A stretch of DNA of 64,000 nt, taken from Arcanobacterium canis. GTDB taxonomy: Bacteria > Actinomycetota > Actinomycetes > Actinomycetales > Actinomycetaceae. The notes under the pieces are model-generated. The model saw only the letters and a list, made by a program, of their open reading frames with translations, was not told the DNA's origin and searched no databases. Below are positions 1 to 64,000 of this stretch, piece after piece. A program made the translations under genes and the position numbers. Location of the stretch: NCBI RefSeq assembly GCF_029625435.1, contig NZ_CP121208.1, forward strand, positions 620,001 through 684,000, given 5' to 3'. Numbering within the stretch: position 1 is the first letter of the stretch; each line of letters starts with the position of its first letter.

Positions 1-409
1 TCTTCGTGACGCAGGCGGCGAATATGGTGCAACAACGGGCCGTCCACGACGTGTGGGACCGCTCGATATCGTGGCTACTCGTTACGGTGTGGAAGTCCAA
101 GGGGCTACTGAGATCGCTTTGACCAAGATGGATGTCTTGTCGGACATGGCGGAAATTCCGGTGTGTGAAGCATACGAACTTGATGGCCAGCGTACTGATC
201 GTTTCCCGTTCCCCACCGACTTGGATCGTGCATACCCGATCGAGCGAACTTTGCCGGGATGGCAGTGCGATATTTCCGGCGCCCGCACCTGGCAGGAGCT
301 CCCCAAGGAAGCACGTGACTACGTGGAGTACGTTGAAGAGCAGGTAGGCGCGCCGATTCGCTACGTTTCAGTGGGCGCTGAGCGCGACGCTTACATCGTG
401 CGCGACTGA
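1..409 (+). CDS. purA: Adenylosuccinate synthetase, C-terminal part (gene runs off the left edge)
   Basis: The reading frame is open from base 2 and ends in TGA at 407-409; the start lies outside the window. The fragment opens with GEYGATTGRPRRVG, a conserved PurA segment around the IMP and GTP pocket, and continues with KMDVLSD, the guanine-recognition motif of this GTPase-like ligase. PurA joins aspartate to IMP using GTP, the first committed step from IMP to AMP. purB follows 25 bases downstream on the same strand, so the two genes that turn IMP into AMP are adjacent and probably cotranscribed. Confidence 0.95.
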   Translation, partial: LRDAGGEYGATTGRPRRVGPLDIVATRYGVEVQGATEIALTKMDVLSDMAEIPVCEAYELDGQRTDRFPFPTDLDRAYPIERTLPGWQCDISGARTWQELPKEARDYVEYVEEQVGAPIRYVSVGAERDAYIVRD

Positions 410-434
410 TCGACGTCGGGAGGAAAGAGAAGAA

Positions 435-1856
435 GTGAGTCATTCAAAGGATCGCTACGTCAGCCCTCTGTCCGAACGTTACGCCTCGGACGAGATGATA
501 GAGCTGTTCTCGCTACGCACGCGAGTACAGACCTGGCGAAAGCTGTGGGTCAGCTTGGCGCGCGCTCAAAGCGCCTATAACCTTGTCTCATCGGAGCAGG
601 TTGCTGCACTTGAAGCAGCGGTGGATGAGATTGATTGGGACGTGATCGACGCGCGTGAAGCTGAGGTTCGTCACGATGTGATGGCGAACGTTTATGCTTT
701 TGGAAAAGTTGCTCCACACGCGGCCGGAATCATCCACTTGGGTGCCACGAGTTGCTACGTCACTGACAATGCTGACCTTGTGATCTACCGCAGTGCTTTG
801 GAAAAGATCCGCGCTGGAGTAGTGGCAGTGATCGCCAATCTTGCAGATTTTGCGCAGCGCTACAAGTCGATGCCAACTCTCGGATACACGCACTATCAGC
901 CAGCACAGTTGGTGACCGTTGGCAAGCGTGCCACATTGTGGATGCAGGATTTCGTGGCGTGCGTTGAAGAAATCGATTTTGTGCTCTCGTCCATCAAGTT
1001 CCTCGGTTGCCGTGGAACTACTGGAACTGAAGCCAGTTTCATGGAACTTTTCGACGGCGACGGCGAGGCAATCGACGCGATGAATGCATCGATTGCCTCC
1101 GACTTCGGCTTTGATGAACTTTTTGACGTAGCAGGGCAGACATACCCGCGTGCTCTTGACGCGAGAATTTTAAACGCACTTGCCGGCGTGGCAACAGCGG
1201 CGTACCGCATGGGGCAAGATATCCGTCTGCTTCAGCATGATCGCCAGGTGGAGGAACCGTTTGAGGCTCACCAGATTGGTTCGAGCGCGATGCCATACAA
1301 GCGTAATCCGATGCGCACGGAGCGCATCTGTTCGCTTGCGCGTTACGTGATCACGAACGCGGGTAATGCCAGTGCGACGGCGAGCGCACAGTGGCTCGAA
1401 CGGACATTGGATGATTCTGCCAACCGCAGGATTTCGATGCCAGAAGGTTTCTTGGCAACGGATGCAATTTTACGTCTGGCCTCCAATGTAACCTTCGGTT
1501 TGCATGTGAATGACACGATTGTGGCGAAAGCCGTGCGCGATTATCTTCCCTTCATTGCCACAGAGAATATCTTGATGGAAGGCGTGAAACGTGGGGGAGA
1601 TCGTCAAGAACTCCATGAAGTCATACGCGAAGAATCATTTGCTGCGACGGCGAAGATGAAAGCGGGCGAGCCTTTTGATTTGCTTGCTCAACTCGCCACG
1701 CACGCTGAGTTCAAGATGACGCCTGAAGAATTCGAAGCAGTTCTTGATCCGAGTGCCTATATCGGACGTTGTCCTCAGCAAGTCGAGGCGTATCTGGAGA
1801 AAGTCAAAGCAGTCGTTGGTACGCAGACCAAGGAAAACGCTGAGCTGTCTGTGTGA
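435..1856 (+). CDS. purB: Adenylosuccinate lyase
   Basis: Encodes 473 residues. The GTG start at 435 is preceded by a good ribosome binding site (AGGAAAGAG, 421-429). The fumarase/aspartase superfamily signature SSAMPYKRNP lies near residue 285, on the flexible catalytic loop carrying the active serine. The enzyme cleaves fumarate from adenylosuccinate to give AMP and acts on SAICAR in the earlier IMP pathway. Its length and N-terminus (YVSPLSERYAS) resemble the longer PurB type also seen in eukaryotes rather than the short B. subtilis form. It follows purA and ends in a strong hairpin. Confidence 0.95.
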   Translation: MSHSKDRYVSPLSERYASDEMIELFSLRTRVQTWRKLWVSLARAQSAYNLVSSEQVAALEAAVDEIDWDVIDAREAEVRHDVMANVYAFGKVAPHAAGIIHLGATSCYVTDNADLVIYRSALEKIRAGVVAVIANLADFAQRYKSMPTLGYTHYQPAQLVTVGKRATLWMQDFVACVEEIDFVLSSIKFLGCRGTTGTEASFMELFDGDGEAIDAMNASIASDFGFDELFDVAGQTYPRALDARILNALAGVATAAYRMGQDIRLLQHDRQVEEPFEAHQIGSSAMPYKRNPMRTERICSLARYVITNAGNASATASAQWLERTLDDSANRRISMPEGFLATDAILRLASNVTFGLHVNDTIVAKAVRDYLPFIATENILMEGVKRGGDRQELHEVIREESFAATAKMKAGEPFDLLAQLATHAEFKMTPEEFEAVLDPSAYIGRCPQQVEAYLEKVKAVVGTQTKENAELSV

Positions 1857-1904
1857 GCACGCGTGTGGGTTTGACGTTGAATATGCCAAACCCACACGGG
1901 TGCT
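1856..1904. terminator. Bidirectional terminator hairpin between purB and the convergent SDR gene
   Basis: Arms 1856-1873 and 1887-1904 pair over about 18 bp with one small interior mismatch (core GTGTGGGTTTG with CAAACCCACAC). Only a weak T-rich stretch follows (TAGCTTTCTTT). It serves the 3' ends of two convergent genes. Confidence 0.7.
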
Positions 1905-1949
1905 TAGCTTTCTTTGTGCGACGACACGTACCAGTTTGAGTGAAACTGT

Positions 1950-2750
1950 CTACGAGTTACTGCCGATGCTCATTGTTTCGGGAAGAGTTGCTGCGCCATC
2001 GATAACGAATTGACCGCCCGTGATGTACGAGGACTCATCGGAGCCGAGGAAAGCGAAAAGTTCGCCGACCTCCGTCGGGTCTGCGAGGCGACCTAAAGGA
2101 ACTCCTGCTGCGATATCTGCGAGCGCTGCTTCAGGATCGGATGGGTTGGATTCGAGTGCCATGGATTCTGCCATCGGGGTCCGCGCATAGCCCAATTGGG
2201 TGCAGTTGACGCGAATATTCCGGCTGGCGTATTCCACTGCCAGGGCTTTCGTCAGCCCGACCAACGCAGATTTCGTTAGGGCATAAGCTGCTTCGCCTGG
2301 ATCTGCCACGATATCACCAGTCACCGATGATGCAATGACAATTGACCCTGCGCCTTGTGCCAACATATGGGGAATTGCCACTTGGCATGTATTCCATGCT
2401 CCTTTGATATTGACGTCGATGTGGAGATCACGCATCGAATCGTCCATCTGCTCAAATGGTGCGAGTTTGCACACTCCTGCATTGGCACACACAATATCGA
2501 GACTTCCGAATGCTTCAATTCCAGTTTGCGCTGCGGCTGCGAGTTGATCCTTGTTCGTCACATCGACAACGGCGGTGATCACCTCGGCGCCATACGTTCC
2601 GCGAAGTTCCGCAGCGAGAGCTTCGACGCCGGGGGACATATCCACGAGGACGAGGCGTGCTCCATACTTCGCGTATACCTGTGCGATTCCTTTTCCACAC
2701 CCCGCTGCTGCTCCTGTGATGAGTGCGGTTTTTCCATCGAGTTTTGCCAT
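1950..2750 (-). CDS. Short-chain dehydrogenase/reductase (SDR), substrate unknown
   Basis: Encodes 266 residues from an ATG at 2750, chosen because AAAGGAGA lies about 10 bases upstream and the family N-terminus (KLDGKTALITG) then begins at once; an upstream in-frame start would add 11 unrelated residues. Rossmann motif TGAAAGCG is near residue 12, NAG at the end of beta-4, catalytic Ser in VIASS, and YALTK supplies the catalytic Tyr and Lys. The C-terminal SSYITGGQFVIDGA is typical of classical SDRs that form tetramers. It reduces or oxidises a hydroxyl/ketone with NAD(P)H; neighbours do not reveal the substrate. It is transcribed alone, divergent from the next gene. Confidence 0.85.
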   Translation of the reverse strand: MAKLDGKTALITGAAAGCGKGIAQVYAKYGARLVLVDMSPGVEALAAELRGTYGAEVITAVVDVTNKDQLAAAAQTGIEAFGSLDIVCANAGVCKLAPFEQMDDSMRDLHIDVNIKGAWNTCQVAIPHMLAQGAGSIVIASSVTGDIVADPGEAAYALTKSALVGLTKALAVEYASRNIRVNCTQLGYARTPMAESMALESNPSDPEAALADIAAGVPLGRLADPTEVGELFAFLGSDESSYITGGQFVIDGAATLPETMSIGSNS

Positions 2751-2901
2751 CAGTTCATCTTCTCCTTTGAATCGACCTGGCAAGACTAGTGTATCTCAGG
2801 TCACATAGGAGGAGGGGGAGTGGTCGCGAGGAGAGTTCGATGAAGGTGAGCGGACAAGGTGTATAAAGAAAGTACGAACTTTGAGGGGAAGGGAAAGTCA
2901 T

Positions 2902-3456
2902 ATGGCAACGTACACCGATACCACAGTGGAAAATCCGAAAGGTCTGGCATTGCTCGTTCCGGGAAAGGCGTATCCGACCCACATGCCCCAGCTCTACTTT
3001 GCTAAGCAGGTTGCGCTCGCAGCTGGTTACAATGTGCGGGAAATGGCATGGGATCCTGGGATGGAATGGTCCATCAGCGCAGTGACGCATGAAGTTGAGA
3101 AGGCGATTGAGGGCAATGACTTACCGCTGGTGATTTTTGCAAAGTCGATTGGCTCGCTCTCATCAATTTACGCAGCGAAAAACTCGCTTCGCGCAGTGTG
3201 GATTACCCCTACTCTCGACCAGCCAGAGGTTGTGGCGGCAATTGCTGAAAACTTGGCTCCGCAGCTTGCTTTTGGCGGAACTGAGGATGGGTATTGGAAT
3301 TCCGACGCAGCTCGTACCTGGCCTGAAAACGTCCATGTTCTCGAAATTCCAGGTGCGGATCACTCGCTTCTGGTTGCGGGTAATCCCGCACGTGGTGCTG
3401 CAATCGTCTCTGAATACACCACAGCAATGGTTGATTTCGCCGCTGAAGCTTTGTGA
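2902..3456 (+). CDS. Small alpha/beta-hydrolase fold protein
   Basis: Encodes 184 residues. The ATG at 2902 follows GGGAAGGGAAAG; a TATAAA at 2862-2867 is a likely -10 box. The start GLALLVPGKAYP fits an alpha/beta-hydrolase first strand. A candidate nucleophile lies in AKSIGS, a variant of GxSxG with Ala in the first position; the Asp of GGTEDGYW and the His of GADHSLL sit where the acid and base of the triad belong. It is shorter than most family members and has no lid domain. Cytoplasmic, with no signal peptide. The substrate cannot be inferred. Confidence 0.7.
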   Translation: MATYTDTTVENPKGLALLVPGKAYPTHMPQLYFAKQVALAAGYNVREMAWDPGMEWSISAVTHEVEKAIEGNDLPLVIFAKSIGSLSSIYAAKNSLRAVWITPTLDQPEVVAAIAENLAPQLAFGGTEDGYWNSDAARTWPENVHVLEIPGADHSLLVAGNPARGAAIVSEYTTAMVDFAAEAL

Positions 3457-3490
3457 AGATTGCGCAACTGAATACCTCATCACTTCAAAC

Positions 3491-3504
3491 GTTAGGTATC
3501 TAAC
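3491..3504. promoter_or_regulatory. Palindrome GTTAG-N4-CTAAC upstream of ndh, possible metalloregulator site
   Basis: GTTAGGTATCTAAC at 3491-3504 is an inverted repeat about 80 bases before ndh. A separate TAACCTAA half-site lies at 3541-3548. Both contain the TTAGG/CCTAA elements used by DtxR-family repressors, but neither makes a full consensus box, so function is uncertain. Confidence 0.25.
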
Positions 3505-3582
3505 AAGGGTTGTGACTGTTGGATAAATGCGGGCTTGGGGTAACCTAAGTTCGCATTTTCCTATGACACGCAAGGAGCATAC

Positions 3583-4938
3583 GTGCCACATAGAGTAGTA
3601 GTGATCGGTTCGGGGTTCGGTGGCCTTTTTGCTACCAAGCAACTGAAGAAAGCCGACGTTGAAGTCACAATGATTTCAAAAACTTCGCATCACCTCTTCC
3701 AGCCTCTGCTGTATCAGGTGGCAACAGGCATTCTCTCTCCAGGTGAGATTGCACCCGTTACGCGTGAAATTTTGGCACGCCAGAAGAATGCTCGCGTGAT
3801 TCTCGGTTTGGTGGAAGATATCGACACCGACGCACGTGAAGTGGTGTGGCGCTACCACAACCGTCAAGAGCGCACCCCTTACGACTCACTGATTATCGCA
3901 GCAGGTGCAAACCAGTCGTACTTTGGAAATGATCAATTCGCGCAGTTCGCCCCGGGCTTGAAGTCGATTGATGATGCCCTCGAACTTCGCGCCCGTATCC
4001 TGAATGCGTTTGAGCTGGCCGAAATTGAACAAGATCCAGCCAAACGTGAAAAGATCCTGACCTTCGTTGTTATTGGCGCTGGTCCGACCGGTGTTGAAGT
4101 TGCCGGGCAGATTCGTGAGCTCGCATCGAAGACCCTGCGCCGCGACTTCCGTCATTTTGATCCGGCCTCAGCTCGCGTCATTCTGGTTGACGGTGCGGCA
4201 CATCCGCTTCCGCCATTCGGCGAAAAGCTTGGTAAGCGCACATGGCGCGATCTGGAGAAACTTGGCGTGGAAGTGATGATGGGGCAGATGGTTGTGGGGA
4301 TGACCGATTCCACCGTTACCTTACGTGATCGTGATGGCAATGAAAAGGTAATCGAGTCGATCTGTAAAGTCTGGTCTGCTGGAGTTTCTGGCAACCCATT
4401 GGGTCAGAAGCTGGCCGAGCGTACCGGCGTCGAGCTTGACCGTGCTGGGCGTGTGCGCGTTAATGAGGATCTGACGATCCCTGGGCATCCTGAGATCTTC
4501 GTCGTTGGTGACATGATGAGCCTTGACGGTGTGCCAGGTGTGGCACAGGGTGCAATTCAGCCTGGTCGTTTTGCTGCTCGCGCGATCATGGATCGACTCG
4601 CTGGGCGCGGGCCAGAAGCAAAATTTGTCTATAAAGATAAGGGCTCCATGGCCACGATTGCTAAGTCGAAGGCTGTTGTGAAGATCGGCCGTCTGGAAAT
4701 GGGTGGATTCTTCGCATGGCTTGCCTGGTGTGGCTTGCATCTTTTCGCTCTGACCGGTTTTAAGTCGCGTTTTTCCACATTGGTGCGCTGGTCAGTGAGC
4801 TACCTGTCCCACCATCGCAGTGCGCGCGCAGTGACGAATCAGCAGCTTGTGGGGCGTCTCGCCCTTGAAGCTCTCGGGGAGCGCGCATCGGGGCACCTTC
4901 TGACAGACGATGTGGAAGTCCGGCCAATCGCAAAGTAA
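3583..4938 (+). CDS. ndh: Type II NADH dehydrogenase (NDH-2)
   Basis: Encodes 451 residues. The GTG start at 3583 follows AAGGAG by seven bases. The FAD-binding GSGFGG motif is at residues 9-14 and the NADH-binding VVIGAGPTGVEVAGQ near residue 165; VVGDMMS near residue 306 is the second FAD contact. A C-terminal segment rich in aromatic and hydrophobic residues (FFAWLAWCGLHLFALTGF) is the usual membrane anchor. The enzyme passes electrons from NADH to quinone without pumping protons. It is monocistronic and ends before a perfect palindrome. Confidence 0.93.
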   Translation: MPHRVVVIGSGFGGLFATKQLKKADVEVTMISKTSHHLFQPLLYQVATGILSPGEIAPVTREILARQKNARVILGLVEDIDTDAREVVWRYHNRQERTPYDSLIIAAGANQSYFGNDQFAQFAPGLKSIDDALELRARILNAFELAEIEQDPAKREKILTFVVIGAGPTGVEVAGQIRELASKTLRRDFRHFDPASARVILVDGAAHPLPPFGEKLGKRTWRDLEKLGVEVMMGQMVVGMTDSTVTLRDRDGNEKVIESICKVWSAGVSGNPLGQKLAERTGVELDRAGRVRVNEDLTIPGHPEIFVVGDMMSLDGVPGVAQGAIQPGRFAARAIMDRLAGRGPEAKFVYKDKGSMATIAKSKAVVKIGRLEMGGFFAWLAWCGLHLFALTGFKSRFSTLVRWSVSYLSHHRSARAVTNQQLVGRLALEALGERASGHLLTDDVEVRPIAK

Positions 4939-4987
4939 TTCTGTCGCTCATGCACGTCTGGCTTAGGGCAGCCTGCACGAGAGAGCG

Positions 4988-5023
4988 TTGAGGGGTGAAG
5001 CAACATGTTGCTTCACCCCTCAA
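4988..5023. terminator. Perfect 36-base palindrome between convergent ndh and deacetylase genes
   Basis: TTGAGGGGTGAAGCAACA is followed immediately by its exact reverse complement, an 18-bp stem with no loop spacer. No T-run follows on either strand. Its position between two convergent genes supports a termination or 3'-end role. Confidence 0.6.
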
Positions 5024-5040
5024 CAGTCTTCGGTAGATGG

Positions 5041-5982
5041 CTATCCTCCGATTATCCCGAATTCGTAGCCTTTCGACTTGAAGTAGTCGATGATCCTCGG
5101 CATTGTTTTGAGCGTCATTTCTTTGCCTCGGGCATCATGTGACAGAAGAACAACCACGTTCTTATCTCCAGATGTCTGGATTACAGTGTTGAGCATCTTG
5201 TCCGTTGTTTTCGGTTGGGAACGTGGCGGCACAGCGTCATTTGTTCCGGCGTTCCAATCGAGCCAGTACACGCCTCGTTTTTCAAGAGCGGCATCGCACG
5301 GCGCCATATTCTTCCATGACATATGCCCGCCCGGATAACGATAGGAGTTCGATGACCAACCAGGGCCAAGAATCTGTTTAATTTTTTTGTTGAGTGCGTC
5401 AAAGTCGTTGACCACATTTGTTGGGTTGCAATAGCGTCCCGGATAGAGGAACGAATAGTTGTGCTTATTCGAATGGATAGCAACGGCATGGCCCTCGGCA
5501 TACTGACGCTTCATCAGCTTTTGGACTTCAGGATTTCCCAGTGACAGCCCGACATCGTAGAAGGTCGCATGTACACCTGCTTTTTTGAAGGTGTCCAAGT
5601 TGCGCGCAGTAGTGGATGTGTTCGGCCCATCATCCATTGTAATAAAGACGATCTTTTTGTTCTTCGGATATGTGGGGGAGTCGGTGCCTCGCAGGAGCCA
5701 GTCGTGGACATCCTTGGCAGGGTATGCATAGCTATTTGCTGAGGCAATGTGGTTTGTGCCCTCAGCTGGCGACGTCGGCGATACGGAATCTGTCGGAGTC
5801 GGAGTCGGAGTCGGGACCGGAGTTGCGCTTTGCGACGGTGAGGGCTGCGGGGTGGCAGACGGTGAAGCATCTGAGCTCGCCGACGGTGTCCTTGTAGTGG
5901 AAGTTTGTGGAGTGGGCGAGCAAGCGGCCAGAACGGTCAGAAGCCCAATCGATGCTGTTGTGAGAATTCGTCGTGTGTTCAC
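5041..5982 (-). CDS. Lipoprotein polysaccharide deacetylase (NodB domain, CE4)
   Basis: Encodes 313 residues from a GTG at 5982 with AAGGGGAC just upstream. The N-terminus is a lipoprotein signal with lipobox VLAAC, so Cys21 would be lipidated. A Ser/Thr/Pro-rich linker (about residues 25-75) leads to the NodB domain: TMDDGP (metal-binding Asp), HSNKH (the HxxxH zinc ligands), RYPGGH, DWNAGTND and LLSHD follow in the usual order. Such enzymes remove acetyl groups from GlcNAc or MurNAc in peptidoglycan or surface glycans, which gives lysozyme resistance in several Gram-positives. The substrate here is inferred. A metalloregulator-like palindrome lies 55 bases upstream. Confidence 0.88.
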   Translation of the reverse strand: MNTRRILTTASIGLLTVLAACSPTPQTSTTRTPSASSDASPSATPQPSPSQSATPVPTPTPTPTDSVSPTSPAEGTNHIASANSYAYPAKDVHDWLLRGTDSPTYPKNKKIVFITMDDGPNTSTTARNLDTFKKAGVHATFYDVGLSLGNPEVQKLMKRQYAEGHAVAIHSNKHNYSFLYPGRYCNPTNVVNDFDALNKKIKQILGPGWSSNSYRYPGGHMSWKNMAPCDAALEKRGVYWLDWNAGTNDAVPPRSQPKTTDKMLNTVIQTSGDKNVVVLLSHDARGKEMTLKTMPRIIDYFKSKGYEFGIIGG

Positions 5983-6036
5983 AACGTCCCCTTCATTTAG
6001 ACGGAAGCGGGCGAGGGTGGACGGCGCCCGTAAATT

Positions 6037-6050
6037 TTAGGTATACCTAA
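6037..6050. promoter_or_regulatory. Perfect palindrome TTAGGTATACCTAA, DtxR/MntR-type operator candidate
   Basis: A perfect 14-base palindrome located 55-68 bases upstream of the deacetylase start on the minus strand. TTAGG-N4-CCTAA matches the short operators of manganese-type DtxR-family repressors better than the 19-base iron boxes. No regulator gene is in the window. Confidence 0.4.
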
Positions 6051-6559
6051 GAGTGTACCGACCCGGATCGGGATATGTGTGAGTTTACATCTCTATGTCC
6101 TGATAGCCAGTGGACACGGCGGTAAAGTATCTGCTGCTGAGCAACCGCAATGAAAATTTTATCAAGAGTGAATCCGCTGAATTTTTACTGGGCAATTGCT
6201 GGTGACTCTAGACATAGCCGTGTTCAACGGGGAGAATTACATACCTCGTGATAGTTGAGCGATGGCGGAGCAGGACTGATCTTGCTCCGCCATGACATTG
6301 CATGGAAACCCTCGCTTATTCACATATGAAAAACGCTGTTACCTGATGAAATGTGTTTTCACTGGAAAAGTTCCGCGAAAGTGCTGTAAGTGCCCATGAA
6401 GGACTGCGTGAGATGTGATGTGTTCGCTAACCTACAACATGTAAATCCCCATATGGTTTTCGACCTTCAACGCTGAAGAACAAAACCGGTTTACATAACT
6501 GAGAAAAGTCTCTGGAAAAGCTCAGCTGCAACGTTGCTCTGAGCGAGAGAGGATAATTT
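6051..6559. other. 509-base intergenic region before the hexosaminidase gene
   Basis: No gene is supported here. It holds an 11-bp inverted repeat, ATGGCGGAGCA at 6262-6272 and its complement at 6283-6293, with no T-run. It also contains a 33-codon open frame at about 6150 that lacks a convincing ribosome binding site. The rest is A+T-rich DNA that should contain the promoter of the downstream hexosaminidase. Confidence 0.5.
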
Positions 6560-9487
6560 ATGTCCACACACAAACCAGTGGTGGCATCGGCAGCGGCACT
6601 TGCCCTCGCACTCGGCACCGTTGTTGCAACGCAACCAGCTGCGGCGGCGCCGCTCAGTGGAGGCGGTTTGAATGATGTCATCCCAGCTGTCCGGCACTTC
6701 GATGCCGCACAAGGCGAACCATGGCGTCTGACGGAGGAAACAAAAATTGTTGCTCCTTCTGCACTCAAAGCCGACGCTGAGAAACTTGCGCTCGACCTTG
6801 CTGTCAAAGGAAAAATTCGCCCCGCCGTCGCCGTTGATGGTACAGCGGATAAAGACGACATCGTGTTGAAAGTCGATCCGAAACTCGATGTTCAGCAAAA
6901 TGACGGGTACACGATTGATTCAAAGAAAGACCTGCTTATCGTTACCGGAAAGTCGAACGACGGAGCTTTCTGGGGTCAGCAGACTGTTGTGCAATCGGTG
7001 GCAAGCGCTGGCGGTGTACAGGCAGGTAAAGTTCGTGACTGGGCCGACGTTTCAGAACGTTCGTTCCATCAGGATATGGCCCGCAAATACTACGATAAAA
7101 AATACATTATCAATCTCATCCATCAGATGAGCTACCGGAAGCTGAATGCGCTACAACTGCATTTCTCTGAGAATGAAGGCTTCCGACTTGAGTCAAAGAA
7201 ACATCCGGAGATTATGTCGAAGGATGGCGTTATTACTCAGGCAGAGTTGAAGGAGATTCTTGCTGAGGCTGCTAAGTATCATGTGGAGATTATTCCTGCA
7301 CTCGATATGCCGGGGCATATGCGCCAAGCGCTTTCAGCGCACCCAGAACTTCGTCTTCCAGGTAATAGCGATGAAGCTCGCAGGGGACTCGATTTTTCGA
7401 ACAAAAAGTCTGTCGAGTTTGTTGAGCAACTTATTGATGAATTTGCGCCGCTTTTCCCGGATACCAACAAGTGGCACCTTGGCGCTGACGAATATGTTCA
7501 TTTTGGAAAAGCTGAAGAGGACCCATTTAAGACTGCCGAACAGCGTTATCCAGACGTTACGAAACGAGTGCGTCAGAAACTAGGTGATGACAAGCTATTC
7601 GTGGATGGTTTTGTTGATTTCATTAATCACATGGCGAAACACCTGAAAAAGCATAATAAGACTGACGTGCGTGTGTGGAACGACGCATTTTATAGAACTG
7701 ATGTCAAGCAGACTGTTCCACTGGATAAGAATGTCACTGTTGACTATTGGACTCAGTGGCACTGGGGAATGGCGGATGTTCAAACATTTGCTGACAAAGG
7801 CTATAAAGTCATCAACTACAACGATGCGTACATGTACTGGGTTCTTAATTTAGAACCGCGTGCATACTGGCAACATCCAACGACAGAGAAGATTTTCGAA
7901 GGCTTCCATTCAGGACGATTCCCAGGAAAACCAAGAAACGGTGGACCGCAATCGTATCCGAAGGGGACAGATAATCCTCCGGTTGGGCAAAGTGTTGTCT
8001 ACCCCGAGTGGCTTCGTGGAGCCTCGTTCGCAATCTGGTCAGATACTCCAGATATGCTAACGCAGGACGAAATTGCGGATCAGACAAAGGGCCCCTACAC
8101 TGCGTTCGCAGACCGTGTGTGGTACTCCGGGGACTCCCGTTCAGTTGATGCGTTCAAGGCAGCTATGGCAGCCGTCGGCGATGCGCCGATTCTGCCCGCC
8201 AACCTTGACCAGCTCACAGTCAGCAGTGAGTCGGCTCTGACCGCTGATCCCGCCTCCGGCAGCAAGGTGAAGGCAGGTGCATCGGTTGCCTTCACCGGCG
8301 TCGTGAAGAACACATCGTCGGAAAGCCTACCGGTCAAAGCAAAGGTCGCCTCGACCAATATCGTCACGAAGGCTGGAAACGTTCCTGTCAGCATTCTCGA
8401 TAAAGATGGTTCGCCAGTTGTGACGAAGGGCAAGAACGTCGCTCTCGCTTCCGAAGGGGCAACGGCTACTGTGTCCTCAGTAGAGCCGCAAACGAACTTT
8501 GATGGTTCGAAGGCGATCGACGGTGACGGCGTATCGAACTCCTCGCGTTGGTCGTCAACCCCGAAGGTTGATAACCCCTGGATTGAGATCACTTTCAAGG
8601 AGCCAACTGACTTGGTGAAGCTCCGCCTCGGTTGGGAAGGCGCACATGCCACCAAGTACACGGTGGACTTCAGTCATCCCCAGGGTGAGCCAACCACCGA
8701 GACCTTCACTTTCGACGGCTCAAAGGGTAAAAGCGTTTCCTGGGCAGAACATGACGTGAACCAAAAGCAGGTGACCAAGATCAAGATCACGGGGCTTGAG
8801 CGTTCCCTGCCCGAATACGGTATCTCCTTATTCGAAGTTGAAGCCTACAGCCCCGGTGGTCCGCTTGCCGCTCCTGCAGCCGCACTTGACGCTTCCGGAA
8901 ATGTGACATGGGAAGGTACGCTTGAGCCGCAGCAGTCGGCAAAGTTTTCCTGGAATGGAAAGGTCTCTGACAGTGCTAAGGACAAGGCGAGCGCTGAACT
9001 GACAAGCATAGTTCGCTACCCTCTAAAGCCAGGCAAGCCATCGACGGCGAAGGCCGAACTGATTCTTGATACTCCGGCGGAAGCCCCGAAATCTGACGAA
9101 ACAACACCAGCTCCGGCTCCGACCGATAAGGACAAGGCCCCGGCTCCGGCGCCGACAACACCGGCTCCCAAAGAGACGAAGCCTAATCCTGAAAAGCCCA
9201 AGGTATCTGTGCCGTGGACTGAGCTCACCCCGGCAACGCCGGTCCCAGGCGCAGATGATAAAACAACCGGACAGAAGGGGGCAAAGTCAGATTCGCAGAC
9301 ATCTGAGAAGTCGAATAAAGATACGACGAGCAAAACAGGGACGAACACGAACGGTGATTCAGCTGCAAAGCAGAACGAGTCGGCCTCGCACCTGGTGCTC
9401 ACTGGAAGCTCTGGGGCAACAGCGGGTCTCGTCGCGATAGTTCTCGTCGGTGTCGGCTTAGCCCTCGCAGTACGCCGTCGTCACTGA
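6560..9487 (+). CDS. Wall-anchored GH20 beta-N-acetylhexosaminidase
   Basis: Encodes 975 residues; ATG at 6560 with GAGAGGA upstream. A signal peptide ends near AAAA (residues 28-31). Next come a GH20b-type N-terminal domain (about 50-160) and the TIM barrel (about 165-540). HLGADE supplies the paired catalytic Asp310-Glu311 of substrate-assisted catalysis (HxGxDE in relatives). An F5/8-type C carbohydrate-binding domain follows (about 626-765). The C-terminus is a Pro/Lys-rich wall-spanning tail, a VPWTEL motif at 884-889, LVLTG at 945-949, a hydrophobic helix and RRRH. LVLTG deviates from LPxTG but has the right architecture for a sortase substrate. It should release terminal GlcNAc or GalNAc from host or mucin glycans. 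The next gene is an anchored galactosidase that could act on the same glycans. Confidence 0.92.
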   Translation: MSTHKPVVASAAALALALGTVVATQPAAAAPLSGGGLNDVIPAVRHFDAAQGEPWRLTEETKIVAPSALKADAEKLALDLAVKGKIRPAVAVDGTADKDDIVLKVDPKLDVQQNDGYTIDSKKDLLIVTGKSNDGAFWGQQTVVQSVASAGGVQAGKVRDWADVSERSFHQDMARKYYDKKYIINLIHQMSYRKLNALQLHFSENEGFRLESKKHPEIMSKDGVITQAELKEILAEAAKYHVEIIPALDMPGHMRQALSAHPELRLPGNSDEARRGLDFSNKKSVEFVEQLIDEFAPLFPDTNKWHLGADEYVHFGKAEEDPFKTAEQRYPDVTKRVRQKLGDDKLFVDGFVDFINHMAKHLKKHNKTDVRVWNDAFYRTDVKQTVPLDKNVTVDYWTQWHWGMADVQTFADKGYKVINYNDAYMYWVLNLEPRAYWQHPTTEKIFEGFHSGRFPGKPRNGGPQSYPKGTDNPPVGQSVVYPEWLRGASFAIWSDTPDMLTQDEIADQTKGPYTAFADRVWYSGDSRSVDAFKAAMAAVGDAPILPANLDQLTVSSESALTADPASGSKVKAGASVAFTGVVKNTSSESLPVKAKVASTNIVTKAGNVPVSILDKDGSPVVTKGKNVALASEGATATVSSVEPQTNFDGSKAIDGDGVSNSSRWSSTPKVDNPWIEITFKEPTDLVKLRLGWEGAHATKYTVDFSHPQGEPTTETFTFDGSKGKSVSWAEHDVNQKQVTKIKITGLERSLPEYGISLFEVEAYSPGGPLAAPAAALDASGNVTWEGTLEPQQSAKFSWNGKVSDSAKDKASAELTSIVRYPLKPGKPSTAKAELILDTPAEAPKSDETTPAPAPTDKDKAPAPAPTTPAPKETKPNPEKPKVSVPWTELTPATPVPGADDKTTGQKGAKSDSQTSEKSNKDTTSKTGTNTNGDSAAKQNESASHLVLTGSSGATAGLVAIVLVGVGLALAVRRRH

Positions 9488-9528
9488 GATAACGCGAGCT
9501 GTGCTCGGGGCGGGTACAGCGTAGCAAC

Positions 9529-9571
9529 GTGGGTCGGAGGTGGAGGTGAGAATGTGCCACCTCCGACCCAC
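9529..9571 (+). terminator. Perfect 15-bp hairpin after the hexosaminidase gene
   Basis: Arms 9529-9543 and 9557-9571 (GTGGGTCGGAGGTGG and its complement) form a perfect stem with a 13-base loop and no T-run. A GTG inside the right arm opens the downstream frame but is not a plausible start. Confidence 0.6.
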
Positions 9572-9619
9572 ATCGCCCCACAAAATGTTCTATCTTTCAA
9601 TGGTGAAACGAGGAAACAT

Positions 9620-12600
9620 ATGCGTGACTCACGCACAACTTATTGGAGGCGAGGAGCAGTTGTGAGTACTTTGGCACTCACCCTGACGGCCTTCGGACCG
9701 TTACCTCATGCGGCAGCGGAGAATAACTACTCCACATTGACGACGTCTGATCAAATGGTATCGGCGCCAGAAGACCTCTATACCACTGCGCTCGATGCTC
9801 ATACCCGCGTGCATAACTTCAACGACGGCTGGAAGTTCAAGCTCGGCGCCAACGATGGCGCACAGTCAAAGAGCTTTTCGGACGCGAATTGGCGATCCAT
9901 CGATCTGCCTCACGATTACTCCATCGAACAAGACTTCACAAAGAGCGGCGAAGCTGAGAGCGGGTACTTGCCTGGAGGCGTGGGCTGGTACCGCAAGAAT
10001 CTGCCTCTCTCTGAGGACTTTGCAGGAAAGCGAATTAATCTTAATTTCGACGGTGTCTACATGGATGCCACCGTGTACGTCAACGGTAAGAAGGTAGCCA
10101 ATCACCCGTATGGTTACACGCCGTTCTCGGTGGATATCACGGATGATGTAGAAATCGGTGCCACTAATGTGATTGCCGTGAAGGTCAACCATGAAACGCC
10201 GTCGAGTCGTTGGTACTCAGGCTCAGGTATCTATCGCAATGTTGATCTCGTCGTGACGAATCCGGTTCACGTGGGTCACGACGGAGTGCGCGTGATTGCG
10301 CCGAATCTAAAATCGGGCGGCGACATTCCACTTGAAGTCACCGCTCGTCTTGAGAATGAATCGGCGAAGCCCGCGGTGGTGAAGGTCTCTCATGAGATCA
10401 CCACACTTGATGGCAAGAGCGTACTGGGCAAGAGCGAAGCGAAGACCGTCCAGCTCAAGGCTGGTGAGCGCCTCGATACCAAGGAGAAGTTCACGGCGAA
10501 AGGGGTGAAGCTGTGGGATCTTGAGACACCGACGCGCTATCGCGTCACCACCACAGTGGCCGACGCCGACGGCGTGGTTCTCGATAAGACCTCCGTGACG
10601 ACGGGTTTTAGAACCACAGCTTTTGACCCGAATACGGGTTTCTCTCTCAACGGAAAGAAGATGAAGCTCAAGGGCGTCTCGATGCATCACGATCAGGGCG
10701 CTCTCGGTGCGCGTGCTTATCGTGCGGCCATCGCTCGCCAGATTCGTATCTTGAAGGAGATGGGTGTCAATGCGATTCGCGTGACACATAATCCTGCGTC
10801 GCGTGATCTTATTGAACTCGCCGACGAGATGGGTGTGCTGATTGTTGAGGAGAGTTTCGACGGGTTCCAGTACCCCAAGAATGGAAATTACAACGATTAC
10901 TCGCGGTTTTTTAATGCAAAAGTCGGGGAGAACTCGGCCCTCGAAAACGTGCCTGCGGGAAGTACATGGGCACGGTTTGATATTGAATCGATGATTCACC
11001 GTTCGATGAATTCTCCTTCAGTGATCATGTGGTCCATCGGCAATGAAATCGGTGAAGGAACTGGCTCATACACGGACATGGGCCACTACACTCAATCCCA
11101 AGCGAACCTCATTCAATGGGCTCAAGCGGCGGATCCGACTCGTCCGGTGACGCGTGGTGATAACCAAATCAAAGATGGTTCACACTCCGGCGAGAAACTG
11201 ATGGATGAACTGGCGAAGGCAGGCGGAATTGCCGGATTGAATTATTCTGCCGGTGCTAAGTACGACGATATCCATCACCGTTACCCAACCTGGGCAATCT
11301 ACGGTTCCGAAACTGCTTCGTCAGTCAACAGCCGAGGTGTCTATAACCGCACTGAAGATTCAAAGCAAACGAGCGACAAACTCTTGACCTCTTATGACAA
11401 GTCGAAGGTCAATTGGGGAGCATATGCGTCTCAGGCATGGTTCGATGTGGTGACCCGCGACCATGTGGCCGGTGAGTTTGTGTGGACTGGTTTTGATTAC
11501 ATCGGTGAACCGACACACTGGAACGGAATCGATCGCTATCACCCAGATCAACAAGGGGCCTGGCCGGCGCCAAAGAATTCCTACTTTGGAATCGTGGATA
11601 CGGCAGGTTTCCCCAAAGACTCTTACTACCTCTACCAAAGCCAATGGAATGACAAGGCAAAGACAGTCCATATTCTCCCGGCGTGGAACGGCGATGTACT
11701 CAACAAGAAGCCAGGGGAGAAGGTAAAGGTCGATGTATATTCAAATGCAGCTGCTGTCGAGCTCTACCTCACTCCTGCCAAGGGCGGGGAAAAGAAAAAG
11801 GTAGGCGAGAAGCAAATCTTTGAAACGAAGAAAACGCCTGCAAACTACACTTACCAGTTGGTGAAGGGGAAGCCTGAACAGCACGAGAGCTTGTACATGA
11901 CGTGGGAAGTCCCGTTCGAAGAGGGCAAGCTTGAGGCGGTCGGCTACGATGCGAACGGCCAAAAGCTCGAGAAGACTCTTGGTCGCAATGTCGTTGAAAC
12001 AGCAGGCAAACCAGCAAAGCTCGATGTTCACGTTGACCGAAAAGAAATCGCCGCCAACGGGTCAGATCTGGCTTACGTTGAGGTAACGGTGACCGATGAC
12101 AAGGGTGTACCTGTACCGTCCGCAAATGATTTGGTGACCTTCGAGGTTACCGGTGATGGTGTGTTCATGGGATCGGATAACGGTGAACAGGCTGATCACA
12201 CTCGCTATGATTCGAAGTCGCGTAAGGCATTCGCAGGTAAGGTGCTCGGCATCGTGAAGTCAACCAAGAAGGCTGGCTCATTCACCGTGAAAGCCACAGC
12301 TGCGACTCTTGCTACTGGATCGGCCACAGTGACGACGAAGGCGACTGGGGTAGCTGAGTCGGACAAAAAAGCAGTTGACCACTACAAGTTCCCTCGGACT
12401 GTCTACGTCAAGGCTGGCAACAAGCCACTCCTGCCGGCAACGATCGATGCATACAATGCGGCGGGGAAAGCAATGTCATCCAAGGTGACATGGGGTGAGA
12501 TTCCGCCGGCGAAGTACGCTAAGGCAGGCAATTTTACTGTCGCAGGAAAAACTGATGCTGGTGACACTGTCAGCATCTACGTTGTCGTGATCGACGGCGT

Positions 12601-14035
12601 CGGCGCTGTGCTGAGCTACTCGGAGACGACGCCGGTGGGCACACCCGTCGTGTTGCCTGAACAACGTCCGGTCGTGATGCCTGACGGTAAGATCCTCGAC
12701 ACCACCCTCCCTGTGACGTGGGAAAAGCCAGAAGCTACGAAGTGGAATACACCGGGCACGGTCACCGTGAAGGGATCGGCTGAGATTTTCGGCAAGAAGT
12801 ATCCTGTCACCGCAACAATCCGTGTTCAGGAAGCCTCGACAAAGATCGGTCAGAATACTGCTGGTGCAGCCCGACTGAGCCAGTCCATCACTGAGAAAGC
12901 TGATCAAACAGATACCCTTGAAGCTATTAACGATGGAAAGACTGAAGTTCCACCGATTAGCGACGGTCCGAATCCGAATGTATGGACGAATTACAACTAC
13001 ACCCAGAATAAGAATATTGACGAAGCGGACATTGTATTTACGTACGATACCCAGCAACAGTTTGGCGAATTCGAGGTGTGGTTCTACAAGGATCAGTGGT
13101 CGGCTCGATACCCGAAGGCGGGGACAACACAGTTCTTTGTACGAAATGCGCAGGGCGATGAGTGGACGAAGGTAGATACTGAGGAATCCATTGGTGTAGA
13201 GAAAGGCAATGTCATTTCCTACACCTATAAGTTGAAGAAAGCTGTCCAAGGAACCTTCGTTAAGCTTCATGTAGTGAACAACCCCGATGTTAAGACTGGC
13301 AAGACGCAAAATGGCAAAGAAGTTAAGCCAGTAACCGGTATCTCGGAAGTTCTGCTCAAGGGCGTCGAGAAGTCGTTCCCGAAGAATTCCACCGTAGCGC
13401 TGGACAAGGTCACGCTCAACGGAAAGGCTCTACCGGCCGAAGCGTTGAAGGCGTGGAAGTTCGAATCCTCGGAGGCTGGCGCGAAGAGTTTGGACGCAAC
13501 TGCTCCAGACAACGCAGCCGTGACGATCCTGCCACAGTACAAGGCTGTTTCGCGCGTTATCGTCGAGGCCGAAGATCATAGCGCTCAGAAGGTCTTCGAA
13601 ATTACCTTCGCGGGTACACCTCAAACTGAAGAGCCTGGGGCGGTTCCAGCACCGGATCCGAATCCGACTGTTCCAGCCCCTCAGCCAGAGCCGACTACGC
13701 CGTCGATTCCAACGGATACAGTGACGCCCCCGGCTGAAAATCCGCAGCCGATAACCCCGTCAGACAAGCAGACTGCGCCAACCCAGCCAGATCCGACGGT
13801 GTCGGAGAAGTCAAGCGTTGCGTGGACGGAGCTGACCGCGGCATTGAAGGACTCCATGGGGAAGGAAACCCCGTCAACACCGGCGCGAACAGAACAGTCA
13901 AAGAATTCTGGCGCTCCAGCAACGTCGTCTAGCCTGGTTCTGACTGGTGCAACGGTGATGGGACTTGGTATTGCCGCCGTGATTCTTGCTGGCGCAGGAA
14001 CAATTTTGCTTGCGCGGAAGAACAAGCGCTCGTAA
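9620..14035 (+). CDS. Wall-anchored GH2 beta-galactosidase with Ig-like repeats
   Basis: Encodes 1471 residues from the ATG at 9620, which follows CGAGGAAAC and begins a clear signal peptide (RRGAVVSTLALTLTAF). An earlier in-frame GTG at 9554 sits inside the upstream terminator and is rejected. Domains: GH2 sugar-binding (about 60-230), Ig-like (235-330) and TIM barrel (335-640). Glu476 in WSIGNE is the acid/base and Glu564 in YGSETAS the nucleophile. Several bacterial Ig/invasin-type domains and a carbohydrate-binding-like region follow to about 1320. The tail is Pro/Thr-rich with VAWTEL (1400-1405), LVLTG at 1439-1443, a membrane helix and RKNKRS. The layout resembles surface BgaA of Streptococcus pneumoniae. 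It would expose inner sugars for the neighbouring hexosaminidase. Confidence 0.9.
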   Translation: MRDSRTTYWRRGAVVSTLALTLTAFGPLPHAAAENNYSTLTTSDQMVSAPEDLYTTALDAHTRVHNFNDGWKFKLGANDGAQSKSFSDANWRSIDLPHDYSIEQDFTKSGEAESGYLPGGVGWYRKNLPLSEDFAGKRINLNFDGVYMDATVYVNGKKVANHPYGYTPFSVDITDDVEIGATNVIAVKVNHETPSSRWYSGSGIYRNVDLVVTNPVHVGHDGVRVIAPNLKSGGDIPLEVTARLENESAKPAVVKVSHEITTLDGKSVLGKSEAKTVQLKAGERLDTKEKFTAKGVKLWDLETPTRYRVTTTVADADGVVLDKTSVTTGFRTTAFDPNTGFSLNGKKMKLKGVSMHHDQGALGARAYRAAIARQIRILKEMGVNAIRVTHNPASRDLIELADEMGVLIVEESFDGFQYPKNGNYNDYSRFFNAKVGENSALENVPAGSTWARFDIESMIHRSMNSPSVIMWSIGNEIGEGTGSYTDMGHYTQSQANLIQWAQAADPTRPVTRGDNQIKDGSHSGEKLMDELAKAGGIAGLNYSAGAKYDDIHHRYPTWAIYGSETASSVNSRGVYNRTEDSKQTSDKLLTSYDKSKVNWGAYASQAWFDVVTRDHVAGEFVWTGFDYIGEPTHWNGIDRYHPDQQGAWPAPKNSYFGIVDTAGFPKDSYYLYQSQWNDKAKTVHILPAWNGDVLNKKPGEKVKVDVYSNAAAVELYLTPAKGGEKKKVGEKQIFETKKTPANYTYQLVKGKPEQHESLYMTWEVPFEEGKLEAVGYDANGQKLEKTLGRNVVETAGKPAKLDVHVDRKEIAANGSDLAYVEVTVTDDKGVPVPSANDLVTFEVTGDGVFMGSDNGEQADHTRYDSKSRKAFAGKVLGIVKSTKKAGSFTVKATAATLATGSATVTTKATGVAESDKKAVDHYKFPRTVYVKAGNKPLLPATIDAYNAAGKAMSSKVTWGEIPPAKYAKAGNFTVAGKTDAGDTVSIYVVVIDGVGAVLSYSETTPVGTPVVLPEQRPVVMPDGKILDTTLPVTWEKPEATKWNTPGTVTVKGSAEIFGKKYPVTATIRVQEASTKIGQNTAGAARLSQSITEKADQTDTLEAINDGKTEVPPISDGPNPNVWTNYNYTQNKNIDEADIVFTYDTQQQFGEFEVWFYKDQWSARYPKAGTTQFFVRNAQGDEWTKVDTEESIGVEKGNVISYTYKLKKAVQGTFVKLHVVNNPDVKTGKTQNGKEVKPVTGISEVLLKGVEKSFPKNSTVALDKVTLNGKALPAEALKAWKFESSEAGAKSLDATAPDNAAVTILPQYKAVSRVIVEAEDHSAQKVFEITFAGTPQTEEPGAVPAPDPNPTVPAPQPEPTTPSIPTDTVTPPAENPQPITPSDKQTAPTQPDPTVSEKSSVAWTELTAALKDSMGKETPSTPARTEQSKNSGAPATSSSLVLTGATVMGLGIAAVILAGAGTILLARKNKRS

Positions 14036-14045
14036 CGTGTTGCGC

Positions 14046-14093
14046 AAAAAGGAAGTGTTTGGCGATGGTTTCATCGCCAAACACTTCCTTTTT
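14046..14093 (+). terminator. Strong rho-independent terminator after the GH2 gene
   Basis: A roughly 22-bp stem with a four-base loop, AAAAAGGAAGTGTTTGGCGA pairing with its complement, ends in TTTTT. The A-run on the other side makes it usable from both strands. Confidence 0.85.
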
Positions 14094-14183
14094 GTGTACC
14101 CCAGCTGCAGAACCGCCGCTGCGTAGAGCACTCGCATTCCATCTGCTTGTCCACGGAGTTCCGGTGCCTGGGGGAGGGAGAGA

Positions 14184-14219
14184 AAAAACGAGGGCGAATG
14201 GGAACCCCATTCGCCCTCG
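14184..14219 (-). terminator. Rho-independent terminator of the L31 gene
   Basis: On the minus strand, CGAGGGCGAATGGG (14219-14206) pairs with 14202-14189 around a three-base loop and is followed by TTTTTT. It lies 20 bases beyond the rpmE2 stop codon. Confidence 0.88.
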
Positions 14220-14238
14220 CAACGTAAAAGCTGCTACC

Positions 14239-14490
14239 TCACTTGGTGCGCTTGCCGTAACGGCGGTTAAACTTCTCAACCTGGCCTGCGGTGTCGAGGA
14301 TGCGGCGCTGGCCCGTGAAGAACGGGTGAGACTTATCCGAAACTTCGATATCAATCACCGGGTAGGTGTTGCCGTCTTCCCACTCGATTGTCTGGTCAGA
14401 CGTACGGGTGGAACGGGTCAGGAACGTGTAGTCCACCGAGCGATCGCGGAACACCACGGGGTGGTAATCGGGGTGAATGCCCTTCTTCAT
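14239..14490 (-). CDS. rpmE2: 50S ribosomal protein L31 type B
   Basis: Encodes 83 residues; ATG at 14490 preceded by GAGGAGG. An upstream in-frame start would add 14 residues unlike the family and is rejected. [16 protein letters not shown] is the canonical type B N-terminus, and the protein has no CxxC pair, so it is the zinc-free paralogue of L31. In many bacteria this form replaces zinc-containing L31 in zinc shortage and is repressed by Zur. A weak Zur-like sequence is present upstream (14535-14550). It has its own terminator and is monocistronic. Confidence 0.95.
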
Positions 14491-14601
14491 TTTATCCTCC
14501 TCATAAAAATAGAACCTGAGCCAGACTACCATCTTCGATAACTGTTCTCACAGTCCTTTCCTTCTTTTGGAAGGGTAAACACGTCACATTTATTTCCAGG
14601 G

Positions 14602-14607
14602 TACTCT
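14602..14607 (+). promoter_or_regulatory. -10 box TACTCT of the M20 amidohydrolase gene (leaderless)
   Basis: Six bases separate the box from the ATG at 14614, which would place the transcription start on the start codon. No Shine-Dalgarno sequence is present. Confidence 0.5.
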
Positions 14608-14613
14608 TGACAC

Positions 14614-15855
14614 ATGGAATTTGAAGCGATCACACAGGCTGTTGCCTCGCGCCTGCCCTCACTTGAGGCGATGTACCTCGATTTTCACCAGCATCCAGAG
14701 CTTTCGATGCTCGAAGAGCGCACGCGAACAATTATTTCCTCGCGGCTAGAGGAACTTGGATACACAGTTCGGGAAATCGGCGGGGGAGTAGTGGGCATTT
14801 TGACTCACGGAACTGGGCCGACGGTATTGTTCCGTGCCGATATTGATGGTCTGCCTGTTCGCGAAGCTCCCGACACTCCTTACGCGTCAGTTGCGATGCA
14901 AGTGAATCGCGACGGCGAGACTGTGCCAGTAATGCACGCATGTGGACATGATTTTCATATCACGGCCGGTCTTGGCGCTGCAGAATTCTTCGCAACCCAC
15001 AAAGATCTTTGGTTCGGAACATACGTGGCGCTTTTCCAGCCGGGTGAAGAAAGCGGTGAAGGCGCTAAGTCGATGGTCACCAATGGATTGGTTGAGCAAG
15101 TCAACGCGCTGACTGGAAACGGGAAAGTGGACGTTGCACTGGCACAACACGTGTTAACTGCACCAATTGCTGGACACGTGGCGACGGCGGCTGGACCAGT
15201 CTTTTCGGCTGCGGCGACATTGCGCGTTGTTCTCCAAGGGCGAGGCTCGCATGGTTCAATGCCTCACCTGGGAATTGACCCGATTTTGATGGCAGCCCAC
15301 GTCATTGCTCGTCTCAATGAAATTGTGTCCCGGGAGCTTACACCAGGTGAATTTGGCGTAGTCTCCGTTAACGCAATTCATGCGGGAGAGGCAGGAAATG
15401 TCATCCCCGATTCAGCTGAACTCCTCGTCAATATTCGTGCATATTCGGACGAAACGTATCACAAAGAAATCGCTGCGATCCGTCGTATCGTTGAGGCGGA
15501 AGCCGCCGCGAGTGGCGCACCAGCCCCGACGGTCGAAATCTTTGAAGATACGCCGGTGGTGACGAACGACGCCGATGTACGTCACAGAGTCCATGCCGCC
15601 CTCGCAGCAGTTCTGGGCAGTGAACGAGTTGAAGAACTCATTGCGTCAACAGCGTCAGAAGATTTTTCGATCATTGCTGATGCCTTCGATGCCCCATACT
15701 GCTACTGGGGACTTGGCGGCTTCGCAGATGAACACTCAGCTCAACCCAACCATTCACCCCACTTCATCCCCGATCTCCACCCGACCTTGGAAACTGGAGT
15801 GGCGGCTGCAGTTGCCGGAGCATTGGCCTACTTGGGCTCGTCAAACGAGCAGTAA
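14614..15855 (+). CDS. M20 family amidohydrolase (hippurate/N-acyl-amino acid hydrolase type)
   Basis: Encodes 413 residues from ATG 14614, with no ribosome binding site but a -10 box at leaderless spacing. HPELS near residue 29, the metal-site ACGHDFHIT near 110, PGEESGEGAK near 147 and SEDFS near 349 match the M20D branch (HipO, AbgA, N-acetyl-L,L-diaminopimelate deacetylase relatives). The enzyme removes an acyl or benzoyl group from an amino acid with two metal ions bound by Cys/His/Glu. It is cytoplasmic and the natural substrate is unknown. It stands alone between divergent rpmE2 and convergent licT. Confidence 0.9.
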   Translation: MEFEAITQAVASRLPSLEAMYLDFHQHPELSMLEERTRTIISSRLEELGYTVREIGGGVVGILTHGTGPTVLFRADIDGLPVREAPDTPYASVAMQVNRDGETVPVMHACGHDFHITAGLGAAEFFATHKDLWFGTYVALFQPGEESGEGAKSMVTNGLVEQVNALTGNGKVDVALAQHVLTAPIAGHVATAAGPVFSAAATLRVVLQGRGSHGSMPHLGIDPILMAAHVIARLNEIVSRELTPGEFGVVSVNAIHAGEAGNVIPDSAELLVNIRAYSDETYHKEIAAIRRIVEAEAAASGAPAPTVEIFEDTPVVTNDADVRHRVHAALAAVLGSERVEELIASTASEDFSIIADAFDAPYCYWGLGGFADEHSAQPNHSPHFIPDLHPTLETGVAAAVAGALAYLGSSNEQ

Positions 15856-15881
15856 TTGACCGCGTTGCGAGGTCTCGTTTT

Positions 15882-16838
15882 TTAGCTGCGTGCGTCTTGG
15901 GAAAGACGAGCGATATGGAGTGAGAGGTAGGCGACTTCGTCCGTCGTGAGTGTGGCGTCGGTTCGAAGTTCGATGATTTCCGTGAGCACACGCGCAACTT
16001 TTGCTGCCTGTGGGTAGGAGCTATTGATTGATTCGCTGATTGTACTCATCAGATCTTCAAGCTGACGATGCTCTGCAATTCGTACAAAAAGATAACGAAG
16101 GTGGGTAATAAAGCGCCCCACATTCACACTCGATTGTTCCAAATGAATATCGAAATATTCTTCGATGACGTCAACCATTTGTTGGATGACGCCAGTCATC
16201 ATGTAGGTACCTGCGAGATTTCCGTGAGTGAAGCTTGCGTTGACCAGGTGCAATGTCAAGGCAACGGCCTCATCGTTGGGTAACTGGACATCCTCATATT
16301 GAGCTGTGGCACGCAGGCGCTCATTGATCTGGGTGAGCATCTGGTGGGCTGTTGCAAACTCAGCGGGGTAAAGTCCCCGAACTTCTGCCTCAAGGGGGTA
16401 AGGAGAGTGGATGCTTTTGCGTACACGCTTCACAGCAAATGCCACGTGGTCAGCGAGCGCGATGAGAAGTGCTGGATTTTCTGCGACGACGCCGGTGGGG
16501 GACTGAAGGAATTCGCTAGGAGCAGCGTGCTCGGCATTCGAATATGAGTGCCCTGATGCGGGCACCGTAGGACTTGTCCCGATACCGGGAAGCTGAACGG
16601 CAGTCGAGACCTCGCCGACGATGGCTAAAATTTGTGGAGGAATATCGGACAGAAGCTGTCCGAGATGATCGGGGGAGCGCCCGTCAGAAGGCACAAACGT
16701 ACGCACGATTGCATTCGAGTCGATGCTGTCACCCGGTTTCTTTTGGAAACCGAGTCCTCGTCCGGTCAAGATTACTTCGGTTCCATGTTCATCTTTTGCC
16801 AGAACGACGTTGTTATTAAAAACGCGTAGTACGTTCAT
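15882..16838 (-). CDS. licT: BglG/LicT family transcription antiterminator
   Basis: Encodes 318 residues; the ATG at 16838 follows AAAGGGGGTGAG. The N-terminal CAT RNA-binding domain (about 1-57) starts MNVLRVFNNNVVLA. Two PTS regulation domains follow, PRD1 with His in ADHVAFAVKR and LHLVNAS, PRD2 with His in THLRYLF and LHIARL. These histidines are phosphorylated by EIIB and HPr in relatives. PRD1 carries an extra low-complexity stretch of about 35 residues near 90-125, so the protein is longer than typical LicT (about 277). It should bind the RAT site at 19041-19068 and allow transcription of the PTS gene just upstream of it on this strand when the sugar is present. Confidence 0.92.
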   Translation of the reverse strand: MNVLRVFNNNVVLAKDEHGTEVILTGRGLGFQKKPGDSIDSNAIVRTFVPSDGRSPDHLGQLLSDIPPQILAIVGEVSTAVQLPGIGTSPTVPASGHSYSNAEHAAPSEFLQSPTGVVAENPALLIALADHVAFAVKRVRKSIHSPYPLEAEVRGLYPAEFATAHQMLTQINERLRATAQYEDVQLPNDEAVALTLHLVNASFTHGNLAGTYMMTGVIQQMVDVIEEYFDIHLEQSSVNVGRFITHLRYLFVRIAEHRQLEDLMSTISESINSSYPQAAKVARVLTEIIELRTDATLTTDEVAYLSLHIARLSQDARS

Positions 16839-16902
16839 CTCACCCCCTTTTATCGCCAATTTATTTTAGTGTACAAGCCTCGGTGTTTTGGGTCGTCTCT
16901 GT

Positions 16903-16943
16903 GAGAATGCGGTGGGTGAGACAACCTCACCCACCGCATTCTC
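16903..16943 (-). terminator. Perfect 18-bp hairpin between the PTS gene and licT
   Basis: GAGAATGCGGTGGGTGAG at 16903-16920 pairs exactly with 16926-16943 around a five-base loop. No T-run follows. It lies just after the PTS stop codon and may reduce read-through into licT. Confidence 0.55.
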
Positions 16944-16955
16944 AGTGCATACAGA

Positions 16956-18968
16956 TCACTTGGTTGCCGAAATGATTTCCTCGCCCGCACTGACATCCAT
17001 GCCAACGCGAGGCTCAACCGAGGTCATTGCGCGAGTATTGGTGACGACGACGAGGGTTGTTGTGGGGTATCCAGCTGCCTGGATCTTTTCCAGGTCAACC
17101 TCGACGAGAGGCTGTCCAGCTTCGACAAAGTCGCCCTTTGCAACTTTCGGCTCAAAGCCGTTGCCCTTCATCTCCACGGTATCGATACCGACGTGAACGA
17201 GGACTTCGACTCCGGTATCAGATGTAATGCCATAGGCGTGGCCGGACTTCTGAACAGTCTTGACTTTGCCTGAGACAGGGGAGACGATGTGGCCATTGGA
17301 CGGAACCACGCCGACGCCTTCACCGAGTGCGCGCGAAGCGAAGACCTTATCGCCGGTCTCATCCAGTGTGATGACTGTGCCAGCTACCGGCGAAAGCACG
17401 GCAGTGGTGACAGGTGCAAGAGTTGCGACGTTTTCCGACATCGCTGCCGGAGCGACAGCTGCTTCCTCTGCAGGGGCTGCTTCTTCGGCGTCGCGCTGAG
17501 CAAGGAACTCAGCTTTCTGCTCAGGGGTGCGGTAACCGGAGATGACCACGAGGACCATCGCGGTGAAGAAGGCGACAGCGATTGCGATGACGTAGGTCAG
17601 CTTCGGTGTGAAGACCGGGATAGTCAGGAGCGAGGTGAAGACGAATGCCGAGGTCTTGACGCCACCGGTTGGGATACCCAGGATGCCAATCACGATGCCG
17701 CCTGCCAAACAGCCAGCGAGCATTCGCGGGTAGATGCGCTTGAAACGCAGGTGAATACCGTAAAGCGACGGCTCAGAAATACCACCGAGAAGGCCCGCAG
17801 CGAGTGCGCCTGCCGCAGTCTGACGCATCGTCTTGTCACGGTCCCTAATGGAAAGGAAGAGCACGCCTGCGGTAGCACCGAAACATGCGAAGTTCCATGC
17901 ACCCATTGGGCCCTGGATGAAGTCGTAGCCAAGGGTATTGATGTTGATGAGCATCAGAGCGTTCAGTGGCCAGTGCAGACCGAGCGGTACAAGGAACGGG
18001 TACACGAGTGGGATCATGATGGCAAAGATGAATGGAGCGTGTCCGTTGAGCCAGGCCAAACCGGTGCCAAGTCCAGAACCGAGCCAAATCGAGATCGGGC
18101 CAATGAGGAATGCGGTGAGCGGGATCATGATGATCAGCGAGAACAGGGGCACGAAGACCATATGGACGATCTCAGGAATGATGCGCTTGAGTCCGTGATA
18201 AACACCGGCGAGGATAACAGCCATGAATAGCGGGACGAAGACCTGCCCGCCGTAGTCGTTGAGCTGCATTGGAAGGCCGAAGACGTGAGCGATGTAGAAC
18301 TCGCCGCCGAGAGTGCTTGAGGTCGTCTTGACGGTGTCAGCAGCGTTCTTGAGTGCGCCGAATTCGGGCGTCATTATTGCGAGCATAATAGCCGCTCCGA
18401 GCCAGCCATCAACCTTGAGCTTCTTTGCAGCGTTGTAGGCGACCATTACGGGCAAGAAGTAGAGAACCGAACGCCACATTGCATCGATGAAAACCCAAGT
18501 TGCGCCCTTGTTTGGATCGCGGAAGTTTTGGATGCCCAAAGCATCGAGCACAGCAGCGATCGCGATAATCATCGACGAGCCGAGGAGAACGCCCAGGATC
18601 GGTCGGAAAGAATCTGAAAGGAACTCGAAGAAGGTATCGATCCACGCGTACTTTCCACGCGCCTTGGCGCGCATCTCAGCCTTCACATCGGCGTTCGACT
18701 TCTTTCCGAAATTTGCCATCGCCGGCAGGGACATCATGTCGTTGTAAACGTTTGCCACGCCGCCGCCAATGATGACCTGGTAGCGATCACCGCTTTGGGG
18801 AACTGTGCCGAGAACACCGGGGATGGATTCCAGCTCGTCGTTCGACACAACTGATGCGTCGTTGAGCTCAAAACGCAGGCGAGTCGCACAGTGCGTCAAG
18901 CTCAAGATATTTTCTGGACCGCCGATCGCGTCCAGAATCGCCTTGGGGGCGTTAATTTTGGTGGTCAC
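16956..18968 (-). CDS. PTS beta-glucoside-type transporter EIIBCA (controlled by RAT/LicT)
   Basis: Encodes 670 residues from a GTG at 18968 with AAAGGAG upstream. EIIB is N-terminal with phosphorylatable Cys27 in THCATRLRF. EIIC follows (about 105-470) with roughly ten membrane helices and the conserved NPKGATWVF-like and GISEPSLYGI segments. A linker leads to EIIA (about 525-670) with the active His in VLVHVGIDTVEM. The protein imports and phosphorylates a sugar using phosphoenolpyruvate-derived phosphate. The BglP-like order and the adjacent licT suggest an aryl- or beta-glucoside, although sucrose or trehalose relatives share this layout. Its leader holds a RAT/terminator switch. Confidence 0.92.
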   Translation of the reverse strand: MTTKINAPKAILDAIGGPENILSLTHCATRLRFELNDASVVSNDELESIPGVLGTVPQSGDRYQVIIGGGVANVYNDMMSLPAMANFGKKSNADVKAEMRAKARGKYAWIDTFFEFLSDSFRPILGVLLGSSMIIAIAAVLDALGIQNFRDPNKGATWVFIDAMWRSVLYFLPVMVAYNAAKKLKVDGWLGAAIMLAIMTPEFGALKNAADTVKTTSSTLGGEFYIAHVFGLPMQLNDYGGQVFVPLFMAVILAGVYHGLKRIIPEIVHMVFVPLFSLIIMIPLTAFLIGPISIWLGSGLGTGLAWLNGHAPFIFAIMIPLVYPFLVPLGLHWPLNALMLININTLGYDFIQGPMGAWNFACFGATAGVLFLSIRDRDKTMRQTAAGALAAGLLGGISEPSLYGIHLRFKRIYPRMLAGCLAGGIVIGILGIPTGGVKTSAFVFTSLLTIPVFTPKLTYVIAIAVAFFTAMVLVVISGYRTPEQKAEFLAQRDAEEAAPAEEAAVAPAAMSENVATLAPVTTAVLSPVAGTVITLDETGDKVFASRALGEGVGVVPSNGHIVSPVSGKVKTVQKSGHAYGITSDTGVEVLVHVGIDTVEMKGNGFEPKVAKGDFVEAGQPLVEVDLEKIQAAGYPTTTLVVVTNTRAMTSVEPRVGMDVSAGEEIISATK

Positions 18969-19006
18969 ACCTAGCTCCTTTGCTGACAGTGGCCGTTTTT
19001 AGGCAA

Positions 19007-19068
19007 CAAAAAAGACCCGAGATACACTGGCGTTATCTCAGGTCTTGCCCCAAAACGGGTAACAATCC
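19007..19068 (-). promoter_or_regulatory. RAT antiterminator overlapping an intrinsic terminator, in the PTS leader
   Basis: On the minus strand, GGATTGTTAC begins at 19068 and GCAAGACC ends at 19041, the two conserved ends of the ribonucleic antiterminator bound by BglG/LicT/SacY proteins, around a central stem-loop. The terminator stem AGACCTGAGATA (19045-19034) with TATCTCGGGTCT (19024-19013) follows, then TTTTTT. The two structures share the AGACC bases and are mutually exclusive. licT lies two genes downstream. Confidence 0.92.
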
Positions 19069-19093
19069 TTCGGTCTGAGAACCGATCGCGTAA

Positions 19094-19122
19094 AGCCTAA
19101 CACTGAAAAATCTCTAGATCAA
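19094..19122 (-). promoter_or_regulatory. Promoter of the RAT-controlled PTS gene
   Basis: -35 TTGATC (19122-19117) and -10 TAGGCT (19099-19094) are separated by 17 bases. Transcription would start near 19087, about 20 bases before the RAT. Confidence 0.55.
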
Positions 19123-19175
19123 GCCTTGAGAGGAATCTGGATAGTTCAGTGTCGTTAAGACAGGATATGCGAAGT

Positions 19176-21335
19176 TCACAGCGTCAGATCGATGATCGCA
19201 CTTCCTTCGGCTACCTCACCGGCAGGTGCAGGGGTTACGTTCTTGAGCAAACGTGTATTGGTCACCACCACGAAGGTCGTAGCACGGTGCCCTGCCTTTG
19301 CAATTGCCTCAAGATCAGCGCTTGCGAGCGCATCTCCAACCTCTACGTGTTGGCCACGCTCGACATGGGCCACGAACCCTTGACCAGCCATTTCGACGGT
19401 GTCAATTCCGATGTGGATGAGCACATCTGCGCCTTCATGAGAACGGATTCCGTAGGCATGGCCGCTTTGCTGAACAGCCGTCACCACGCCGGAAACAGGG
19501 ACTGAAAATTCGCCGTTCGTAGGCTCAATTCCTATCCCCTCTCCTAGTGCCTTCGACGCGAAGATAACATCCTGTGTTTCCTCGAGCGCAACAATAGTGC
19601 CATCAACAGGTGAATAGACGTGCGCCCGCCGTATGCCATCAGTTTCAGGAACAGTAGAGACTTCCGTTGGCAACGGTATCGCGTGTGCAAGGCCCGAGCC
19701 AGGACCGTCATCGGGGAAGACGTCGCTCAACGGTGCGCTGGTGACTTTCCCTGCGTCAGAATCACTTGCGACAGGCGGTGCCTGTGCACTGGAGTCGTCC
19801 ATGAGAGGCGACACTTGACCAACTTTGAAACGTGTACCGTTTGCTGACACGCCGAAGATGTGTTTTTCTCCTGGCTCTCGGTAGCCCACGATCAAAACTC
19901 CCAGCATCGCGACCGAGAATGCGACGGCAATGGCGACGACATATGTAGTTGCGGGGGAAAACACGGGAATAGTCAGGAGTGAGGAAAAGACGAATGCTCG
20001 GGTGGTCACGCCGCCTGTGAGCCATCCACCAACGGTGATGGCAATTCCGCCAGCGGCACATCCGACGAGAAGCGCTGGGCACACGCGGCGATAACGTAGA
20101 TGGATTCCGTATAGTGCTGGCTCAGAGGTTCCGCCGATTAACCCGGCCCAGAGTGCCGATGACGCAGTCGAGCGCGTGGCGTGGTCTTTTGCCCGCCAAG
20201 AGAGAACTGCGACACCCGCTACTGCGCCGTAGCAAGCAAAATTCCAAGCGCCCATAGGGCCCTGGAGAAAATCGAATCCAAGAGTCGAAAGATTCACCAG
20301 CATCAGCACGTTCAGTGGCCAGTGCAGTCCAAGAGGAACGATGAATGGATAGAGAAGAGGGATCCCTAGCGCAAAAATATAGGGAGCGTGGAGATTCAGC
20401 CAGCCCAGTCCGTTACCAAGGAAATTTCCAAACCAGACGAATGCAGGGCCAATCACAAATGCTGTCAAGGGAACCATGACGAGCAGACATAAAAATGGTA
20501 CAACCATCAGTTGCATTGATTCAGGCAGCTGCCGGCGCAAGAAATGATAGAGCCACGATAGTACTGGCACCATCGTTAATGGAACCAGTACTCGTCCGCC
20601 ATAGCTAGGAAGATGAAGCGGCAATCCGAACACATCTAACGTAAAGCTCAAGGTGCCAGCAGGGGAACCCAGCTCTTCCAACCCAGCAGTGCCTCCGGAT
20701 GTATGAGCGGCGAGAGTGCGGATAGCACCGGAGAATGGAGTCATGAGCGCGAGCATGACAGCTGCACCTAGCCACCCATCTATTTTCATCTTCACTGATG
20801 CGTTGTAGGCGACGAGAACGGGAAGGAAGAAAAACACTCCTGCCCAGAGTGATTCCACAAACCACCGTTCAGGTGTACGGCTCGTTGATGCAAATCCCGG
20901 CACCTGCCACCACTCCAAGACGATTGCTAACGCCATGACAAGTGATGCGCCGAGCAACACCCCAAGCGCTGGACGGAAGGAATCAGAAAGGTACTCCGAA
21001 AAAGCGTTAAAGATCGCAGACTTTCCACGCCCTTTTTTCTCTAGCTGTGCCTTGAGCTCCTCATCAGAAGTTCGACCAAAATTTCGCATCGCAGGCAACG
21101 CCATGAACTTTGAGAAATACTCGGCAACATTGCCACGCACCACCACCTGGTAGCGGTTATCGGCTTGAGGGAGCGCGGCAATAACATTTGGAGCGTGCGC
21201 GATTCGCTCACGATCAACAGCTGAATTGTCTTTGAGCTGGAAACGGAGGCGAGTGGCACAGTGGATCACGGTGGAAATGTTGTCACTACCGCCGATACCA
21301 TCGAGCACTTCTTGCTGTGAATTTTTTCCAGCCAC
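19176..21335 (-). CDS. Second PTS beta-glucoside-type transporter EIIBCA (paralogue)
   Basis: Encodes 719 residues; GTG at 21335 preceded by AAGGGAGG. The domain order matches the neighbouring permease: EIIB with Cys26 in IHCATRLRF, EIIC with GGTSEPALYGIHLRYRR, and EIIA with VLIHIGIDTVEM. EIIC and EIIA are clearly similar to the downstream copy, so the pair probably arose by tandem duplication. The linker before EIIA is about 50 residues longer and rich in Asp, Ser and Pro. I find no RAT site in the 88 bases upstream, so this copy is probably not under the same switch. Confidence 0.9.
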   Translation of the reverse strand: MAGKNSQQEVLDGIGGSDNISTVIHCATRLRFQLKDNSAVDRERIAHAPNVIAALPQADNRYQVVVRGNVAEYFSKFMALPAMRNFGRTSDEELKAQLEKKGRGKSAIFNAFSEYLSDSFRPALGVLLGASLVMALAIVLEWWQVPGFASTSRTPERWFVESLWAGVFFFLPVLVAYNASVKMKIDGWLGAAVMLALMTPFSGAIRTLAAHTSGGTAGLEELGSPAGTLSFTLDVFGLPLHLPSYGGRVLVPLTMVPVLSWLYHFLRRQLPESMQLMVVPFLCLLVMVPLTAFVIGPAFVWFGNFLGNGLGWLNLHAPYIFALGIPLLYPFIVPLGLHWPLNVLMLVNLSTLGFDFLQGPMGAWNFACYGAVAGVAVLSWRAKDHATRSTASSALWAGLIGGTSEPALYGIHLRYRRVCPALLVGCAAGGIAITVGGWLTGGVTTRAFVFSSLLTIPVFSPATTYVVAIAVAFSVAMLGVLIVGYREPGEKHIFGVSANGTRFKVGQVSPLMDDSSAQAPPVASDSDAGKVTSAPLSDVFPDDGPGSGLAHAIPLPTEVSTVPETDGIRRAHVYSPVDGTIVALEETQDVIFASKALGEGIGIEPTNGEFSVPVSGVVTAVQQSGHAYGIRSHEGADVLIHIGIDTVEMAGQGFVAHVERGQHVEVGDALASADLEAIAKAGHRATTFVVVTNTRLLKNVTPAPAGEVAEGSAIIDLTL

Positions 21336-21423
21336 ATTGCCTCCCTTACATTCTCTCTAATGGTAGCGGGAGGGTATGACAAAAGTATGCGATCACCTCA
21401 CGAAGCTGCGCGGCGTTGGTAAC

Positions 21424-22734
21424 TTATGGTTGATCGAGGCTATGCATTGATTTCTTCTCACGCATCAATATGAGCGCTGGTATTCCGGCCAATACTGACA
21501 CAGCGATCGCATAATACGCTGGCGCAAGAAGGTTACCTGTGGCGGTGGTCAGCATATTGACGACCGCTGGAGTAAGACCACCGAATAGGACAGCGGCGAG
21601 ATTATAGCCAATTGCCATTCCGGAGAAGCGTCCGTGAGTAGGGAATTGTTCAGGAACTGCCGACGCTGCGATCGCCGACCAGCCTGCTGCGGGAGCCGCG
21701 AGCAAGATAGCGGCGGTTGCCAAAACGAGCGGAGAGCTTGAGGAGAGCATCGAATAACCAGGGAAAGCCACAACTACTAATGCGATAAGAGTGAAGGAGA
21801 ATGCACGGCGTCGTCCGAAAATATCGGCAGCGAGTCCCACCAACGGTGTCACGGCGATTGCTGCGATGGCAGCAAAGATTCCCAGGCGTAACGCGGACAT
21901 CGAATCCATATTCATTGTTTCAACGTACGTCGGAATATAAGTGATCGTCAGGAAGTAGGAGGCTGAACCGACTGTAGAAATCAAGAACGATACCGCCACC
22001 GCCAGCTTTTGCTTGCGTAACGTGTACGCGATCGGTGCCGACGCTGCTGGTTCAGCCGACGAGTTGTCTGCTCTTGTCGGCATCAGGCCATTAGTGCCGA
22101 CGTCGGCGCGTAACGCAGGAGATTCCTCCATGTACTTGCGCAGGGGGATCATGCCTGCAGCGAGCAACGCGCCGAGAAGGAACGGCAGACGCCATGCCCA
22201 GTCGTGGAGCGTGTCGGTACCGAAGATGCGGCTGACAAGAGCTGCCGATCCCACAGCTAACAACGCACCTACCTCGGAGTTTGCCGCAGCCCATGACGCC
22301 GCCAATCCGCGTCGGTTTGTTCGTGCCGTCTCCGTCAGATACACCATGATGCCTGTGTACTCTGCGCCCACCGAGAATCCAGCTAACGCACGCAAGAGCA
22401 ACACGATAATGCCGCCCCACGCGCCGATGGTGGCGTAGCCAGGAGTCAAAGCGATTCCTGCCATCGAGATTGCCATCAGACCTGCCGAGGCAACAAGGGC
22501 AACGGTACGCCCTCGTGTATCGCCGATGTGTCCAAAGACGAGTGCTCCAAGAGGACGGAATACGAAACCAACTGCGGCGATTGCCAGCACAAGCAAGGTG
22601 GAATTTGCAGAGTTGGGGTAGTAGGTCCTGCTCAACGAGGTTGCAAGGTAAAAGAAGAGGGAGAAATCAAACCATTCGATTACCGTGCCGGAGGCAGCGA
22701 TCAACATGGAGATTCGACGTGTGCGCTGATTCAT
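21424..22734 (-). CDS. MFS transporter, metabolite:H+ symporter (MHS/ProP-like) family
   Basis: Encodes 436 residues from the ATG at 22734. The start gives the family N-terminus (ASGTVIEWFDFSLFFYLA); GGAGG lies unusually close to it, and 43 in-frame upstream residues look non-coding. About 12 membrane helices are visible. GHIGDTRGRT between helices 2 and 3 and the Asp/Arg-rich cytoplasmic loops are MFS hallmarks, and the VIEWFDF opening is characteristic of MHS members that import organic acids or osmolytes with protons. The substrate is unknown. It precedes the PTS genes on the same strand but has no functional link that I can see. Confidence 0.87.
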   Translation of the reverse strand: MNQRTRRISMLIAASGTVIEWFDFSLFFYLATSLSRTYYPNSANSTLLVLAIAAVGFVFRPLGALVFGHIGDTRGRTVALVASAGLMAISMAGIALTPGYATIGAWGGIIVLLLRALAGFSVGAEYTGIMVYLTETARTNRRGLAASWAAANSEVGALLAVGSAALVSRIFGTDTLHDWAWRLPFLLGALLAAGMIPLRKYMEESPALRADVGTNGLMPTRADNSSAEPAASAPIAYTLRKQKLAVAVSFLISTVGSASYFLTITYIPTYVETMNMDSMSALRLGIFAAIAAIAVTPLVGLAADIFGRRRAFSFTLIALVVVAFPGYSMLSSSSPLVLATAAILLAAPAAGWSAIAASAVPEQFPTHGRFSGMAIGYNLAAVLFGGLTPAVVNMLTTATGNLLAPAYYAIAVSVLAGIPALILMREKKSMHSLDQP

Positions 22735-22937
22735 CCCTCCAGCATAACCTTTTGTACTGATGATCCCAGAATAAGGGTGTGATGGTTCACGCCACTGTGA
22801 ATAATGCTTCAGTCCGCTAGGGCGGGGAAATCGGGTCAGTTTAAACCGCGGAATCGGCCACAATCAAGAAATATTCTCCCAAACGGAGCGTAATCCCGGT
22901 AGGGTTTCACAGGTATAAAGAACCGAAAGAAATTTTT

Positions 22938-24437
22938 ATGCTTAAACAAATTTTGATTGTTTCATCTGCGTTTATTGGACTTGTCGTCGGTGCAGGATTC
23001 GCCTCCGGACAGGAAGTTCTCCAGTACTTTGTCGCCCACGGGACCTGGGGAATCGTCGGGGCAGTGATGGCGACGCTGATGATCTGTGTTATCGGTGTGG
23101 TCGTTCTTCAACTGGGCTCATACTTCCTTGCAAAGGAACATTCCATTGTGTATGACCGCGTGGCACATCCGGTTATCTCCCGCTTGCTCGATGCCTTCAC
23201 TACTTTTGTTCTCTTCTGCATGGGTGTAGTGATGCTCGCTGGTGCGGGGGCGAACCTGCACCAGCAATTTAGTATTCCGAACTGGCTCGGAAGTATTATC
23301 CTTGGCGTCATTGTTTTTGCAGTCGGATTCCTTAATACCTCGAAGGTTACGACCGTTATCGGCGCAATTTCACCTTTCATCATCGTGTTAATCATCGTCG
23401 CTTCCATCTACGCTTTCACCCACGTCGATGGTTCAGCGGCACAGATGAGTACTGAAGTTCAGACCATCACCCCGGCAATTAATAACTGGTTTTTGTCGTC
23501 GCTGAATTACGTCGGTATGAACCTGGCGACGGCGGTGGCTATGGCTCTCGTGATGGGCGGAAACTTTCTCTCCATCCGCGTCGCTGGCTGGGGCGGCGCC
23601 GTCGGCGGAACTGCTTTCGGCGGTTTGGTGATTTTGACTGTCGTGTCACTGTTCGTCAAGACAGAAACAGTCAAGAATGCGCCGATGCCAATGCTCAAAC
23701 TTGTCGATTCGATCCATCCCGCAGTCGGAACTGTGATGTCGGTAGTGATTTTCGCAATGATCTTCAATACCGCGATCGGCATGTTCTACGCCCTTTCCAA
23801 GCGTGCAACTGTGAAGTATCCCCGTTACTTCAACGTGGCAATGGCGGCGCTTATCGTGATTTGTTACGGCGTTTCATTCGTCGGTTTCGAGGTTCTCGTC
23901 AACAAGGTCTTCCCGATTGTTGGCTGGGTGGGCCTGGCTCTTGCCGGTATTTTAACCCTGGCCTGGGTTCGCTCGAACAAGGAGATTCGCGCTGAGTCCA
24001 AGCGCCGACGCCGCATTCGCTCGCTGCTAGATCGGATGTGGACCGCTGGCGTTCACTTCTCTCACCTTGATCGCCTGCGTTTGCGTAAGCATCTTGCAGC
24101 CTCAAATATTGATGATCGCCGAATGCATCGTCGTATGAGCCGTGAAGTCGTTGCCGATCTTCAGAACGACGACACCAAAGACGTCGAAGAACGTTGGGAA
24201 GAAACTGAAGCACGCTGGGACGAAGAGCGTGAGAAGGTTATTGCTGAAGCTGCTGAGAATGAAGCACGTGCAGCTGCTGGCGAGGATCTCCCCTCCGCCA
24301 GTAGCGTCGAAGCATCCCTCGCGCCTGAAGCGATCGACGCGCGTCCGACGTCGGTGGCCGGCTCCCAGCCAGTGACTGCGGCCCCTGGCTTTGGCGCTGG
24401 TAAGACGTCGGCAGCAGCTGAGCGACGCGTCGATTAG
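22938..24437 (+). CDS. YkvI-like membrane protein with long charged C-terminal tail
   Basis: Encodes 499 residues; ATG at 22938 after GAAAGAAA, with TATAAA upstream at 22915-22920. About ten hydrophobic helices span residues 1-350, starting SSAFIGLVVGAGFASGQE, the signature of the YkvI/COG3949 group within the APC/LeuT-fold superfamily. Function is not established; transport of a small solute is likely. After residue 350 the protein changes to a cytoplasmic tail of about 150 residues, first Arg-rich (ESKRRRRIRSLLDR) and then strongly acidic and probably coiled-coil, that family members I know of lack. murJ follows 87 bases later. Confidence 0.75.
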   Translation: MLKQILIVSSAFIGLVVGAGFASGQEVLQYFVAHGTWGIVGAVMATLMICVIGVVVLQLGSYFLAKEHSIVYDRVAHPVISRLLDAFTTFVLFCMGVVMLAGAGANLHQQFSIPNWLGSIILGVIVFAVGFLNTSKVTTVIGAISPFIIVLIIVASIYAFTHVDGSAAQMSTEVQTITPAINNWFLSSLNYVGMNLATAVAMALVMGGNFLSIRVAGWGGAVGGTAFGGLVILTVVSLFVKTETVKNAPMPMLKLVDSIHPAVGTVMSVVIFAMIFNTAIGMFYALSKRATVKYPRYFNVAMAALIVICYGVSFVGFEVLVNKVFPIVGWVGLALAGILTLAWVRSNKEIRAESKRRRRIRSLLDRMWTAGVHFSHLDRLRLRKHLAASNIDDRRMHRRMSREVVADLQNDDTKDVEERWEETEARWDEEREKVIAEAAENEARAAAGEDLPSASSVEASLAPEAIDARPTSVAGSQPVTAAPGFGAGKTSAAAERRVD

Positions 24438-24524
24438 GTCTGGGAATATCAACCGCACGCCTGACGCGGAATGCCCACGCATACAGGTAGGGTGGGGACG
24501 CTCGGATTCTAGGGAGGAATGACA

Positions 24525-26225
24525 ATGGCGGCGAACGCAACGAGGTCATCGATTGTGATGGCCGCGGGCACATTGGTGTCGCGACTGCTTGGATTTGTGC
24601 GCTCACCGCTCCTGCTGGGAGTGGTTGTTGGTGTTAATTCCATGGCGGCCGACGCTTTCGACATTGCAAATAAGCTCCCGAATTTGATTTACATGGCGGT
24701 GATCGGGGGCGTCGTCAACGCTGTTTTGATCCCCGCCATCGTGCGCGCAATGCGCGAGGGTGAAGAAACCGGCGCGGCCTTCATTAACAAGATTCTGACA
24801 CTTGCGGCTGTGGGCTTGGGGGCGATCACGCTCGTATTGACTTTGGCCTCCCCCTGGCTGGTGAAAATCTTTGCCTCGTCTTTGCTCCCGGATTGGCACC
24901 ATGTGGCGGTGGCATTCGCCTTCTGGTGTGTGCCTCAGATCTTTTTCTACGGCATGTACACCGTTATCGGTCAGGTGCTGAATGCGAAGGAAAACTTCGG
25001 TCCCTATATGTGGGCTCCGGCGCTGAACAATGTGGTTGCCTGCGTGGGCATTACCGCAATGATCGTGGTCTACGGCTCTGCGACCTCGACAATCACTGGT
25101 ACGGCGTCCGTGTGGACTCCTGGGCGCATTGCTTTTCTCGGCGGTGTCTCCACGGCAGGCGTCGCTGCCCAGGCTCTTATTTTGCTCATTCCGCTTCGAC
25201 GGCTCGGCGTGCGCTGGCGCCCTGATTTTTCCTGGCGTGGAGCTGGGATTGGAAAATCAGCTCGCGTGTCAACGTGGGTTTTCGCTGAAATGGCTGTTGG
25301 CATCATCCCGACAATTATTTTGACGAACATCGCAGCTCAGGCGGCAGCTCGAGGTGATGCCGCAGGAATTGATCGCTCCTACATTGCCGGGAATGCTGGC
25401 TATTCGGCGGCCTATATGCTCTATTCGTTGCCGCAATCTCTGATCGTGGTATCCGTGGTGACGGCGATCTTCACCTCACTGGCAAAGAACGCTCAAGCAA
25501 AGAATCTTCAAGCAATTCGTCGCGACTCCACCCGAGCGCTTCAGGTGATCGGCATGTTGATGTCGTGGTGTACGATTGGCCTCATCGTTCTCGCTCTACC
25601 GTTGACGCGACTCCTCATGGCCACGGTACCGATGAGTCAAGCAGGTGCGGTTGCCGATGTTCTGATCACAATGTCGTTGGGACTGGTCGGTGTTGGTGCT
25701 GCAACAGTCCTCAACCGGATCTATTACGCCTACGAAGACACTCGGGGCGCATTCATTATCGGAATTCCTCTGAAAATCATGGCCGTGGTGGGCTACCTGC
25801 TGTCGGGTATGCTCTCACCGTCGCTCACCGTGGCAGGAATCGGATTGACGATGGCGATCACTAATACGATCTCGGTTCCACTCATGTTGTGGGATTTGCG
25901 CCGTCATATCGGCAAGGTCGCTCTATGGCCGATCGTCTGGACCTACATCCGATACTTCGTCATTTCGGTGATCTCCAGTTTCTTTGGGGTCATTATTTTG
26001 TCGAATCTGACAGCGGGTGCCGGTCTTCCACTTTCGCTTGCTGCGCTCCAGATTGTGGTTGTCGGCACAGCGATGACGGCAGTATTTTTCATTCTCTCGA
26101 AGCTTTTTGGTATGCCAGAGGTGGTCTACCTCGAGCGTATGATTTTTAGCATTTTGGCGAAGTTCGGTGCCACACGCACCTCACGGGAAGTGCCTCGCCA
26201 TGGAAGGAAACATCATGATCGATAA
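24525..26225 (+). CDS. murJ: Lipid II flippase MurJ (MviN family)
   Basis: Encodes 566 residues. The ATG at 24525 is preferred over the one at 24519 because GGAGG then has a seven-base spacing. RSSIVMAAGTLVSRLLGFVRS is the typical start, followed by 14 predicted helices. Conserved features include the Arg-rich first loop and FYGMYTVIGQVLNAKENFGPYMWAPALNNV in the middle. MurJ moves lipid II across the membrane for peptidoglycan synthesis. There is no C-terminal kinase-like extension as in mycobacteria. The gene overlaps the following ATP-grasp ligase by 11 bases, which indicates one transcript. Confidence 0.92.
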   Translation: MAANATRSSIVMAAGTLVSRLLGFVRSPLLLGVVVGVNSMAADAFDIANKLPNLIYMAVIGGVVNAVLIPAIVRAMREGEETGAAFINKILTLAAVGLGAITLVLTLASPWLVKIFASSLLPDWHHVAVAFAFWCVPQIFFYGMYTVIGQVLNAKENFGPYMWAPALNNVVACVGITAMIVVYGSATSTITGTASVWTPGRIAFLGGVSTAGVAAQALILLIPLRRLGVRWRPDFSWRGAGIGKSARVSTWVFAEMAVGIIPTIILTNIAAQAAARGDAAGIDRSYIAGNAGYSAAYMLYSLPQSLIVVSVVTAIFTSLAKNAQAKNLQAIRRDSTRALQVIGMLMSWCTIGLIVLALPLTRLLMATVPMSQAGAVADVLITMSLGLVGVGAATVLNRIYYAYEDTRGAFIIGIPLKIMAVVGYLLSGMLSPSLTVAGIGLTMAITNTISVPLMLWDLRRHIGKVALWPIVWTYIRYFVISVISSFFGVIILSNLTAGAGLPLSLAALQIVVVGTAMTAVFFILSKLFGMPEVVYLERMIFSILAKFGATRTSREVPRHGRKHHDR

Positions 26226-27525
26226 CGTGTTGCCGGTGATTTTCGGCTACGATATTTCCGCCTATTCCTTTGCCCGGCTCTTCCACGAGTTCGGCGGTTA
26301 CCGTTCGTTGGTTGTTGCCGACGCCGATCGGGGGCCGATTCAACATTCGCGGCTTTTCGACGTACGACGGGTTCCTCGCCAGGTGCGTCAAAATGAGGAT
26401 CTTTTCTACGCTGAGTTAGCCAAAATCGAGGAAGAATACCCTGATTCCACGCTCCTCCTTCTGGTCAACACAGATGACGAAGTGGAATTTGTGTCGCATC
26501 ACCGCGGACGCCTGGAACGGTGGATCGCTCCATATTCGAGCGAAGAAGTGATCGAACGAGCGTCGAATAAAGATTCTATGGCTGAGCTCATCACGAACCT
26601 TGGACTAGCTGTGCCTGCCCGCATCGATATCGCTATTACCCCGCAGCTAGGCACCGACGTTGCGACTAACATGCAACATTCGCAGGCAGACGTTGCCCCG
26701 GCGTCGGCAGATCGTCTGCGTGAACGGTGGGCGCAACATCTGCACACGCTCCAGTTTCCGGTGATCGCGAAGCCTCAAGACGCACGATTTTCCCTGGATC
26801 GCTGGTGGAATCAGGGCCTACGTAAGGTGAAAGTTCTGCCGACGGTTGCCGAGGCTCTTTGTTGGTTCGACGAACTCGTACGCAATGGCGTGAACACAAA
26901 ATTGATTGTTCAAGAGCTTATTCCTGGCCACGATACCGCGCAGTGGTTGGTCAACGGCTACGTCAATTCTGCTGGTGAGATCAGTGCGATTGGAAGTGGA
27001 CATGTGCTGCTTGGACTGCATCAGCCGGCGTACATTGGAAATGCTGGGATTGTCTTACTCGAGAAAAATGACGAACTCATTGCTCAAGCCGCTCAAATTG
27101 TCAAGGCTGCTGGCATCAGGGGCTTCTTCTCGATGGATGTCAAGGTCGATCCTCGTGACGGCACCGCATACTGGCTCGATCTCAATCCGCGTATTGGGCG
27201 CGGGCATTACTATCTCAAGGTTGGCGGCGTGGATCTTGCGAAGGCGTTGATCGACGACGTCGAGGGGCGGCCTATGCAGTTCCAGACCAACTCCGCTACG
27301 GGAATTTTCTCGATCATTCCGCAAGTAATCGCCACACGAAAATACGTTCCTGACGCTGAACTGTGGAAGAAGGTGAAGGACGCGCGCAAAGTGGCAAAGG
27401 TCGATCCGCTTGCATATTCGAAAGACCGTCATCTCAAACGCTGGATTTACCGCACGCTTCACGGGATCAATGAAGCGCGTCGAATGCGTCAGTTCTACCC
27501 TGAACCCACGTACACAGGGTTCTAG
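26215..27525 (+). CDS. ATP-grasp ligase, probable peptidoglycan cross-bridge amino acid ligase (Asl-like)
   Basis: Encodes 436 residues from the ATG at 26215, which follows GGAAGGAAA inside the end of murJ. The start VLPVIFGYDISAYSFARLFHE resembles that of D-aspartate ligases (Asl of Enterococcus and Lactococcus), which activate the beta-carboxylate of D-Asp and attach it to the Lys of UDP-MurNAc-pentapeptide. ATP-grasp residues include FPVIAKPQD, IVQELIPG and the metal-binding DLNPRIGRGHYY. The link to MurJ and a convergent FemX-type gene supports a cell-wall role. The amino acid could be D-Asp or D-Glu. The assignment to Asl rests on my reading of motifs and length, not on a search. Confidence 0.7.
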   Translation: MIDNVLPVIFGYDISAYSFARLFHEFGGYRSLVVADADRGPIQHSRLFDVRRVPRQVRQNEDLFYAELAKIEEEYPDSTLLLLVNTDDEVEFVSHHRGRLERWIAPYSSEEVIERASNKDSMAELITNLGLAVPARIDIAITPQLGTDVATNMQHSQADVAPASADRLRERWAQHLHTLQFPVIAKPQDARFSLDRWWNQGLRKVKVLPTVAEALCWFDELVRNGVNTKLIVQELIPGHDTAQWLVNGYVNSAGEISAIGSGHVLLGLHQPAYIGNAGIVLLEKNDELIAQAAQIVKAAGIRGFFSMDVKVDPRDGTAYWLDLNPRIGRGHYYLKVGGVDLAKALIDDVEGRPMQFQTNSATGIFSIIPQVIATRKYVPDAELWKKVKDARKVAKVDPLAYSKDRHLKRWIYRTLHGINEARRMRQFYPEPTYTGF

Positions 27526-27541
27526 ATCGGCGCTGTTGAAG

Positions 27542-27596
27542 AAATACGTAGGCCCGTCGCCAACCCGAGTTACGTGTTGGCGACGGGCCTACGTAT
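27542..27596. terminator. Perfect 22-bp hairpin between the convergent ligase and FemX genes
   Basis: Arms 27542-27563 and 27575-27596 are exact complements with an 11-base loop and no T-run. Symmetric position between two convergent stops. Confidence 0.65.
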
Positions 27597-27616
27597 TGAG
27601 CCAGTGAAGGCGAAAA

Positions 27617-28861
27617 TCAGATCGTGGCTTTTGTCAGCTTCGCAGCGAGGGGAGAAATCGCGAGCTGGTACGTGCCGATGAACTCTTCGACATTGCCGTT
27701 CAAGAGCCGCTTGAACTTCACAACCGAGGCATCAGGTGCATCCGGGCCGAAGTTCCCCGAAACTCCGAACGTGTTGTACGTATCGAGACCGTGTTCGACT
27801 GCCCAGCGGAAGAGAGATCCTTCGACGGGGTAGTTTCGTGCGAACTGGACAAATCGTTTGTCCATGCCACCAAGGAGTCCCACAAGTTCGTTGCCACAAC
27901 GGAATGCTAAAGCACCATTGATCGCTATTTTCTCCCCGTATTCATCGAGAGTTGCTTGAGCTTCTAAGCGCTGGGCTTCATTCTGTTCAAGCGCCTTCTT
28001 TTGCTGAGCCAGTTCAGTGTCGCGCTTAGCTGTCTGTTTACGTGCCTCAAGCGTCGCAATACGCTCTTCGGTCGCTCGGCGATCGGCGTCGAGCTCTTCA
28101 AGGTAGCGAGCCGGATGCATGTAAGCGATGCACAAGAAGCCGTTTTCTGGTCCGACATCCTTCATGAGCTCGCTGAAGAGCGCAATCTGGTTTGCAGAAA
28201 GATCGGCCATCTCGTGCCGATCCTGTGCGGCCGAGAACAAATCAGTGAAGGTGTCCCACGCCTGCGGGCCTTCAAACTTTACTTCGACGCCGTAGCGTTC
28301 AGTATTGCGGAAGCGACGGCGTAGCGTTTTCGAAATTGATCCGATTGCTTCATCGAAATCCATCCCGGCAATGTTTTTGGTGTAGATGTAGCGAATCTGC
28401 ACGTCAGAGCGCTCATAGAACTCGGCATTGACATGCGTAAATCCGCAACGGCGAAGCAGAGCGTCCGCGTGAGCGCCCTGAGCAAGATCTGCCTCAACGA
28501 TCTGGGTATCTTCGTAAGCGTTCTTCGCCACGATCGGATTGACATCAACTGTGAGCACATTTCGCTTTGCTTTGAGATGTGAACGCAGGCCTTCAAAAAA
28601 GGCCGTCACACCGGCGTCGTCGGTCCAATCTAACGTCGGGCCGTAGGTGAGATGGGCCTTGCGAAAGAGCTTCTTCCACGGCTGGTACGTCAGTACACCG
28701 GCACCGGTGACGGTTCCGGAGGGATCTTTGATTCCGACGAACTCGGCTTGCGCGCCGACAGCTGTCTTCGCATCAGCGTAGGCAGGGAGCTGGGGGATGA
28801 AGTGGCGGCGGTTCGCGATAAACGTTTCGTATTCGGATCGAGTCAGCGTCACAAAATTCAT
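27617..28861 (-). CDS. FemX/FemAB-type peptidoglycan bridge aminoacyltransferase
   Basis: Encodes 414 residues. ATG 28861 is preferred to the one three codons earlier because of spacing from AAGGAAGA. The protein shows the two GNAT-like halves of the Fem family: FVTLTRSEYETF at the start, LTYGPTLDWTDD and VDVNPIV in the first half, and FRCGNELVGLLGGMDKRF with RWAVEHGLDTYNTFGVSG in the second. An inserted charged coiled coil (about 250-305, rich in Glu, Arg and Gln) corresponds to the helical arm of FemA. Such enzymes use aminoacyl-tRNA to add amino acids to the stem-peptide Lys. The neighbouring ATP-grasp ligase suggests a mixed bridge. Confidence 0.88.
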   Translation of the reverse strand: MNFVTLTRSEYETFIANRRHFIPQLPAYADAKTAVGAQAEFVGIKDPSGTVTGAGVLTYQPWKKLFRKAHLTYGPTLDWTDDAGVTAFFEGLRSHLKAKRNVLTVDVNPIVAKNAYEDTQIVEADLAQGAHADALLRRCGFTHVNAEFYERSDVQIRYIYTKNIAGMDFDEAIGSISKTLRRRFRNTERYGVEVKFEGPQAWDTFTDLFSAAQDRHEMADLSANQIALFSELMKDVGPENGFLCIAYMHPARYLEELDADRRATEERIATLEARKQTAKRDTELAQQKKALEQNEAQRLEAQATLDEYGEKIAINGALAFRCGNELVGLLGGMDKRFVQFARNYPVEGSLFRWAVEHGLDTYNTFGVSGNFGPDAPDASVVKFKRLLNGNVEEFIGTYQLAISPLAAKLTKATI

Positions 28862-28987
28862 GTTTCCCATTCTTCCTTATTTTCACCGGTAATGGGGTTA
28901 ACGGAGCCAGTCGGTTCCTCATTGACACCTCGCTGGTGACGACCCGGTAGCATGTTCGCAGACGTACACAAAGGGGCGGAGAAGATG

Positions 28988-30107
28988 ATGGACGAGGGTT
29001 TTTCAGGGTTCTTAGTAGTTCTCGGAATTGGCATAATCGTGCTCGGGTGGGGGATCGCCCGGCTTATCCGTGATCGTCGGCGTCCTGCCACCGGGCTTTG
29101 GCTACTTTCAGGTGGCTTACTGACATGGATTGGTCTAGCGGCTGTGGTGTCATTGGTTTCACCAGCGCTTGGGCTGATAATGTTCTACGGGCTATTTCTT
29201 GGCGGATTTGTGCTGGCGATGGGATTATCGCTGCTGCTCATTGCCAACGGCTACTACGTGATGAAGAGGCACGGTGTGAACCTTACACGTGCTCTTCCGC
29301 TTGTTGCAGGAGCTGGAACGTTTCTCGCTACGGTTCTCATTGTGTATTTTCATTCGAGCGTTTTTCTCCATCTTCTTGACTCGAACAGTGGGTGGGCGGA
29401 TGTGCGTCTGATCACTGTAGCTTTCTGGTACATCCTCGTCGTCGGCTATATTGGTTTCAACCTTGTGGCCTATACCCTTCAGGCATGGATTCACAGCTTG
29501 TGGCCGCGTGAAGAACGTTACGACGTCGTCGTCGTTCTTGGGGCAGGGCTCATCGGAGATAGAGTAACCGCGTTACTGTCGGGCAGACTTGACCGCGGAA
29601 TAGGAATTGCTCGCGAGGCAGGTGCGCGAGTAATCGTGTGTTCCGGCGGGCAAGGAAGCGATGAGAAAGTATCGGAAGCAGAGGCGATGAGTCGTTATGT
29701 CCGCGAAGTCAGTGGCAATGAATTCACTGTGCTGAAAGAAGAGCGATCCACAACAACCGCTGAAAATCTCCTTTTGACGCGTGCGTTGCTCACGAAAGTT
29801 GGTGCCGATAGAATCACCGACGGCTGACACCGTGACGGCTCCTGATGGGGACCCACAGTATTCCCAGGCCGGTAAGATGCCCCTGCAGGTGGCTGTGGCA
29901 ACCTCGAATTTCCATGCGTTGCGTGCGGGAGCTTTGGCACGTCGTTTAGGGCTGCCGTGGCATGTGTATGGTTCTCCCACTGCCCTCTACTACATTCCAA
30001 CGTCGTTTTTGCGCGAGTTCGCTGCGAATATGATGTTCCACTGGAAACTTCACGCCGTGATGCTCACACTTATGACTTTTGTGATCGGTCTGGCCGGGAT
30101 GATGTGA
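28988..30107 (+). pseudogene. YdcF/DUF218 membrane protein, interrupted by a frameshift
   Basis: The first frame starts at ATG 28985 or 28988 (GGAG at 28978-28981) and ends at a TGA at 29825-29827. It has about six membrane helices and the start of the DUF218 domain: VVVLGAGL, then CSGGQGSDEKVSEAEAM and STTTAENL. The domain continues in the next frame (+1), from about 29810 to 30107, with VAVATSNFHALRAG and a final hydrophobic helix. Joined, the two parts make a normal YdcF protein of about 370 residues. This is either a real mutation or an assembly error. DUF218 proteins are linked to envelope processes; their reaction is unclear. Confidence 0.8.
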
Positions 30108-30138
30108 GGTTCAGGGATATCAGCGAGAATGTCCTTTT

Positions 30139-30198
30139 ATATAGCAGTGGTGGGAGCACACCCGGCAAAGCCGAGACGTGCTCCCACCACTGCTATAT
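30139..30198. terminator. Long composite hairpin between ydcF and the surface protein gene
   Basis: Outer arms 30139-30159 and 30178-30198 are exact 21-bp complements (ATATAGCAGTGGTGGGAGCA...), with a smaller CGGC/GCCG stem inside the loop. The stop codons of the two convergent genes flank it closely. Confidence 0.65.
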
Positions 30199-30205
30199 CG
30201 AATCG

Positions 30206-33200
30206 TTATGCTCGCTTCCTTGATACCACCAGTGTGCCGCCGACGGCGAGTGCCATCAGCATGAGCGCTAGTGTTTCAGCAACTCCGCTAGCACCGGTGT
30301 GAGAGAGGCTCGACGGGAAACCGGCGGCCTTGAGCTCGGCACTCGTCGGCGTGCATGGAGCACCCGACGCCGTCTGCCACTTGCCCTGTGGAGCCGACGG
30401 GGCAGCGTTTGCAGCCGTTGTCTGCGCACCGGAAAGAATCTGCGGACCGAAGTCGAAGTGACCCGAGTTCGCATTTCCTGTTCCACCGACGTTGAAGGTC
30501 AAAGTGGTCGAACCGGTGACGCGCTTGCCGTCCTTGGTCGTTGCTGACATTGTCAGGCCGACCTTGTAGATGCCGGGCTTGGAGAACATCCAGTTCGGGT
30601 GAACGTGGGTATTCGCCGGGATCGTGGCTGTGCCGCCTCCACGATTACCGTTACCAGAGAACCACATATCGCCCACAATTTGGCCGAGCTGGGATCCAGA
30701 AGTGTAAACCTCCATCATCCCCGGTCCTGAGAAGGACGTCAGTGAAATTGAGGTCGATCCCTTGATGTTCTCCAGTGCAGTAGGATGCTGAGTGTTCATT
30801 CCCACCCAAGGAATACCGTTAACCTGTGCAGACGAAATCATCCATACTGTGGTGTTCTTCGGGATGCTGCCAATGGACTGCGGAGTGCTTGTCTTTCCTG
30901 CGTTACCAATTCCGAAGGTCAGCGAGGTAGGGGAGACCCACTTAGCTGGGACGGAACGGTCATCCTTGATCATCGGCACGATATTCATGCCAGCTTTTCC
31001 TGCTGCCGGCTGAGCAGCTGCAGCAGTGCGTGCCGACTTGTCGGGGACGAAGATGCAGGCTTCGCGAGTGGAAGCGCCGCTCATCGTCGTAGCGAGGGAT
31101 GCGCCTGAGTGAGAGACACCCGCCTTACCGGTGCCAGAGTTCCCTGACTGACCGTGGTTGTTGGCGGAATGCTGGTTATTGCCAGCAGAATGACCGTGAG
31201 CCTTTCCTGTCTTTTCCGCAGCGGATGCGCTCTTCTTCGCTGGTGCTTTCGTTTCATTCGGGAGCTTGGTTGAATCTCCCACGATGAATGTGTAGACACC
31301 AGTATTCGACTTGACCGCTACTCCACCTGCCTTCGGGGTGGACTCGGCATGGACCGTGAACCGGTAGACACCAGGGGTTTCAAACATCCAGTTCGCATGA
31401 ACGTGAGCTGGGGTTGCTTGATCGATGTAATCGCCGTTGGAAAGCTTGAAATTACCAGACTTCAGGGCTGGCTTTACATCGCCGAATGTGCCACTGAGGA
31501 ACAGGAATGCTCCACCCGGTCCTTCCACTTTATCGAAGACAATCTTCGTTGCCTCAAAGTCGGGGCGAACAGCCCCCGTGTCCCAACCTGGCCACACCAT
31601 TTTGGTGGTGTCTGCGCCATTCGCCGGCAGGAAGAATCCCTGTTTCGGCAATACGGATGGGAAGGTATCAGGAGTGTTGATTTGACGGTCATCCTTGATA
31701 CGCAGTGCAATGCTCTCAGGCTTGTGGAGTTGCGGCTTTCCAGTGGTATCTTCCTTTGCCGTCAGGACGATCTTGCCGTCCTTGGCTGCAACGTTGAAGA
31801 TGTCAAAGTGGCCGTGATCGAACACCGTCACCTTGGTTGCGCGTGGTGCAGCTGGCTTCTTGTGTTCAGACTGCTTTGCGGTGTCGTTCTTCGACGAGGA
31901 ATCATCGGTTGCCTTCGGTTGAGGAGTCTTATCGCCGATGAGCCATGTGTAGGTTGCTTCGTTGGAGACAACACGAACGGAATCAGCCTTGGGCAGACCC
32001 ATCAAAGAACCCGCTGCGAGCGCACTCTTTGCGTCAGCTGCTTGAACAGTCATAGTGTAGACACCAGGAGCAGTGAACAGCCAAGAGGTGTGAACGTGCA
32101 TCGGGGTCTTCTGTAAGATCGAATCGCCTGAATTCAGCTCCATATTGCCATCGACAAGTGGCGAGATAATCCTGCCGCTTGGGGATGGATGGAACATGAA
32201 TACCTTGCCATCCTTCGGTGTGGTCACCTTTGTGAAATTAATCGAGATTGGACCAAAGTGTGGCCGGACAAGGGAAGTATCCCAGCCTGCAAATGGGGCA
32301 TAAGTTTGATCTTCGCCCCCACTGGACAAAAGGTATCCGTGTGGCGCTGTTTTCTTGGCCAGTCCGGCCGGAATATCCTGCTTCGACTTGTCGCTCACAC
32401 GTAAGAAGAAGCTCTCTGGTGCGCGCAGCACTGGCTTTTCGCCGGTTGTGTCATCCTTGGCGTTAAGTACGAGCTTCTTGCCTTCTGCAACAACGTTGAA
32501 GAGGTCGATGTGGCCACTTGAAAGCTCAAGCTTCTTTGCGGAAGGCGTTGACTTCTGGTTGCCTTCGTCTGCGGTTGTCTTACCTGGGACAAGCTCTGTC
32601 CACGGAATGCTTTTCTTGGGATTTTCTGGCTGTGGCTTCACTGTATCGTCCGGCGCGGAGAGGTCACCTGCGGCGTCCTTGTTTGGATCGGCAGAATTAG
32701 GCTTAACAATCCAGTTGTAAGTCTTGACAGCTGATTCGACTTTGCCATTCTTGCCATCAGCGACGACCTTTACCTTCATGACATATTTGCCTGGCTTGGT
32801 AAAGACCCAATGAAGATGCTTATGGTACGAAGCCGGTACGGAGTATGTAGAGCCAGCTTCGACGTAGTACTTCTTATTGTCGAGGAATGGGGCGGGGATA
32901 GCTTTGAGAGCTACTGAATCGAAGCCAGAGTTATCAACGAAAGCAAGCTTTCCTGGTCCAGTGAGAGATTCAAAGACAACTTTCGCATTCTTTAAACCCT
33001 TCTTGTCGTATTGATTCGATGCAAAGCCTGGATATAGCCCATTTCGTGCTTTCACGGACGGGGAAATATAACCAGCAGTCTCTCCCCCGGGAAGGTTGTA
33101 TTCAAGTCCGGTTTCATAGGTGTCAGCGGTCATAATGAAACGAGCTGACTCTGGCGTCCGGATGACGCTTTGCCCAGTAATATCCTCCTTTGTTAAAAGG

Positions 33201-34240
33201 TCGATATGCTGAGAGTCGGAGGCGTAGACGTAGAAAGAATCAAGATGTCCACCGGAAAGGTCAACGGAGTTAGTCAGTGGCTCCAACGACTCTTGTTCAG
33301 TTGTATTTGATTCAGGCGATTCTTGGTCGGTGACATGAGCGTCATCGGGATCCTCGTCCTCATCTTTATCGTTAGCCGAGGAGTTATCCTCATCCTTGTC
33401 GGACTCACCTGGGGCTTTGTCCTCGGAATTCTTATCCTCGTCGTCGTTAGTCGTCTTGTCAGGATCCGTTACCGCCGTCTTACCGCCGAGATCTTCAGCT
33501 CGAACGCCATTGGGGCGGTCTTTTTTGGTGGGATCAGTACCAAGGCTCTTGACCTCAGATGGCTGGGACTTATCCGCCTCGGACTTCGTCACCTCGTAGG
33601 TTTGGGTGACGGGAGTGCCCTTGATGACCTTGCCATCTTTGACTCCCAGCGGAGTTGCAGTGAACGTGTACTTTCCCGCGTGCTGGAAGTACCACGAACC
33701 GTGGGTGTGACCGAAGACGGGAAGGTAGGAACCGTCTTTCACGAAGTACTGGTTACCCGCCAGCACGGGCATGATCTTTGTGTCATCGGTGGGATGGTTC
33801 CCATAAATCGAAAATTGGCCCGGGCCCTTCACGTCGCTGAAGAGGACTCCGTTTGCTGTGAACCCGTTAGATTCAGGCTTTCCGCTCCACCCTGGTGAAA
33901 AATATTCACTTTGGCTGGTTGTGTAGTAGGCCTTGTGCCCGGTCTCAGCGAAAGCCGCGAAGTTCGGTTTATCCTCTTCGTCCAGGCTAGATCCAGGATC
34001 ATCGATATAGGCGGTTTTATCGATCACAAAGGTGGCGTTCCCATTGTATATCTGATCTCGTAGGCCGTTCTTCACCTGGATCGTGGGGACACCGGAGACG
34101 GTTGTGATTGAAAAACCGTCGGTATGGTCGCGGGAAAAGACGTTTTCCCCCGAGGCGCTTGCTGTCACAGGAGTGAGTGACATGAGCGCAAAGCTAGCTA
34201 CCGCCGCAAGACTTGCGGCTTTGAGCGCTTTAATTTTCAT
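30206..34240 (-). CDS. Giant wall-anchored protein with five HxH repeats (choice-of-anchor M type), likely metal-linked
   Basis: Encodes 1344 residues with a signal peptide ending in ASA. Five repeats follow the actinobacterial surface-anchored domain pattern: a GH(I/F/L)D(L/S/I)F opening and a closing HxHxxWxFxxPGxY. The closing HxH motifs are near residues 180 (GHTHGSWYF), 473 (HKHLHWVF), 715 (HVHTSWLF), 948 (HVHANWMF) and 1212 (HVHPNWMF). Between repeats 1 and 2 is a very acidic linker; between 4 and 5 a His-rich stretch (AHGHSAGNNQHSANNHG). IPWTEL occurs at about 545. The C-terminus is LSHTG at 1312, a hydrophobic helix and RKRA, a sortase signal variant. In relatives these domains accompany zinc/manganese ABC transporters. 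The promoter holds a Zur-like box. Metal capture at the surface is inferred. Confidence 0.82.
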   Translation of the reverse strand: MKIKALKAASLAAVASFALMSLTPVTASASGENVFSRDHTDGFSITTVSGVPTIQVKNGLRDQIYNGNATFVIDKTAYIDDPGSSLDEEDKPNFAAFAETGHKAYYTTSQSEYFSPGWSGKPESNGFTANGVLFSDVKGPGQFSIYGNHPTDDTKIMPVLAGNQYFVKDGSYLPVFGHTHGSWYFQHAGKYTFTATPLGVKDGKVIKGTPVTQTYEVTKSEADKSQPSEVKSLGTDPTKKDRPNGVRAEDLGGKTAVTDPDKTTNDDEDKNSEDKAPGESDKDEDNSSANDKDEDEDPDDAHVTDQESPESNTTEQESLEPLTNSVDLSGGHLDSFYVYASDSQHIDLLTKEDITGQSVIRTPESARFIMTADTYETGLEYNLPGGETAGYISPSVKARNGLYPGFASNQYDKKGLKNAKVVFESLTGPGKLAFVDNSGFDSVALKAIPAPFLDNKKYYVEAGSTYSVPASYHKHLHWVFTKPGKYVMKVKVVADGKNGKVESAVKTYNWIVKPNSADPNKDAAGDLSAPDDTVKPQPENPKKSIPWTELVPGKTTADEGNQKSTPSAKKLELSSGHIDLFNVVAEGKKLVLNAKDDTTGEKPVLRAPESFFLRVSDKSKQDIPAGLAKKTAPHGYLLSSGGEDQTYAPFAGWDTSLVRPHFGPISINFTKVTTPKDGKVFMFHPSPSGRIISPLVDGNMELNSGDSILQKTPMHVHTSWLFTAPGVYTMTVQAADAKSALAAGSLMGLPKADSVRVVSNEATYTWLIGDKTPQPKATDDSSSKNDTAKQSEHKKPAAPRATKVTVFDHGHFDIFNVAAKDGKIVLTAKEDTTGKPQLHKPESIALRIKDDRQINTPDTFPSVLPKQGFFLPANGADTTKMVWPGWDTGAVRPDFEATKIVFDKVEGPGGAFLFLSGTFGDVKPALKSGNFKLSNGDYIDQATPAHVHANWMFETPGVYRFTVHAESTPKAGGVAVKSNTGVYTFIVGDSTKLPNETKAPAKKSASAAEKTGKAHGHSAGNNQHSANNHGQSGNSGTGKAGVSHSGASLATTMSGASTREACIFVPDKSARTAAAAQPAAGKAGMNIVPMIKDDRSVPAKWVSPTSLTFGIGNAGKTSTPQSIGSIPKNTTVWMISSAQVNGIPWVGMNTQHPTALENIKGSTSISLTSFSGPGMMEVYTSGSQLGQIVGDMWFSGNGNRGGGTATIPANTHVHPNWMFSKPGIYKVGLTMSATTKDGKRVTGSTTLTFNVGGTGNANSGHFDFGPQILSGAQTTAANAAPSAPQGKWQTASGAPCTPTSAELKAAGFPSSLSHTGASGVAETLALMLMALAVGGTLVVSRKRA

Positions 34241-34309
34241 TTGTATTTCTTTCTAATCTGATGCTATGAGCACGAGGAATCGATAGAAATTCCTAGTGAG
34301 ATGATAGCA

Positions 34310-34328
34310 AAAATGATTACCATTCTCA
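34310..34328 (-). promoter_or_regulatory. Zur-like operator in the surface protein promoter
   Basis: On the minus strand the sequence TGAGAATGGTAATCATTTT resembles actinobacterial Zur boxes of the form TGAnAATnATTnTCA. It lies 70-88 bases before the start codon and directly upstream of a possible -10 TATCAT (34304-34299), where a bound repressor would block RNA polymerase. Confidence 0.5.
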
Positions 34329-34403
34329 TATGGGTGGGGTGTGACCTTTTTACTTCTGAAATGGGGTAGTGGCCATTCGCGCAAACGCTGGTATCGTGGA
34401 GGT

Positions 34404-34982
34404 ATGTCATTAGCCGCCACAGAACTTGTCTCATTTACGTCACCTTTCGCCCAGGATGCACTTGCGCTGTATCACAAGGCCTTTCCACCTGCTGAACTGG
34501 TACCCGAAGAAGACATTGCGCGACTCGTTGGTGAAGGCAAGATTCAGGCGACGGCCTTTCATGATGGTGATGTTTTTCTTGGTGGAACAATTTCCATGCA
34601 CTGGGATGACATTTTCTATCTCGTGTTTCTCGCTACGCACTCGCAGCAACGAGGGCGGGGAGTGGGTGGCGCGATCCTCAATTATTACCGTGATCTTTAC
34701 CCTCAACATCGCCATATTCTCGAACTGGAAACTCTTGATGATGACCGTGCGCCGAATGGTGAACAGCGTGTGGCACGTGAGCGTTTTTATCTGCGTCATG
34801 GATTTCGTTATGCAGGTTTCTCATCGGTCGAAGAAGGTGGAGTTTTCGATTTTCTGATTCGCGGCGGGGACATTAGCCTGGGCGAAGTCAAAGAAATGAT
34901 TGAGGAAAAAATCGGTGCCTGGCAGGTTGAACTCATTGAACGCCCCCGCAAGAGTGACAAACATTTTGTGTGGCGTTCGTAG
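34404..34982 (+). CDS. GNAT family N-acetyltransferase
   Basis: Encodes 192 residues from ATG 34404, which has TGGAGG just upstream; a longer frame from 34341 has no signal for a start. The acetyl-CoA loop is QQRGRGVGGAIL near residue 85, and the C-terminal strand includes RERFYLRHGFRYAGFSS. It would transfer an acetyl group to an amine; the acceptor is unknown. It is the first gene of a co-directional run with pepT but is 52 bases away from it. Confidence 0.82.
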   Translation: MSLAATELVSFTSPFAQDALALYHKAFPPAELVPEEDIARLVGEGKIQATAFHDGDVFLGGTISMHWDDIFYLVFLATHSQQRGRGVGGAILNYYRDLYPQHRHILELETLDDDRAPNGEQRVARERFYLRHGFRYAGFSSVEEGGVFDFLIRGGDISLGEVKEMIEEKIGAWQVELIERPRKSDKHFVWRS

Positions 34983-35022
34983 GAAGGTCTCTTCTTGCCG
35001 TACCTGGCTCGACTCGGCGTCC

Positions 35023-35028
35023 TAACAT
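35023..35028 (+). promoter_or_regulatory. -10 box TAACAT of pepT (leaderless)
   Basis: Six bases before the GTG at 35035, with no ribosome binding site. Confidence 0.45.
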
Positions 35029-35034
35029 TAAAAC

Positions 35035-36234
35035 GTGAGGGAAGAATTACTCCAGAGGTTCTTGCGCTACAGCGCAATTGAATCGCAATCGAATGCAAAA
35101 GCCGATCACGTCCCATCGACACCCGGACAATGGGAGATGATCCGTCTGCTCGAATCTGAGCTCGGGCAACTAGGCGCACAAAATATTTTCGTGGATTCAC
35201 ATGCCTGTCTCACCGCAGTTTTTCCGGCAACTGGTGTCGGGCCGTCCGTCGGTTTTTGTGCTCACGTCGATACTGCCGACGTCGGGCTCTCGCCGCGCGT
35301 TAACGCGCAAGTCCATCACTACGAGGGCGGAGACATCGATTTGGGAAACGGTATCCTCTCGGTCACCGATTTTCCTGAGCTTCAACGCTACGTGGGTGAC
35401 ACCATCATCACAACTGACGGAACTTCAGTGCTGGGTGCAGATGACAAAGCGGCGATCGCGGAAATCATGACGGCCCTTGGACGTTTGGAGAACTTCCCTC
35501 ACGGTGAGGTCCAGATTGCGTTTGTTCCTGACGAAGAAATCGGTTTGCGCGGGGCAAAAGTCCTCGATATGGCTCGGTTCAATCCCGATTTCGCCTACAC
35601 TCTTGACTGTGGCCCCGTAGGTGAAGTCGTGTGGGAAACTTTCAATGCAGGATACGCGTATATCGAGATCACTGGAGTCGCGGCCCACCCGATGAGCGCA
35701 AAGGGCGTTCTTGTTAATCCTCTACTCATTGCGATTGACATCGCCAATACATTCGATCGCACTCAGACTCCGGAATGTACTGATGGCCGTGAGGGCTACA
35801 TTTGGGTTCAGGAGATGGAGGGTGGTCAATCGCGTGCCACGCTCACCCTCAATATTCGTGATCATTCACGCCAAGGCTACGAAGAAAAGAAAAAGCGCGT
35901 TCGTTCTGCCGTTGCTGACGCACGTGTACGCGAGCCGCGTGCGAAAATCGAGCTCACGGAAGAAGATACATACGCGAATATTGCCGATTCGATGACGGAT
36001 GAGAACCGCGTCGGCCTGACGCGACTCCTCGATGCTTGCGCACGCATCGGTGTCGAAGTGAAACCGACACCGATGCGCGGCGGAACTGACGGCTCGTATT
36101 TCTCTACCCGCGGTCTTTTCACACCAAATTTCTTCACCGGTGCTCATAATTTTCATTCACGTCACGAGTTCTTGCCTCTCGGGTCAATGGAGTCTGCCAC
36201 GCGCATCATCCTTGAACTCGTTTCTGCCAAGTAA
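35035..36234 (+). CDS. pepT: Peptidase T (tripeptide aminopeptidase)
   Basis: Encodes 399 residues, GTG start with leaderless-type spacing from TAACAT. This is an M20B metallopeptidase: HVDTADV near residue 78 gives the first zinc His and Asp, LGADDKAAIAE near 138 the bridging Asp, PDEEIGLRGAK near 172 the catalytic Glu and a ligand, and DCG near 195 and the C-terminal HNFHSRHEF supply the rest. It releases the N-terminal residue from tripeptides in the cytoplasm. TTG of the next gene is 19 bases downstream. Confidence 0.93.
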   Translation: MREELLQRFLRYSAIESQSNAKADHVPSTPGQWEMIRLLESELGQLGAQNIFVDSHACLTAVFPATGVGPSVGFCAHVDTADVGLSPRVNAQVHHYEGGDIDLGNGILSVTDFPELQRYVGDTIITTDGTSVLGADDKAAIAEIMTALGRLENFPHGEVQIAFVPDEEIGLRGAKVLDMARFNPDFAYTLDCGPVGEVVWETFNAGYAYIEITGVAAHPMSAKGVLVNPLLIAIDIANTFDRTQTPECTDGREGYIWVQEMEGGQSRATLTLNIRDHSRQGYEEKKKRVRSAVADARVREPRAKIELTEEDTYANIADSMTDENRVGLTRLLDACARIGVEVKPTPMRGGTDGSYFSTRGLFTPNFFTGAHNFHSRHEFLPLGSMESATRIILELVSAK

Positions 36235-36253
36235 CACAACTGAAAGGGATAAG

Positions 36254-37825
36254 TTGATAGAGCTACTTTCTGCACAACCACTGATGACCGTTTTCCTCGT
36301 GGTCACCCTCGGTGCGCTCCTGGGAATGATCCCTTTTGGCCCTCTCAAACTCGGTGCTGCAGGCGCACTGTTTGTCGGACTTCTGGTAGGTAACTTCGTC
36401 CCTGAGATGGGAAAAACTCTGGGGCTTATTCAGAGCCTGGGATTGGGTCTCTTCGTCTACATGGTCGGCATCAGTGCTGGCCAGACGTTCTTTTCCGATC
36501 TGCGGCGACAGGCGAAATTCATCTTCTCGTCTGTATTGGTCCTCGGAGTCGGCGGCGGAGTCATCGTGTTCTTGGGTAATGTGCTGGGGCTTTCGCGTGA
36601 CCTTGGCATCGGCGTTTTCGCTGGTGCCATGACGACGACGCCGGCGCTCGCAGCCGCAACCGATGCTGCGACGAATAAAGACGCTCCCGGTGTGGGATAC
36701 GCACTGGGATATCCGATGGGTGTGATCGTGGCAATCATCCTCGTGTCGATCGTGGTAGGACGCAAGTGGGGCGAGAAGAATGACATCCCGTCTCGCTCTG
36801 GTGACCATCTCTCTGCCGTCACCGCCATTGTCCACCGTCCGATGCCTGTGCGCGAAGTTCCGGGGTGGAAAGAGCAGCAGGTGCGCCTGTCCTACCTGCG
36901 CCGTGGAGATTCAGTTCGTGTCATCTCTCCTGGGGAAGAGTTCATCGAAGGTGACCGCGTCGTCGTGGTTGGCATGGCTGACGATGTCGATGCTGCTGTC
37001 GATGCGCTCGGTGAAGTGGTTCCCTCCCACCTTGCAGATGACCGCTCAACGGTTGATTTCCGTCAGTTCCTTGTCTCCAACGATGATCTTGCTGGCCGCA
37101 GCGTGGTCGAACTCAATGTTGGTGGCCGTTTTGGGGGCGTGATTACGCGTATTCATCGAGGCGATATTGAAATGCTTGCCGCTGACGATATGAGCCTTGA
37201 ACTAGGGGATCGAGTGCTTGTGGCGTTCCCTCGTCGTGAATTTGATGCGTTGAGCTCTTTCTTTGGCAACTCCGTTCGTCGTATCTCCGAAGTTGATGCC
37301 ATTCCGATGGGTTTGGGTATGGTGCTTGGCTTGTTGCTTGGCATGGTTCAATTCACTCTCCCAGGGGGTAGCTCGTTCTCGCTGGGAGCAGCTGCTGGCC
37401 CTCTCGTTGTCGGAATGATCCTGGGATACCTCCAGCGTACGGGTCCGATTGTGTGGCAGCCGCCGATGGCTGCAAATCTGACGATTCGGCAGCTCGGTCT
37501 TTTGCTCTTCCTTGCTGCAGTGGGCATTGCTTCTGGACCAGCCTTTGCAAAGACAGCGTTCACGCCGCAAGGTCTGCGCGGTGGCTTGCTCGGTCTGGCA
37601 GTTGCACTTGTGGTTCTTATCCTCACTGCAGTGATGGGGAAAGTCCTCGGCCTGTCGGCTCAGCGCACTGCTGGGGCGATGGCCGGAATCCTCGGACAGC
37701 CAGCCATTCTGGCGTATGCTCAAGGCAAGGTGAACGATGAACGTATCGAGTCTGGCTACGCTGCGCTCTTTGCCTTTGGAATTATCGTCAAGATCATCCT
37801 CGTCTACCTTCTCGTCGCAATCTAG
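36254..37825 (+). CDS. AspT/YidE/YbjL-type membrane transporter with TrkA-C domains
   Basis: Encodes about 523 residues, probably from the TTG at 36254 (AAAGGG five bases before). An in-frame ATG at 36140 lies inside pepT and is rejected. Two membrane halves, each with about five helices and repeated GLxLFVYMVGISAG / LGLLLFLAAVGIASG motifs, flank two soluble TrkA-C (RCK_C) domains (about 195-355). This is the duplication layout of the aspartate:alanine exchanger family, whose members mostly have no known substrate. A ligand-binding gating role for the TrkA-C domains is inferred from the family. Confidence 0.85.
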   Translation: MIELLSAQPLMTVFLVVTLGALLGMIPFGPLKLGAAGALFVGLLVGNFVPEMGKTLGLIQSLGLGLFVYMVGISAGQTFFSDLRRQAKFIFSSVLVLGVGGGVIVFLGNVLGLSRDLGIGVFAGAMTTTPALAAATDAATNKDAPGVGYALGYPMGVIVAIILVSIVVGRKWGEKNDIPSRSGDHLSAVTAIVHRPMPVREVPGWKEQQVRLSYLRRGDSVRVISPGEEFIEGDRVVVVGMADDVDAAVDALGEVVPSHLADDRSTVDFRQFLVSNDDLAGRSVVELNVGGRFGGVITRIHRGDIEMLAADDMSLELGDRVLVAFPRREFDALSSFFGNSVRRISEVDAIPMGLGMVLGLLLGMVQFTLPGGSSFSLGAAAGPLVVGMILGYLQRTGPIVWQPPMAANLTIRQLGLLLFLAAVGIASGPAFAKTAFTPQGLRGGLLGLAVALVVLILTAVMGKVLGLSAQRTAGAMAGILGQPAILAYAQGKVNDERIESGYAALFAFGIIVKIILVYLLVAI

Positions 37826-38000
37826 CGGCTGTGTTGGTTGTGACAAAGGAATAGCAAAAGCGATCAAAACGCGGATCGCTTTTTACCAATTTCGTGCAAC
37901 ACACCCGATAACTCGCCGTTTTGCCCGCTTATCCGTTAGGTTTTTACTTAGCGGTTCAATCGAACCCGTCAGACATATCCGTTTTATCGAGAGGAAAATA

Positions 38001-38282
38001 ATGTCCCTCAACCGCACTGAGCTCATTGCAAAGATCGCTGAAGAGGCCGGTCTCACGAAGACCGACGCCGACAAAGCCATTTCTGCTCTCCAGACCGTTC
38101 TGGTTGACGCCCTCGCCAAGGGTGATTCAGTGAAGATCACCGGCCTGATGTCCGTTGAGCGCACCGAGCGTGCAGCTCGCAAGGGTCGCAACCCGCGTAC
38201 CGGCGAAGAGATCCAGATCCCTGCTGGTTACGGCGTAAAGATCTCCGCTGGCTCCAACCTCAAGAAGGCTGTTGCTAAGTGA
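38001..38282 (+). CDS. hup: DNA-binding protein HU
   Basis: Encodes 93 residues; ATG at 38001 after GAGGAAAA. The sequence MSLNRTELIAKIAEEAGLTK, the central SVKITGLMSVERTERAARKG and RNPRTGEEIQIPAG are canonical for HU, where the Arg-rich arm wraps DNA. It lacks the Lys/Ala/Pro-rich C-terminal tail of mycobacterial and streptomycete HupB/HupS. The gene is alone, with an A+T-rich promoter region (37826-38000) and a strong terminator. In many actinobacteria hup lies by leuCD near murA; here it is about 22 kb away from murA. Confidence 0.95.
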   Translation: MSLNRTELIAKIAEEAGLTKTDADKAISALQTVLVDALAKGDSVKITGLMSVERTERAARKGRNPRTGEEIQIPAGYGVKISAGSNLKKAVAK

Positions 38283-38307
38283 GTGATCGCTCATAGATGA
38301 CTCATGT

Positions 38308-38341
38308 GAAGGAGGCACCTGCGGGTGCCTCCTTCATTTTT
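38308..38341 (+). terminator. Rho-independent terminator of hup
   Basis: GAAGGAGGCACC pairs with GGTGCCTCCTTC around a short loop, followed by ATTTTT. Confidence 0.9.
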
Positions 38342-38470
38342 ATGAGGAGAAAACACAACCGATATGCTCCTAAAACACACGCAAGGACGTTCCTTGAAGC
38401 GAGTAGTACTCAATTCTCGAATGTGGTGAATGCCCATTTGCTGGGGGTATGAAACCGCCAGGTGCGGAAC

Positions 38471-38476
38471 TAGAAT
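38471..38476 (+). promoter_or_regulatory. -10 box TAGAAT of the DUF3039 gene (leaderless)
   Basis: Seven bases before the ATG at 38484. It also overlaps the upstream in-frame ATG at 38475, which argues against that codon as the start. Confidence 0.5.
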
Positions 38477-38483
38477 GGGGCAT

Positions 38484-38819
38484 ATGATTACTCCTTCGTA
38501 TGGTCCATCAGAACCTGGTCACTTGGATCCGGGGCAGCCCGAATCAGTCGGCGGCACCGCAGTTCTTGAAGAGGTTCGCGAAGAAGTTCAGCCTGGCGAT
38601 AATGAGCGGTATGCGCACTACGTGCGTAAGGATAAGATTATCCGCTCGGCTATCGAAGGACGTCCTGTTGTGGCGCTATGCGGAAAAGTTTGGGTGCCGA
38701 TGCGTAATCCTGATCGTTTTCCGGTGTGTCCTACGTGCAAAGCAATTCATGAATCGATGAAGAATGGCGGCGGAGATTCATCCTGGCCATTTGGCCCGAA
38801 CGTTCCGGGTAATCAATGA
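38484..38819 (+). CDS. DUF3039 protein, small Cys-containing actinobacterial protein
   Basis: Encodes 111 residues if it starts at ATG 38484, the position expected for a leaderless transcript. The conserved block is DNERYAHYVRKDKIIRSA followed by VVALCGKVWVPMRNPDRFPVC and PTCKAI. One Cys plus the CPTC pair could bind a metal such as zinc. No function is established. It is nearly always next to the helicase encoded here immediately downstream (ATGA overlap), so the two probably act together. Confidence 0.85.
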   Translation: MITPSYGPSEPGHLDPGQPESVGGTAVLEEVREEVQPGDNERYAHYVRKDKIIRSAIEGRPVVALCGKVWVPMRNPDRFPVCPTCKAIHESMKNGGGDSSWPFGPNVPGNQ

Positions 38820-40582
38820 GCGCGGGACGTCAAAGCCAACCCTCCCTTTTCTCCGCCGAAAACCTTTCTCCCTCATATCCCCAGCGCGCTGCGTGGGGTA
38901 CAGCAGGGAGTCTGCGCGCGTGGCAAGCAGAGGCGCTGGAACAATATCTTCGTGATATGCCGCAAGATTTTCTTGCGGTTGCTACCCCTGGCGCAGGCAA
39001 GACTACTTTCGCGCTGCGTGTTGCGGTGGAGATGCTTTCACGTGGTGAAGCATCTGAGTTGACAGTCGTCTGCCCAACTGAACACCTGAAGTATCAGTGG
39101 GCAGAGGCGGCAGCTCGCGTCGGTATCCAGCTTGATCCTGACTTTTCTAACTCGCAAAGCGGACTCGGGCGCACATTCAACGGAGCGTGCGTGACCTACG
39201 CGCAAGTTGCCCGTGCTCCGATGATGCATCGTCACCGCACGTCGGCAAAGAAAACGATGGTGATTTTGGACGAAGTCCACCACGGGGGAGATAACCTGTC
39301 GTGGGGAGACGCCATCCGCGTTGCCTTCTCTCCGGCGGTTCACCGACTGTCGCTCACCGGTACCCCGTTCCGTTCTGACACGGCGAAAATTCCGTTCATC
39401 ACCTATGAACCCGACGCGGACGGTATTTTGCGTTCGCGCGCAGATTACTCCTACGGCTACGCAAATGCTCTTCGCGACGGCGTCGTGCGTCCGGTCATTT
39501 TCATGTCCTATTCGGGTGAAATGACGTGGCAGACCAAACACGGTGAGGTCTACCAATCAACATTGGGAGAGGCGTCAACGAAGGACATCACGTCGCTTGC
39601 GTGGCGTACGGCTTTGGACCCAGGTGGCGATTGGATTCGCGCTGTGCTCGCTGCCGCTGATGATCGACTCAGCATCGTGCGTAAGGGGGTGCCCGACGCC
39701 GGCGGTCTGGTCATCGCGACGGATCACAAGACTGCGCGTGCCTACGCCACGATCCTTGAGCAGATTTGTGGCCAGAAAACGACGGTAGTGCTCTCAGACG
39801 ACGCAACCGCATCCGACAAAATTGCGGAGTTTTCCGCCAACACAAAGCGTTGGATGGTGGCCGTGCGCATGGTGTCGGAGGGTGTGGACGTACCGCGACT
39901 CTGCGTCGGAGTGTATGCAACTTCCACATCCACACCGCTGTTCTTTGCTCAGGCCATCGGGCGTTTCGTGCGTGCGCGCAAACGCGGCGAAACTGCTTCG
40001 GTGTTCCTTCCATCTGTGGAGGTGTTGCTCGGACTGGCGGGTGCGCTTGAAAAGGAACGAGATCACGCGCTAGTGAAGAATCCAGCTCAAGAAGGCTGGG
40101 ATGACGAAGCCTTAGCGCAAGCGAATCGTGAAGAGAGCGCCTCGGACGACGTTGAAGGACCTGGATATCAGGCCCTTTCATCTGACGTTACCTTTGACCG
40201 CGTGGTTTTCGACGGAGCAGATTTTGGCCAGTGGGCCGAGGTCGGCTCTGATGAAGAAGCTGATTTCCTGGGTATCCCAGGTCTTCTTGAGCCTTCAGAA
40301 GTGACACAACTTTTGCGTCAGCATCAAGCAGAACAGGCTGCCGCCTCGAAAAAACGTGGTGATGGGCCGTCGCCGGTGATGGATTCACGCAAGCGTCGCG
40401 AAAAGCGCAAGGAGTTGTCTCAGCTTGTGGCTGCATTTGCAGCAAAGACCGGCCGACCTCACGCACTGATTCACACTGAGCTTCGCAAGGCTACTGGTGG
40501 TCCTGACGTCGCAAGAGCTTCGCTTGAACAGATTGAAGCGAGGATCCTCAAAATCCAGCGATGGTTCGTTGGGAGGAAATAA
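38816..40582 (+). CDS. Superfamily 2 DEAD/DEAH-type helicase
   Basis: Encodes 588 residues; the ATG overlaps the DUF3039 stop by four bases. Helicase motifs in order: Q-like SLRAWQAEAL, motif I ATPGAGKTT (about 56-64), Ia VVCPTEHLKYQW, II ILDEVHH (about 149), III SLTGTPFRS, and in the second RecA domain MVSEGVDVPRLCVGVY (V) and QAIGRFVRAR (VI). The C-terminal 150 residues are charged and specific to the family. It resembles UvrB/XPB-like ATP-dependent DNA helicases often annotated as repair helicases, but the actual role is not proven. Confidence 0.9.
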   Translation: MSAGRQSQPSLFSAENLSPSYPQRAAWGTAGSLRAWQAEALEQYLRDMPQDFLAVATPGAGKTTFALRVAVEMLSRGEASELTVVCPTEHLKYQWAEAAARVGIQLDPDFSNSQSGLGRTFNGACVTYAQVARAPMMHRHRTSAKKTMVILDEVHHGGDNLSWGDAIRVAFSPAVHRLSLTGTPFRSDTAKIPFITYEPDADGILRSRADYSYGYANALRDGVVRPVIFMSYSGEMTWQTKHGEVYQSTLGEASTKDITSLAWRTALDPGGDWIRAVLAAADDRLSIVRKGVPDAGGLVIATDHKTARAYATILEQICGQKTTVVLSDDATASDKIAEFSANTKRWMVAVRMVSEGVDVPRLCVGVYATSTSTPLFFAQAIGRFVRARKRGETASVFLPSVEVLLGLAGALEKERDHALVKNPAQEGWDDEALAQANREESASDDVEGPGYQALSSDVTFDRVVFDGADFGQWAEVGSDEEADFLGIPGLLEPSEVTQLLRQHQAEQAAASKKRGDGPSPVMDSRKRREKRKELSQLVAAFAAKTGRPHALIHTELRKATGGPDVARASLEQIEARILKIQRWFVGRK

Positions 40583-40592
40583 AACATCAAAA

Positions 40593-40633
40593 GACTGATG
40601 GTGGGGAGCACATTGTGCTCCCCACCATCAGTC
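40593..40633. terminator. Perfect 19-bp hairpin between helicase and pncB
   Basis: GACTGATGGTGGGGAGCAC pairs exactly with 40615-40633 around a three-base loop; no T-run. Located between convergent genes. Confidence 0.65.
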
Positions 40634-40645
40634 GAATGTATGTTT

Positions 40646-42001
40646 CTATTCGTCGTCGCCCTCAAAGACATCCTCAAGGCGAGTAGGAATACCTGGCTCG
40701 CCCTGGGACAAGCGCCATGCTGCATAGGGCAGAGCGGCACGCGAGTTGCGATGACGCTCAGCAGCCAACGCTAGTGAATCAGGCTCCCGGTACATTTCGT
40801 TGATGACGCCGTTGTCGATCAGCGTCACCTGAAGCGGGCGAGCGTGCTGGGAAGCGAGATAGTCTAAGCCTTGCTGATAGTCGCGCGCAGAGACGACTAC
40901 CTCTTCCACAGCACGGCCGGTTTCATCGTGACGGCGTCCGGCGATCTTCAGTCCGCCCACCGAGGCCTTGTGATCCGATTTCTTGGAGACCTCTTTCCAC
41001 GTGCCGTCAGCATTTTCGCGTGCGACAAGTTTGTAGACGAGCTCCGCCGTCGGATGGCCGGAGCCGGTGACAAGCTTCGTCCCTACACCGTAGGAATCCA
41101 CAGGAGCAGCCCCCAGCGCAGCAATAGCGTATTCGTCAAGATCTGACGTTACGGTGATCTTGGTGGAAGTTGCCCCCAGATCGTCAAGCTGCTGACGGAC
41201 AGTGAAGGCTGAGGCAACAAGATCCCCAGAATCGAGACGAACAGCTCCGAGCTCGCCGCCAGCTGCACGAGCGGCCTCGACTGCCTTCTTCACGCCTTCG
41301 GTGACGTTATACGTGTCAACGAGGAGAGTTGTCTGCGTGCCCATGGTTGCAATCTGCGCTGCGAATGACTCTTCTTCGGAATCGTGCAGAAGCGTGAAGG
41401 AGTGTGCTGCAGTGCCGATTGGCTTAATGCCATATTCGCGTGCCGCTTCCAGATTCGATGTTCCCATGAAGCCGCCAATGACTGCTGCCCGTGCTGCCGC
41501 AACTGCTGCGATTTCGTGAGCTCTGCGCGCACCCATATCCAGGCATGGGCGATCGTGGGCTGCCGTTGTCATGCGCGATGCGGCAGTGGCTACCGCGGAA
41601 TCGTAATTCAAGATCGAGAGCAGAACGGTTTCCAAAATGCAGGTTTCGGCGAAGGTTCCGCGAACGGTCAGAATAGGAGAGTTCGGGAAGTAGCATTCGC
41701 CTTCGGGGTAGCCATACATCGAACCTGAAAAACGGTAGTTTGCGAGGAAATCCAATGTCTGTTCAGACAGGAAATTTTGCGACCTCAGATAGTCGATTTC
41801 CTCAGCGTTAAAGCGGAATTTCTCTACGGCATCCAATATTCGTGCAGTTCCTGCGACGACGCCGTAACGACGACCGCCGCTGAGACGTCGTCCGAATACT
41901 TCAAAAACAGATTGACGAAACGCTGTGCCCGAATGAATCGCCGAGTCCAGCATCGTCAGCTCGTACATGTCGGTGAGCAACGCCGTGGAAGTTGTGGTCA
42001 T
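40646..42001 (-). CDS. pncB: Nicotinate phosphoribosyltransferase
   Basis: Encodes 451 residues from ATG 42001, chosen because TALLTDMYELTML begins right after, as in the family, and because TACTGT sits seven bases upstream. Further in-frame Met codons run upstream across clpS and are not credible. RLDSGDL near residue 240, TSDLDEYAI and GVGTKLVTG near 300 are phosphate- and PRPP-binding segments. The enzyme joins nicotinate to PRPP, with ATP hydrolysis, for NAD salvage. It is divergent from clpS with about 120 bases between the starts. Confidence 0.93.
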   Translation of the reverse strand: MTTTSTALLTDMYELTMLDSAIHSGTAFRQSVFEVFGRRLSGGRRYGVVAGTARILDAVEKFRFNAEEIDYLRSQNFLSEQTLDFLANYRFSGSMYGYPEGECYFPNSPILTVRGTFAETCILETVLLSILNYDSAVATAASRMTTAAHDRPCLDMGARRAHEIAAVAAARAAVIGGFMGTSNLEAAREYGIKPIGTAAHSFTLLHDSEEESFAAQIATMGTQTTLLVDTYNVTEGVKKAVEAARAAGGELGAVRLDSGDLVASAFTVRQQLDDLGATSTKITVTSDLDEYAIAALGAAPVDSYGVGTKLVTGSGHPTAELVYKLVARENADGTWKEVSKKSDHKASVGGLKIAGRRHDETGRAVEEVVVSARDYQQGLDYLASQHARPLQVTLIDNGVINEMYREPDSLALAAERHRNSRAALPYAAWRLSQGEPGIPTRLEDVFEGDDE

Positions 42002-42008
42002 AGAATCT

Positions 42009-42014
42009 ACAGTA
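42009..42014 (-). promoter_or_regulatory. -10 box TACTGT of pncB (leaderless)
   Basis: Seven bases before the ATG at 42001 on the minus strand. Confidence 0.4.
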
Positions 42015-42112
42015 GTGTCCATCGTGTGACTGCGCCTACTTTTTGATGGAAAAGGTACGAAAAATGTGGCTAAATGCGCTACAGGCGTAGCGGCCATGGA
42101 CTGAATCTTGGG

Positions 42113-42118
42113 TAGAAT
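42113..42118 (+). promoter_or_regulatory. -10 box TAGAAT of clpS (leaderless)
   Basis: Six bases before the GTG at 42125; no ribosome binding site. Confidence 0.55.
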
Positions 42119-42124
42119 TATTGG

Positions 42125-42421
42125 GTGCCCATTGACAAAGATATTGCGAACCCTCAAGAAGAAACTTATCTGACGCCGGCCAAGGTTATTGGCTGGCGTA
42201 CCGTTGTACATAATGATCCAGTCAATCTTATGGGATATGTGCAGTGGGTATTCGAATCGTATTTCGGAATGGACATCGAATCTGCCTATAAATGTATGCT
42301 GAAAGTCCATCACCGTGGACGTGCGATTGTGTCCACTGGAAGTCGTGAAGCGATGGAGAAGGATGCTGCAGCAATGCATAAGTTCGGCTTACGTGCCACG
42401 ATCGAGGAGGATGCACAATGA
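42125..42421 (+). CDS. clpS: ATP-dependent Clp protease adaptor ClpS
   Basis: Encodes 98 residues from a GTG with leaderless spacing. WRTVVHNDPVNLMGYV is the N-degron binding segment (Asn-Asp pair that grips the peptide N-terminus), and MLKVHHRGRAIVSTG is the ClpC/ClpA interaction region. ClpS delivers proteins with bulky hydrophobic N-termini to ClpCP. Its stop codon overlaps the next start (ATGATG), so it is the first gene of the clpS-DUF2017-murI-MBL operon. Confidence 0.95.
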   Translation: MPIDKDIANPQEETYLTPAKVIGWRTVVHNDPVNLMGYVQWVFESYFGMDIESAYKCMLKVHHRGRAIVSTGSREAMEKDAAAMHKFGLRATIEEDAQ

Positions 42422-43155
42422 TGGCGTTTCGTCCGACGCGCGGCGGATACGAAGCGCGCGCAACCGACGATGAGCGTGCCATGCTCGCATCTCTTGCCAG
42501 TGACTTGGTGTTCATGATGGGCTCAGATATGAACCGTGAAGTTGAGCGGCGCGAAGAAGTTGCTGGGCGCAACGGTAGTACGGATGCAGATTTTTTTGAT
42601 GCTCTTGAGCTTGAACTTGCCGGTGTAGAAGAGGCTGCACACGCCGCCGTCGCCGACGAGCCACAGATGAATTTCGACGATGATCTTCCCAGCGATTACG
42701 CCATGGAAGTGCTCTTCCCAGACATGAGTGAGAATCCGCAAGAAGCTCAAACACTGCGAGAGCTGACAGAGGATTCTATTGCTGGTGGGAAAATTGAAAA
42801 TCTCACGACATTTTTTATGCAACTTAACGCCATCGAGACTCCTGCCAATGCCGGGGATAGTGCAATGAGCATTGGAGACCGTGTGTGGGTGTCGAACGAG
42901 GATGCGTCTGCGTGGCTCGCATCTTTGAACGATATCCGTTTGGTTCTTGCCGCTCGTTTGGAAATCGATTCCGATGAAAAAGCAACGGAAATTTTTGAAC
43001 GTGCGGGCCTGTTCACCACTCACTCGAATCGTATGGCCGATGATATCCCGGAAGTATCCACCCCTGAAGACATGATGGCTGTGCTTTACGCTATGTCAAC
43101 CTGGTGGCAAGAATCGCTCGTGGCTTCTGTCCGGGCGAAGGAGGCGCGTCGATGA
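42418..43155 (+). CDS. DUF2017 family protein
   Basis: Encodes 245 residues, overlapping clpS by four bases and murI by four bases. The N-terminus [23 protein letters not shown] and the C-terminal WQESLVASV match the DUF2017 group that almost always follows clpS in actinobacteria. There is an acidic middle section but no catalytic motif that I recognise. The tight coupling to clpS suggests a role in Clp-dependent degradation; that is inference from context. Confidence 0.82.
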
Positions 43156-43967
43156 ATAATGCCCCAATCGGAGTTTTTGACTCAGGGGTGGGCGGACTGA
43201 CAGTTGCTCGCGCGATTATTGATCAGCTCCCTGGAGAATCTATCACCTATATTGGTGACACAAAATATGCGCCATACGGGCCGCGTCCCATCGCTCAGGT
43301 GAGAAAGCTTGCCTTGGGGGTGATGGATCAGTTAGTGGATCAAGGCGTCAAAATGCTTGTGATCGCGTGCAATACAGCATCATCAGCGGTGCTTCATGAC
43401 GCTCGTGAGCGGTATCAACGTGTGGGGATTCCTGTCATTGAAGTGATTCAGCCAGCCGTGCGTCGTGCGATGGCATCCACTCGCCACCGCAATATCGGTG
43501 TGATCGGCACTCAAGGAACAATCAACTCGGGCGCTTACGCTGATGCGTTCGCGGCTGCGGTGGACGTGAAGCTTACGACGCAGGCGTGTCCAGCATTCGT
43601 CGAATTTGTTGAACGTGGAATCACTACTGGTTCGCAGCTACTTGAGAAAGCTCAGGAATACCTTACTCCTGTTCGTGACGCCGGTGTTGACACTCTCGTT
43701 TTGGGCTGTACTCACTATCCCTTGCTTACGGGCGTGATTTCTTATGTGATGGGCGACGACGTCACGCTGGTCTCAAGTGCAGAAGAAACAGCAAAAGATG
43801 TCTATCGCACGCTGGTTGCGAACGATATGCTCGCCGATGGGATCGCGCCACAATACCGTTTTATGGCAACGAGTGATCCCGAAGAATTCGGGCGTCTTGC
43901 GCGTCGGTTCCTTGGCCCCGAAGTGATGGGCGCGACGCAGATCAATCACGAGGAGGACAGCGAATGA
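43152..43967 (+). CDS. murI: Glutamate racemase
   Basis: Encodes 271 residues from ATG 43152, preceded by GGAGG at seven bases; an in-frame ATG 16 codons earlier is inside DUF2017. [13 protein letters not shown] is the typical start, the two catalytic cysteines are in [11 protein letters not shown] (about 72) and [10 protein letters not shown] (about 185). It makes D-Glu for the peptidoglycan stem peptide, and possibly for the cross-bridge if this organism uses D-Glu there. It overlaps both neighbours by ATGA. Confidence 0.95.
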
Positions 43968-44746
43968 AACTCACGGTGATCGGATGCTCGGGGTCGATGT
44001 CTGGCCCGGCGTCGGCATCGTCATCCTATTTGGTTCAGAGCAGTGCCGGTGGGGAAGTGCTCCTGGATCTGGGAGCAGGAACGATCGGAAATCTTCAAAA
44101 TCACATCGACCCGCTCAGCCTCGATGCTATTGCTTTGAGCCATCTTCATGCTGATCACTGTGGTGACCTTGCGGCGATGCACGTCTATCGCCGCTGGCAT
44201 CCGGATGCACCCGGTACGCCCATCCCCGTGTATGCTCCATCTGATGCGGACAAGCGGTTGCAACAACTTGCTGACGATCCGGTCGATGAAGACTATGGGC
44301 CGGAGTTCGATTTCCATGTGGTGTGTCCGGGCGACGGTGTCGAAGTTGCAGGTTTGCGCATCTCGTTCTGCCAAGCGTGGCATACGGTTCCGGCTCTCGG
44401 CATGTTAGTGGAGGATATCGAAGACGGCGGTCGTTTCTTCTACACCGGAGACTCAGACTTGAGTGATGAACTCGTCGCTGCGGCATCTCAAGCCGATCTT
44501 ATTGTGTCTGAAGCTGCATTCGAAGAGGGACGAGACACTGTGCGTGGAGTTCATATGACTGGTGTTCGTGCTGGCCAACTGGCTGCCCGCGCTGCCGACG
44601 CTGCTGGTCGTTTCCGGCCCGATGGGCAGCTTGTGCTCACCCATCTTCAGCCGTGGACGAGCACTCAAAAGACGCTTACCGATGCTGCAAGCGTCTTCGA
44701 CGGCCCGATCGAGGCTGCACGCAAGGATGCGTTCTATTTAATTTAA
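43964..44746 (+). CDS. MBL-fold metallohydrolase (RNase Z-like)
   Basis: Encodes 260 residues, ATGA overlap with murI. The zinc motif HLHADHCGD is at about residue 63; further ligands are His in CQAWHTVPA, Asp in FFYTGDSD and His in LVLTHLQPW. The family is common next to murI and rph in actinobacteria and is sometimes annotated as cyclic nucleotide degrading or RNase Z-like. The substrate is not known from sequence. It is the last gene of the clpS operon. Confidence 0.88.
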
Positions 44747-44785
44747 GATGATTTCTTTGTTTGGCCGCTAAATCTAGAGGAAAGA

Positions 44786-44854
44786 ATGAAAATAAAAAGT
44801 CCTGTTGCATTAACCGTTTCATTGTTATTCGCACTTCTCGGGGGCGCGGAATAG
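44786..44854 (+). CDS. Possible 22-residue secreted or membrane micropeptide, or remnant of a secreted protein gene
   Basis: ATG at 44786 follows AGAGGAAAG, one of the better ribosome binding sites here. The product MKIKSPVALTVSLLFALLGG ends in Ala-Glu and TAG. It has the make-up of a signal peptide or a single membrane helix: two lysines then a hydrophobic run. It may be a true micropeptide or the surviving start of a truncated gene. Nothing downstream before rph continues it. Confidence 0.35.
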   Translation: MKIKSPVALTVSLLFALLGGAE

Positions 44855-44918
44855 TGGATTAGTCATTCTCTGTTACGAGTGGCGGCGCCTGTTTTATCTC
44901 TCATCATGTCAAGCGCGT

Positions 44919-44924
44919 TATGCT
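44919..44924 (+). promoter_or_regulatory. -10 box TATGCT of rph (leaderless)
   Basis: Six bases before the ATG at 44931; no ribosome binding site. Confidence 0.5.
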
Positions 44925-44930
44925 TGAGAC

Positions 44931-45668
44931 ATGACTGAATTCTCTCGCAAAGACGGGCGCGCCACCGATGAACTGCGCCCAGTGACTATTACCCGCAACT
45001 ATCTTGAAGCTGGGGAAGGCTCAGTTCTGGTGGAGTTTGGCCGCACGAAAGTTTTGTGCGTGGCCTCTTTTACTGTAGGAGTGCCGCGCTGGCGTAAAGA
45101 CTCGGGTCTTGGCTGGGTGACCGGCGAATATGCGATGTTGCCGCGTGCAACTGATACTCGCAACCAGCGCGAGTCAGTCAAGGGCAAAGTTGGCGGACGT
45201 ACCCAAGAAATCTCTCGACTCATTGGCCGTTCACTTCGAGCAGTTGTTGATTTTGAAGCACTGGGTGAAAACACCATTGTCTTAGATTGTGACGTGCTCC
45301 AAGCGGACGGTGGCACCCGTACAGCCTCGATTACCGGCGCTTACGTCGCTCTGGCCGACGCCGTTGCCTGGGGGATCGCCAATGGGCATATCCATCCGCG
45401 AGCAGGTAAGCCAGTGCTGCGCGATTCAATTTCTGCAATTTCGGTTGGAATAATTGATGATCATGCGTGCCTGGATTTGCCCTACGAGGAAGACTCACGT
45501 GCGCAAACCGATATGAATGTGGTGATGACCGGTAGCGGAAAATTCATTGAGATTCAGGGTACCGCTGAAGGCGAGCCCTTCTCGCGTACTGAACTCGGTC
45601 AACTGCTTGATCTGGCCGAAAAGGGCAACCGCGAACTGGCACAACTTCAGAAATCGGTATGCGAATGA
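44931..45668 (+). CDS. rph: Ribonuclease PH
   Basis: Encodes 245 residues. [18 protein letters not shown] is the family N-terminus, and [32 protein letters not shown]-type residues ([14 protein letters not shown]) line the phosphate and RNA channel. [18 protein letters not shown] is the highly conserved catalytic block. RNase PH trims the 3' ends of tRNA precursors with phosphate. It overlaps rdgB by four bases, a common pairing. Confidence 0.96.
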
Positions 45669-46276
45669 AACTTATTTTTGCCACCCATAATGCGCATAAG
45701 GTTGAAGAACTCGATGCAATTTTGAGGCCACTGATCCCAGAGCTAGCAGGGATTGACGCAGCAACTTCGTTAGGAATTGACGAACCTGTTGAAAATGCCG
45801 TGAGTTTCGAAGGAAATGCCCTCATCAAGGCGCGTGCAGTTGCTCAAGCGACTGGGCGCCCAGCCCTCGCTGATGACTCAGGGATCAGCGTGGACGTTCT
45901 TGGGGGAGCTCCGGGCATTTTCTCTGCGCGGTGGAGCGGCGTCCACGGCGATGACATCGCGAATGTTGCACTTCTCTTGGCCCAGCTTGCCGATGTCCCA
46001 GTGGAACATCGGGGTGCGGAATTCATCTGCGCCGCTGCTCTCGTAATACCAGACGGACGTGAATTCACTCAGATTGGTCGTGTGCGTGGAACTTTGCGTT
46101 ATGAACGTAGCGGGGAAGGAGGCTTCGGATATGATCCGATTTTCCAGCCTGAGGGATTCGATGTGACGGCCGCTGAGCTGAAAGCCGAGCAGAAGAATGC
46201 GATCTCGCATCGTGCGCAAGCATTCAGTGCATTTGCCCCTGTGATACGTCGCGAGGTCTTTTCTCAGGGGCGTTAG
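45665..46276 (+). CDS. rdgB: XTP/dITP diphosphatase (RdgB/HAM1)
   Basis: Encodes 203 residues from ATG 45665 (ATGA overlap with rph); ATG 45659 would add two residues. The opening [14 protein letters not shown], then [30 protein letters not shown] and GFGYDPIF are the substrate and magnesium-binding motifs. The enzyme removes non-canonical purine nucleotides from the pool. It is convergent with the NUDIX gene, with only five bases between stops and no terminator there. Confidence 0.95.
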
Positions 46277-46281
46277 TTTCG

Positions 46282-46818
46282 CTAGAGGCGCTCACGCGTG
46301 TAGCCCAGGAATGCGAGTGCGCGCTTGACGATATCTGCGTGCCCGGGGGTCATCTCTGCACATAGTTCGCGCGTATAGAGATCACCTGGGTCAAACCATG
46401 TGAAGCCCAAAGCATCGTTTTGTGGCGAGCAGTCTCCCGAAATGGGAACAACGTAACAGAGAGCGACGGCGTGCTGGCGTGAATCGAAGAAGCCCTCACC
46501 CGGCGTCGGGAAGTACTCGCCAATAGTAAACGGAACCATCGAAGCTGGGATTCTCGGTAGCGCCATGAGACCGAGATCCTTTTCGAGGTGGCGCACGACG
46601 GCTGCTCGCACGGTTTCGTGGAAGAGAACACGTCCTGACACGATTGACCGTGAAATCGAGTCGTCGCTGCCCTGAAGGAGAAGGCCGACGGCTTCAACTT
46701 GGCCAGTTTCGCCTAAGCGCACAGGAACCACATTCACGTAGAGCATCGGAACCTTGTGACGCACAAATTCCAACTCTTCCGGGCTCAGCCAAGAGGCCAT
46801 CTCTTCCATTCCATCCAT
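46282..46818 (-). CDS. NUDIX-like protein (DUF4916) with an altered Nudix box
   Basis: Encodes 178 residues if it starts at ATG 46818 (CACAAT is six bases upstream, a weak leaderless -10). The core GRVLFHETVRAAVVRHLEKDLGL lines up with the Nudix box GX5EX7REUXEEXGU, but the REUXEE part reads RHLEKD, so two of the metal-binding glutamates are replaced. This is typical for the actinobacterial DUF4916 group. Hydrolase activity is therefore uncertain. Confidence 0.8.
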   Translation of the reverse strand: MDGMEEMASWLSPEELEFVRHKVPMLYVNVVPVRLGETGQVEAVGLLLQGSDDSISRSIVSGRVLFHETVRAAVVRHLEKDLGLMALPRIPASMVPFTIGEYFPTPGEGFFDSRQHAVALCYVVPISGDCSPQNDALGFTWFDPGDLYTRELCAEMTPGHADIVKRALAFLGYTRERL

Positions 46819-46931
46819 AGTGTCATTGTGCCCTCTCATGAGGCAGAAAAGTGAGAGTGTGCGCCACTGGTGAACGTATGAAATGGTCGCACCGCGCATC
46901 TTCTCGTCACCGGGCGTGGCATGATGTCAAT

Positions 46932-47255
46932 ATGACGAAATACGAAAAGCCGATGATGGCCTTCGCCGCAGCCTTTGCAACTGCCATGGCGGCGATTGGC
47001 TGGTACACCCTGATTAAATCTGGATGGAATTGGATGGTTCTGATCCTCGTTCTCGTAGCAACCGCGCTTGTCGCAGGGAGCTGGTGGGCATTTTCATCCA
47101 GGCTTTTGAATGCAGTCGCTGGGTGCATGTTGGGAGTGGCCTTTTTGACGCCGACAGAGTTTGGTTACATTCCGATGATTGTCGGGTTCGTGGTCTTTGC
47201 TCTGCTGGTGAGCCTGCGGCTTTTCAATGAGCTAGATCAAGGAGGAACACGATGA
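46932..47255 (+). CDS. Small membrane protein of unknown function
   Basis: Encodes 107 residues from ATG 46932, with CATGAT six bases upstream and no ribosome binding site. Three to four hydrophobic helices fill most of the protein (AFAAAFATAMAAIGWY, MVLILVLVATALVAGSWW, LLNAVAGCMLGVAFL, IPMIVGFVVFALLV). There is no recognised domain. It overlaps bcp by four bases. Confidence 0.6.
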   Translation: MTKYEKPMMAFAAAFATAMAAIGWYTLIKSGWNWMVLILVLVATALVAGSWWAFSSRLLNAVAGCMLGVAFLTPTEFGYIPMIVGFVVFALLVSLRLFNELDQGGTR

Positions 47256-47728
47256 CATTCGAGGTGGGCCAGAAGGCTCCTGATTTCACATTACCGACTG
47301 CCGGTGGAGGGGAAGTTACTCTCCACGAGGTTATTGCTCAAGCAAACAAAGGCGTCATCGTATATTTCTACCCACGTGCCATGACTCCAGGTTGCACAAA
47401 GGAAGCGTGCGATTTCCGCGATAGTGAAAATTCGTTGAAAAGTGCCGGGTATTCGGTGATCGGAATTTCTCCTGATTCTGTTGAGCGACTTGAAAAGTTC
47501 ACGCAGAAGGAATCGTTGAACTTCCCGTTGGCGTCGGACGAGGATAAGGCCGTGGCGACTGAGTGGGGAGCTTACGGCGAGAAGAAAAACTACGGCAAGA
47601 TCTCAATGGGGATTATTCGGTCAACGTTCATTATCGACACTGACGGAACTTTTGTTCAGACAATGTACAACGTCAAGGCCACCGGTCATGTGGCGCGTGT
47701 GCGCAAGAGTCTGGGAATTGACGCTTAG
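47252..47728 (+). CDS. bcp: Thioredoxin-dependent thiol peroxidase (Bcp/PrxQ)
   Basis: Encodes 158 residues with AAGGAGG before the ATG. PGCTKEACDFRD contains the peroxidatic Cys48 and the resolving Cys53 five residues later, the atypical 2-Cys arrangement of PrxQ. FYPRAMTPGC is the usual active-site loop, with AMTP where KAxTP or KDxTP is common. It reduces hydrogen and organic peroxides using thioredoxin. Confidence 0.94.
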   Translation: MTFEVGQKAPDFTLPTAGGGEVTLHEVIAQANKGVIVYFYPRAMTPGCTKEACDFRDSENSLKSAGYSVIGISPDSVERLEKFTQKESLNFPLASDEDKAVATEWGAYGEKKNYGKISMGIIRSTFIIDTDGTFVQTMYNVKATGHVARVRKSLGIDA

Positions 47729-47770
47729 AGTTTTTCTTTTGCTGCTCTGGCCGCTATGCTAGGGGAGCAC

Positions 47771-47852
47771 GCGCGAGTGGCGGAATTGGTAGACGCGCTA
47801 GATTTAGGTTCTAGTGCCTTTGGGTGTGGGGGTTCGAGTCCCCCCTCGCGCA
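47771..47852 (+). tRNA. tRNA-Leu (anticodon TAG)
   Basis: The acceptor GCGCGAG (47771-47777) pairs with CTCGCGC (47845-47851), discriminator A. The anticodon loop TTTAGGT gives TAG. A long variable arm (TGCCTTTGGGTGT) marks a class II tRNA. CCA is not encoded. Confidence 0.95.
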
Positions 47853-47942
47853 CCGTTAAAATGGCTCTATATCAACGATTTGTAAAAGCGTTCAGAGTCG
47901 GGTGTGTACTTGCGTACACGCCAGAGTGAAATAAGGTACGAG

Positions 47943-47979
47943 TATGGGGTGCAGGTTATCAGCAAACCTACACCCCATA
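47943..47979 (-). terminator. Hairpin after the acyl-CoA synthetase gene
   Basis: TATGGGGTGCAGGTT (47943-47957) pairs with 47965-47979 over 15 bp with one mismatch. No T-run. It ends 14 bases beyond the fadD stop on the minus strand. Confidence 0.5.
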
Positions 47980-47993
47980 TCCCATGCCTGAGT

Positions 47994-49817
47994 TTATTTC
48001 TTCGACTTATCAGCTTGTGAACTGCCCGAGTATAACTTCTCAATAGCAGGGGCGAAGCGTCGATTAACTTCGGCACGCTTTACCTTGAGCGATGGTGTCA
48101 GCAGGCCGTTTTCCACAGTGAAATCGGTGGGAAGTACGGAGAACTTGCGAATTGATTCCGCGCGTGACACTTGCTTATTTGTTTTATCGATAGCGCGACC
48201 GAGTGATTCGAGTACAGCAGGATGCTTTGCGGCAGTGTACATGTCCATCGTCGTTTCGAGTCCATGAGCCGCGAGCCAGCCTGGAAGCATATCGGCATCG
48301 AGTGTGATAAGCGCTGAAACGAAAGGACGCTGATCGCCGATCGCAACAATCTGCGAGATCAACGGATGCGAACGCAATGGATCTTCGAGAACAGCAGGGG
48401 AGACATTCTTGCCGCCAGCGGTGACAAGAAGTTCCTTCTTTCGGCCAGTAATCGTCAGATAGTTGGCCTTGTCGAGTTCGCCGATATCCCCAGTGTGGAA
48501 CCAGCCCTCAGAGTCGAATACGGCGTCCGTTGCCGCTTGATTATTGCGGTAGCCGCGGAACAAATGTGGGCCCTTAATCATGACTTCACCGTCATCGGCA
48601 ATCTTGTACGACGTCCCCGGCATTGGTAAACCAACCGTGCCCATGCGAATGGCCTTCGGAGGATTGACTGACGTGGCTCCGGTTGCTTCGGTCAGGCCAT
48701 AGGCTTCAAGCACCTTCAAACCAATTCCACGGTAGAAGTGACCCAGGCGCTTTCCGAGCGGCGCGCCTGCAGAGACTGCCCAGTCCACCTGTTCGCCGAT
48801 CACATCAGTAATCTTGGACCACACAAGTTTGCGGGCGAGTTTCACCTTGAGCGTCAGGAAAGGACCTGCATGGCGTGAGGACGAATCGACGGCGACCTGC
48901 GCAGCCCAGCGGAAGATCTTGCGTTTAATGCCGCCACCCGCCTTGGTCTCCGCAGCATTGTAGATTTTCTCTAGAACGCGTGGGACAACGAGCAAAGCGG
49001 TGGGCTTGAACGACGTAATATCTGCCACCAGGCTCTTGATATTAGGCGCGTGTCCAGCCACTCCGCTTCCGGCGATGATGAAGTAGAAAACTACGCGAGC
49101 CATCACATGTGCCATCGGCAGGAAGAAGAGCACACGAGTGTCTTTGGACATCGTGATGGTGGGGAGGAACTTATGAACTTCCAACGTCGTGGACACAAAG
49201 TTACCGTGAGTAAGCTCCACACCCTTGGGATTTCCCGTTGTTCCAGACGTGTAAATCACGGTGGCAAGAGAATCCATGGTGAGGTTCTTTTTACGACGAT
49301 CAATTTCTGCATTGTCTACGTCTGCAGCAGCAGCGTAGAGGTGAGAAATCGCATCACCAGCAAATGAGATAACTTTCATCAGCTCTGGGGTCGCAACAGA
49401 TTCGACAACCGCTTTTTGCGCTTCGGTCTCCGTGATGACGTATTTGACGTTGGCGTCTTCGAGGATCCATCGAACCTGCTGAGCGGAGTCAGATTCGTAG
49501 ATCGGGACCACAACGAGTCCTGCTGACAGCGCTGCCATATCGATGAGGTTCCAGTTATAGGAGGTCGCGGCGAAAATGGCGATCGAATCACCTTCCGCAA
49601 GTCCTTCCCCGACAAAGCCTCGTGCAACAACGCGAATATCGGCCTGGAACTCCGCCACAGTCATTGGTGACCAGGTGCCAAGCGACACTTGGCGTTCGAT
49701 TGCCACCTGCTTCGGTGCGCGCTTCTCCCTCTCATCAAGCATCCACGGGATATTCATCCAGTGCTTGGTGTGAACGAGAGACTTGCGGGTGACGCTTCCG
49801 TCACGGTTCTTCTTCAT
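47994..49817 (-). CDS. fadD: Long-chain fatty acid-CoA ligase (AMP-forming)
   Basis: Encodes 607 residues; ATG at 49817 after AGAAAGAAGG (a TTG one codon earlier is possible). Adenylation motif VIYTSGTTGNPKGVELTHGN is near residue 192, YGLTEATGATS near 377, WFHTGDIGELD near 440 and GRKKELLVTAGGKNVSP near 463, with the C-terminal Lys for adenylation near 578. The size and FadD15-like order fit actinobacterial long-chain acyl-CoA synthetases that activate fatty acids for lipid synthesis or degradation. It stands alone. Confidence 0.9.
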   Translation of the reverse strand: MKKNRDGSVTRKSLVHTKHWMNIPWMLDEREKRAPKQVAIERQVSLGTWSPMTVAEFQADIRVVARGFVGEGLAEGDSIAIFAATSYNWNLIDMAALSAGLVVVPIYESDSAQQVRWILEDANVKYVITETEAQKAVVESVATPELMKVISFAGDAISHLYAAAADVDNAEIDRRKKNLTMDSLATVIYTSGTTGNPKGVELTHGNFVSTTLEVHKFLPTITMSKDTRVLFFLPMAHVMARVVFYFIIAGSGVAGHAPNIKSLVADITSFKPTALLVVPRVLEKIYNAAETKAGGGIKRKIFRWAAQVAVDSSSRHAGPFLTLKVKLARKLVWSKITDVIGEQVDWAVSAGAPLGKRLGHFYRGIGLKVLEAYGLTEATGATSVNPPKAIRMGTVGLPMPGTSYKIADDGEVMIKGPHLFRGYRNNQAATDAVFDSEGWFHTGDIGELDKANYLTITGRKKELLVTAGGKNVSPAVLEDPLRSHPLISQIVAIGDQRPFVSALITLDADMLPGWLAAHGLETTMDMYTAAKHPAVLESLGRAIDKTNKQVSRAESIRKFSVLPTDFTVENGLLTPSLKVKRAEVNRRFAPAIEKLYSGSSQADKSKK

Positions 49818-49857
49818 CAAACCTTCTTTCTTGGCGGATTCGCAGGTAATGCCAACT

Positions 49858-50760
49858 TTAAGAGCGTGGCGCGCTGAGCGCTACCGCATTGGTGAGGACA
49901 TCGGCTATCTTTTTCCGGAGCGCGCTCCCTTTTGTGTAAGCTTCGCGTTGAGCAGCAACGTATTGTGCCCGCCCTTGCGCGGTTTCCACTGGAATAGGCT
50001 CGACGCCGATTGAGCGAGAATCGTAGGGGCTGGCGGCTTGGTCAATTCGACGTGCGGCAAGTGCGACGTCGTACGCTTCAATGGCCCACTCGCTTGGGAA
50101 GAGAGGAGCGAATTGCAGACATACCCGCAGCAGATCCATTGTGACGTGTATACAGCCAGGCTGCTCGTTATCCATCACTGTTTCATAGGCCGGTTGGGTG
50201 GCGTTGAGCGGTATAGCATCTGGGTGAAAAAACTGGAAGGCATCAAAGTGAGTGCATCGGATATGTGCCTTTTCCACGACTCGGTCAGTTTCTTCTCGTC
50301 CGAGCCGAAGGGGAAGTTTGTGACGCAGGTGAGGGGCGTGGTAGACCATCGCCCACTCGTGCCATCCGAAACATGAAAAACGGGGCTCACGTTTGAGAAG
50401 TTTGTTTTGAAGCTGGGCTTGGAAGGTGAGTCCTTTCGCACGCTCCGCAAAGTAACGAGGAGAAAGGACGACGACGTCGCCATCCCTTACGTACCAGCGA
50501 TCAGTCGAGCGTTTCTCCCACCACGCAAGCGCTTCGGGGTGGAGGGGACGTCTAAGCCCGATACCGCTGTTGTCGGAAATACCGGGGTGCCATACGGAGA
50601 ACCTGCCGGGGCGCAACGGAAAATATTCGTAGAGAAAATCTTCCATCGCGTTAGGGACGTGGGCGCTTTGACGTTCGAGGCGGCCCCGTGTTCGGCTTTC
50701 TGCAGCTTTGCGATGTGCGATGGCGCGTGACCACCACTGTTCTTCTTCCAGCACAATCAT
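49858..50760 (-). CDS. Conserved actinobacterial protein, often annotated 3-methyladenine DNA glycosylase
   Basis: Encodes 300 residues from ATG 50760. PNAMEDFLYEYFPLRPGRFSVWHPG near residue 35, CTHFDAFQFFHPDA near 190, IHVTMDLLR near 224 and SPYDSRSIGVEPIPVET near 255 match a family that databases label 3-methyladenine DNA glycosylase. I see no helix-hairpin-helix or other glycosylase motif in it, so the label should be treated with care. It starts 37 bases from the divergent FAH gene. Confidence 0.65.
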   Translation of the reverse strand: MIVLEEEQWWSRAIAHRKAAESRTRGRLERQSAHVPNAMEDFLYEYFPLRPGRFSVWHPGISDNSGIGLRRPLHPEALAWWEKRSTDRWYVRDGDVVVLSPRYFAERAKGLTFQAQLQNKLLKREPRFSCFGWHEWAMVYHAPHLRHKLPLRLGREETDRVVEKAHIRCTHFDAFQFFHPDAIPLNATQPAYETVMDNEQPGCIHVTMDLLRVCLQFAPLFPSEWAIEAYDVALAARRIDQAASPYDSRSIGVEPIPVETAQGRAQYVAAQREAYTKGSALRKKIADVLTNAVALSAPRS

Positions 50761-50785
50761 GAAACAAGTGTGTCAGGTTTTGCCT

Positions 50786-50791
50786 TAAAGT
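50786..50791 (+). promoter_or_regulatory. -10 box TAAAGT of the FAH-fold gene (leaderless)
   Basis: Six bases before the ATG at 50798; no ribosome binding site. Confidence 0.45.
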
Positions 50792-50797
50792 GAGTAC

Positions 50798-51529
50798 ATG
50801 AAGATTGTGCGACTTTCACTTGAATCTGGGCCACGTTTCGGTGTGGCGGATGACACGGGTAACTATCACATCATCGCTGGTGATCCGATTTATTCGGGTA
50901 TTGAACAGACGGGAAAAACTGTTCGCCAGCAGGAGGCAAACCTGGTGTCTCCGATGATCCCACGCTCAAAAGTTGTTGGAGTTGCAGGGAACTTTGGCCA
51001 AGACGTTGATGGTCTAACTTTCCTCAAGCCAAACACTTCAGTGGTTGGTCCGGATGTGCCGATTACCATCCCCGCCTGGGCGACCTCCGTAGTGGTTGCC
51101 GGTTCGCTTGCAGTGGTGATTAAGCGTATTTGCAAAGACATTGAGCCTGAGCACGCCAAAGACGTAATTTTCGGTTACACCGCAGCCATCGAAGCCACCG
51201 ACGAAGGTGCATTGGCGAAAGGACAGCTTACTGAGGCGAAAGGTTTCGATACCTCGTTGCCGCTTGGACCTGTCATCGAAACTGCATTGGACACGTCTGG
51301 ATGTGACATCACCCTGGAAGTCAACGGCGAGGTGCGAGCCAGTGGAAATACTGCGGATTTCACGCAGTCGGTGGGGGAGATCGTCTCTCGGATGTCAAAG
51401 ATCTTCACGCTTCTCCCTGGCGATGTCATCTTGCTCGGGCATCCAGGTGAGCTTGTTCCTGTGAAAGCTGGCGACGAGATTCACCTCACGATCGAGGGAA
51501 TTGGTACCTTGAGAAATCCTGTTGCGTAA
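50798..51529 (+). CDS. Fumarylacetoacetate hydrolase-fold protein with lost metal ligands
   Basis: Encodes 243 residues. The fold is clear: PRSKVVGVAGNF, LTFLKPNTSVVGPDVPI, SLAVVIKRICKDI, TEAKGFDTSLPLGPVI and LLPGDVILLGHPGEL. In active members the stretch before LAVVI reads EGE and supplies two Glu metal ligands; here it is AGS (VVVAGSLAVVI). The following GYTxxNDxSxRD reads GYTAAIEATDEG, so the third acidic ligand is changed to Glu at best, and the catalytic loop NYxxH is NFGQD. It probably does not bind metal in the usual way. In actinobacteria this gene often precedes gltX, as here with one gene between. Confidence 0.85.
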   Translation: MKIVRLSLESGPRFGVADDTGNYHIIAGDPIYSGIEQTGKTVRQQEANLVSPMIPRSKVVGVAGNFGQDVDGLTFLKPNTSVVGPDVPITIPAWATSVVVAGSLAVVIKRICKDIEPEHAKDVIFGYTAAIEATDEGALAKGQLTEAKGFDTSLPLGPVIETALDTSGCDITLEVNGEVRASGNTADFTQSVGEIVSRMSKIFTLLPGDVILLGHPGELVPVKAGDEIHLTIEGIGTLRNPVA

Positions 51530-51545
51530 AAGTGGGCATGGCATC

Positions 51546-51577
51546 GGGGTGACACATCACCGATGATGTGTCACCCC
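51546..51577. terminator. Perfect 14-bp hairpin between the FAH-fold and aminotransferase genes
   Basis: GGGGTGACACATCA pairs exactly with 51564-51577 around CCGA. No T-run. It sits between convergent genes, three bases from the aminotransferase stop. Confidence 0.65.
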
Positions 51578-51579
51578 TG

Positions 51580-52740
51580 TTAGCGAAGCTTAAGTGCTGA
51601 CTCGATACGTTTGATAACTTCAGCGAACACGGCTGGCGGTACAGCAATCATCATCCGGACAAAATGATCTAAGCCTGGGCCCTGCTCGGCGCCTGGGGTC
51701 AATGCGAGTCCAAACTTTTCGAGGTGCGTTGCTACATCCACATCTGCGGGGAAAAGTCCCATTGACTGCGCGCCTGAAAAATCAAGCCAGGCGATGTAGG
51801 TCGCTTCCATTGGAGTTAACGTGACGCCTGGCCATGTTGCTGCACGTGCGGCAAGTTCATCGCGGTTTGCCCGGATGACTTCCAAGGCGCGTCGTTGCCA
51901 ATCCCAGCATTCATTGTAAGCAACTGTTTGGGCCACAACACCGAGTGTGGAGACCGCTAGCTCACCAGCGTCGAAAGCCGGCGCTAGCGTAGTGAGATCC
52001 TCTGCATTCGTAAAGATGACTTGTGCTGCTTTGAAACCAGCGAGATTCCACCCTTTCGACGCCGACGTCGTCGTGATCGACTGGCGGGCAGAGTTTTCCG
52101 ACACGGTGGCGTAGGGGATATGTGTTCCTTCCATAACGAAAGGTGAATGTATTTCGTCGGCGATCACGCGCGTGCGCGGAAATCGTTCAAGAAGTGCATC
52201 CAAGGAGGCGAGCTCTTTAGCTGTATAGACGCGTCCGGTGGGATTAGCTGGATTGACCAGGAGGAACACTGCTGCGCCGATTGTGAGTTCTTTTTCAAGA
52301 GCGGTGAGGTTAAAGGTTGATTTCCCATTGACGTTGATAAGTGGAATCTCGACCATCTGCCTTCCCGTGCGAGGTAAGAGATGGCGGAAACCTTTGTAGC
52401 CAGGTGTGAAAACGAGGACACGTTCGCCGGGCCGAGAAAGCGATGTGATGAGCTTGTCGACAATGGTGACGACATCAGGGGCGATTCTCACATATGCGGG
52501 GTCCACTGTCAGTCCGTTGCGTGCGACGAAGCTGGAAGTTGCTTCTCGGAGGCCTGCGAGTTGACGCGGTTCGAGGTAGCCCACTGCGGTGCTGGCAAGA
52601 TAGCGACAGATTGCGTGTTGAATCTGAGGAGCAATGCCGAAATCCATCTCTGCCTGCCACAATTGGAACGGGCGCTGTGGGTCGGCCCACTTGAGCGAGC
52701 CAGAGGAGCGAAGATCACTGAGAGTAGAATCAAATCCCAT
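51580..52740 (-). CDS. PLP-dependent aminotransferase/cystathionine beta-lyase (MalY/PatB type)
   Basis: Encodes 386 residues from ATG 52740, chosen because TATGCT lies exactly six bases upstream; a much longer open frame upstream is non-coding. Fold type I PLP enzyme: QLWQAEMDFGIAPQI near residue 27 is diagnostic for the MalY/PatB group (WVADMDF in others), NPANPTGRVY near 165 and IADEIHSPFV near 193 contact the cofactor, and SASKGWNLAG near 228 holds the Schiff-base lysine. Likely reactions are beta-elimination of cystathionine/cysteine or transamination. It interrupts the usual FAH-gltX pairing. Confidence 0.85.
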   Translation of the reverse strand: MGFDSTLSDLRSSGSLKWADPQRPFQLWQAEMDFGIAPQIQHAICRYLASTAVGYLEPRQLAGLREATSSFVARNGLTVDPAYVRIAPDVVTIVDKLITSLSRPGERVLVFTPGYKGFRHLLPRTGRQMVEIPLINVNGKSTFNLTALEKELTIGAAVFLLVNPANPTGRVYTAKELASLDALLERFPRTRVIADEIHSPFVMEGTHIPYATVSENSARQSITTTSASKGWNLAGFKAAQVIFTNAEDLTTLAPAFDAGELAVSTLGVVAQTVAYNECWDWQRRALEVIRANRDELAARAATWPGVTLTPMEATYIAWLDFSGAQSMGLFPADVDVATHLEKFGLALTPGAEQGPGLDHFVRMMIAVPPAVFAEVIKRIESALKLR

Positions 52741-52746
52741 ATATGG

Positions 52747-52752
52747 AGCATA
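52747..52752 (-). promoter_or_regulatory. -10 box TATGCT of the aminotransferase gene (leaderless)
   Basis: Six bases before the ATG at 52740 on the minus strand, with no ribosome binding site. Confidence 0.5.
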
Positions 52753-52893
52753 GCTCACTGTGAAGCTGGCCACCTTGAAAATCACAGGACAATGTTCATG
52801 AGATTTTTTCGGTATTGAAAGTGTTGTGGGCCACCTTGTGCTCAGGACGTTCGACTGCCACCGACGTCGGGAGGGGACTAGAATAAGGCTACT

Positions 52894-54393
52894 ATGACTA
52901 CTATGCCTCCTGCGGATACGATCCGCGTTCGTTTTTGTCCGTCGCCCACCGGCACACCGCATGTCGGCATGGTGCGTACCTGCCTTTTCAACTGGGCCTA
53001 TGCCCGCCATGTCGGCGGCACATTTGTGTTCCGTATTGAGGACACCGATGCTGCGCGCGACTCCCAAGAGTCTTATGAGCAGATTCTTGATTCGCTTCGT
53101 TGGCTGAATCTGGACTGGGATGAGGGAGTGGAAGTCGGTGGCCCCCATCCGCCGTACCGCCAAAGTGAGCGCATGGATATCTACAAAGATGTGGCTGCCA
53201 AGCTCCTTGAAGCTGGATACGCCTACGAATCTTTCTCCACGCCACAGGAAATTGAAGATCGTCATCGCGCCAAGGGAGAAGATCCGAAGCTCGGATATGA
53301 TGGTTTTGACCGCGATTTGACCGATGAACAAAAGGCCGCATTCCGCGCAGAAGGCCGCCAGCCAGTGTTGCGTATTCGTATGCCTGATGAGGATCTGACT
53401 TTCAACGATTTGGTTCGTGGAGAAATCACATTCAAGGCTGGCTCTGTGCCAGATTACGTCATCGTTCGTGGCAACGGTGATCCTCTGTACACACTGACCA
53501 ACCCAATCGACGATGCGATGATGGAGATCACCCACGTTCTTCGCGGTGAGGATATTCTGTCGTCAACACCGCGTCAGCTGGTGCTCTATCGTGCTCTGAT
53601 TGAACTTGGAATTGCCAAGTGGACGCCGTACTTCGGACACCTGCCCTACGTGATGGGGGAGGGAAACAAGAAGCTCTCCAAGCGTGACCCAGAATCGAAT
53701 CTTCTGCTTCACCGTGAGCGCGGTATGATCCCTGAGGGGCTACTCAATTACTTGTCACTTCTGGGCTGGTCGTTCTCCGCAGACCAGGACGTCTTCTCTC
53801 AGGAACAGCTCGTGGAGAAGTTCGATATCCACGATGTTAATCCAAACCCCGCACGTTTCGATGACAAGAAGTGTGTGGCCATTAATGCTGAGCATATCCG
53901 TATGCTTGAGCCGGCTGATCTTGCCGTCCGTCTCGTTCCTTTCCTGTTCAAAGCTGGTGCGCTGTCGAACGAGAAGTACGATCTACTTTCGCAGACCGAG
54001 CGCACCTACCTCGATGCGGCCGCGCCGCTGGTTCAGACCCGTATCCAGCTCCTCGGTGAAGCTCCAGCGCTAATGGGCTTCCTCTTCGCAGGGGCTGATG
54101 AACTCGAGTACAACGAGAAGGCAGTCGGTAAACTCAAGGACTTCACGCCAGAAGTTCTTGCGAAAGCATCGCAGGTGTTTGGTGAGCTTGAGGAGTTCAC
54201 ACCCGAAACGATCAAGGCAGCATTCGATGAGAAGGTCGTCGAAGCGATGGAAATTAAGCCGCGTTTCGCATACGCCCCTCTGTTCGTTGCAATGACCGGG
54301 ACTAATGTATCGATCCCTGTGGTAGATTCGATGGCCATTCTCGGTAAGGAAGAAACAGTCAAGCGTATTGAACGTTTTGCAGCTACGTTCTGA
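52894..54393 (+). CDS. gltX: Glutamate-tRNA ligase
   Basis: Encodes 499 residues; ATG at 52894, with TAGAAT (52879-52884) nine bases upstream so the leader may be only a few bases. [12 protein letters not shown] is the HIGH-type motif and [10 protein letters not shown] near 261 the KMSKS-type motif. [10 protein letters not shown] and [13 protein letters not shown] are strongly conserved. Like most actinobacterial GltX it may also charge tRNA-Gln, which is then amidated by GatCAB. The gene is followed by tRNA-Gln and two tRNA-Glu genes, its own substrates. Confidence 0.95.
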
Positions 54394-54399
54394 TGCGTC

Positions 54400-54449
54400 C
54401 AGTGGGAGGGGTGAAGATAAGAGTTTTCTTGTCCTCACCCCTCCCACTG
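54400..54449 (+). terminator. Hairpin after gltX
   Basis: CAGTGGGAGGGGTGA (54400-54414) pairs exactly with 54435-54449; a T-rich loop but no trailing T-run. Confidence 0.6.
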
Positions 54450-54607
54450 TTGTAGGCAAAGAAGCGCGTGGGCTCAAGTGTTGTCTGGAGTGTGGGTGTC
54501 GCTCGTGAATTGCGCGTGAGGGTACTCACTTGATCTGGATTTGCTTCGTTGAGTCAGATCTGGCTATTATATTTCTCGTTGCGGTTCGGAAAGAATCCGC
54601 ACCATAT

Positions 54608-54679
54608 TGGGGTATGGTGTAATTGGCAGCACGAGTGATTCTGGTTCATTTAGTCTAGGTTCGAGTCCTGGTACCCCAG
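54608..54679 (+). tRNA. tRNA-Gln (anticodon CTG)
   Basis: Acceptor TGGGGTA (54608-54614) pairs with TACCCCA (54672-54678), discriminator G. The anticodon loop TTCTGGT gives CTG. Upstream TATTAT at about 54566 is a likely -10 for the tRNA cluster. Confidence 0.93.
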
Positions 54680-54718
54680 CGATATAGCTGCTAGCTATCT
54701 CAAGCGATTATTCGCAAG

Positions 54719-54791
54719 GCCCCGTTCGTCTAGCGGCCTAGGACGTCGCCCTCTCACGGCGGTAACACCGGTTCAAATCCGGTACGGGGTA
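54719..54791 (+). tRNA. tRNA-Glu (anticodon CTC), copy 1
   Basis: Acceptor GCCCCGT pairs with ACGGGGT with a terminal G-U, discriminator A. Anticodon loop CTCTCAC gives CTC. CCA is not encoded. Confidence 0.93.
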
Positions 54792-54830
54792 CGAATTAGA
54801 AGTAATTCTAATGACAAATAAATAAGCAAG

Positions 54831-54903
54831 GCCCCGTTCGTCTAGCGGCCTAGGACGTCGCCCTCTCACGGCGGTAACACCGGTTCAAATCCGGTACGGG
54901 GTA
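54831..54903 (+). tRNA. tRNA-Glu (anticodon CTC), copy 2
   Basis: Identical over all 73 bases to the copy 112 bases upstream; the spacers on either side differ. Confidence 0.93.
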
Positions 54904-54906
54904 CAA

Positions 54907-54942
54907 ATGAAAAGATCCGATCAATCGATCGGATCTTTTCAT
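54907..54942 (+). terminator. Terminator of the tRNA cluster
   Basis: ATGAAAAGATCCGATC pairs with its exact complement around AATC, with TTTT in the descending arm. Confidence 0.75.
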
Positions 54943-54948
54943 TGCCCG

Positions 54949-54988
54949 CAGTGGTGGTAGGGAGACGGTATCTTTCCTACCACCACTG
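54949..54988 (-). terminator. Hairpin after the aldehyde dehydrogenase gene
   Basis: CAGTGGTGGTAGG (54949-54961) pairs exactly with 54976-54988; no T-run. It is 30 bases past the minus-strand stop. Confidence 0.55.
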
Positions 54989-55017
54989 GTTTACGAGTGT
55001 CTGAATTTAGAGCGACA

Positions 55018-56412
55018 TCAGAAGGAGCCATCAAGTTTCGTCTCAACGACAACCTTCTGATTGACGAATTCCTTCAAGCCCCATTCGATCAATTCGCGGC
55101 CAAAACCGGACAGCTTCGTGCCGCCAAACGGTACATCCGCCTTCACACCCGTGGGTTGGTTCCAATAGACCATGCCTGTATCGAGCTTGCGGGCGACGTC
55201 GGTGAAACGCTCCTTGTCCGACGTGAAGACAGAACCGCCCAAACCGAACGGTGATGCGTTCGCAACTTCGATCGCTTCAGCTTCATCCTTGACTCGGTAA
55301 AGCTGGGTGACCGGACCGAAGAACTCTTCACGTGAGGTCTGCGAACCTGCAGGAATATCCGTCATGAGAATCGGTGCAAAGAAGTGACCGGTTTCGGGGA
55401 CCTCAAAATCAAACTCTTCGATCGTCACGCCATCGCGTGCCTTCGCCTCTTCGACTTGTTTCTTGAGCCCGTCTACAGCCGAGGCCGACGACAGTGGTGC
55501 GAGAGTTGTCGCAGGATCCATCGGATCTCCCAACACGAACTTCTTCACTTCATCGCGGTACACCTCAAGGAAACGCTCATAGAGTGGCTCGACGACGATG
55601 AGTCGCTTTGACGAGCAGCACACCTGTCCACCGTTCCAATGACGTCCGAAGGCTGCCCACTTTGCTGCCTTCTCGACGTCGGCGTCATCCAGAACAATGA
55701 ATGCATCAGCGCCGCCGAGTTCCAGGGTGGACTTCTTGATGTACTTTGATGCTGTCGCGGACACAGCAGCGCCTGCAGGCTCCGAGCCGGTCAGCGCGAC
55801 GCCGCGCACGCGTGGGTCGGAGAGAATTTGCTCGGTTGCATCGTGCGAGGCGAAGATATTGACAAGCAGACCTTCTGGCGCACCAGCACGACGGAAGAGC
55901 TCTTCCATCTTCAAGGCCGACTGCGGAACGATCGATGCGTGCTTGAGTACGATCGTGTTGCCAGCCGTAAATTGCGGAGCGCCGATACGAATCACCTGGT
56001 AGTAGGGGAAGTTCCAGGGTTCAACTGCATAGATCACTCCAAGCGGCTCGAAATAAGCTTTTACTTCGCCATCGGCAAATCCCTTTGCAGGGATGACTTC
56101 TGGAGCAAGAAGCTCTTCACCTTTCTCGACGTAGTACTCAAGCATTCCAATGCACAAGTCAACCTCGAGTTCGGCCTCGCCAATCAGTTTGCCCATCTCG
56201 GTGGTGAGAACTTTTGCGTACTCGTGGCGTTCCTCCTTCAGAATCTCAGCAGCTTTTGCGAGCACTTTCACGCGCTCGGAGATTGGCAGATTCTTCCAAT
56301 TATGGAAGGTAGCATCAGCTTTCATGATGGCCGCTTCAACATCTTCATGTGTCGCAGTTGGAAATTCTGCTTCAACTTTTCCAGTGAACGGATTCGTGGT
56401 TACGTATGCCAT
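55018..56412 (-). CDS. NAD(P)-dependent aldehyde dehydrogenase (succinate-semialdehyde dehydrogenase type)
   Basis: Encodes 464 residues from ATG 56412, with GAGGAG upstream. Motifs: PWNFPYYQ near 135, GNTIVLKHASIVP near 157, TGSEPAG near 212, LELGGADAFIVLD with the general-base Glu near 235 and GGQVCCSSKRL with the nucleophilic Cys near 271. It resembles GabD/YneI-type dehydrogenases, which oxidise succinate semialdehyde or similar. Where most relatives have a GG(K/N/S)(D/N)P sequence after the Glu, this has GGADAFIV, a minor variant. No partner such as gabT is nearby. Confidence 0.88.
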   Translation of the reverse strand: MAYVTTNPFTGKVEAEFPTATHEDVEAAIMKADATFHNWKNLPISERVKVLAKAAEILKEERHEYAKVLTTEMGKLIGEAELEVDLCIGMLEYYVEKGEELLAPEVIPAKGFADGEVKAYFEPLGVIYAVEPWNFPYYQVIRIGAPQFTAGNTIVLKHASIVPQSALKMEELFRRAGAPEGLLVNIFASHDATEQILSDPRVRGVALTGSEPAGAAVSATASKYIKKSTLELGGADAFIVLDDADVEKAAKWAAFGRHWNGGQVCCSSKRLIVVEPLYERFLEVYRDEVKKFVLGDPMDPATTLAPLSSASAVDGLKKQVEEAKARDGVTIEEFDFEVPETGHFFAPILMTDIPAGSQTSREEFFGPVTQLYRVKDEAEAIEVANASPFGLGGSVFTSDKERFTDVARKLDTGMVYWNQPTGVKADVPFGGTKLSGFGRELIEWGLKEFVNQKVVVETKLDGSF

Positions 56413-56601
56413 TGTTAACTCCTCACATATCGCGCCGTCGCGATGAGAAACTGTGACCGACATCATTGCCGGATTTCTTCAAGCATAGCACCCAGATCCT
56501 GTTTTGTGGGTAATTAGTCCTACGTCCATAGCGAACTTAAGTCCTACCTGAGTGGAGGAGCGTTTTTCGTTGCATAGGTATGAACAGCGTCAGTAGACAA
56601 A

Positions 56602-56684
56602 GTGGGCGGATGACTGTCGAACCTGATGTCGTCAAAGGAAATGAGTACTTCCGTGCGACATGTCAGGTGACGTCATCCGCCCAC
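56602..56684. repeat. 83-base imperfect inverted repeat between the ALDH and M3 peptidase genes
   Basis: GTGGGCGGATGAC at 56602-56614 matches the reverse complement of GTCATCCGCCCAC at 56672-56684 exactly; pairing then continues imperfectly for another 15 bases or so, with an internal loop of about 25 bases. It could be the 3' hairpin of the M3 peptidase gene, a small RNA, or a MITE-like element. Confidence 0.55.
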
Positions 56685-56702
56685 ATGATAGGTGTGATAA
56701 CC

Positions 56703-58706
56703 CTAGGCAAGTCCTCGACGTTCAAGGAGAGCAGCGGAGTCGGGTTCATGGCCAACGAGTGCCAAGAACGAGTCCATCACAGGGCGTGAGGAACCACGTG
56801 AAAGTAGCTCTTCAACATAGCGACGGCCGACGGTGCGATTGAACCCGCGATCCTCTCCTTGCTCACCCCACCACTTTTGGACCTCAGCAACCAGCACATC
56901 AGCCCACAGATACGAGTAGTAGCCGGCGTCGTATCCACCCGAGAAAGTGTGAGCAAAGTACGCGCTGCGATAACGAGGTGGCACAAATGTGATGCCATGG
57001 GAAGCGAGTGCCGATTGTTCGAAGGCGTCGATATCCTCTGGAACAGCGTTGGGTGTGAGGCGATGCCACTCCTGGTCTACAATCATCGCAGCAGTGAGCT
57101 CACTTGTAGCGTAGTCTTCACCAAATGTCCTCATCGACACGAGTGTGTCGATGAGCTCCTGCGGCAGAGGCTCACCGGTCTTGTAGTGTCGGGCATAATT
57201 TGCCAGAACCTGTGGATCCCATGCCCACATTTCGTTGAGTTGCGAGGGCATCTCCACGAAATCGCGTGGAACGTGAGTGCCTGAGCGGCCGCGATAGGTG
57301 ACATTCGACAGCAAACCGTGAAGTGCGTGGCCAAATTCGTGGAAGAGGGTGATGACGTTATCCCAGGTCAATAGTAACGGCTCGCCGTCTTTTGGTTCGG
57401 GGAAGTTGGTGTTGTTCAAAATGACTGGTTGAGTGCCATCATGAGCTGAGTTCAACATCACGGAGTGCATCCACGCTCCGCCCTTCTTGCCTGGGCGGTG
57501 GTAGTAGTCAGCTTGGAACAGGCCGATCCCGCGACCGTTTTCGTCCTTGACTTCCCATGTCAACATCGTCGGGACATAACCAGCGATGTCGGGACGTGGA
57601 GTGAACGTGATGCCGTAGAGTTGCTGAGCGGCAAAAAATACGCCCTTCTCGACCACATTTTCCAACAGGAAATATGGACGCATCGCGTCGTCGTCGAGTC
57701 CGAAACGCGCACGCAATTTTTCTGCGTAGTAGGGCCAGTCTGCTGCAGTGAATTCCTCAAGTCCATCAGCGTGTGCCATCGCGCGCAACTTCTGGCCCTC
57801 AGTTTCCACCGCTGCCATGGCCTTTTCCATGACGGAGTCGAGAAGTTCCATGATTTTTTCTGAAGATCCTGCCATCTCGCGTTGGGCAACCACCTCGGCG
57901 TGGTGTGGGAAACCAAGTAGCGCAGCTCGCTCAGCACGGAGTGAGACAATCTTCTTTACCAAAGCTCGAGAATCCGACGATGGGTGCGCTCCAAGCCCGC
58001 GGCTCAGCGACGCCTCATGCAGCTTTTGACGTGTCTCATGTCGGGCTAGGGTAGCCAGGGGTGGCTGCGAGGTGAAATTTGCCAGAGGAATGCGGTACGT
58101 CCCGTTGTCTTGACGCCATTGCTCAAGCTCAGATGTCGAAGCACCTTCGAGCTCAGCAACATCATCGATGATGAGAGCATTATCCGACATCGCTTGTACG
58201 ACGCAATGTCCGAATTCGATTGTTGCCAAAGAGAGCTCTTGATCGATTTCTCGCAGGCGGTTTGCCTCTTCGCCTTCTAATTCCACCCCATGCATACGGA
58301 ATGCTTTCAGGGTGTCGGCAAACCAGGTTTGTACTTCCTCGCTCTCGTCCGAAACATCGAGTGACGCCAATCGTTGGTACAGCGCTTTATTGAAATAGAA
58401 AGCAGCCTCGTGCTCAGTGAGTTTCGGGCCAAGCTCGGCTTCAATGGGGGCGTAGGTTTCTCCGCCAATTGAGGAAAAATACGTGAAAATGATTGAGGAG
58501 ATTCGATCAGTTTCACGTCCAGCATCTTCAATTGCTTCAAGCGTATTAGCCACGGTGGCAGGGGCAGGATTCGCGGCGATTGCCTCCCACTGTTGGCGTT
58601 CCGTGGCCATAGCGGCTTCCATCGCGGGCAGAAAATCATCTGGCGAATATGCTTGCCAATCAGGTACACCGTAGGGCAGGGAAGAAGGTTGCATCAATGT
58701 ATTCAT
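56703..58706 (-). CDS. dcp: M3 family peptidyl-dipeptidase (Dcp-like)
   Basis: Encodes 667 residues from ATG 58706; TAGAAT lies seven bases upstream and there is no ribosome binding site. The zinc motif HEFGHALH (in TLFHEFGHALHGLLS) is near residue 465, with the third Glu ligand in EMPSQLNEMW about 30 residues later, as in thimet-type peptidases. The C-terminal RYRSAYFAHTFSGGYDAGYYSYLWADV shapes the substrate channel. Cytoplasmic; it removes C-terminal dipeptides or degrades short peptides. Confidence 0.92.
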   Translation of the reverse strand: MNTLMQPSSLPYGVPDWQAYSPDDFLPAMEAAMATERQQWEAIAANPAPATVANTLEAIEDAGRETDRISSIIFTYFSSIGGETYAPIEAELGPKLTEHEAAFYFNKALYQRLASLDVSDESEEVQTWFADTLKAFRMHGVELEGEEANRLREIDQELSLATIEFGHCVVQAMSDNALIIDDVAELEGASTSELEQWRQDNGTYRIPLANFTSQPPLATLARHETRQKLHEASLSRGLGAHPSSDSRALVKKIVSLRAERAALLGFPHHAEVVAQREMAGSSEKIMELLDSVMEKAMAAVETEGQKLRAMAHADGLEEFTAADWPYYAEKLRARFGLDDDAMRPYFLLENVVEKGVFFAAQQLYGITFTPRPDIAGYVPTMLTWEVKDENGRGIGLFQADYYHRPGKKGGAWMHSVMLNSAHDGTQPVILNNTNFPEPKDGEPLLLTWDNVITLFHEFGHALHGLLSNVTYRGRSGTHVPRDFVEMPSQLNEMWAWDPQVLANYARHYKTGEPLPQELIDTLVSMRTFGEDYATSELTAAMIVDQEWHRLTPNAVPEDIDAFEQSALASHGITFVPPRYRSAYFAHTFSGGYDAGYYSYLWADVLVAEVQKWWGEQGEDRGFNRTVGRRYVEELLSRGSSRPVMDSFLALVGHEPDSAALLERRGLA

Positions 58707-58713
58707 GTGCGCC

Positions 58714-58719
58714 ATTCTA
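58714..58719 (-). promoter_or_regulatory. -10 box TAGAAT of the M3 peptidase gene (leaderless)
   Basis: Seven bases before the ATG at 58706 on the minus strand. Confidence 0.5.
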
Positions 58720-58793
58720 CTCGCTCCCAGGAAATGAATTTTCAGACCGTGAGATCGCATATGTGTCGCGAACTAAGCCTCAGATGTCACTAT

Positions 58794-59927
58794 TTAACTG
58801 AGTAAGTCGATCAGAGGCTGGGCTGCTGTGTGCCAGGTCCATTTCTCTTCAACCCACTCGCGACCGCGATTTCCCATTGCGCGTGTACGTGCAGGATCCT
58901 CCAAGAGGAATCGAATACTGGCGGCGACGGCGTCGGTACTGCGTCCGTTCGTCACGATCCCAGTTTTTGTGTCGATCACGGCTTCTGGCGCACCCCCGGA
59001 GTCTCCCGCCACTACCGGACGGCCGGCGGCATAGGCTTCGAGATAAACAATTCCAAGTCCTTCAATATCCAAGCCGCCGCCGCGTGTGCGTGCAGGCATT
59101 GCGAAGATATCGGCCATCGAATAGTGAGCAGGAAGTTCGTGGAAGGGGACTTCGCCTGTCAAGATAATGTCAGAGTGTGCTGGGGAAGCAGCTGCGCGTG
59201 TGCGCAGAGAATCGCCGTAAGGCCCCTTGCCGACGATGACGAGTTTTGTCCCAGGGAATTGATCGACCACTGCAGGCCACGCATCAATGAGGACATCCTG
59301 CCCTTTTCTCGGTACAAGTCGAGAGATGCAGGTAACAACAGGTGTGTGTTGTGCGATCCCGTACCGCGCTCGCAGCATTTCACGGCCGTGAGGATCAAAA
59401 GAAAATACTTGAGGGTCAATTGCTCCGTGTAGTTGCATTGTGCGGGTTGAGCCAATGAAGGGAGCCAAACGACGTAAAGTTGCGTCAGTGAGGTAGGTAA
59501 CGACGTCGGCGTCGGAAAAAACTTTGCGCAGAATCTGACGTGCGCCTGGGAGCATTGACCAGCCGATTTCATGTCCGTGGGTAGTGGAGATGACTTTCGT
59601 TGCCCCGGCTTTGCGGGCGGCATTGGCCATGATTCCCAAGGGTGCCGCGGCGCCAAACCAGACGTTGGCAACGTCGTGCTCACGGATCAGCATCTGCATG
59701 TGGCGACGGACTGAGGGCAGCGGCAGCATCATCGTTTTGGGATAGCGAACTACCTGGTAGGGCAGTGTGGCATCGTATTGTGCTGCGTGTTTGGCTCCCG
59801 ACGGCGGAGTTGAGGCATAGACAACGAGCTGCTGCGGGTCCAACTGGGAAGCAAAACCTTCTAAGAAGGTCTGGATCCCGCCAGCCCTCGGAGGGAAATC
59901 GTTGGTGACAAGGAGCGTTTTCTTCAT
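58794..59927 (-). CDS. pimB: GT4 glycosyltransferase, probable phosphatidylinositol mannoside mannosyltransferase PimB
   Basis: Encodes 377 residues; ATG at 59927 with TAGGCT six bases upstream. LLVTNDFPPRAGGIQTFLEG is the N-terminal nucleotide-independent acceptor loop typical of PimB; ISRLVPRKGQDVLI near 205, VGKGPYG and RGGGLDIEGLGIVYLEAYAAGRPVVAG (the E-x7-E region) near 287 bind the GDP-sugar. PimB adds the second mannose to phosphatidylinositol mannoside on the cytoplasmic face, giving the base of lipomannan-type glycolipids. Assignment rests on motif resemblance; a related mannosyltransferase is possible. Confidence 0.78.
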   Translation of the reverse strand: MKKTLLVTNDFPPRAGGIQTFLEGFASQLDPQQLVVYASTPPSGAKHAAQYDATLPYQVVRYPKTMMLPLPSVRRHMQMLIREHDVANVWFGAAAPLGIMANAARKAGATKVISTTHGHEIGWSMLPGARQILRKVFSDADVVTYLTDATLRRLAPFIGSTRTMQLHGAIDPQVFSFDPHGREMLRARYGIAQHTPVVTCISRLVPRKGQDVLIDAWPAVVDQFPGTKLVIVGKGPYGDSLRTRAAASPAHSDIILTGEVPFHELPAHYSMADIFAMPARTRGGGLDIEGLGIVYLEAYAAGRPVVAGDSGGAPEAVIDTKTGIVTNGRSTDAVAASIRFLLEDPARTRAMGNRGREWVEEKWTWHTAAQPLIDLLS

Positions 59928-59933
59928 GCTTCT

Positions 59934-59939
59934 AGCCTA
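59934..59939 (-). promoter_or_regulatory. -10 box TAGGCT of pimB (leaderless)
   Basis: Six bases before the ATG at 59927; it lies in the 16-base gap before the ndgR stop, so pimB may also be reached by read-through. Confidence 0.45.
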
Positions 59940-59943
59940 ACGA

Positions 59944-60669
59944 TCACATCTGTGTACGCGCGAGAATCTGTGTCAGGCGATTTGCAGCGCTCACTACCGC
60001 TCCTGCATGAAGTCTGCCGGGTTGCTGGCCCATGCGTTCTGTAGGGCCCGAAATCGACACCGCAGCGATCACGCTTCCATTGCTGGAGCGCACCGGAGCG
60101 GAAATCGAAGCGACGCCTGCCTCGCGTTCGCCCACCGACTGCGCCCACCCACGTCGTCGAACAGCGGAAAGTACGGTGGCCGTGAATTTCGCTCCATTCA
60201 AGCCTTGGTGAAGCTGTTCGGGGTCTTCCCATGCGAGCAATACCTGTGCCGCCGACCCGGCGTACATGGAAAAGGTTGCGCCCACTGGAATCGAATCGCG
60301 CAACCCGATGCTGTGTTCAGCACTGGCGACGCACACACGCATGTCTCCTTGGCGCTTGTAAAGCTGGGCGGATTCGCCTGTGTGGTCACGAAGGGCGACA
60401 AGAATCGGGTTCGCCGCAGCCAAAAGGTGGTCTTCGCCGGCGGCCTTGGACAACTCTGCTAGACGTGGGCCAAGGACGAACGAGCCGGAGGAATCACGTG
60501 CCAGGAGCCGGTGAAACTCCAGTGCGACGGCGAGCCGGTGAACTGTGGGGCGTGCGAGACCAGTTGCCGCGACCAGGCCAGCGAGCGCCAGTGGGCCATT
60601 CTCCAGTGCAGTGAGAACCGCAACAGCTTTGTCGAGTACGCCAACGCCGCTTCCATCAGTGCTTTTCAT
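59944..60669 (-). CDS. ndgR: IclR family regulator NdgR/LtbR
   Basis: Encodes 241 residues from ATG 60669, chosen because SGVGVLDKAVAVLTALE then starts as in the family; CAAAAT is six bases upstream. The winged helix-turn-helix is in LAGLVAATGLARPTVHRLAVALE (about 30-53). The effector domain includes VGATFSMYAGSAAQVLLAW and RGWAQSVGEREAGVASISAPV. NdgR/LtbR controls leucine biosynthesis (leuCD) in Streptomyces and Corynebacterium and usually lies divergent from leuCD. Here the divergent gene is murA, with 175 bases between starts. Confidence 0.87.
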   Translation of the reverse strand: MKSTDGSGVGVLDKAVAVLTALENGPLALAGLVAATGLARPTVHRLAVALEFHRLLARDSSGSFVLGPRLAELSKAAGEDHLLAAANPILVALRDHTGESAQLYKRQGDMRVCVASAEHSIGLRDSIPVGATFSMYAGSAAQVLLAWEDPEQLHQGLNGAKFTATVLSAVRRRGWAQSVGEREAGVASISAPVRSSNGSVIAAVSISGPTERMGQQPGRLHAGAVVSAANRLTQILARTQM

Positions 60670-60844
60670 GCTTAGATTTTGCCATCTCATTTTTCGAGAA
60701 TCAAGGTTCCACATTATGGTTTGCGTCAGGCAAAGTTGGCGGTATTGGTGTCCGACGGGGCGAAGGTCCGCCTGTGGCAAACAAGCCGTACTCTTTTTCA
60801 TTTCTGTAATAAACTGTGTGCGTTGAACTGACAAGGAGAAATGA

Positions 60845-62164
60845 ATGTCGGGTGTACTAAAAGTTACGGGCGGCACACCGCTCACTGGCGAAATCAGTGT
60901 TCGAGGGGCGAAGAACTTCGTTTCGAAGGCAATGGTTGCTGCGCTACTGACGGAAGAAACGTCCGTCTTGAAGAACGTGCCGCAGATCCGCGATGTCGAT
61001 GTCGTCTCTGATCTTCTACGTGCTCACGGCGCCGAGGTTGAGTTCAACCAAGAAGCTGGCGTTGTGACCATCACTCCAGGAAAGATCCATTTGCCTGATC
61101 CGATGGAAGTAGATCGACTCGCCGGTTCTTCGCGTATCCCGATTCTTTTTGCCGGGCCACTTCTTCACGCATTGGGCGAAGCGTTCATTCCGGATCTTGG
61201 TGGCTGCCATATCGGTGACCGCCCAGTGGATTTCCACCTGGCAGTTCTTGAAGATTTTGGCGCTCGACGCGATCCTCAAGCTCTCGGATTGCACCTGCAG
61301 GCACCTTCTGGCCTCGTGGCAAAGAAAGTCCACTTGCCTTACCCGTCCGTCGGTGCAACTGAGCAGACCCTCATGGCGGCTGTTCGCGCTGAAGGCATCA
61401 CTGAGCTCTCAGGTGCAGCAGTGGAGCCAGAAATTATGGATCTCATCGCTGTCCTTCAAAAGATGGGCGCGCTCATCACTGTGGACACGGATCGCACGAT
61501 CCATATCGAAGGCGTGTCCACACTGCACGGGTACACGCACACGGCACTCGCTGACCGCATTGAAGCAGGATCCTGGGCCGCTGCCGCTCTTGCTACTCAC
61601 GGTGACATCACTGTTCGTGGTGCCGAACAAGCGCCGATGATGAACTTCTTGAATATTTACCGCAAGATCGGTGGTCAATTCGAGGTCCTTGACGATGGCA
61701 TCCGTTTCTGGCATCCGGGAGGGGAACTGCATTCGGCGGCTCTCGAAACTGACGTTCACCCAGGCTTTATGACCGACTGGCAGCAGCCTATGGTTGTTGC
61801 GCTCACCCAAGCGACCGGCGTCTCGATCGTTCACGAGACCGTGTACGAAAACAGGTTCGGGTTTACAGATGCACTGAATCAAATGGGCGCCCACATTCAG
61901 GTCTATCGCGAATGCTTGGGAGGAAAACGTTGCCGATTCGGAGTTTCAAACTTCTACCATTCGGCAGTAATCCAGGGCCCGACCTCCCTGACCGCCGCTG
62001 ATATTACGGTTCCAGACCTGCGTGGTGGTTTCTCGCACCTGATTGCTGCGCTCGCGGCTCAGGGCACTTCACACGTATCGGGTATCGACATTATCAATCG
62101 CGGGTACGAGCACTTCATGACGAAGCTCGAAGCGCTGAATGCGAACGTCGAACGCGTGGAGTGA
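60845..62164 (+). CDS. murA: UDP-N-acetylglucosamine 1-carboxyvinyltransferase
   Basis: Encodes 439 residues; ATG at 60845 with AAGGAG upstream. The opening LKVTGGTPLTGEISVRGAKNFVSKAMVAALL is typical, with the active Lys-Asn in GAKNF. GGCHIGDRPVDFH carries the catalytic Cys121, which is the fosfomycin target; mycobacteria have Asp at this place. It transfers enolpyruvate from PEP to UDP-GlcNAc, the first committed step of peptidoglycan synthesis. plsC follows four bases later. Confidence 0.94.
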   Translation: MSGVLKVTGGTPLTGEISVRGAKNFVSKAMVAALLTEETSVLKNVPQIRDVDVVSDLLRAHGAEVEFNQEAGVVTITPGKIHLPDPMEVDRLAGSSRIPILFAGPLLHALGEAFIPDLGGCHIGDRPVDFHLAVLEDFGARRDPQALGLHLQAPSGLVAKKVHLPYPSVGATEQTLMAAVRAEGITELSGAAVEPEIMDLIAVLQKMGALITVDTDRTIHIEGVSTLHGYTHTALADRIEAGSWAAAALATHGDITVRGAEQAPMMNFLNIYRKIGGQFEVLDDGIRFWHPGGELHSAALETDVHPGFMTDWQQPMVVALTQATGVSIVHETVYENRFGFTDALNQMGAHIQVYRECLGGKRCRFGVSNFYHSAVIQGPTSLTAADITVPDLRGGFSHLIAALAAQGTSHVSGIDIINRGYEHFMTKLEALNANVERVE

Positions 62165-62168
62165 ACTC

Positions 62169-62987
62169 GTGGGTTTCTTCACTGTTCCTCAGGGATCACC
62201 ATGGATTATGCGTGTGGCTGTGCCGGTCACGCGCATCATTCGCGCGATTATTTCTCGCCCTACCGTGGTGGGAATCGAGAAGATTCCTGCGACGGGCCCG
62301 GTCATTATTGCCGCTAATCACACCGATTATTTCGATGTGGTTCTTATGGGGCTTGCAGTGGTGGAAGCAGGAAGAATGCCGATTTGGGTATCGGCAGACG
62401 AGTACTTCTCAGTACCGATCTTTAAGTCGATTCTGAAAGCTGTCGGCACAGTTCCTGTTTATCGGTCGACGGGACACGCAGGTGACGCACTCGTGGGAAT
62501 GAAACACGCCCTCGAAAATGGCGGGTGCTTGGTGGTTTTCCCTGAAGGGATGATGAGCGTTGATCCTCAAAAGTGGCCGATAACAGGAAAGACCGGGGTA
62601 GCGCGCCTGAGCAAAATGGTGCCGAATACCACTATTGTTCCAGCTGCTCACTGGGGGACAGAACGAGTCCTTGAGCCGTGGAGCCTGAAACTCAACTGGC
62701 GGTATTTGCGTTCGCCCTCGACCGTGGTTTTTGGTGAGCCAATCGAACTAGGAGTGACCCCAGACTCGACACATGACGAGGTGAAGTCTGCAACCGAACG
62801 GTTGATGGGTGCGATCGAAAAGCTTCTCGTCCCGTTGCGCAGGGTGAATTCCCTTGGATACACGACTGAGCCGCGTGAGTTACGCTGGGATAAAAAGCGT
62901 GACGGCGATCCACATACGGCAACCGCTGGTACTCAAGGTCTGCGAGAAGAGCTTCCTGATTTCGAGGCTCCAGTTCCTAACGCATAG
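62169..62987 (+). CDS. plsC: 1-acylglycerol-3-phosphate acyltransferase (PlsC family)
   Basis: Encodes 272 residues from the GTG at 62169, which follows GGAG by seven bases; an earlier ATG lies inside murA. The catalytic NHTDYFD (HX4D) is near residue 49, and VVFPEG near 126 is the glycerol phosphate binding motif. It makes phosphatidic acid from lysophosphatidic acid. In the usual actinobacterial order gpsA and ddl come next; gpsA is absent here and a minus-strand lipoprotein gene takes its place. Confidence 0.9.
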   Translation: MGFFTVPQGSPWIMRVAVPVTRIIRAIISRPTVVGIEKIPATGPVIIAANHTDYFDVVLMGLAVVEAGRMPIWVSADEYFSVPIFKSILKAVGTVPVYRSTGHAGDALVGMKHALENGGCLVVFPEGMMSVDPQKWPITGKTGVARLSKMVPNTTIVPAAHWGTERVLEPWSLKLNWRYLRSPSTVVFGEPIELGVTPDSTHDEVKSATERLMGAIEKLLVPLRRVNSLGYTTEPRELRWDKKRDGDPHTATAGTQGLREELPDFEAPVPNA

Positions 62988-63024
62988 TTTCAGCGAGCGT
63001 ATTGCTGATGTGACCGGCGTCGTG

Positions 63025-63071
63025 AATGTGAGGTGTTGTGCGAGTGAATCACTCGCACAACACCTCACATT
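63025..63071. terminator. Perfect hairpin of over 20 bp between plsC and the lipoprotein gene
   Basis: AATGTGAGGTGTTGTGCGAGTG pairs exactly with 63050-63071 around AAT; no T-run. The right arm reaches the lipoprotein stop codon. Confidence 0.65.
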
Positions 63072-63697
63072 TATCGCGCGATATCGATGACCAACCGGGC
63101 AGGAGAGTCTAGCCACGAGACTTTATACGGGCGCTTCTTGTCTGAGCCGATGTAGATTTGGTGCGATCCCTCAAATCCCCCATTAACTTTCACTTCGCTA
63201 ATAACGGACCCCGAAGGAACGACAGCTTGAAGATCTTCCACGTGCTCAAGTGCCTTGGGATAGCGAATGCCAAAGCCAAATACTTCAAGGGTGATATTTC
63301 CGCGCAAGTCCACCGGGAATCCCGATCCTTCTTCGGTCGGGTGCGCGGTCCACTCAGCGCTCCACTGTACTGGAGCCTTCGCCTTGGAGTATTCCACCAC
63401 GACTCTATCGAAGCCTTTGTCAGGGTGGGAACCGACACGAACTTTGATCGGTAGTGCTTGTGCAGAGTAATCTTTAGTGTTTTTCGAATGAGTGGCGCCT
63501 TCGGTGAAACCGGTCAATTGGGGAGCCGTTGCCGAGCTAGCTGATCCTGCCCCAGCAGTGCTAGCGGGGGAGTGAGTGGAAGGGGTGCTGCTCGACGTTG
63601 CTGACGGCGCCGACGTCGGCGAGGACGTTCCAGGGGTTGCTGTACATCCGGCCATCGCAAACGTTGCGATCATGCCGAGAGCAAGAAGCTTCTTCAT
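63071..63697 (-). CDS. Lipoprotein with AMIN-like domain
   Basis: Encodes 208 residues from ATG 63697 with AAAGGAGAAAC upstream. The signal peptide has lipobox MAGC, so Cys18 would be lipidated. A Ser/Thr/Pro/Ala-rich linker (about 20-60) is followed by a domain with IKVRVGSHPDKGFDRVVVEYS and LVIDI at the end, the AMIN-like fold found in secreted actinobacterial proteins and related to peptidoglycan-binding AMIN domains. Outer-face membrane anchor with likely wall or protein binding; function otherwise unknown. Confidence 0.78.
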   Translation of the reverse strand: MKKLLALGMIATFAMAGCTATPGTSSPTSAPSATSSSTPSTHSPASTAGAGSASSATAPQLTGFTEGATHSKNTKDYSAQALPIKVRVGSHPDKGFDRVVVEYSKAKAPVQWSAEWTAHPTEEGSGFPVDLRGNITLEVFGFGIRYPKALEHVEDLQAVVPSGSVISEVKVNGGFEGSHQIYIGSDKKRPYKVSWLDSPARLVIDIAR

Positions 63698-63785
63698 TGT
63701 TTCTCCTTTGCGAAGATGTCGTTCATCCCACTGTATCGCGGCCGGCTCATCGTTGGCGCCTCGAGTCGTGGAGAAATGGCCGCGG

Positions 63786-63791
63786 TAGAAT
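63786..63791 (+). promoter_or_regulatory. -10 box TAGAAT of ddl (leaderless)
   Basis: Six bases before the ATG at 63798; no ribosome binding site. Confidence 0.5.
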
Positions 63792-63797
63792 GACCCC

Positions 63798-64000
63798 ATG
63801 CGTAAAATCTCAGTTGCAGTGATTTATGGTGGACGCACGGGTGAACACCCGATTTCGTGCGCGACAGCGGGTGCCGTCATGGCGGCGATGGACCCAGAAA
63901 AATACGACATTGTGTCAATCGGTATTCGTCGCGATGGGACGTGGGTGCCCGGGGAAACTGATCCGGGCAAGTTGCAGCTCGGTGACGCTACCGCTGAGGT
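63798..64000 (+). CDS. ddl: D-alanine-D-alanine ligase, N-terminal part (gene runs off the right edge)
   Basis: 67 residues are visible, beginning MRKISVAVIYGGRTGEHPIS, which matches the Ddl opening VAVIFGGRSSEHEIS with two changes (TG for SS, P for the residue after H). The Glu of this motif helps bind the first D-Ala. YDIVSIGIRRDGTWV continues the first Rossmann-like domain. Ddl makes the D-Ala-D-Ala end of the peptidoglycan stem. Start supported by a TAGAAT box at leaderless spacing. Confidence 0.92.
   Translation, partial: MRKISVAVIYGGRTGEHPISCATAGAVMAAMDPEKYDIVSIGIRRDGTWVPGETDPGKLQLGDATAE

Follow-up and report, generated by a model that had tools for sequence, protein, structure and literature searches.

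CmrA and CmrA2 of Corynebacterium diphtheriae are large proteins with repeated HxD/HxH domains (PMC6711530, PMC12445094), whose genes are regulated by zinc and Zur and whose products are predicted to be sortase-anchored (PMC6711530). CmrA has two motif pairs and CmrA2 three (PMC12445094), and both genes lie away from the znu cluster. ZnuE, ZnuF and ZnuG of the same species are also zinc-regulated HxD/HxH proteins of the wall or membrane, but have one or two domains and are encoded within the transporter cluster (PMC12445094). Zinc causes a thermal shift of all three. For ZnuE and ZnuG, AlphaFold models place the HxD/HxH residues near one another, and both phenotypes depend on the His residues (PMC12445094). 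In the same study, zinc binding of His-to-Ala mutants persisted in thermal-shift assays, and direct mutagenesis did not settle whether HxD and HxH act as a single site (PMC12445094). Deletion of znuF or znuG in a transporter-positive strain did not affect growth, while plasmid-borne ZnuF/ZnuG slowed growth when the transporter was absent, which the authors explain by sequestration (PMC12445094). Taken together, these two observations mean that help to import was not demonstrated there. A likeness in function only exists to the streptococcal polyhistidine triad (Pht) proteins, surface zinc scavengers that have been suggested to supply a zinc ABC transporter (PMC12445094) and that differ in having an HxxHxH motif and no sortase requirement.

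The window, a stretch of 64,000 nucleotides of the Arcanobacterium canis genome, contains on its reverse strand an ORF for a surface protein of 1344 aa (30206–34240). It consists of a signal-peptide-like N-terminus, five choice-of-anchor M / TIGR03769 domains and a sorting signal. NCBIfam profile searches gave 466 bits for TIGR03773 (transporter-associated surface protein; curated cut-off 190.3), 451.7 bits for NF038134 (choice-of-anchor M; cut-off 55) and 176 bits for TIGR03769 (cut-off 30.9), the latter two each in five stretches. These scores are far above the curated cut-offs and uphold the family assignment of the original prediction. By profile score, the ORF is thus a large, newly found member of an already described family. 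The C-terminal sorting signal (30206–30310, reverse strand) comprises LSHTG, a hydrophobic stretch and the tail RKRA, and the genome encodes four sortases. With an LPxTG-like motif, a hydrophobic stretch, a basic tail and sortases present, the protein is a predicted sortase substrate. Compared to CmrA and CmrA2, with which it shares size, Zur-type control, anchoring signal and distance from the znu genes, it has five motif pairs, the last one permuted; this is a likeness and not an orthology assignment.

All five HxHxxWxF motifs that had been read from the sequence are exact: HTHGSWYF at residue 178, HKHLHWVF at 473, HVHTSWLF at 715, HVHANWMF at 946 and HVHPNWMF at 1212. An HxD partner, overlooked in the original prediction, was found in each of the five repeats. 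The regions, all on the reverse strand, are repeat 1 (33566–34153; HTD 39, HTH 178), repeat 2 (32690–33274; HLD 332, HKH 473), repeat 3 (31916–32539; HID 577, HVH 715), repeat 4 (31235–31843; HFD 811, HVH 946) and repeat 5 (30326–31078), a module with the cysteine pair Cys1062 and Cys1296. The spacing from HxD to HxH in repeats 1–4 is 139, 141, 138 and 135 aa, which fits the roughly 150 aa bracketed by the motif pair in CmrA and ZnuE/F/G. In an alignment of 16 domains from the window and loci L021–L024, with 17–43% identity to repeat 4, both HxH histidines are invariant (16/16), and HxD is conserved to 90% or more at both its His and its Asp. The set is among the most conserved residues of the domain. 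A linker between repeats 4 and 5 had been described as rich in His. Its densest 40 aa contain five His; when the protein was shuffled 2000 times, 647 of the shuffles reached this density. The corresponding linker of relatives has 0–2 His. As this density is at chance level and not conserved in relatives, a role of the linker as a metal sponge was rejected.

The AlphaFold2 model of repeat 4 is a confident, beta-rich sandwich (pLDDT 92.6, pTM 0.89), and that of repeat 5 is fair (pLDDT 81.2, pTM 0.72); the alignments used for prediction drew on the window and loci L021–L024. A sequence search for relatives of solved structure found none (best E 0.064). When both models were compared with known folds, no Foldseek match fell under E 0.001 and all VIA-align Z values were below 8. 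The modelled domains thus appear to resemble a generic beta-sandwich, which is only a common arrangement.

Repeat 5 differs from the others in that no HxD stands at its start; HVH 1212 precedes HFD 1261, so that the pair is reversed and 49 aa apart. A paralogue of 655 aa encoded in the same genome carries the block from HxH to HFD before the body of the module, whereas the window protein carries it after the body. Identity between the two proteins is 62% for the block and 44% for the body. As judged from this comparison, repeat 5 is a real circular permutation, with the same parts in shuffled order. TIGR03773 proteins of related genera likewise carry, towards the C-terminus, a canonical domain and then a terminal module, which in most cases is flanked by two cysteines. 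Many of them are 550–720 aa long, have two HxH motifs and adjoin their transporter, compared to 1344 aa, five domains and a distance of 0.8 Mb here. Among the surface proteins read, the order of the terminal module is HxD-body-HxH in six, body-HxH-HxD in 14 and HxH-HxD-body in 11. In all three circular orders the module has a single HxD and a single HxH, and it is mostly flanked by one upstream and one downstream cysteine. The tree of terminal modules requires four changes of order, with a theoretical minimum of two and weak support for some deep branches; the sisters L055 and L077 differ in order with a support of 100/96. In the insert of the substrate-binding proteins, HxH precedes HxD in all but a few of the copies read. 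A reversed motif order was noted for ZnuA in C. diphtheriae, where it was not read as permutation (PMC12445094), and no report of circular permutation in the TIGR03773 family was found in the open-licence literature. That the four residues persist as a set through these changes of order provides an evolutionary argument for HxD and HxH forming a single site. It is also conceivable, though doubtful, that the cysteine-flanked, membrane-proximal permuted module serves specifically for docking or hand-over, as a counterpart to the insert of the substrate-binding protein, itself permuted, while the other domains form a relay of sites through the wall.

According to the original prediction, the protein lacks its usual transporter, which would be encoded elsewhere. 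Within the window the lack was confirmed, as a Pfam scan of 40 ORFs brought up no Zn/Mn ABC transporter. For the genome as a whole the lack does not hold, and the predicted transporter elsewhere was found: a Zn ABC operon of the anchored-repeat kind, preceded by a Zur-type box of its own, is located at 1468.6–1472.7 kb, 0.8 Mb away. The operon encodes a substrate-binding protein with an inserted HxH domain (TIGR03772, 549 bits, cut-off 350), a 309-aa membrane-anchored choice-of-anchor M protein that is ZnuE-like, an ATPase and a permease (TIGR03770, 392 bits, cut-off 297). A second pair of family proteins, of 655 and 1069 aa, is encoded at about 1741.0–1746.2 kb of the genome. Transport genes present in the window itself are of the PTS, MFS and Asp/Ala-exchanger types.

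Comparison of 61 genomes of the family showed a perfect co-occurrence of surface protein and permease. TIGR03773 and TIGR03770 are above cut-off in the identical 32 genomes, and the other 29 have neither. The chance of identical 32-genome sets is 1/C(61,32) = 5e-18, a figure uncorrected for ancestry. The pairing also holds inside genera that include both kinds of genome (e.g. G003/G038, G008/G041, G018/G048 and G026/G055). According to their coordinates, the two genes are at most about 6 kb apart in 24 of the 32 genomes. In all three genomes of the genus studied here, as well as in G017 and G049, they lie apart, and G019, G034 and G047 carry them on different contigs. A zinc-starvation surface protein can evidently sit 0.8 Mb from its transporter and retain the same type of operator.

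This operator, AATGATTACCATTCTCATATG (34312–34332, forward strand), lies 72–92 bp upstream of the start codon of the surface-protein gene. The region has a single promoter-like match (34301–34329, reverse strand), ATGAGA-17-TATCAT with a TG ahead of the second hexamer, and the operator overlaps its -35/spacer part; by itself, this consensus match is not above shuffle expectation. A palindrome search of the window alone, allowing two mismatches, did not yield the site above chance; the question was settled by comparison with relatives. Motif discovery in 21 promoters of family operons, with no consensus assumed, returned AATGATAAcCATTaTCAaTaA. A matrix was built from 18 sites of other genomes alone, with all sites of the own genome excluded. 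The window operator scores 18.0 bits under this matrix and ranks first of 266,732 positions, a ranking that applies to stretches of the genome chosen around candidate loci and is not genome-wide. Both approaches bear out the Zur-like palindrome predicted in the promoter, and the palindrome is accordingly classed by its motif as a Zur-type operator. The second rank (16.7 bits) is held by the site before the second surface-protein cluster. Further sites precede a Zn-type alcohol dehydrogenase resembling adhA (15.6 bits, at a distance of 165 bp; named from its sequence without a profile search), the znuACB-zur operon (15.4 bits) and the anchored-repeat transporter operon (14.7 bits). The 13-mer AATGRTWAYCATT has a single exact occurrence in the genome, at the operator; with one mismatch, two further places were found by pattern search, one of which precedes the second cluster. 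The Zur sites of C. glutamicum (listed in PMC2823685) score 11.6 to 25.6 bits, two of them 25.6. The operator also matches a Fur-class 21-mer at 16 of 21 positions. With a Fur-class consensus of this length that we defined ourselves, 17 of 23 family promoters match at 15 or more positions, compared to 9 of 183 control upstream regions and 1.2% of dinucleotide shuffles. Based on the operator, the surface protein is probably made when zinc is scarce. Upstream of the high-GC relatives L092 and L093 no operator turned up, and the one upstream of L081 is weak.

With the family, the complete motif set, the operator class and its regulon, the transporter locus and the co-occurrence established computationally, we consider it likely that the protein is a CmrA/ZnuG-like, Zur-repressed, sortase-anchored zinc-capture protein serving the transporter at 1468.6–1472.7 kb. 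When zinc is plentiful, Zur would occupy 34312–34332 and block the promoter. Zinc shortage would derepress the surface-protein gene together with the anchored-repeat Znu operon, the second surface-protein pair and the znuACB-zur operon. After secretion of the protein, a sortase would attach it to the wall. In each beta-sandwich domain one metal may be coordinated by the His and Asp of HxD together with both histidines of HxH, resulting in up to five zinc sites spanning the cell wall; zinc as the metal, as well as this site geometry, is extrapolated from the relatives. The membrane-anchored ZnuE-like protein and the substrate-binding protein, which both have the same domain, could then receive the captured zinc. 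This transfer is the step that we only infer.

The protein could instead be a Zur-regulated sponge or store that keeps zinc in the wall as a reserve, as a buffer or for denial to neighbours, without relay to the transporter. The growth defect caused by ZnuF/ZnuG in C. diphtheriae without the transporter, attributed to sequestration by the authors (PMC12445094), is in line with such a role. The exclusive pairing fits relay and sponge alike, because a wall sponge would be harmful without a transporter and thus be expected only beside one. However, the presence of the same domain inside the substrate-binding and membrane proteins of the operon suggests a shared path, and a pure sponge produced under starvation would be costly. 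We therefore regard storage without relay as the less probable function. Since surface protein and transporter are inseparable over 61 genomes, 'helper or sponge' becomes a testable question. A role as adhesin or host-ligand protein, in which the metal is structural and zinc limitation serves as a host signal, would be compatible with the long repeat stalk, the sortase signal and the generic resemblance that the models bear to the Ig-like sandwiches of adhesins and pilins. This resemblance is only a common arrangement according to the Foldseek and VIA-align values given above, and the HxD/HxH set is among the most conserved residues, which makes an adhesin quite improbable.

Lastly, the operator could belong to another regulator of the Fur family (Fur- or PerR-like), or the ligand could be a metal other than zinc. 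The operator also resembles the classical Fur box. The genome has two Fur-family genes, one encoded with znuACB and the other at 45228–45500. The znu-linked regulator reaches no NCBIfam equivalog cut-off, and its best matches below cut-off are the Fur and PerR models. Nevertheless, a regulator or metal of this kind is very unlikely. The motif fits the Zur sites of C. glutamicum and precedes both znuACB-zur and the adhA-like gene, whereas another Mn/Zn-type transporter is preceded by a DtxR-type box (-8.3 under the matrix), as expected where iron/manganese control is of the DtxR type.

The linker between repeats 1 and 2 of the surface protein (window 33275-33565, aa 226-322) is strongly acidic, with Asp and Glu accounting for 32 of its 97 residues, and is more distinctive than the His linker. 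A perfect 20-bp inverted repeat (TATAGCAGTGGTGGGAGCAC ... GTGCTCCCACCACTGCTATA), at which no obvious T run was observed, is located immediately downstream of the gene (window 30140-30197). The YdcF-like (DUF218) gene at window 28952-30107 is apparently split: its ORF terminates at 29827, and a different frame, open over window 29781-30107, plausibly encodes the rest of the C-terminal part. The split seems to be a frameshift or a sequencing error.

Two further members of this surface-protein family, with lengths of 655 aa and 1069 aa, form a second cluster in another stretch of the genome (L043, genome 1737000-1750500) at 3993-9226, together with a Zur-type box at L043:9273. The 655-aa protein features the order HxH-HxD-body. 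As for the window gene, the transporter is distant from this cluster too. The transporter operon is adjoined by a zinc-type alcohol dehydrogenase gene (5367-6404 of stretch L042), 165 bp upstream of which a Zur-type site of 15.6 bits was found (L042:5182-5202), an arrangement resembling that of corynebacterial adhA. Upstream of another Mn/Zn-type ABC operon, in stretch L044, 6795-6841 harbours a strong DtxR-type inverted repeat (ttagggtagcctaac / gttaggctaccctaa).
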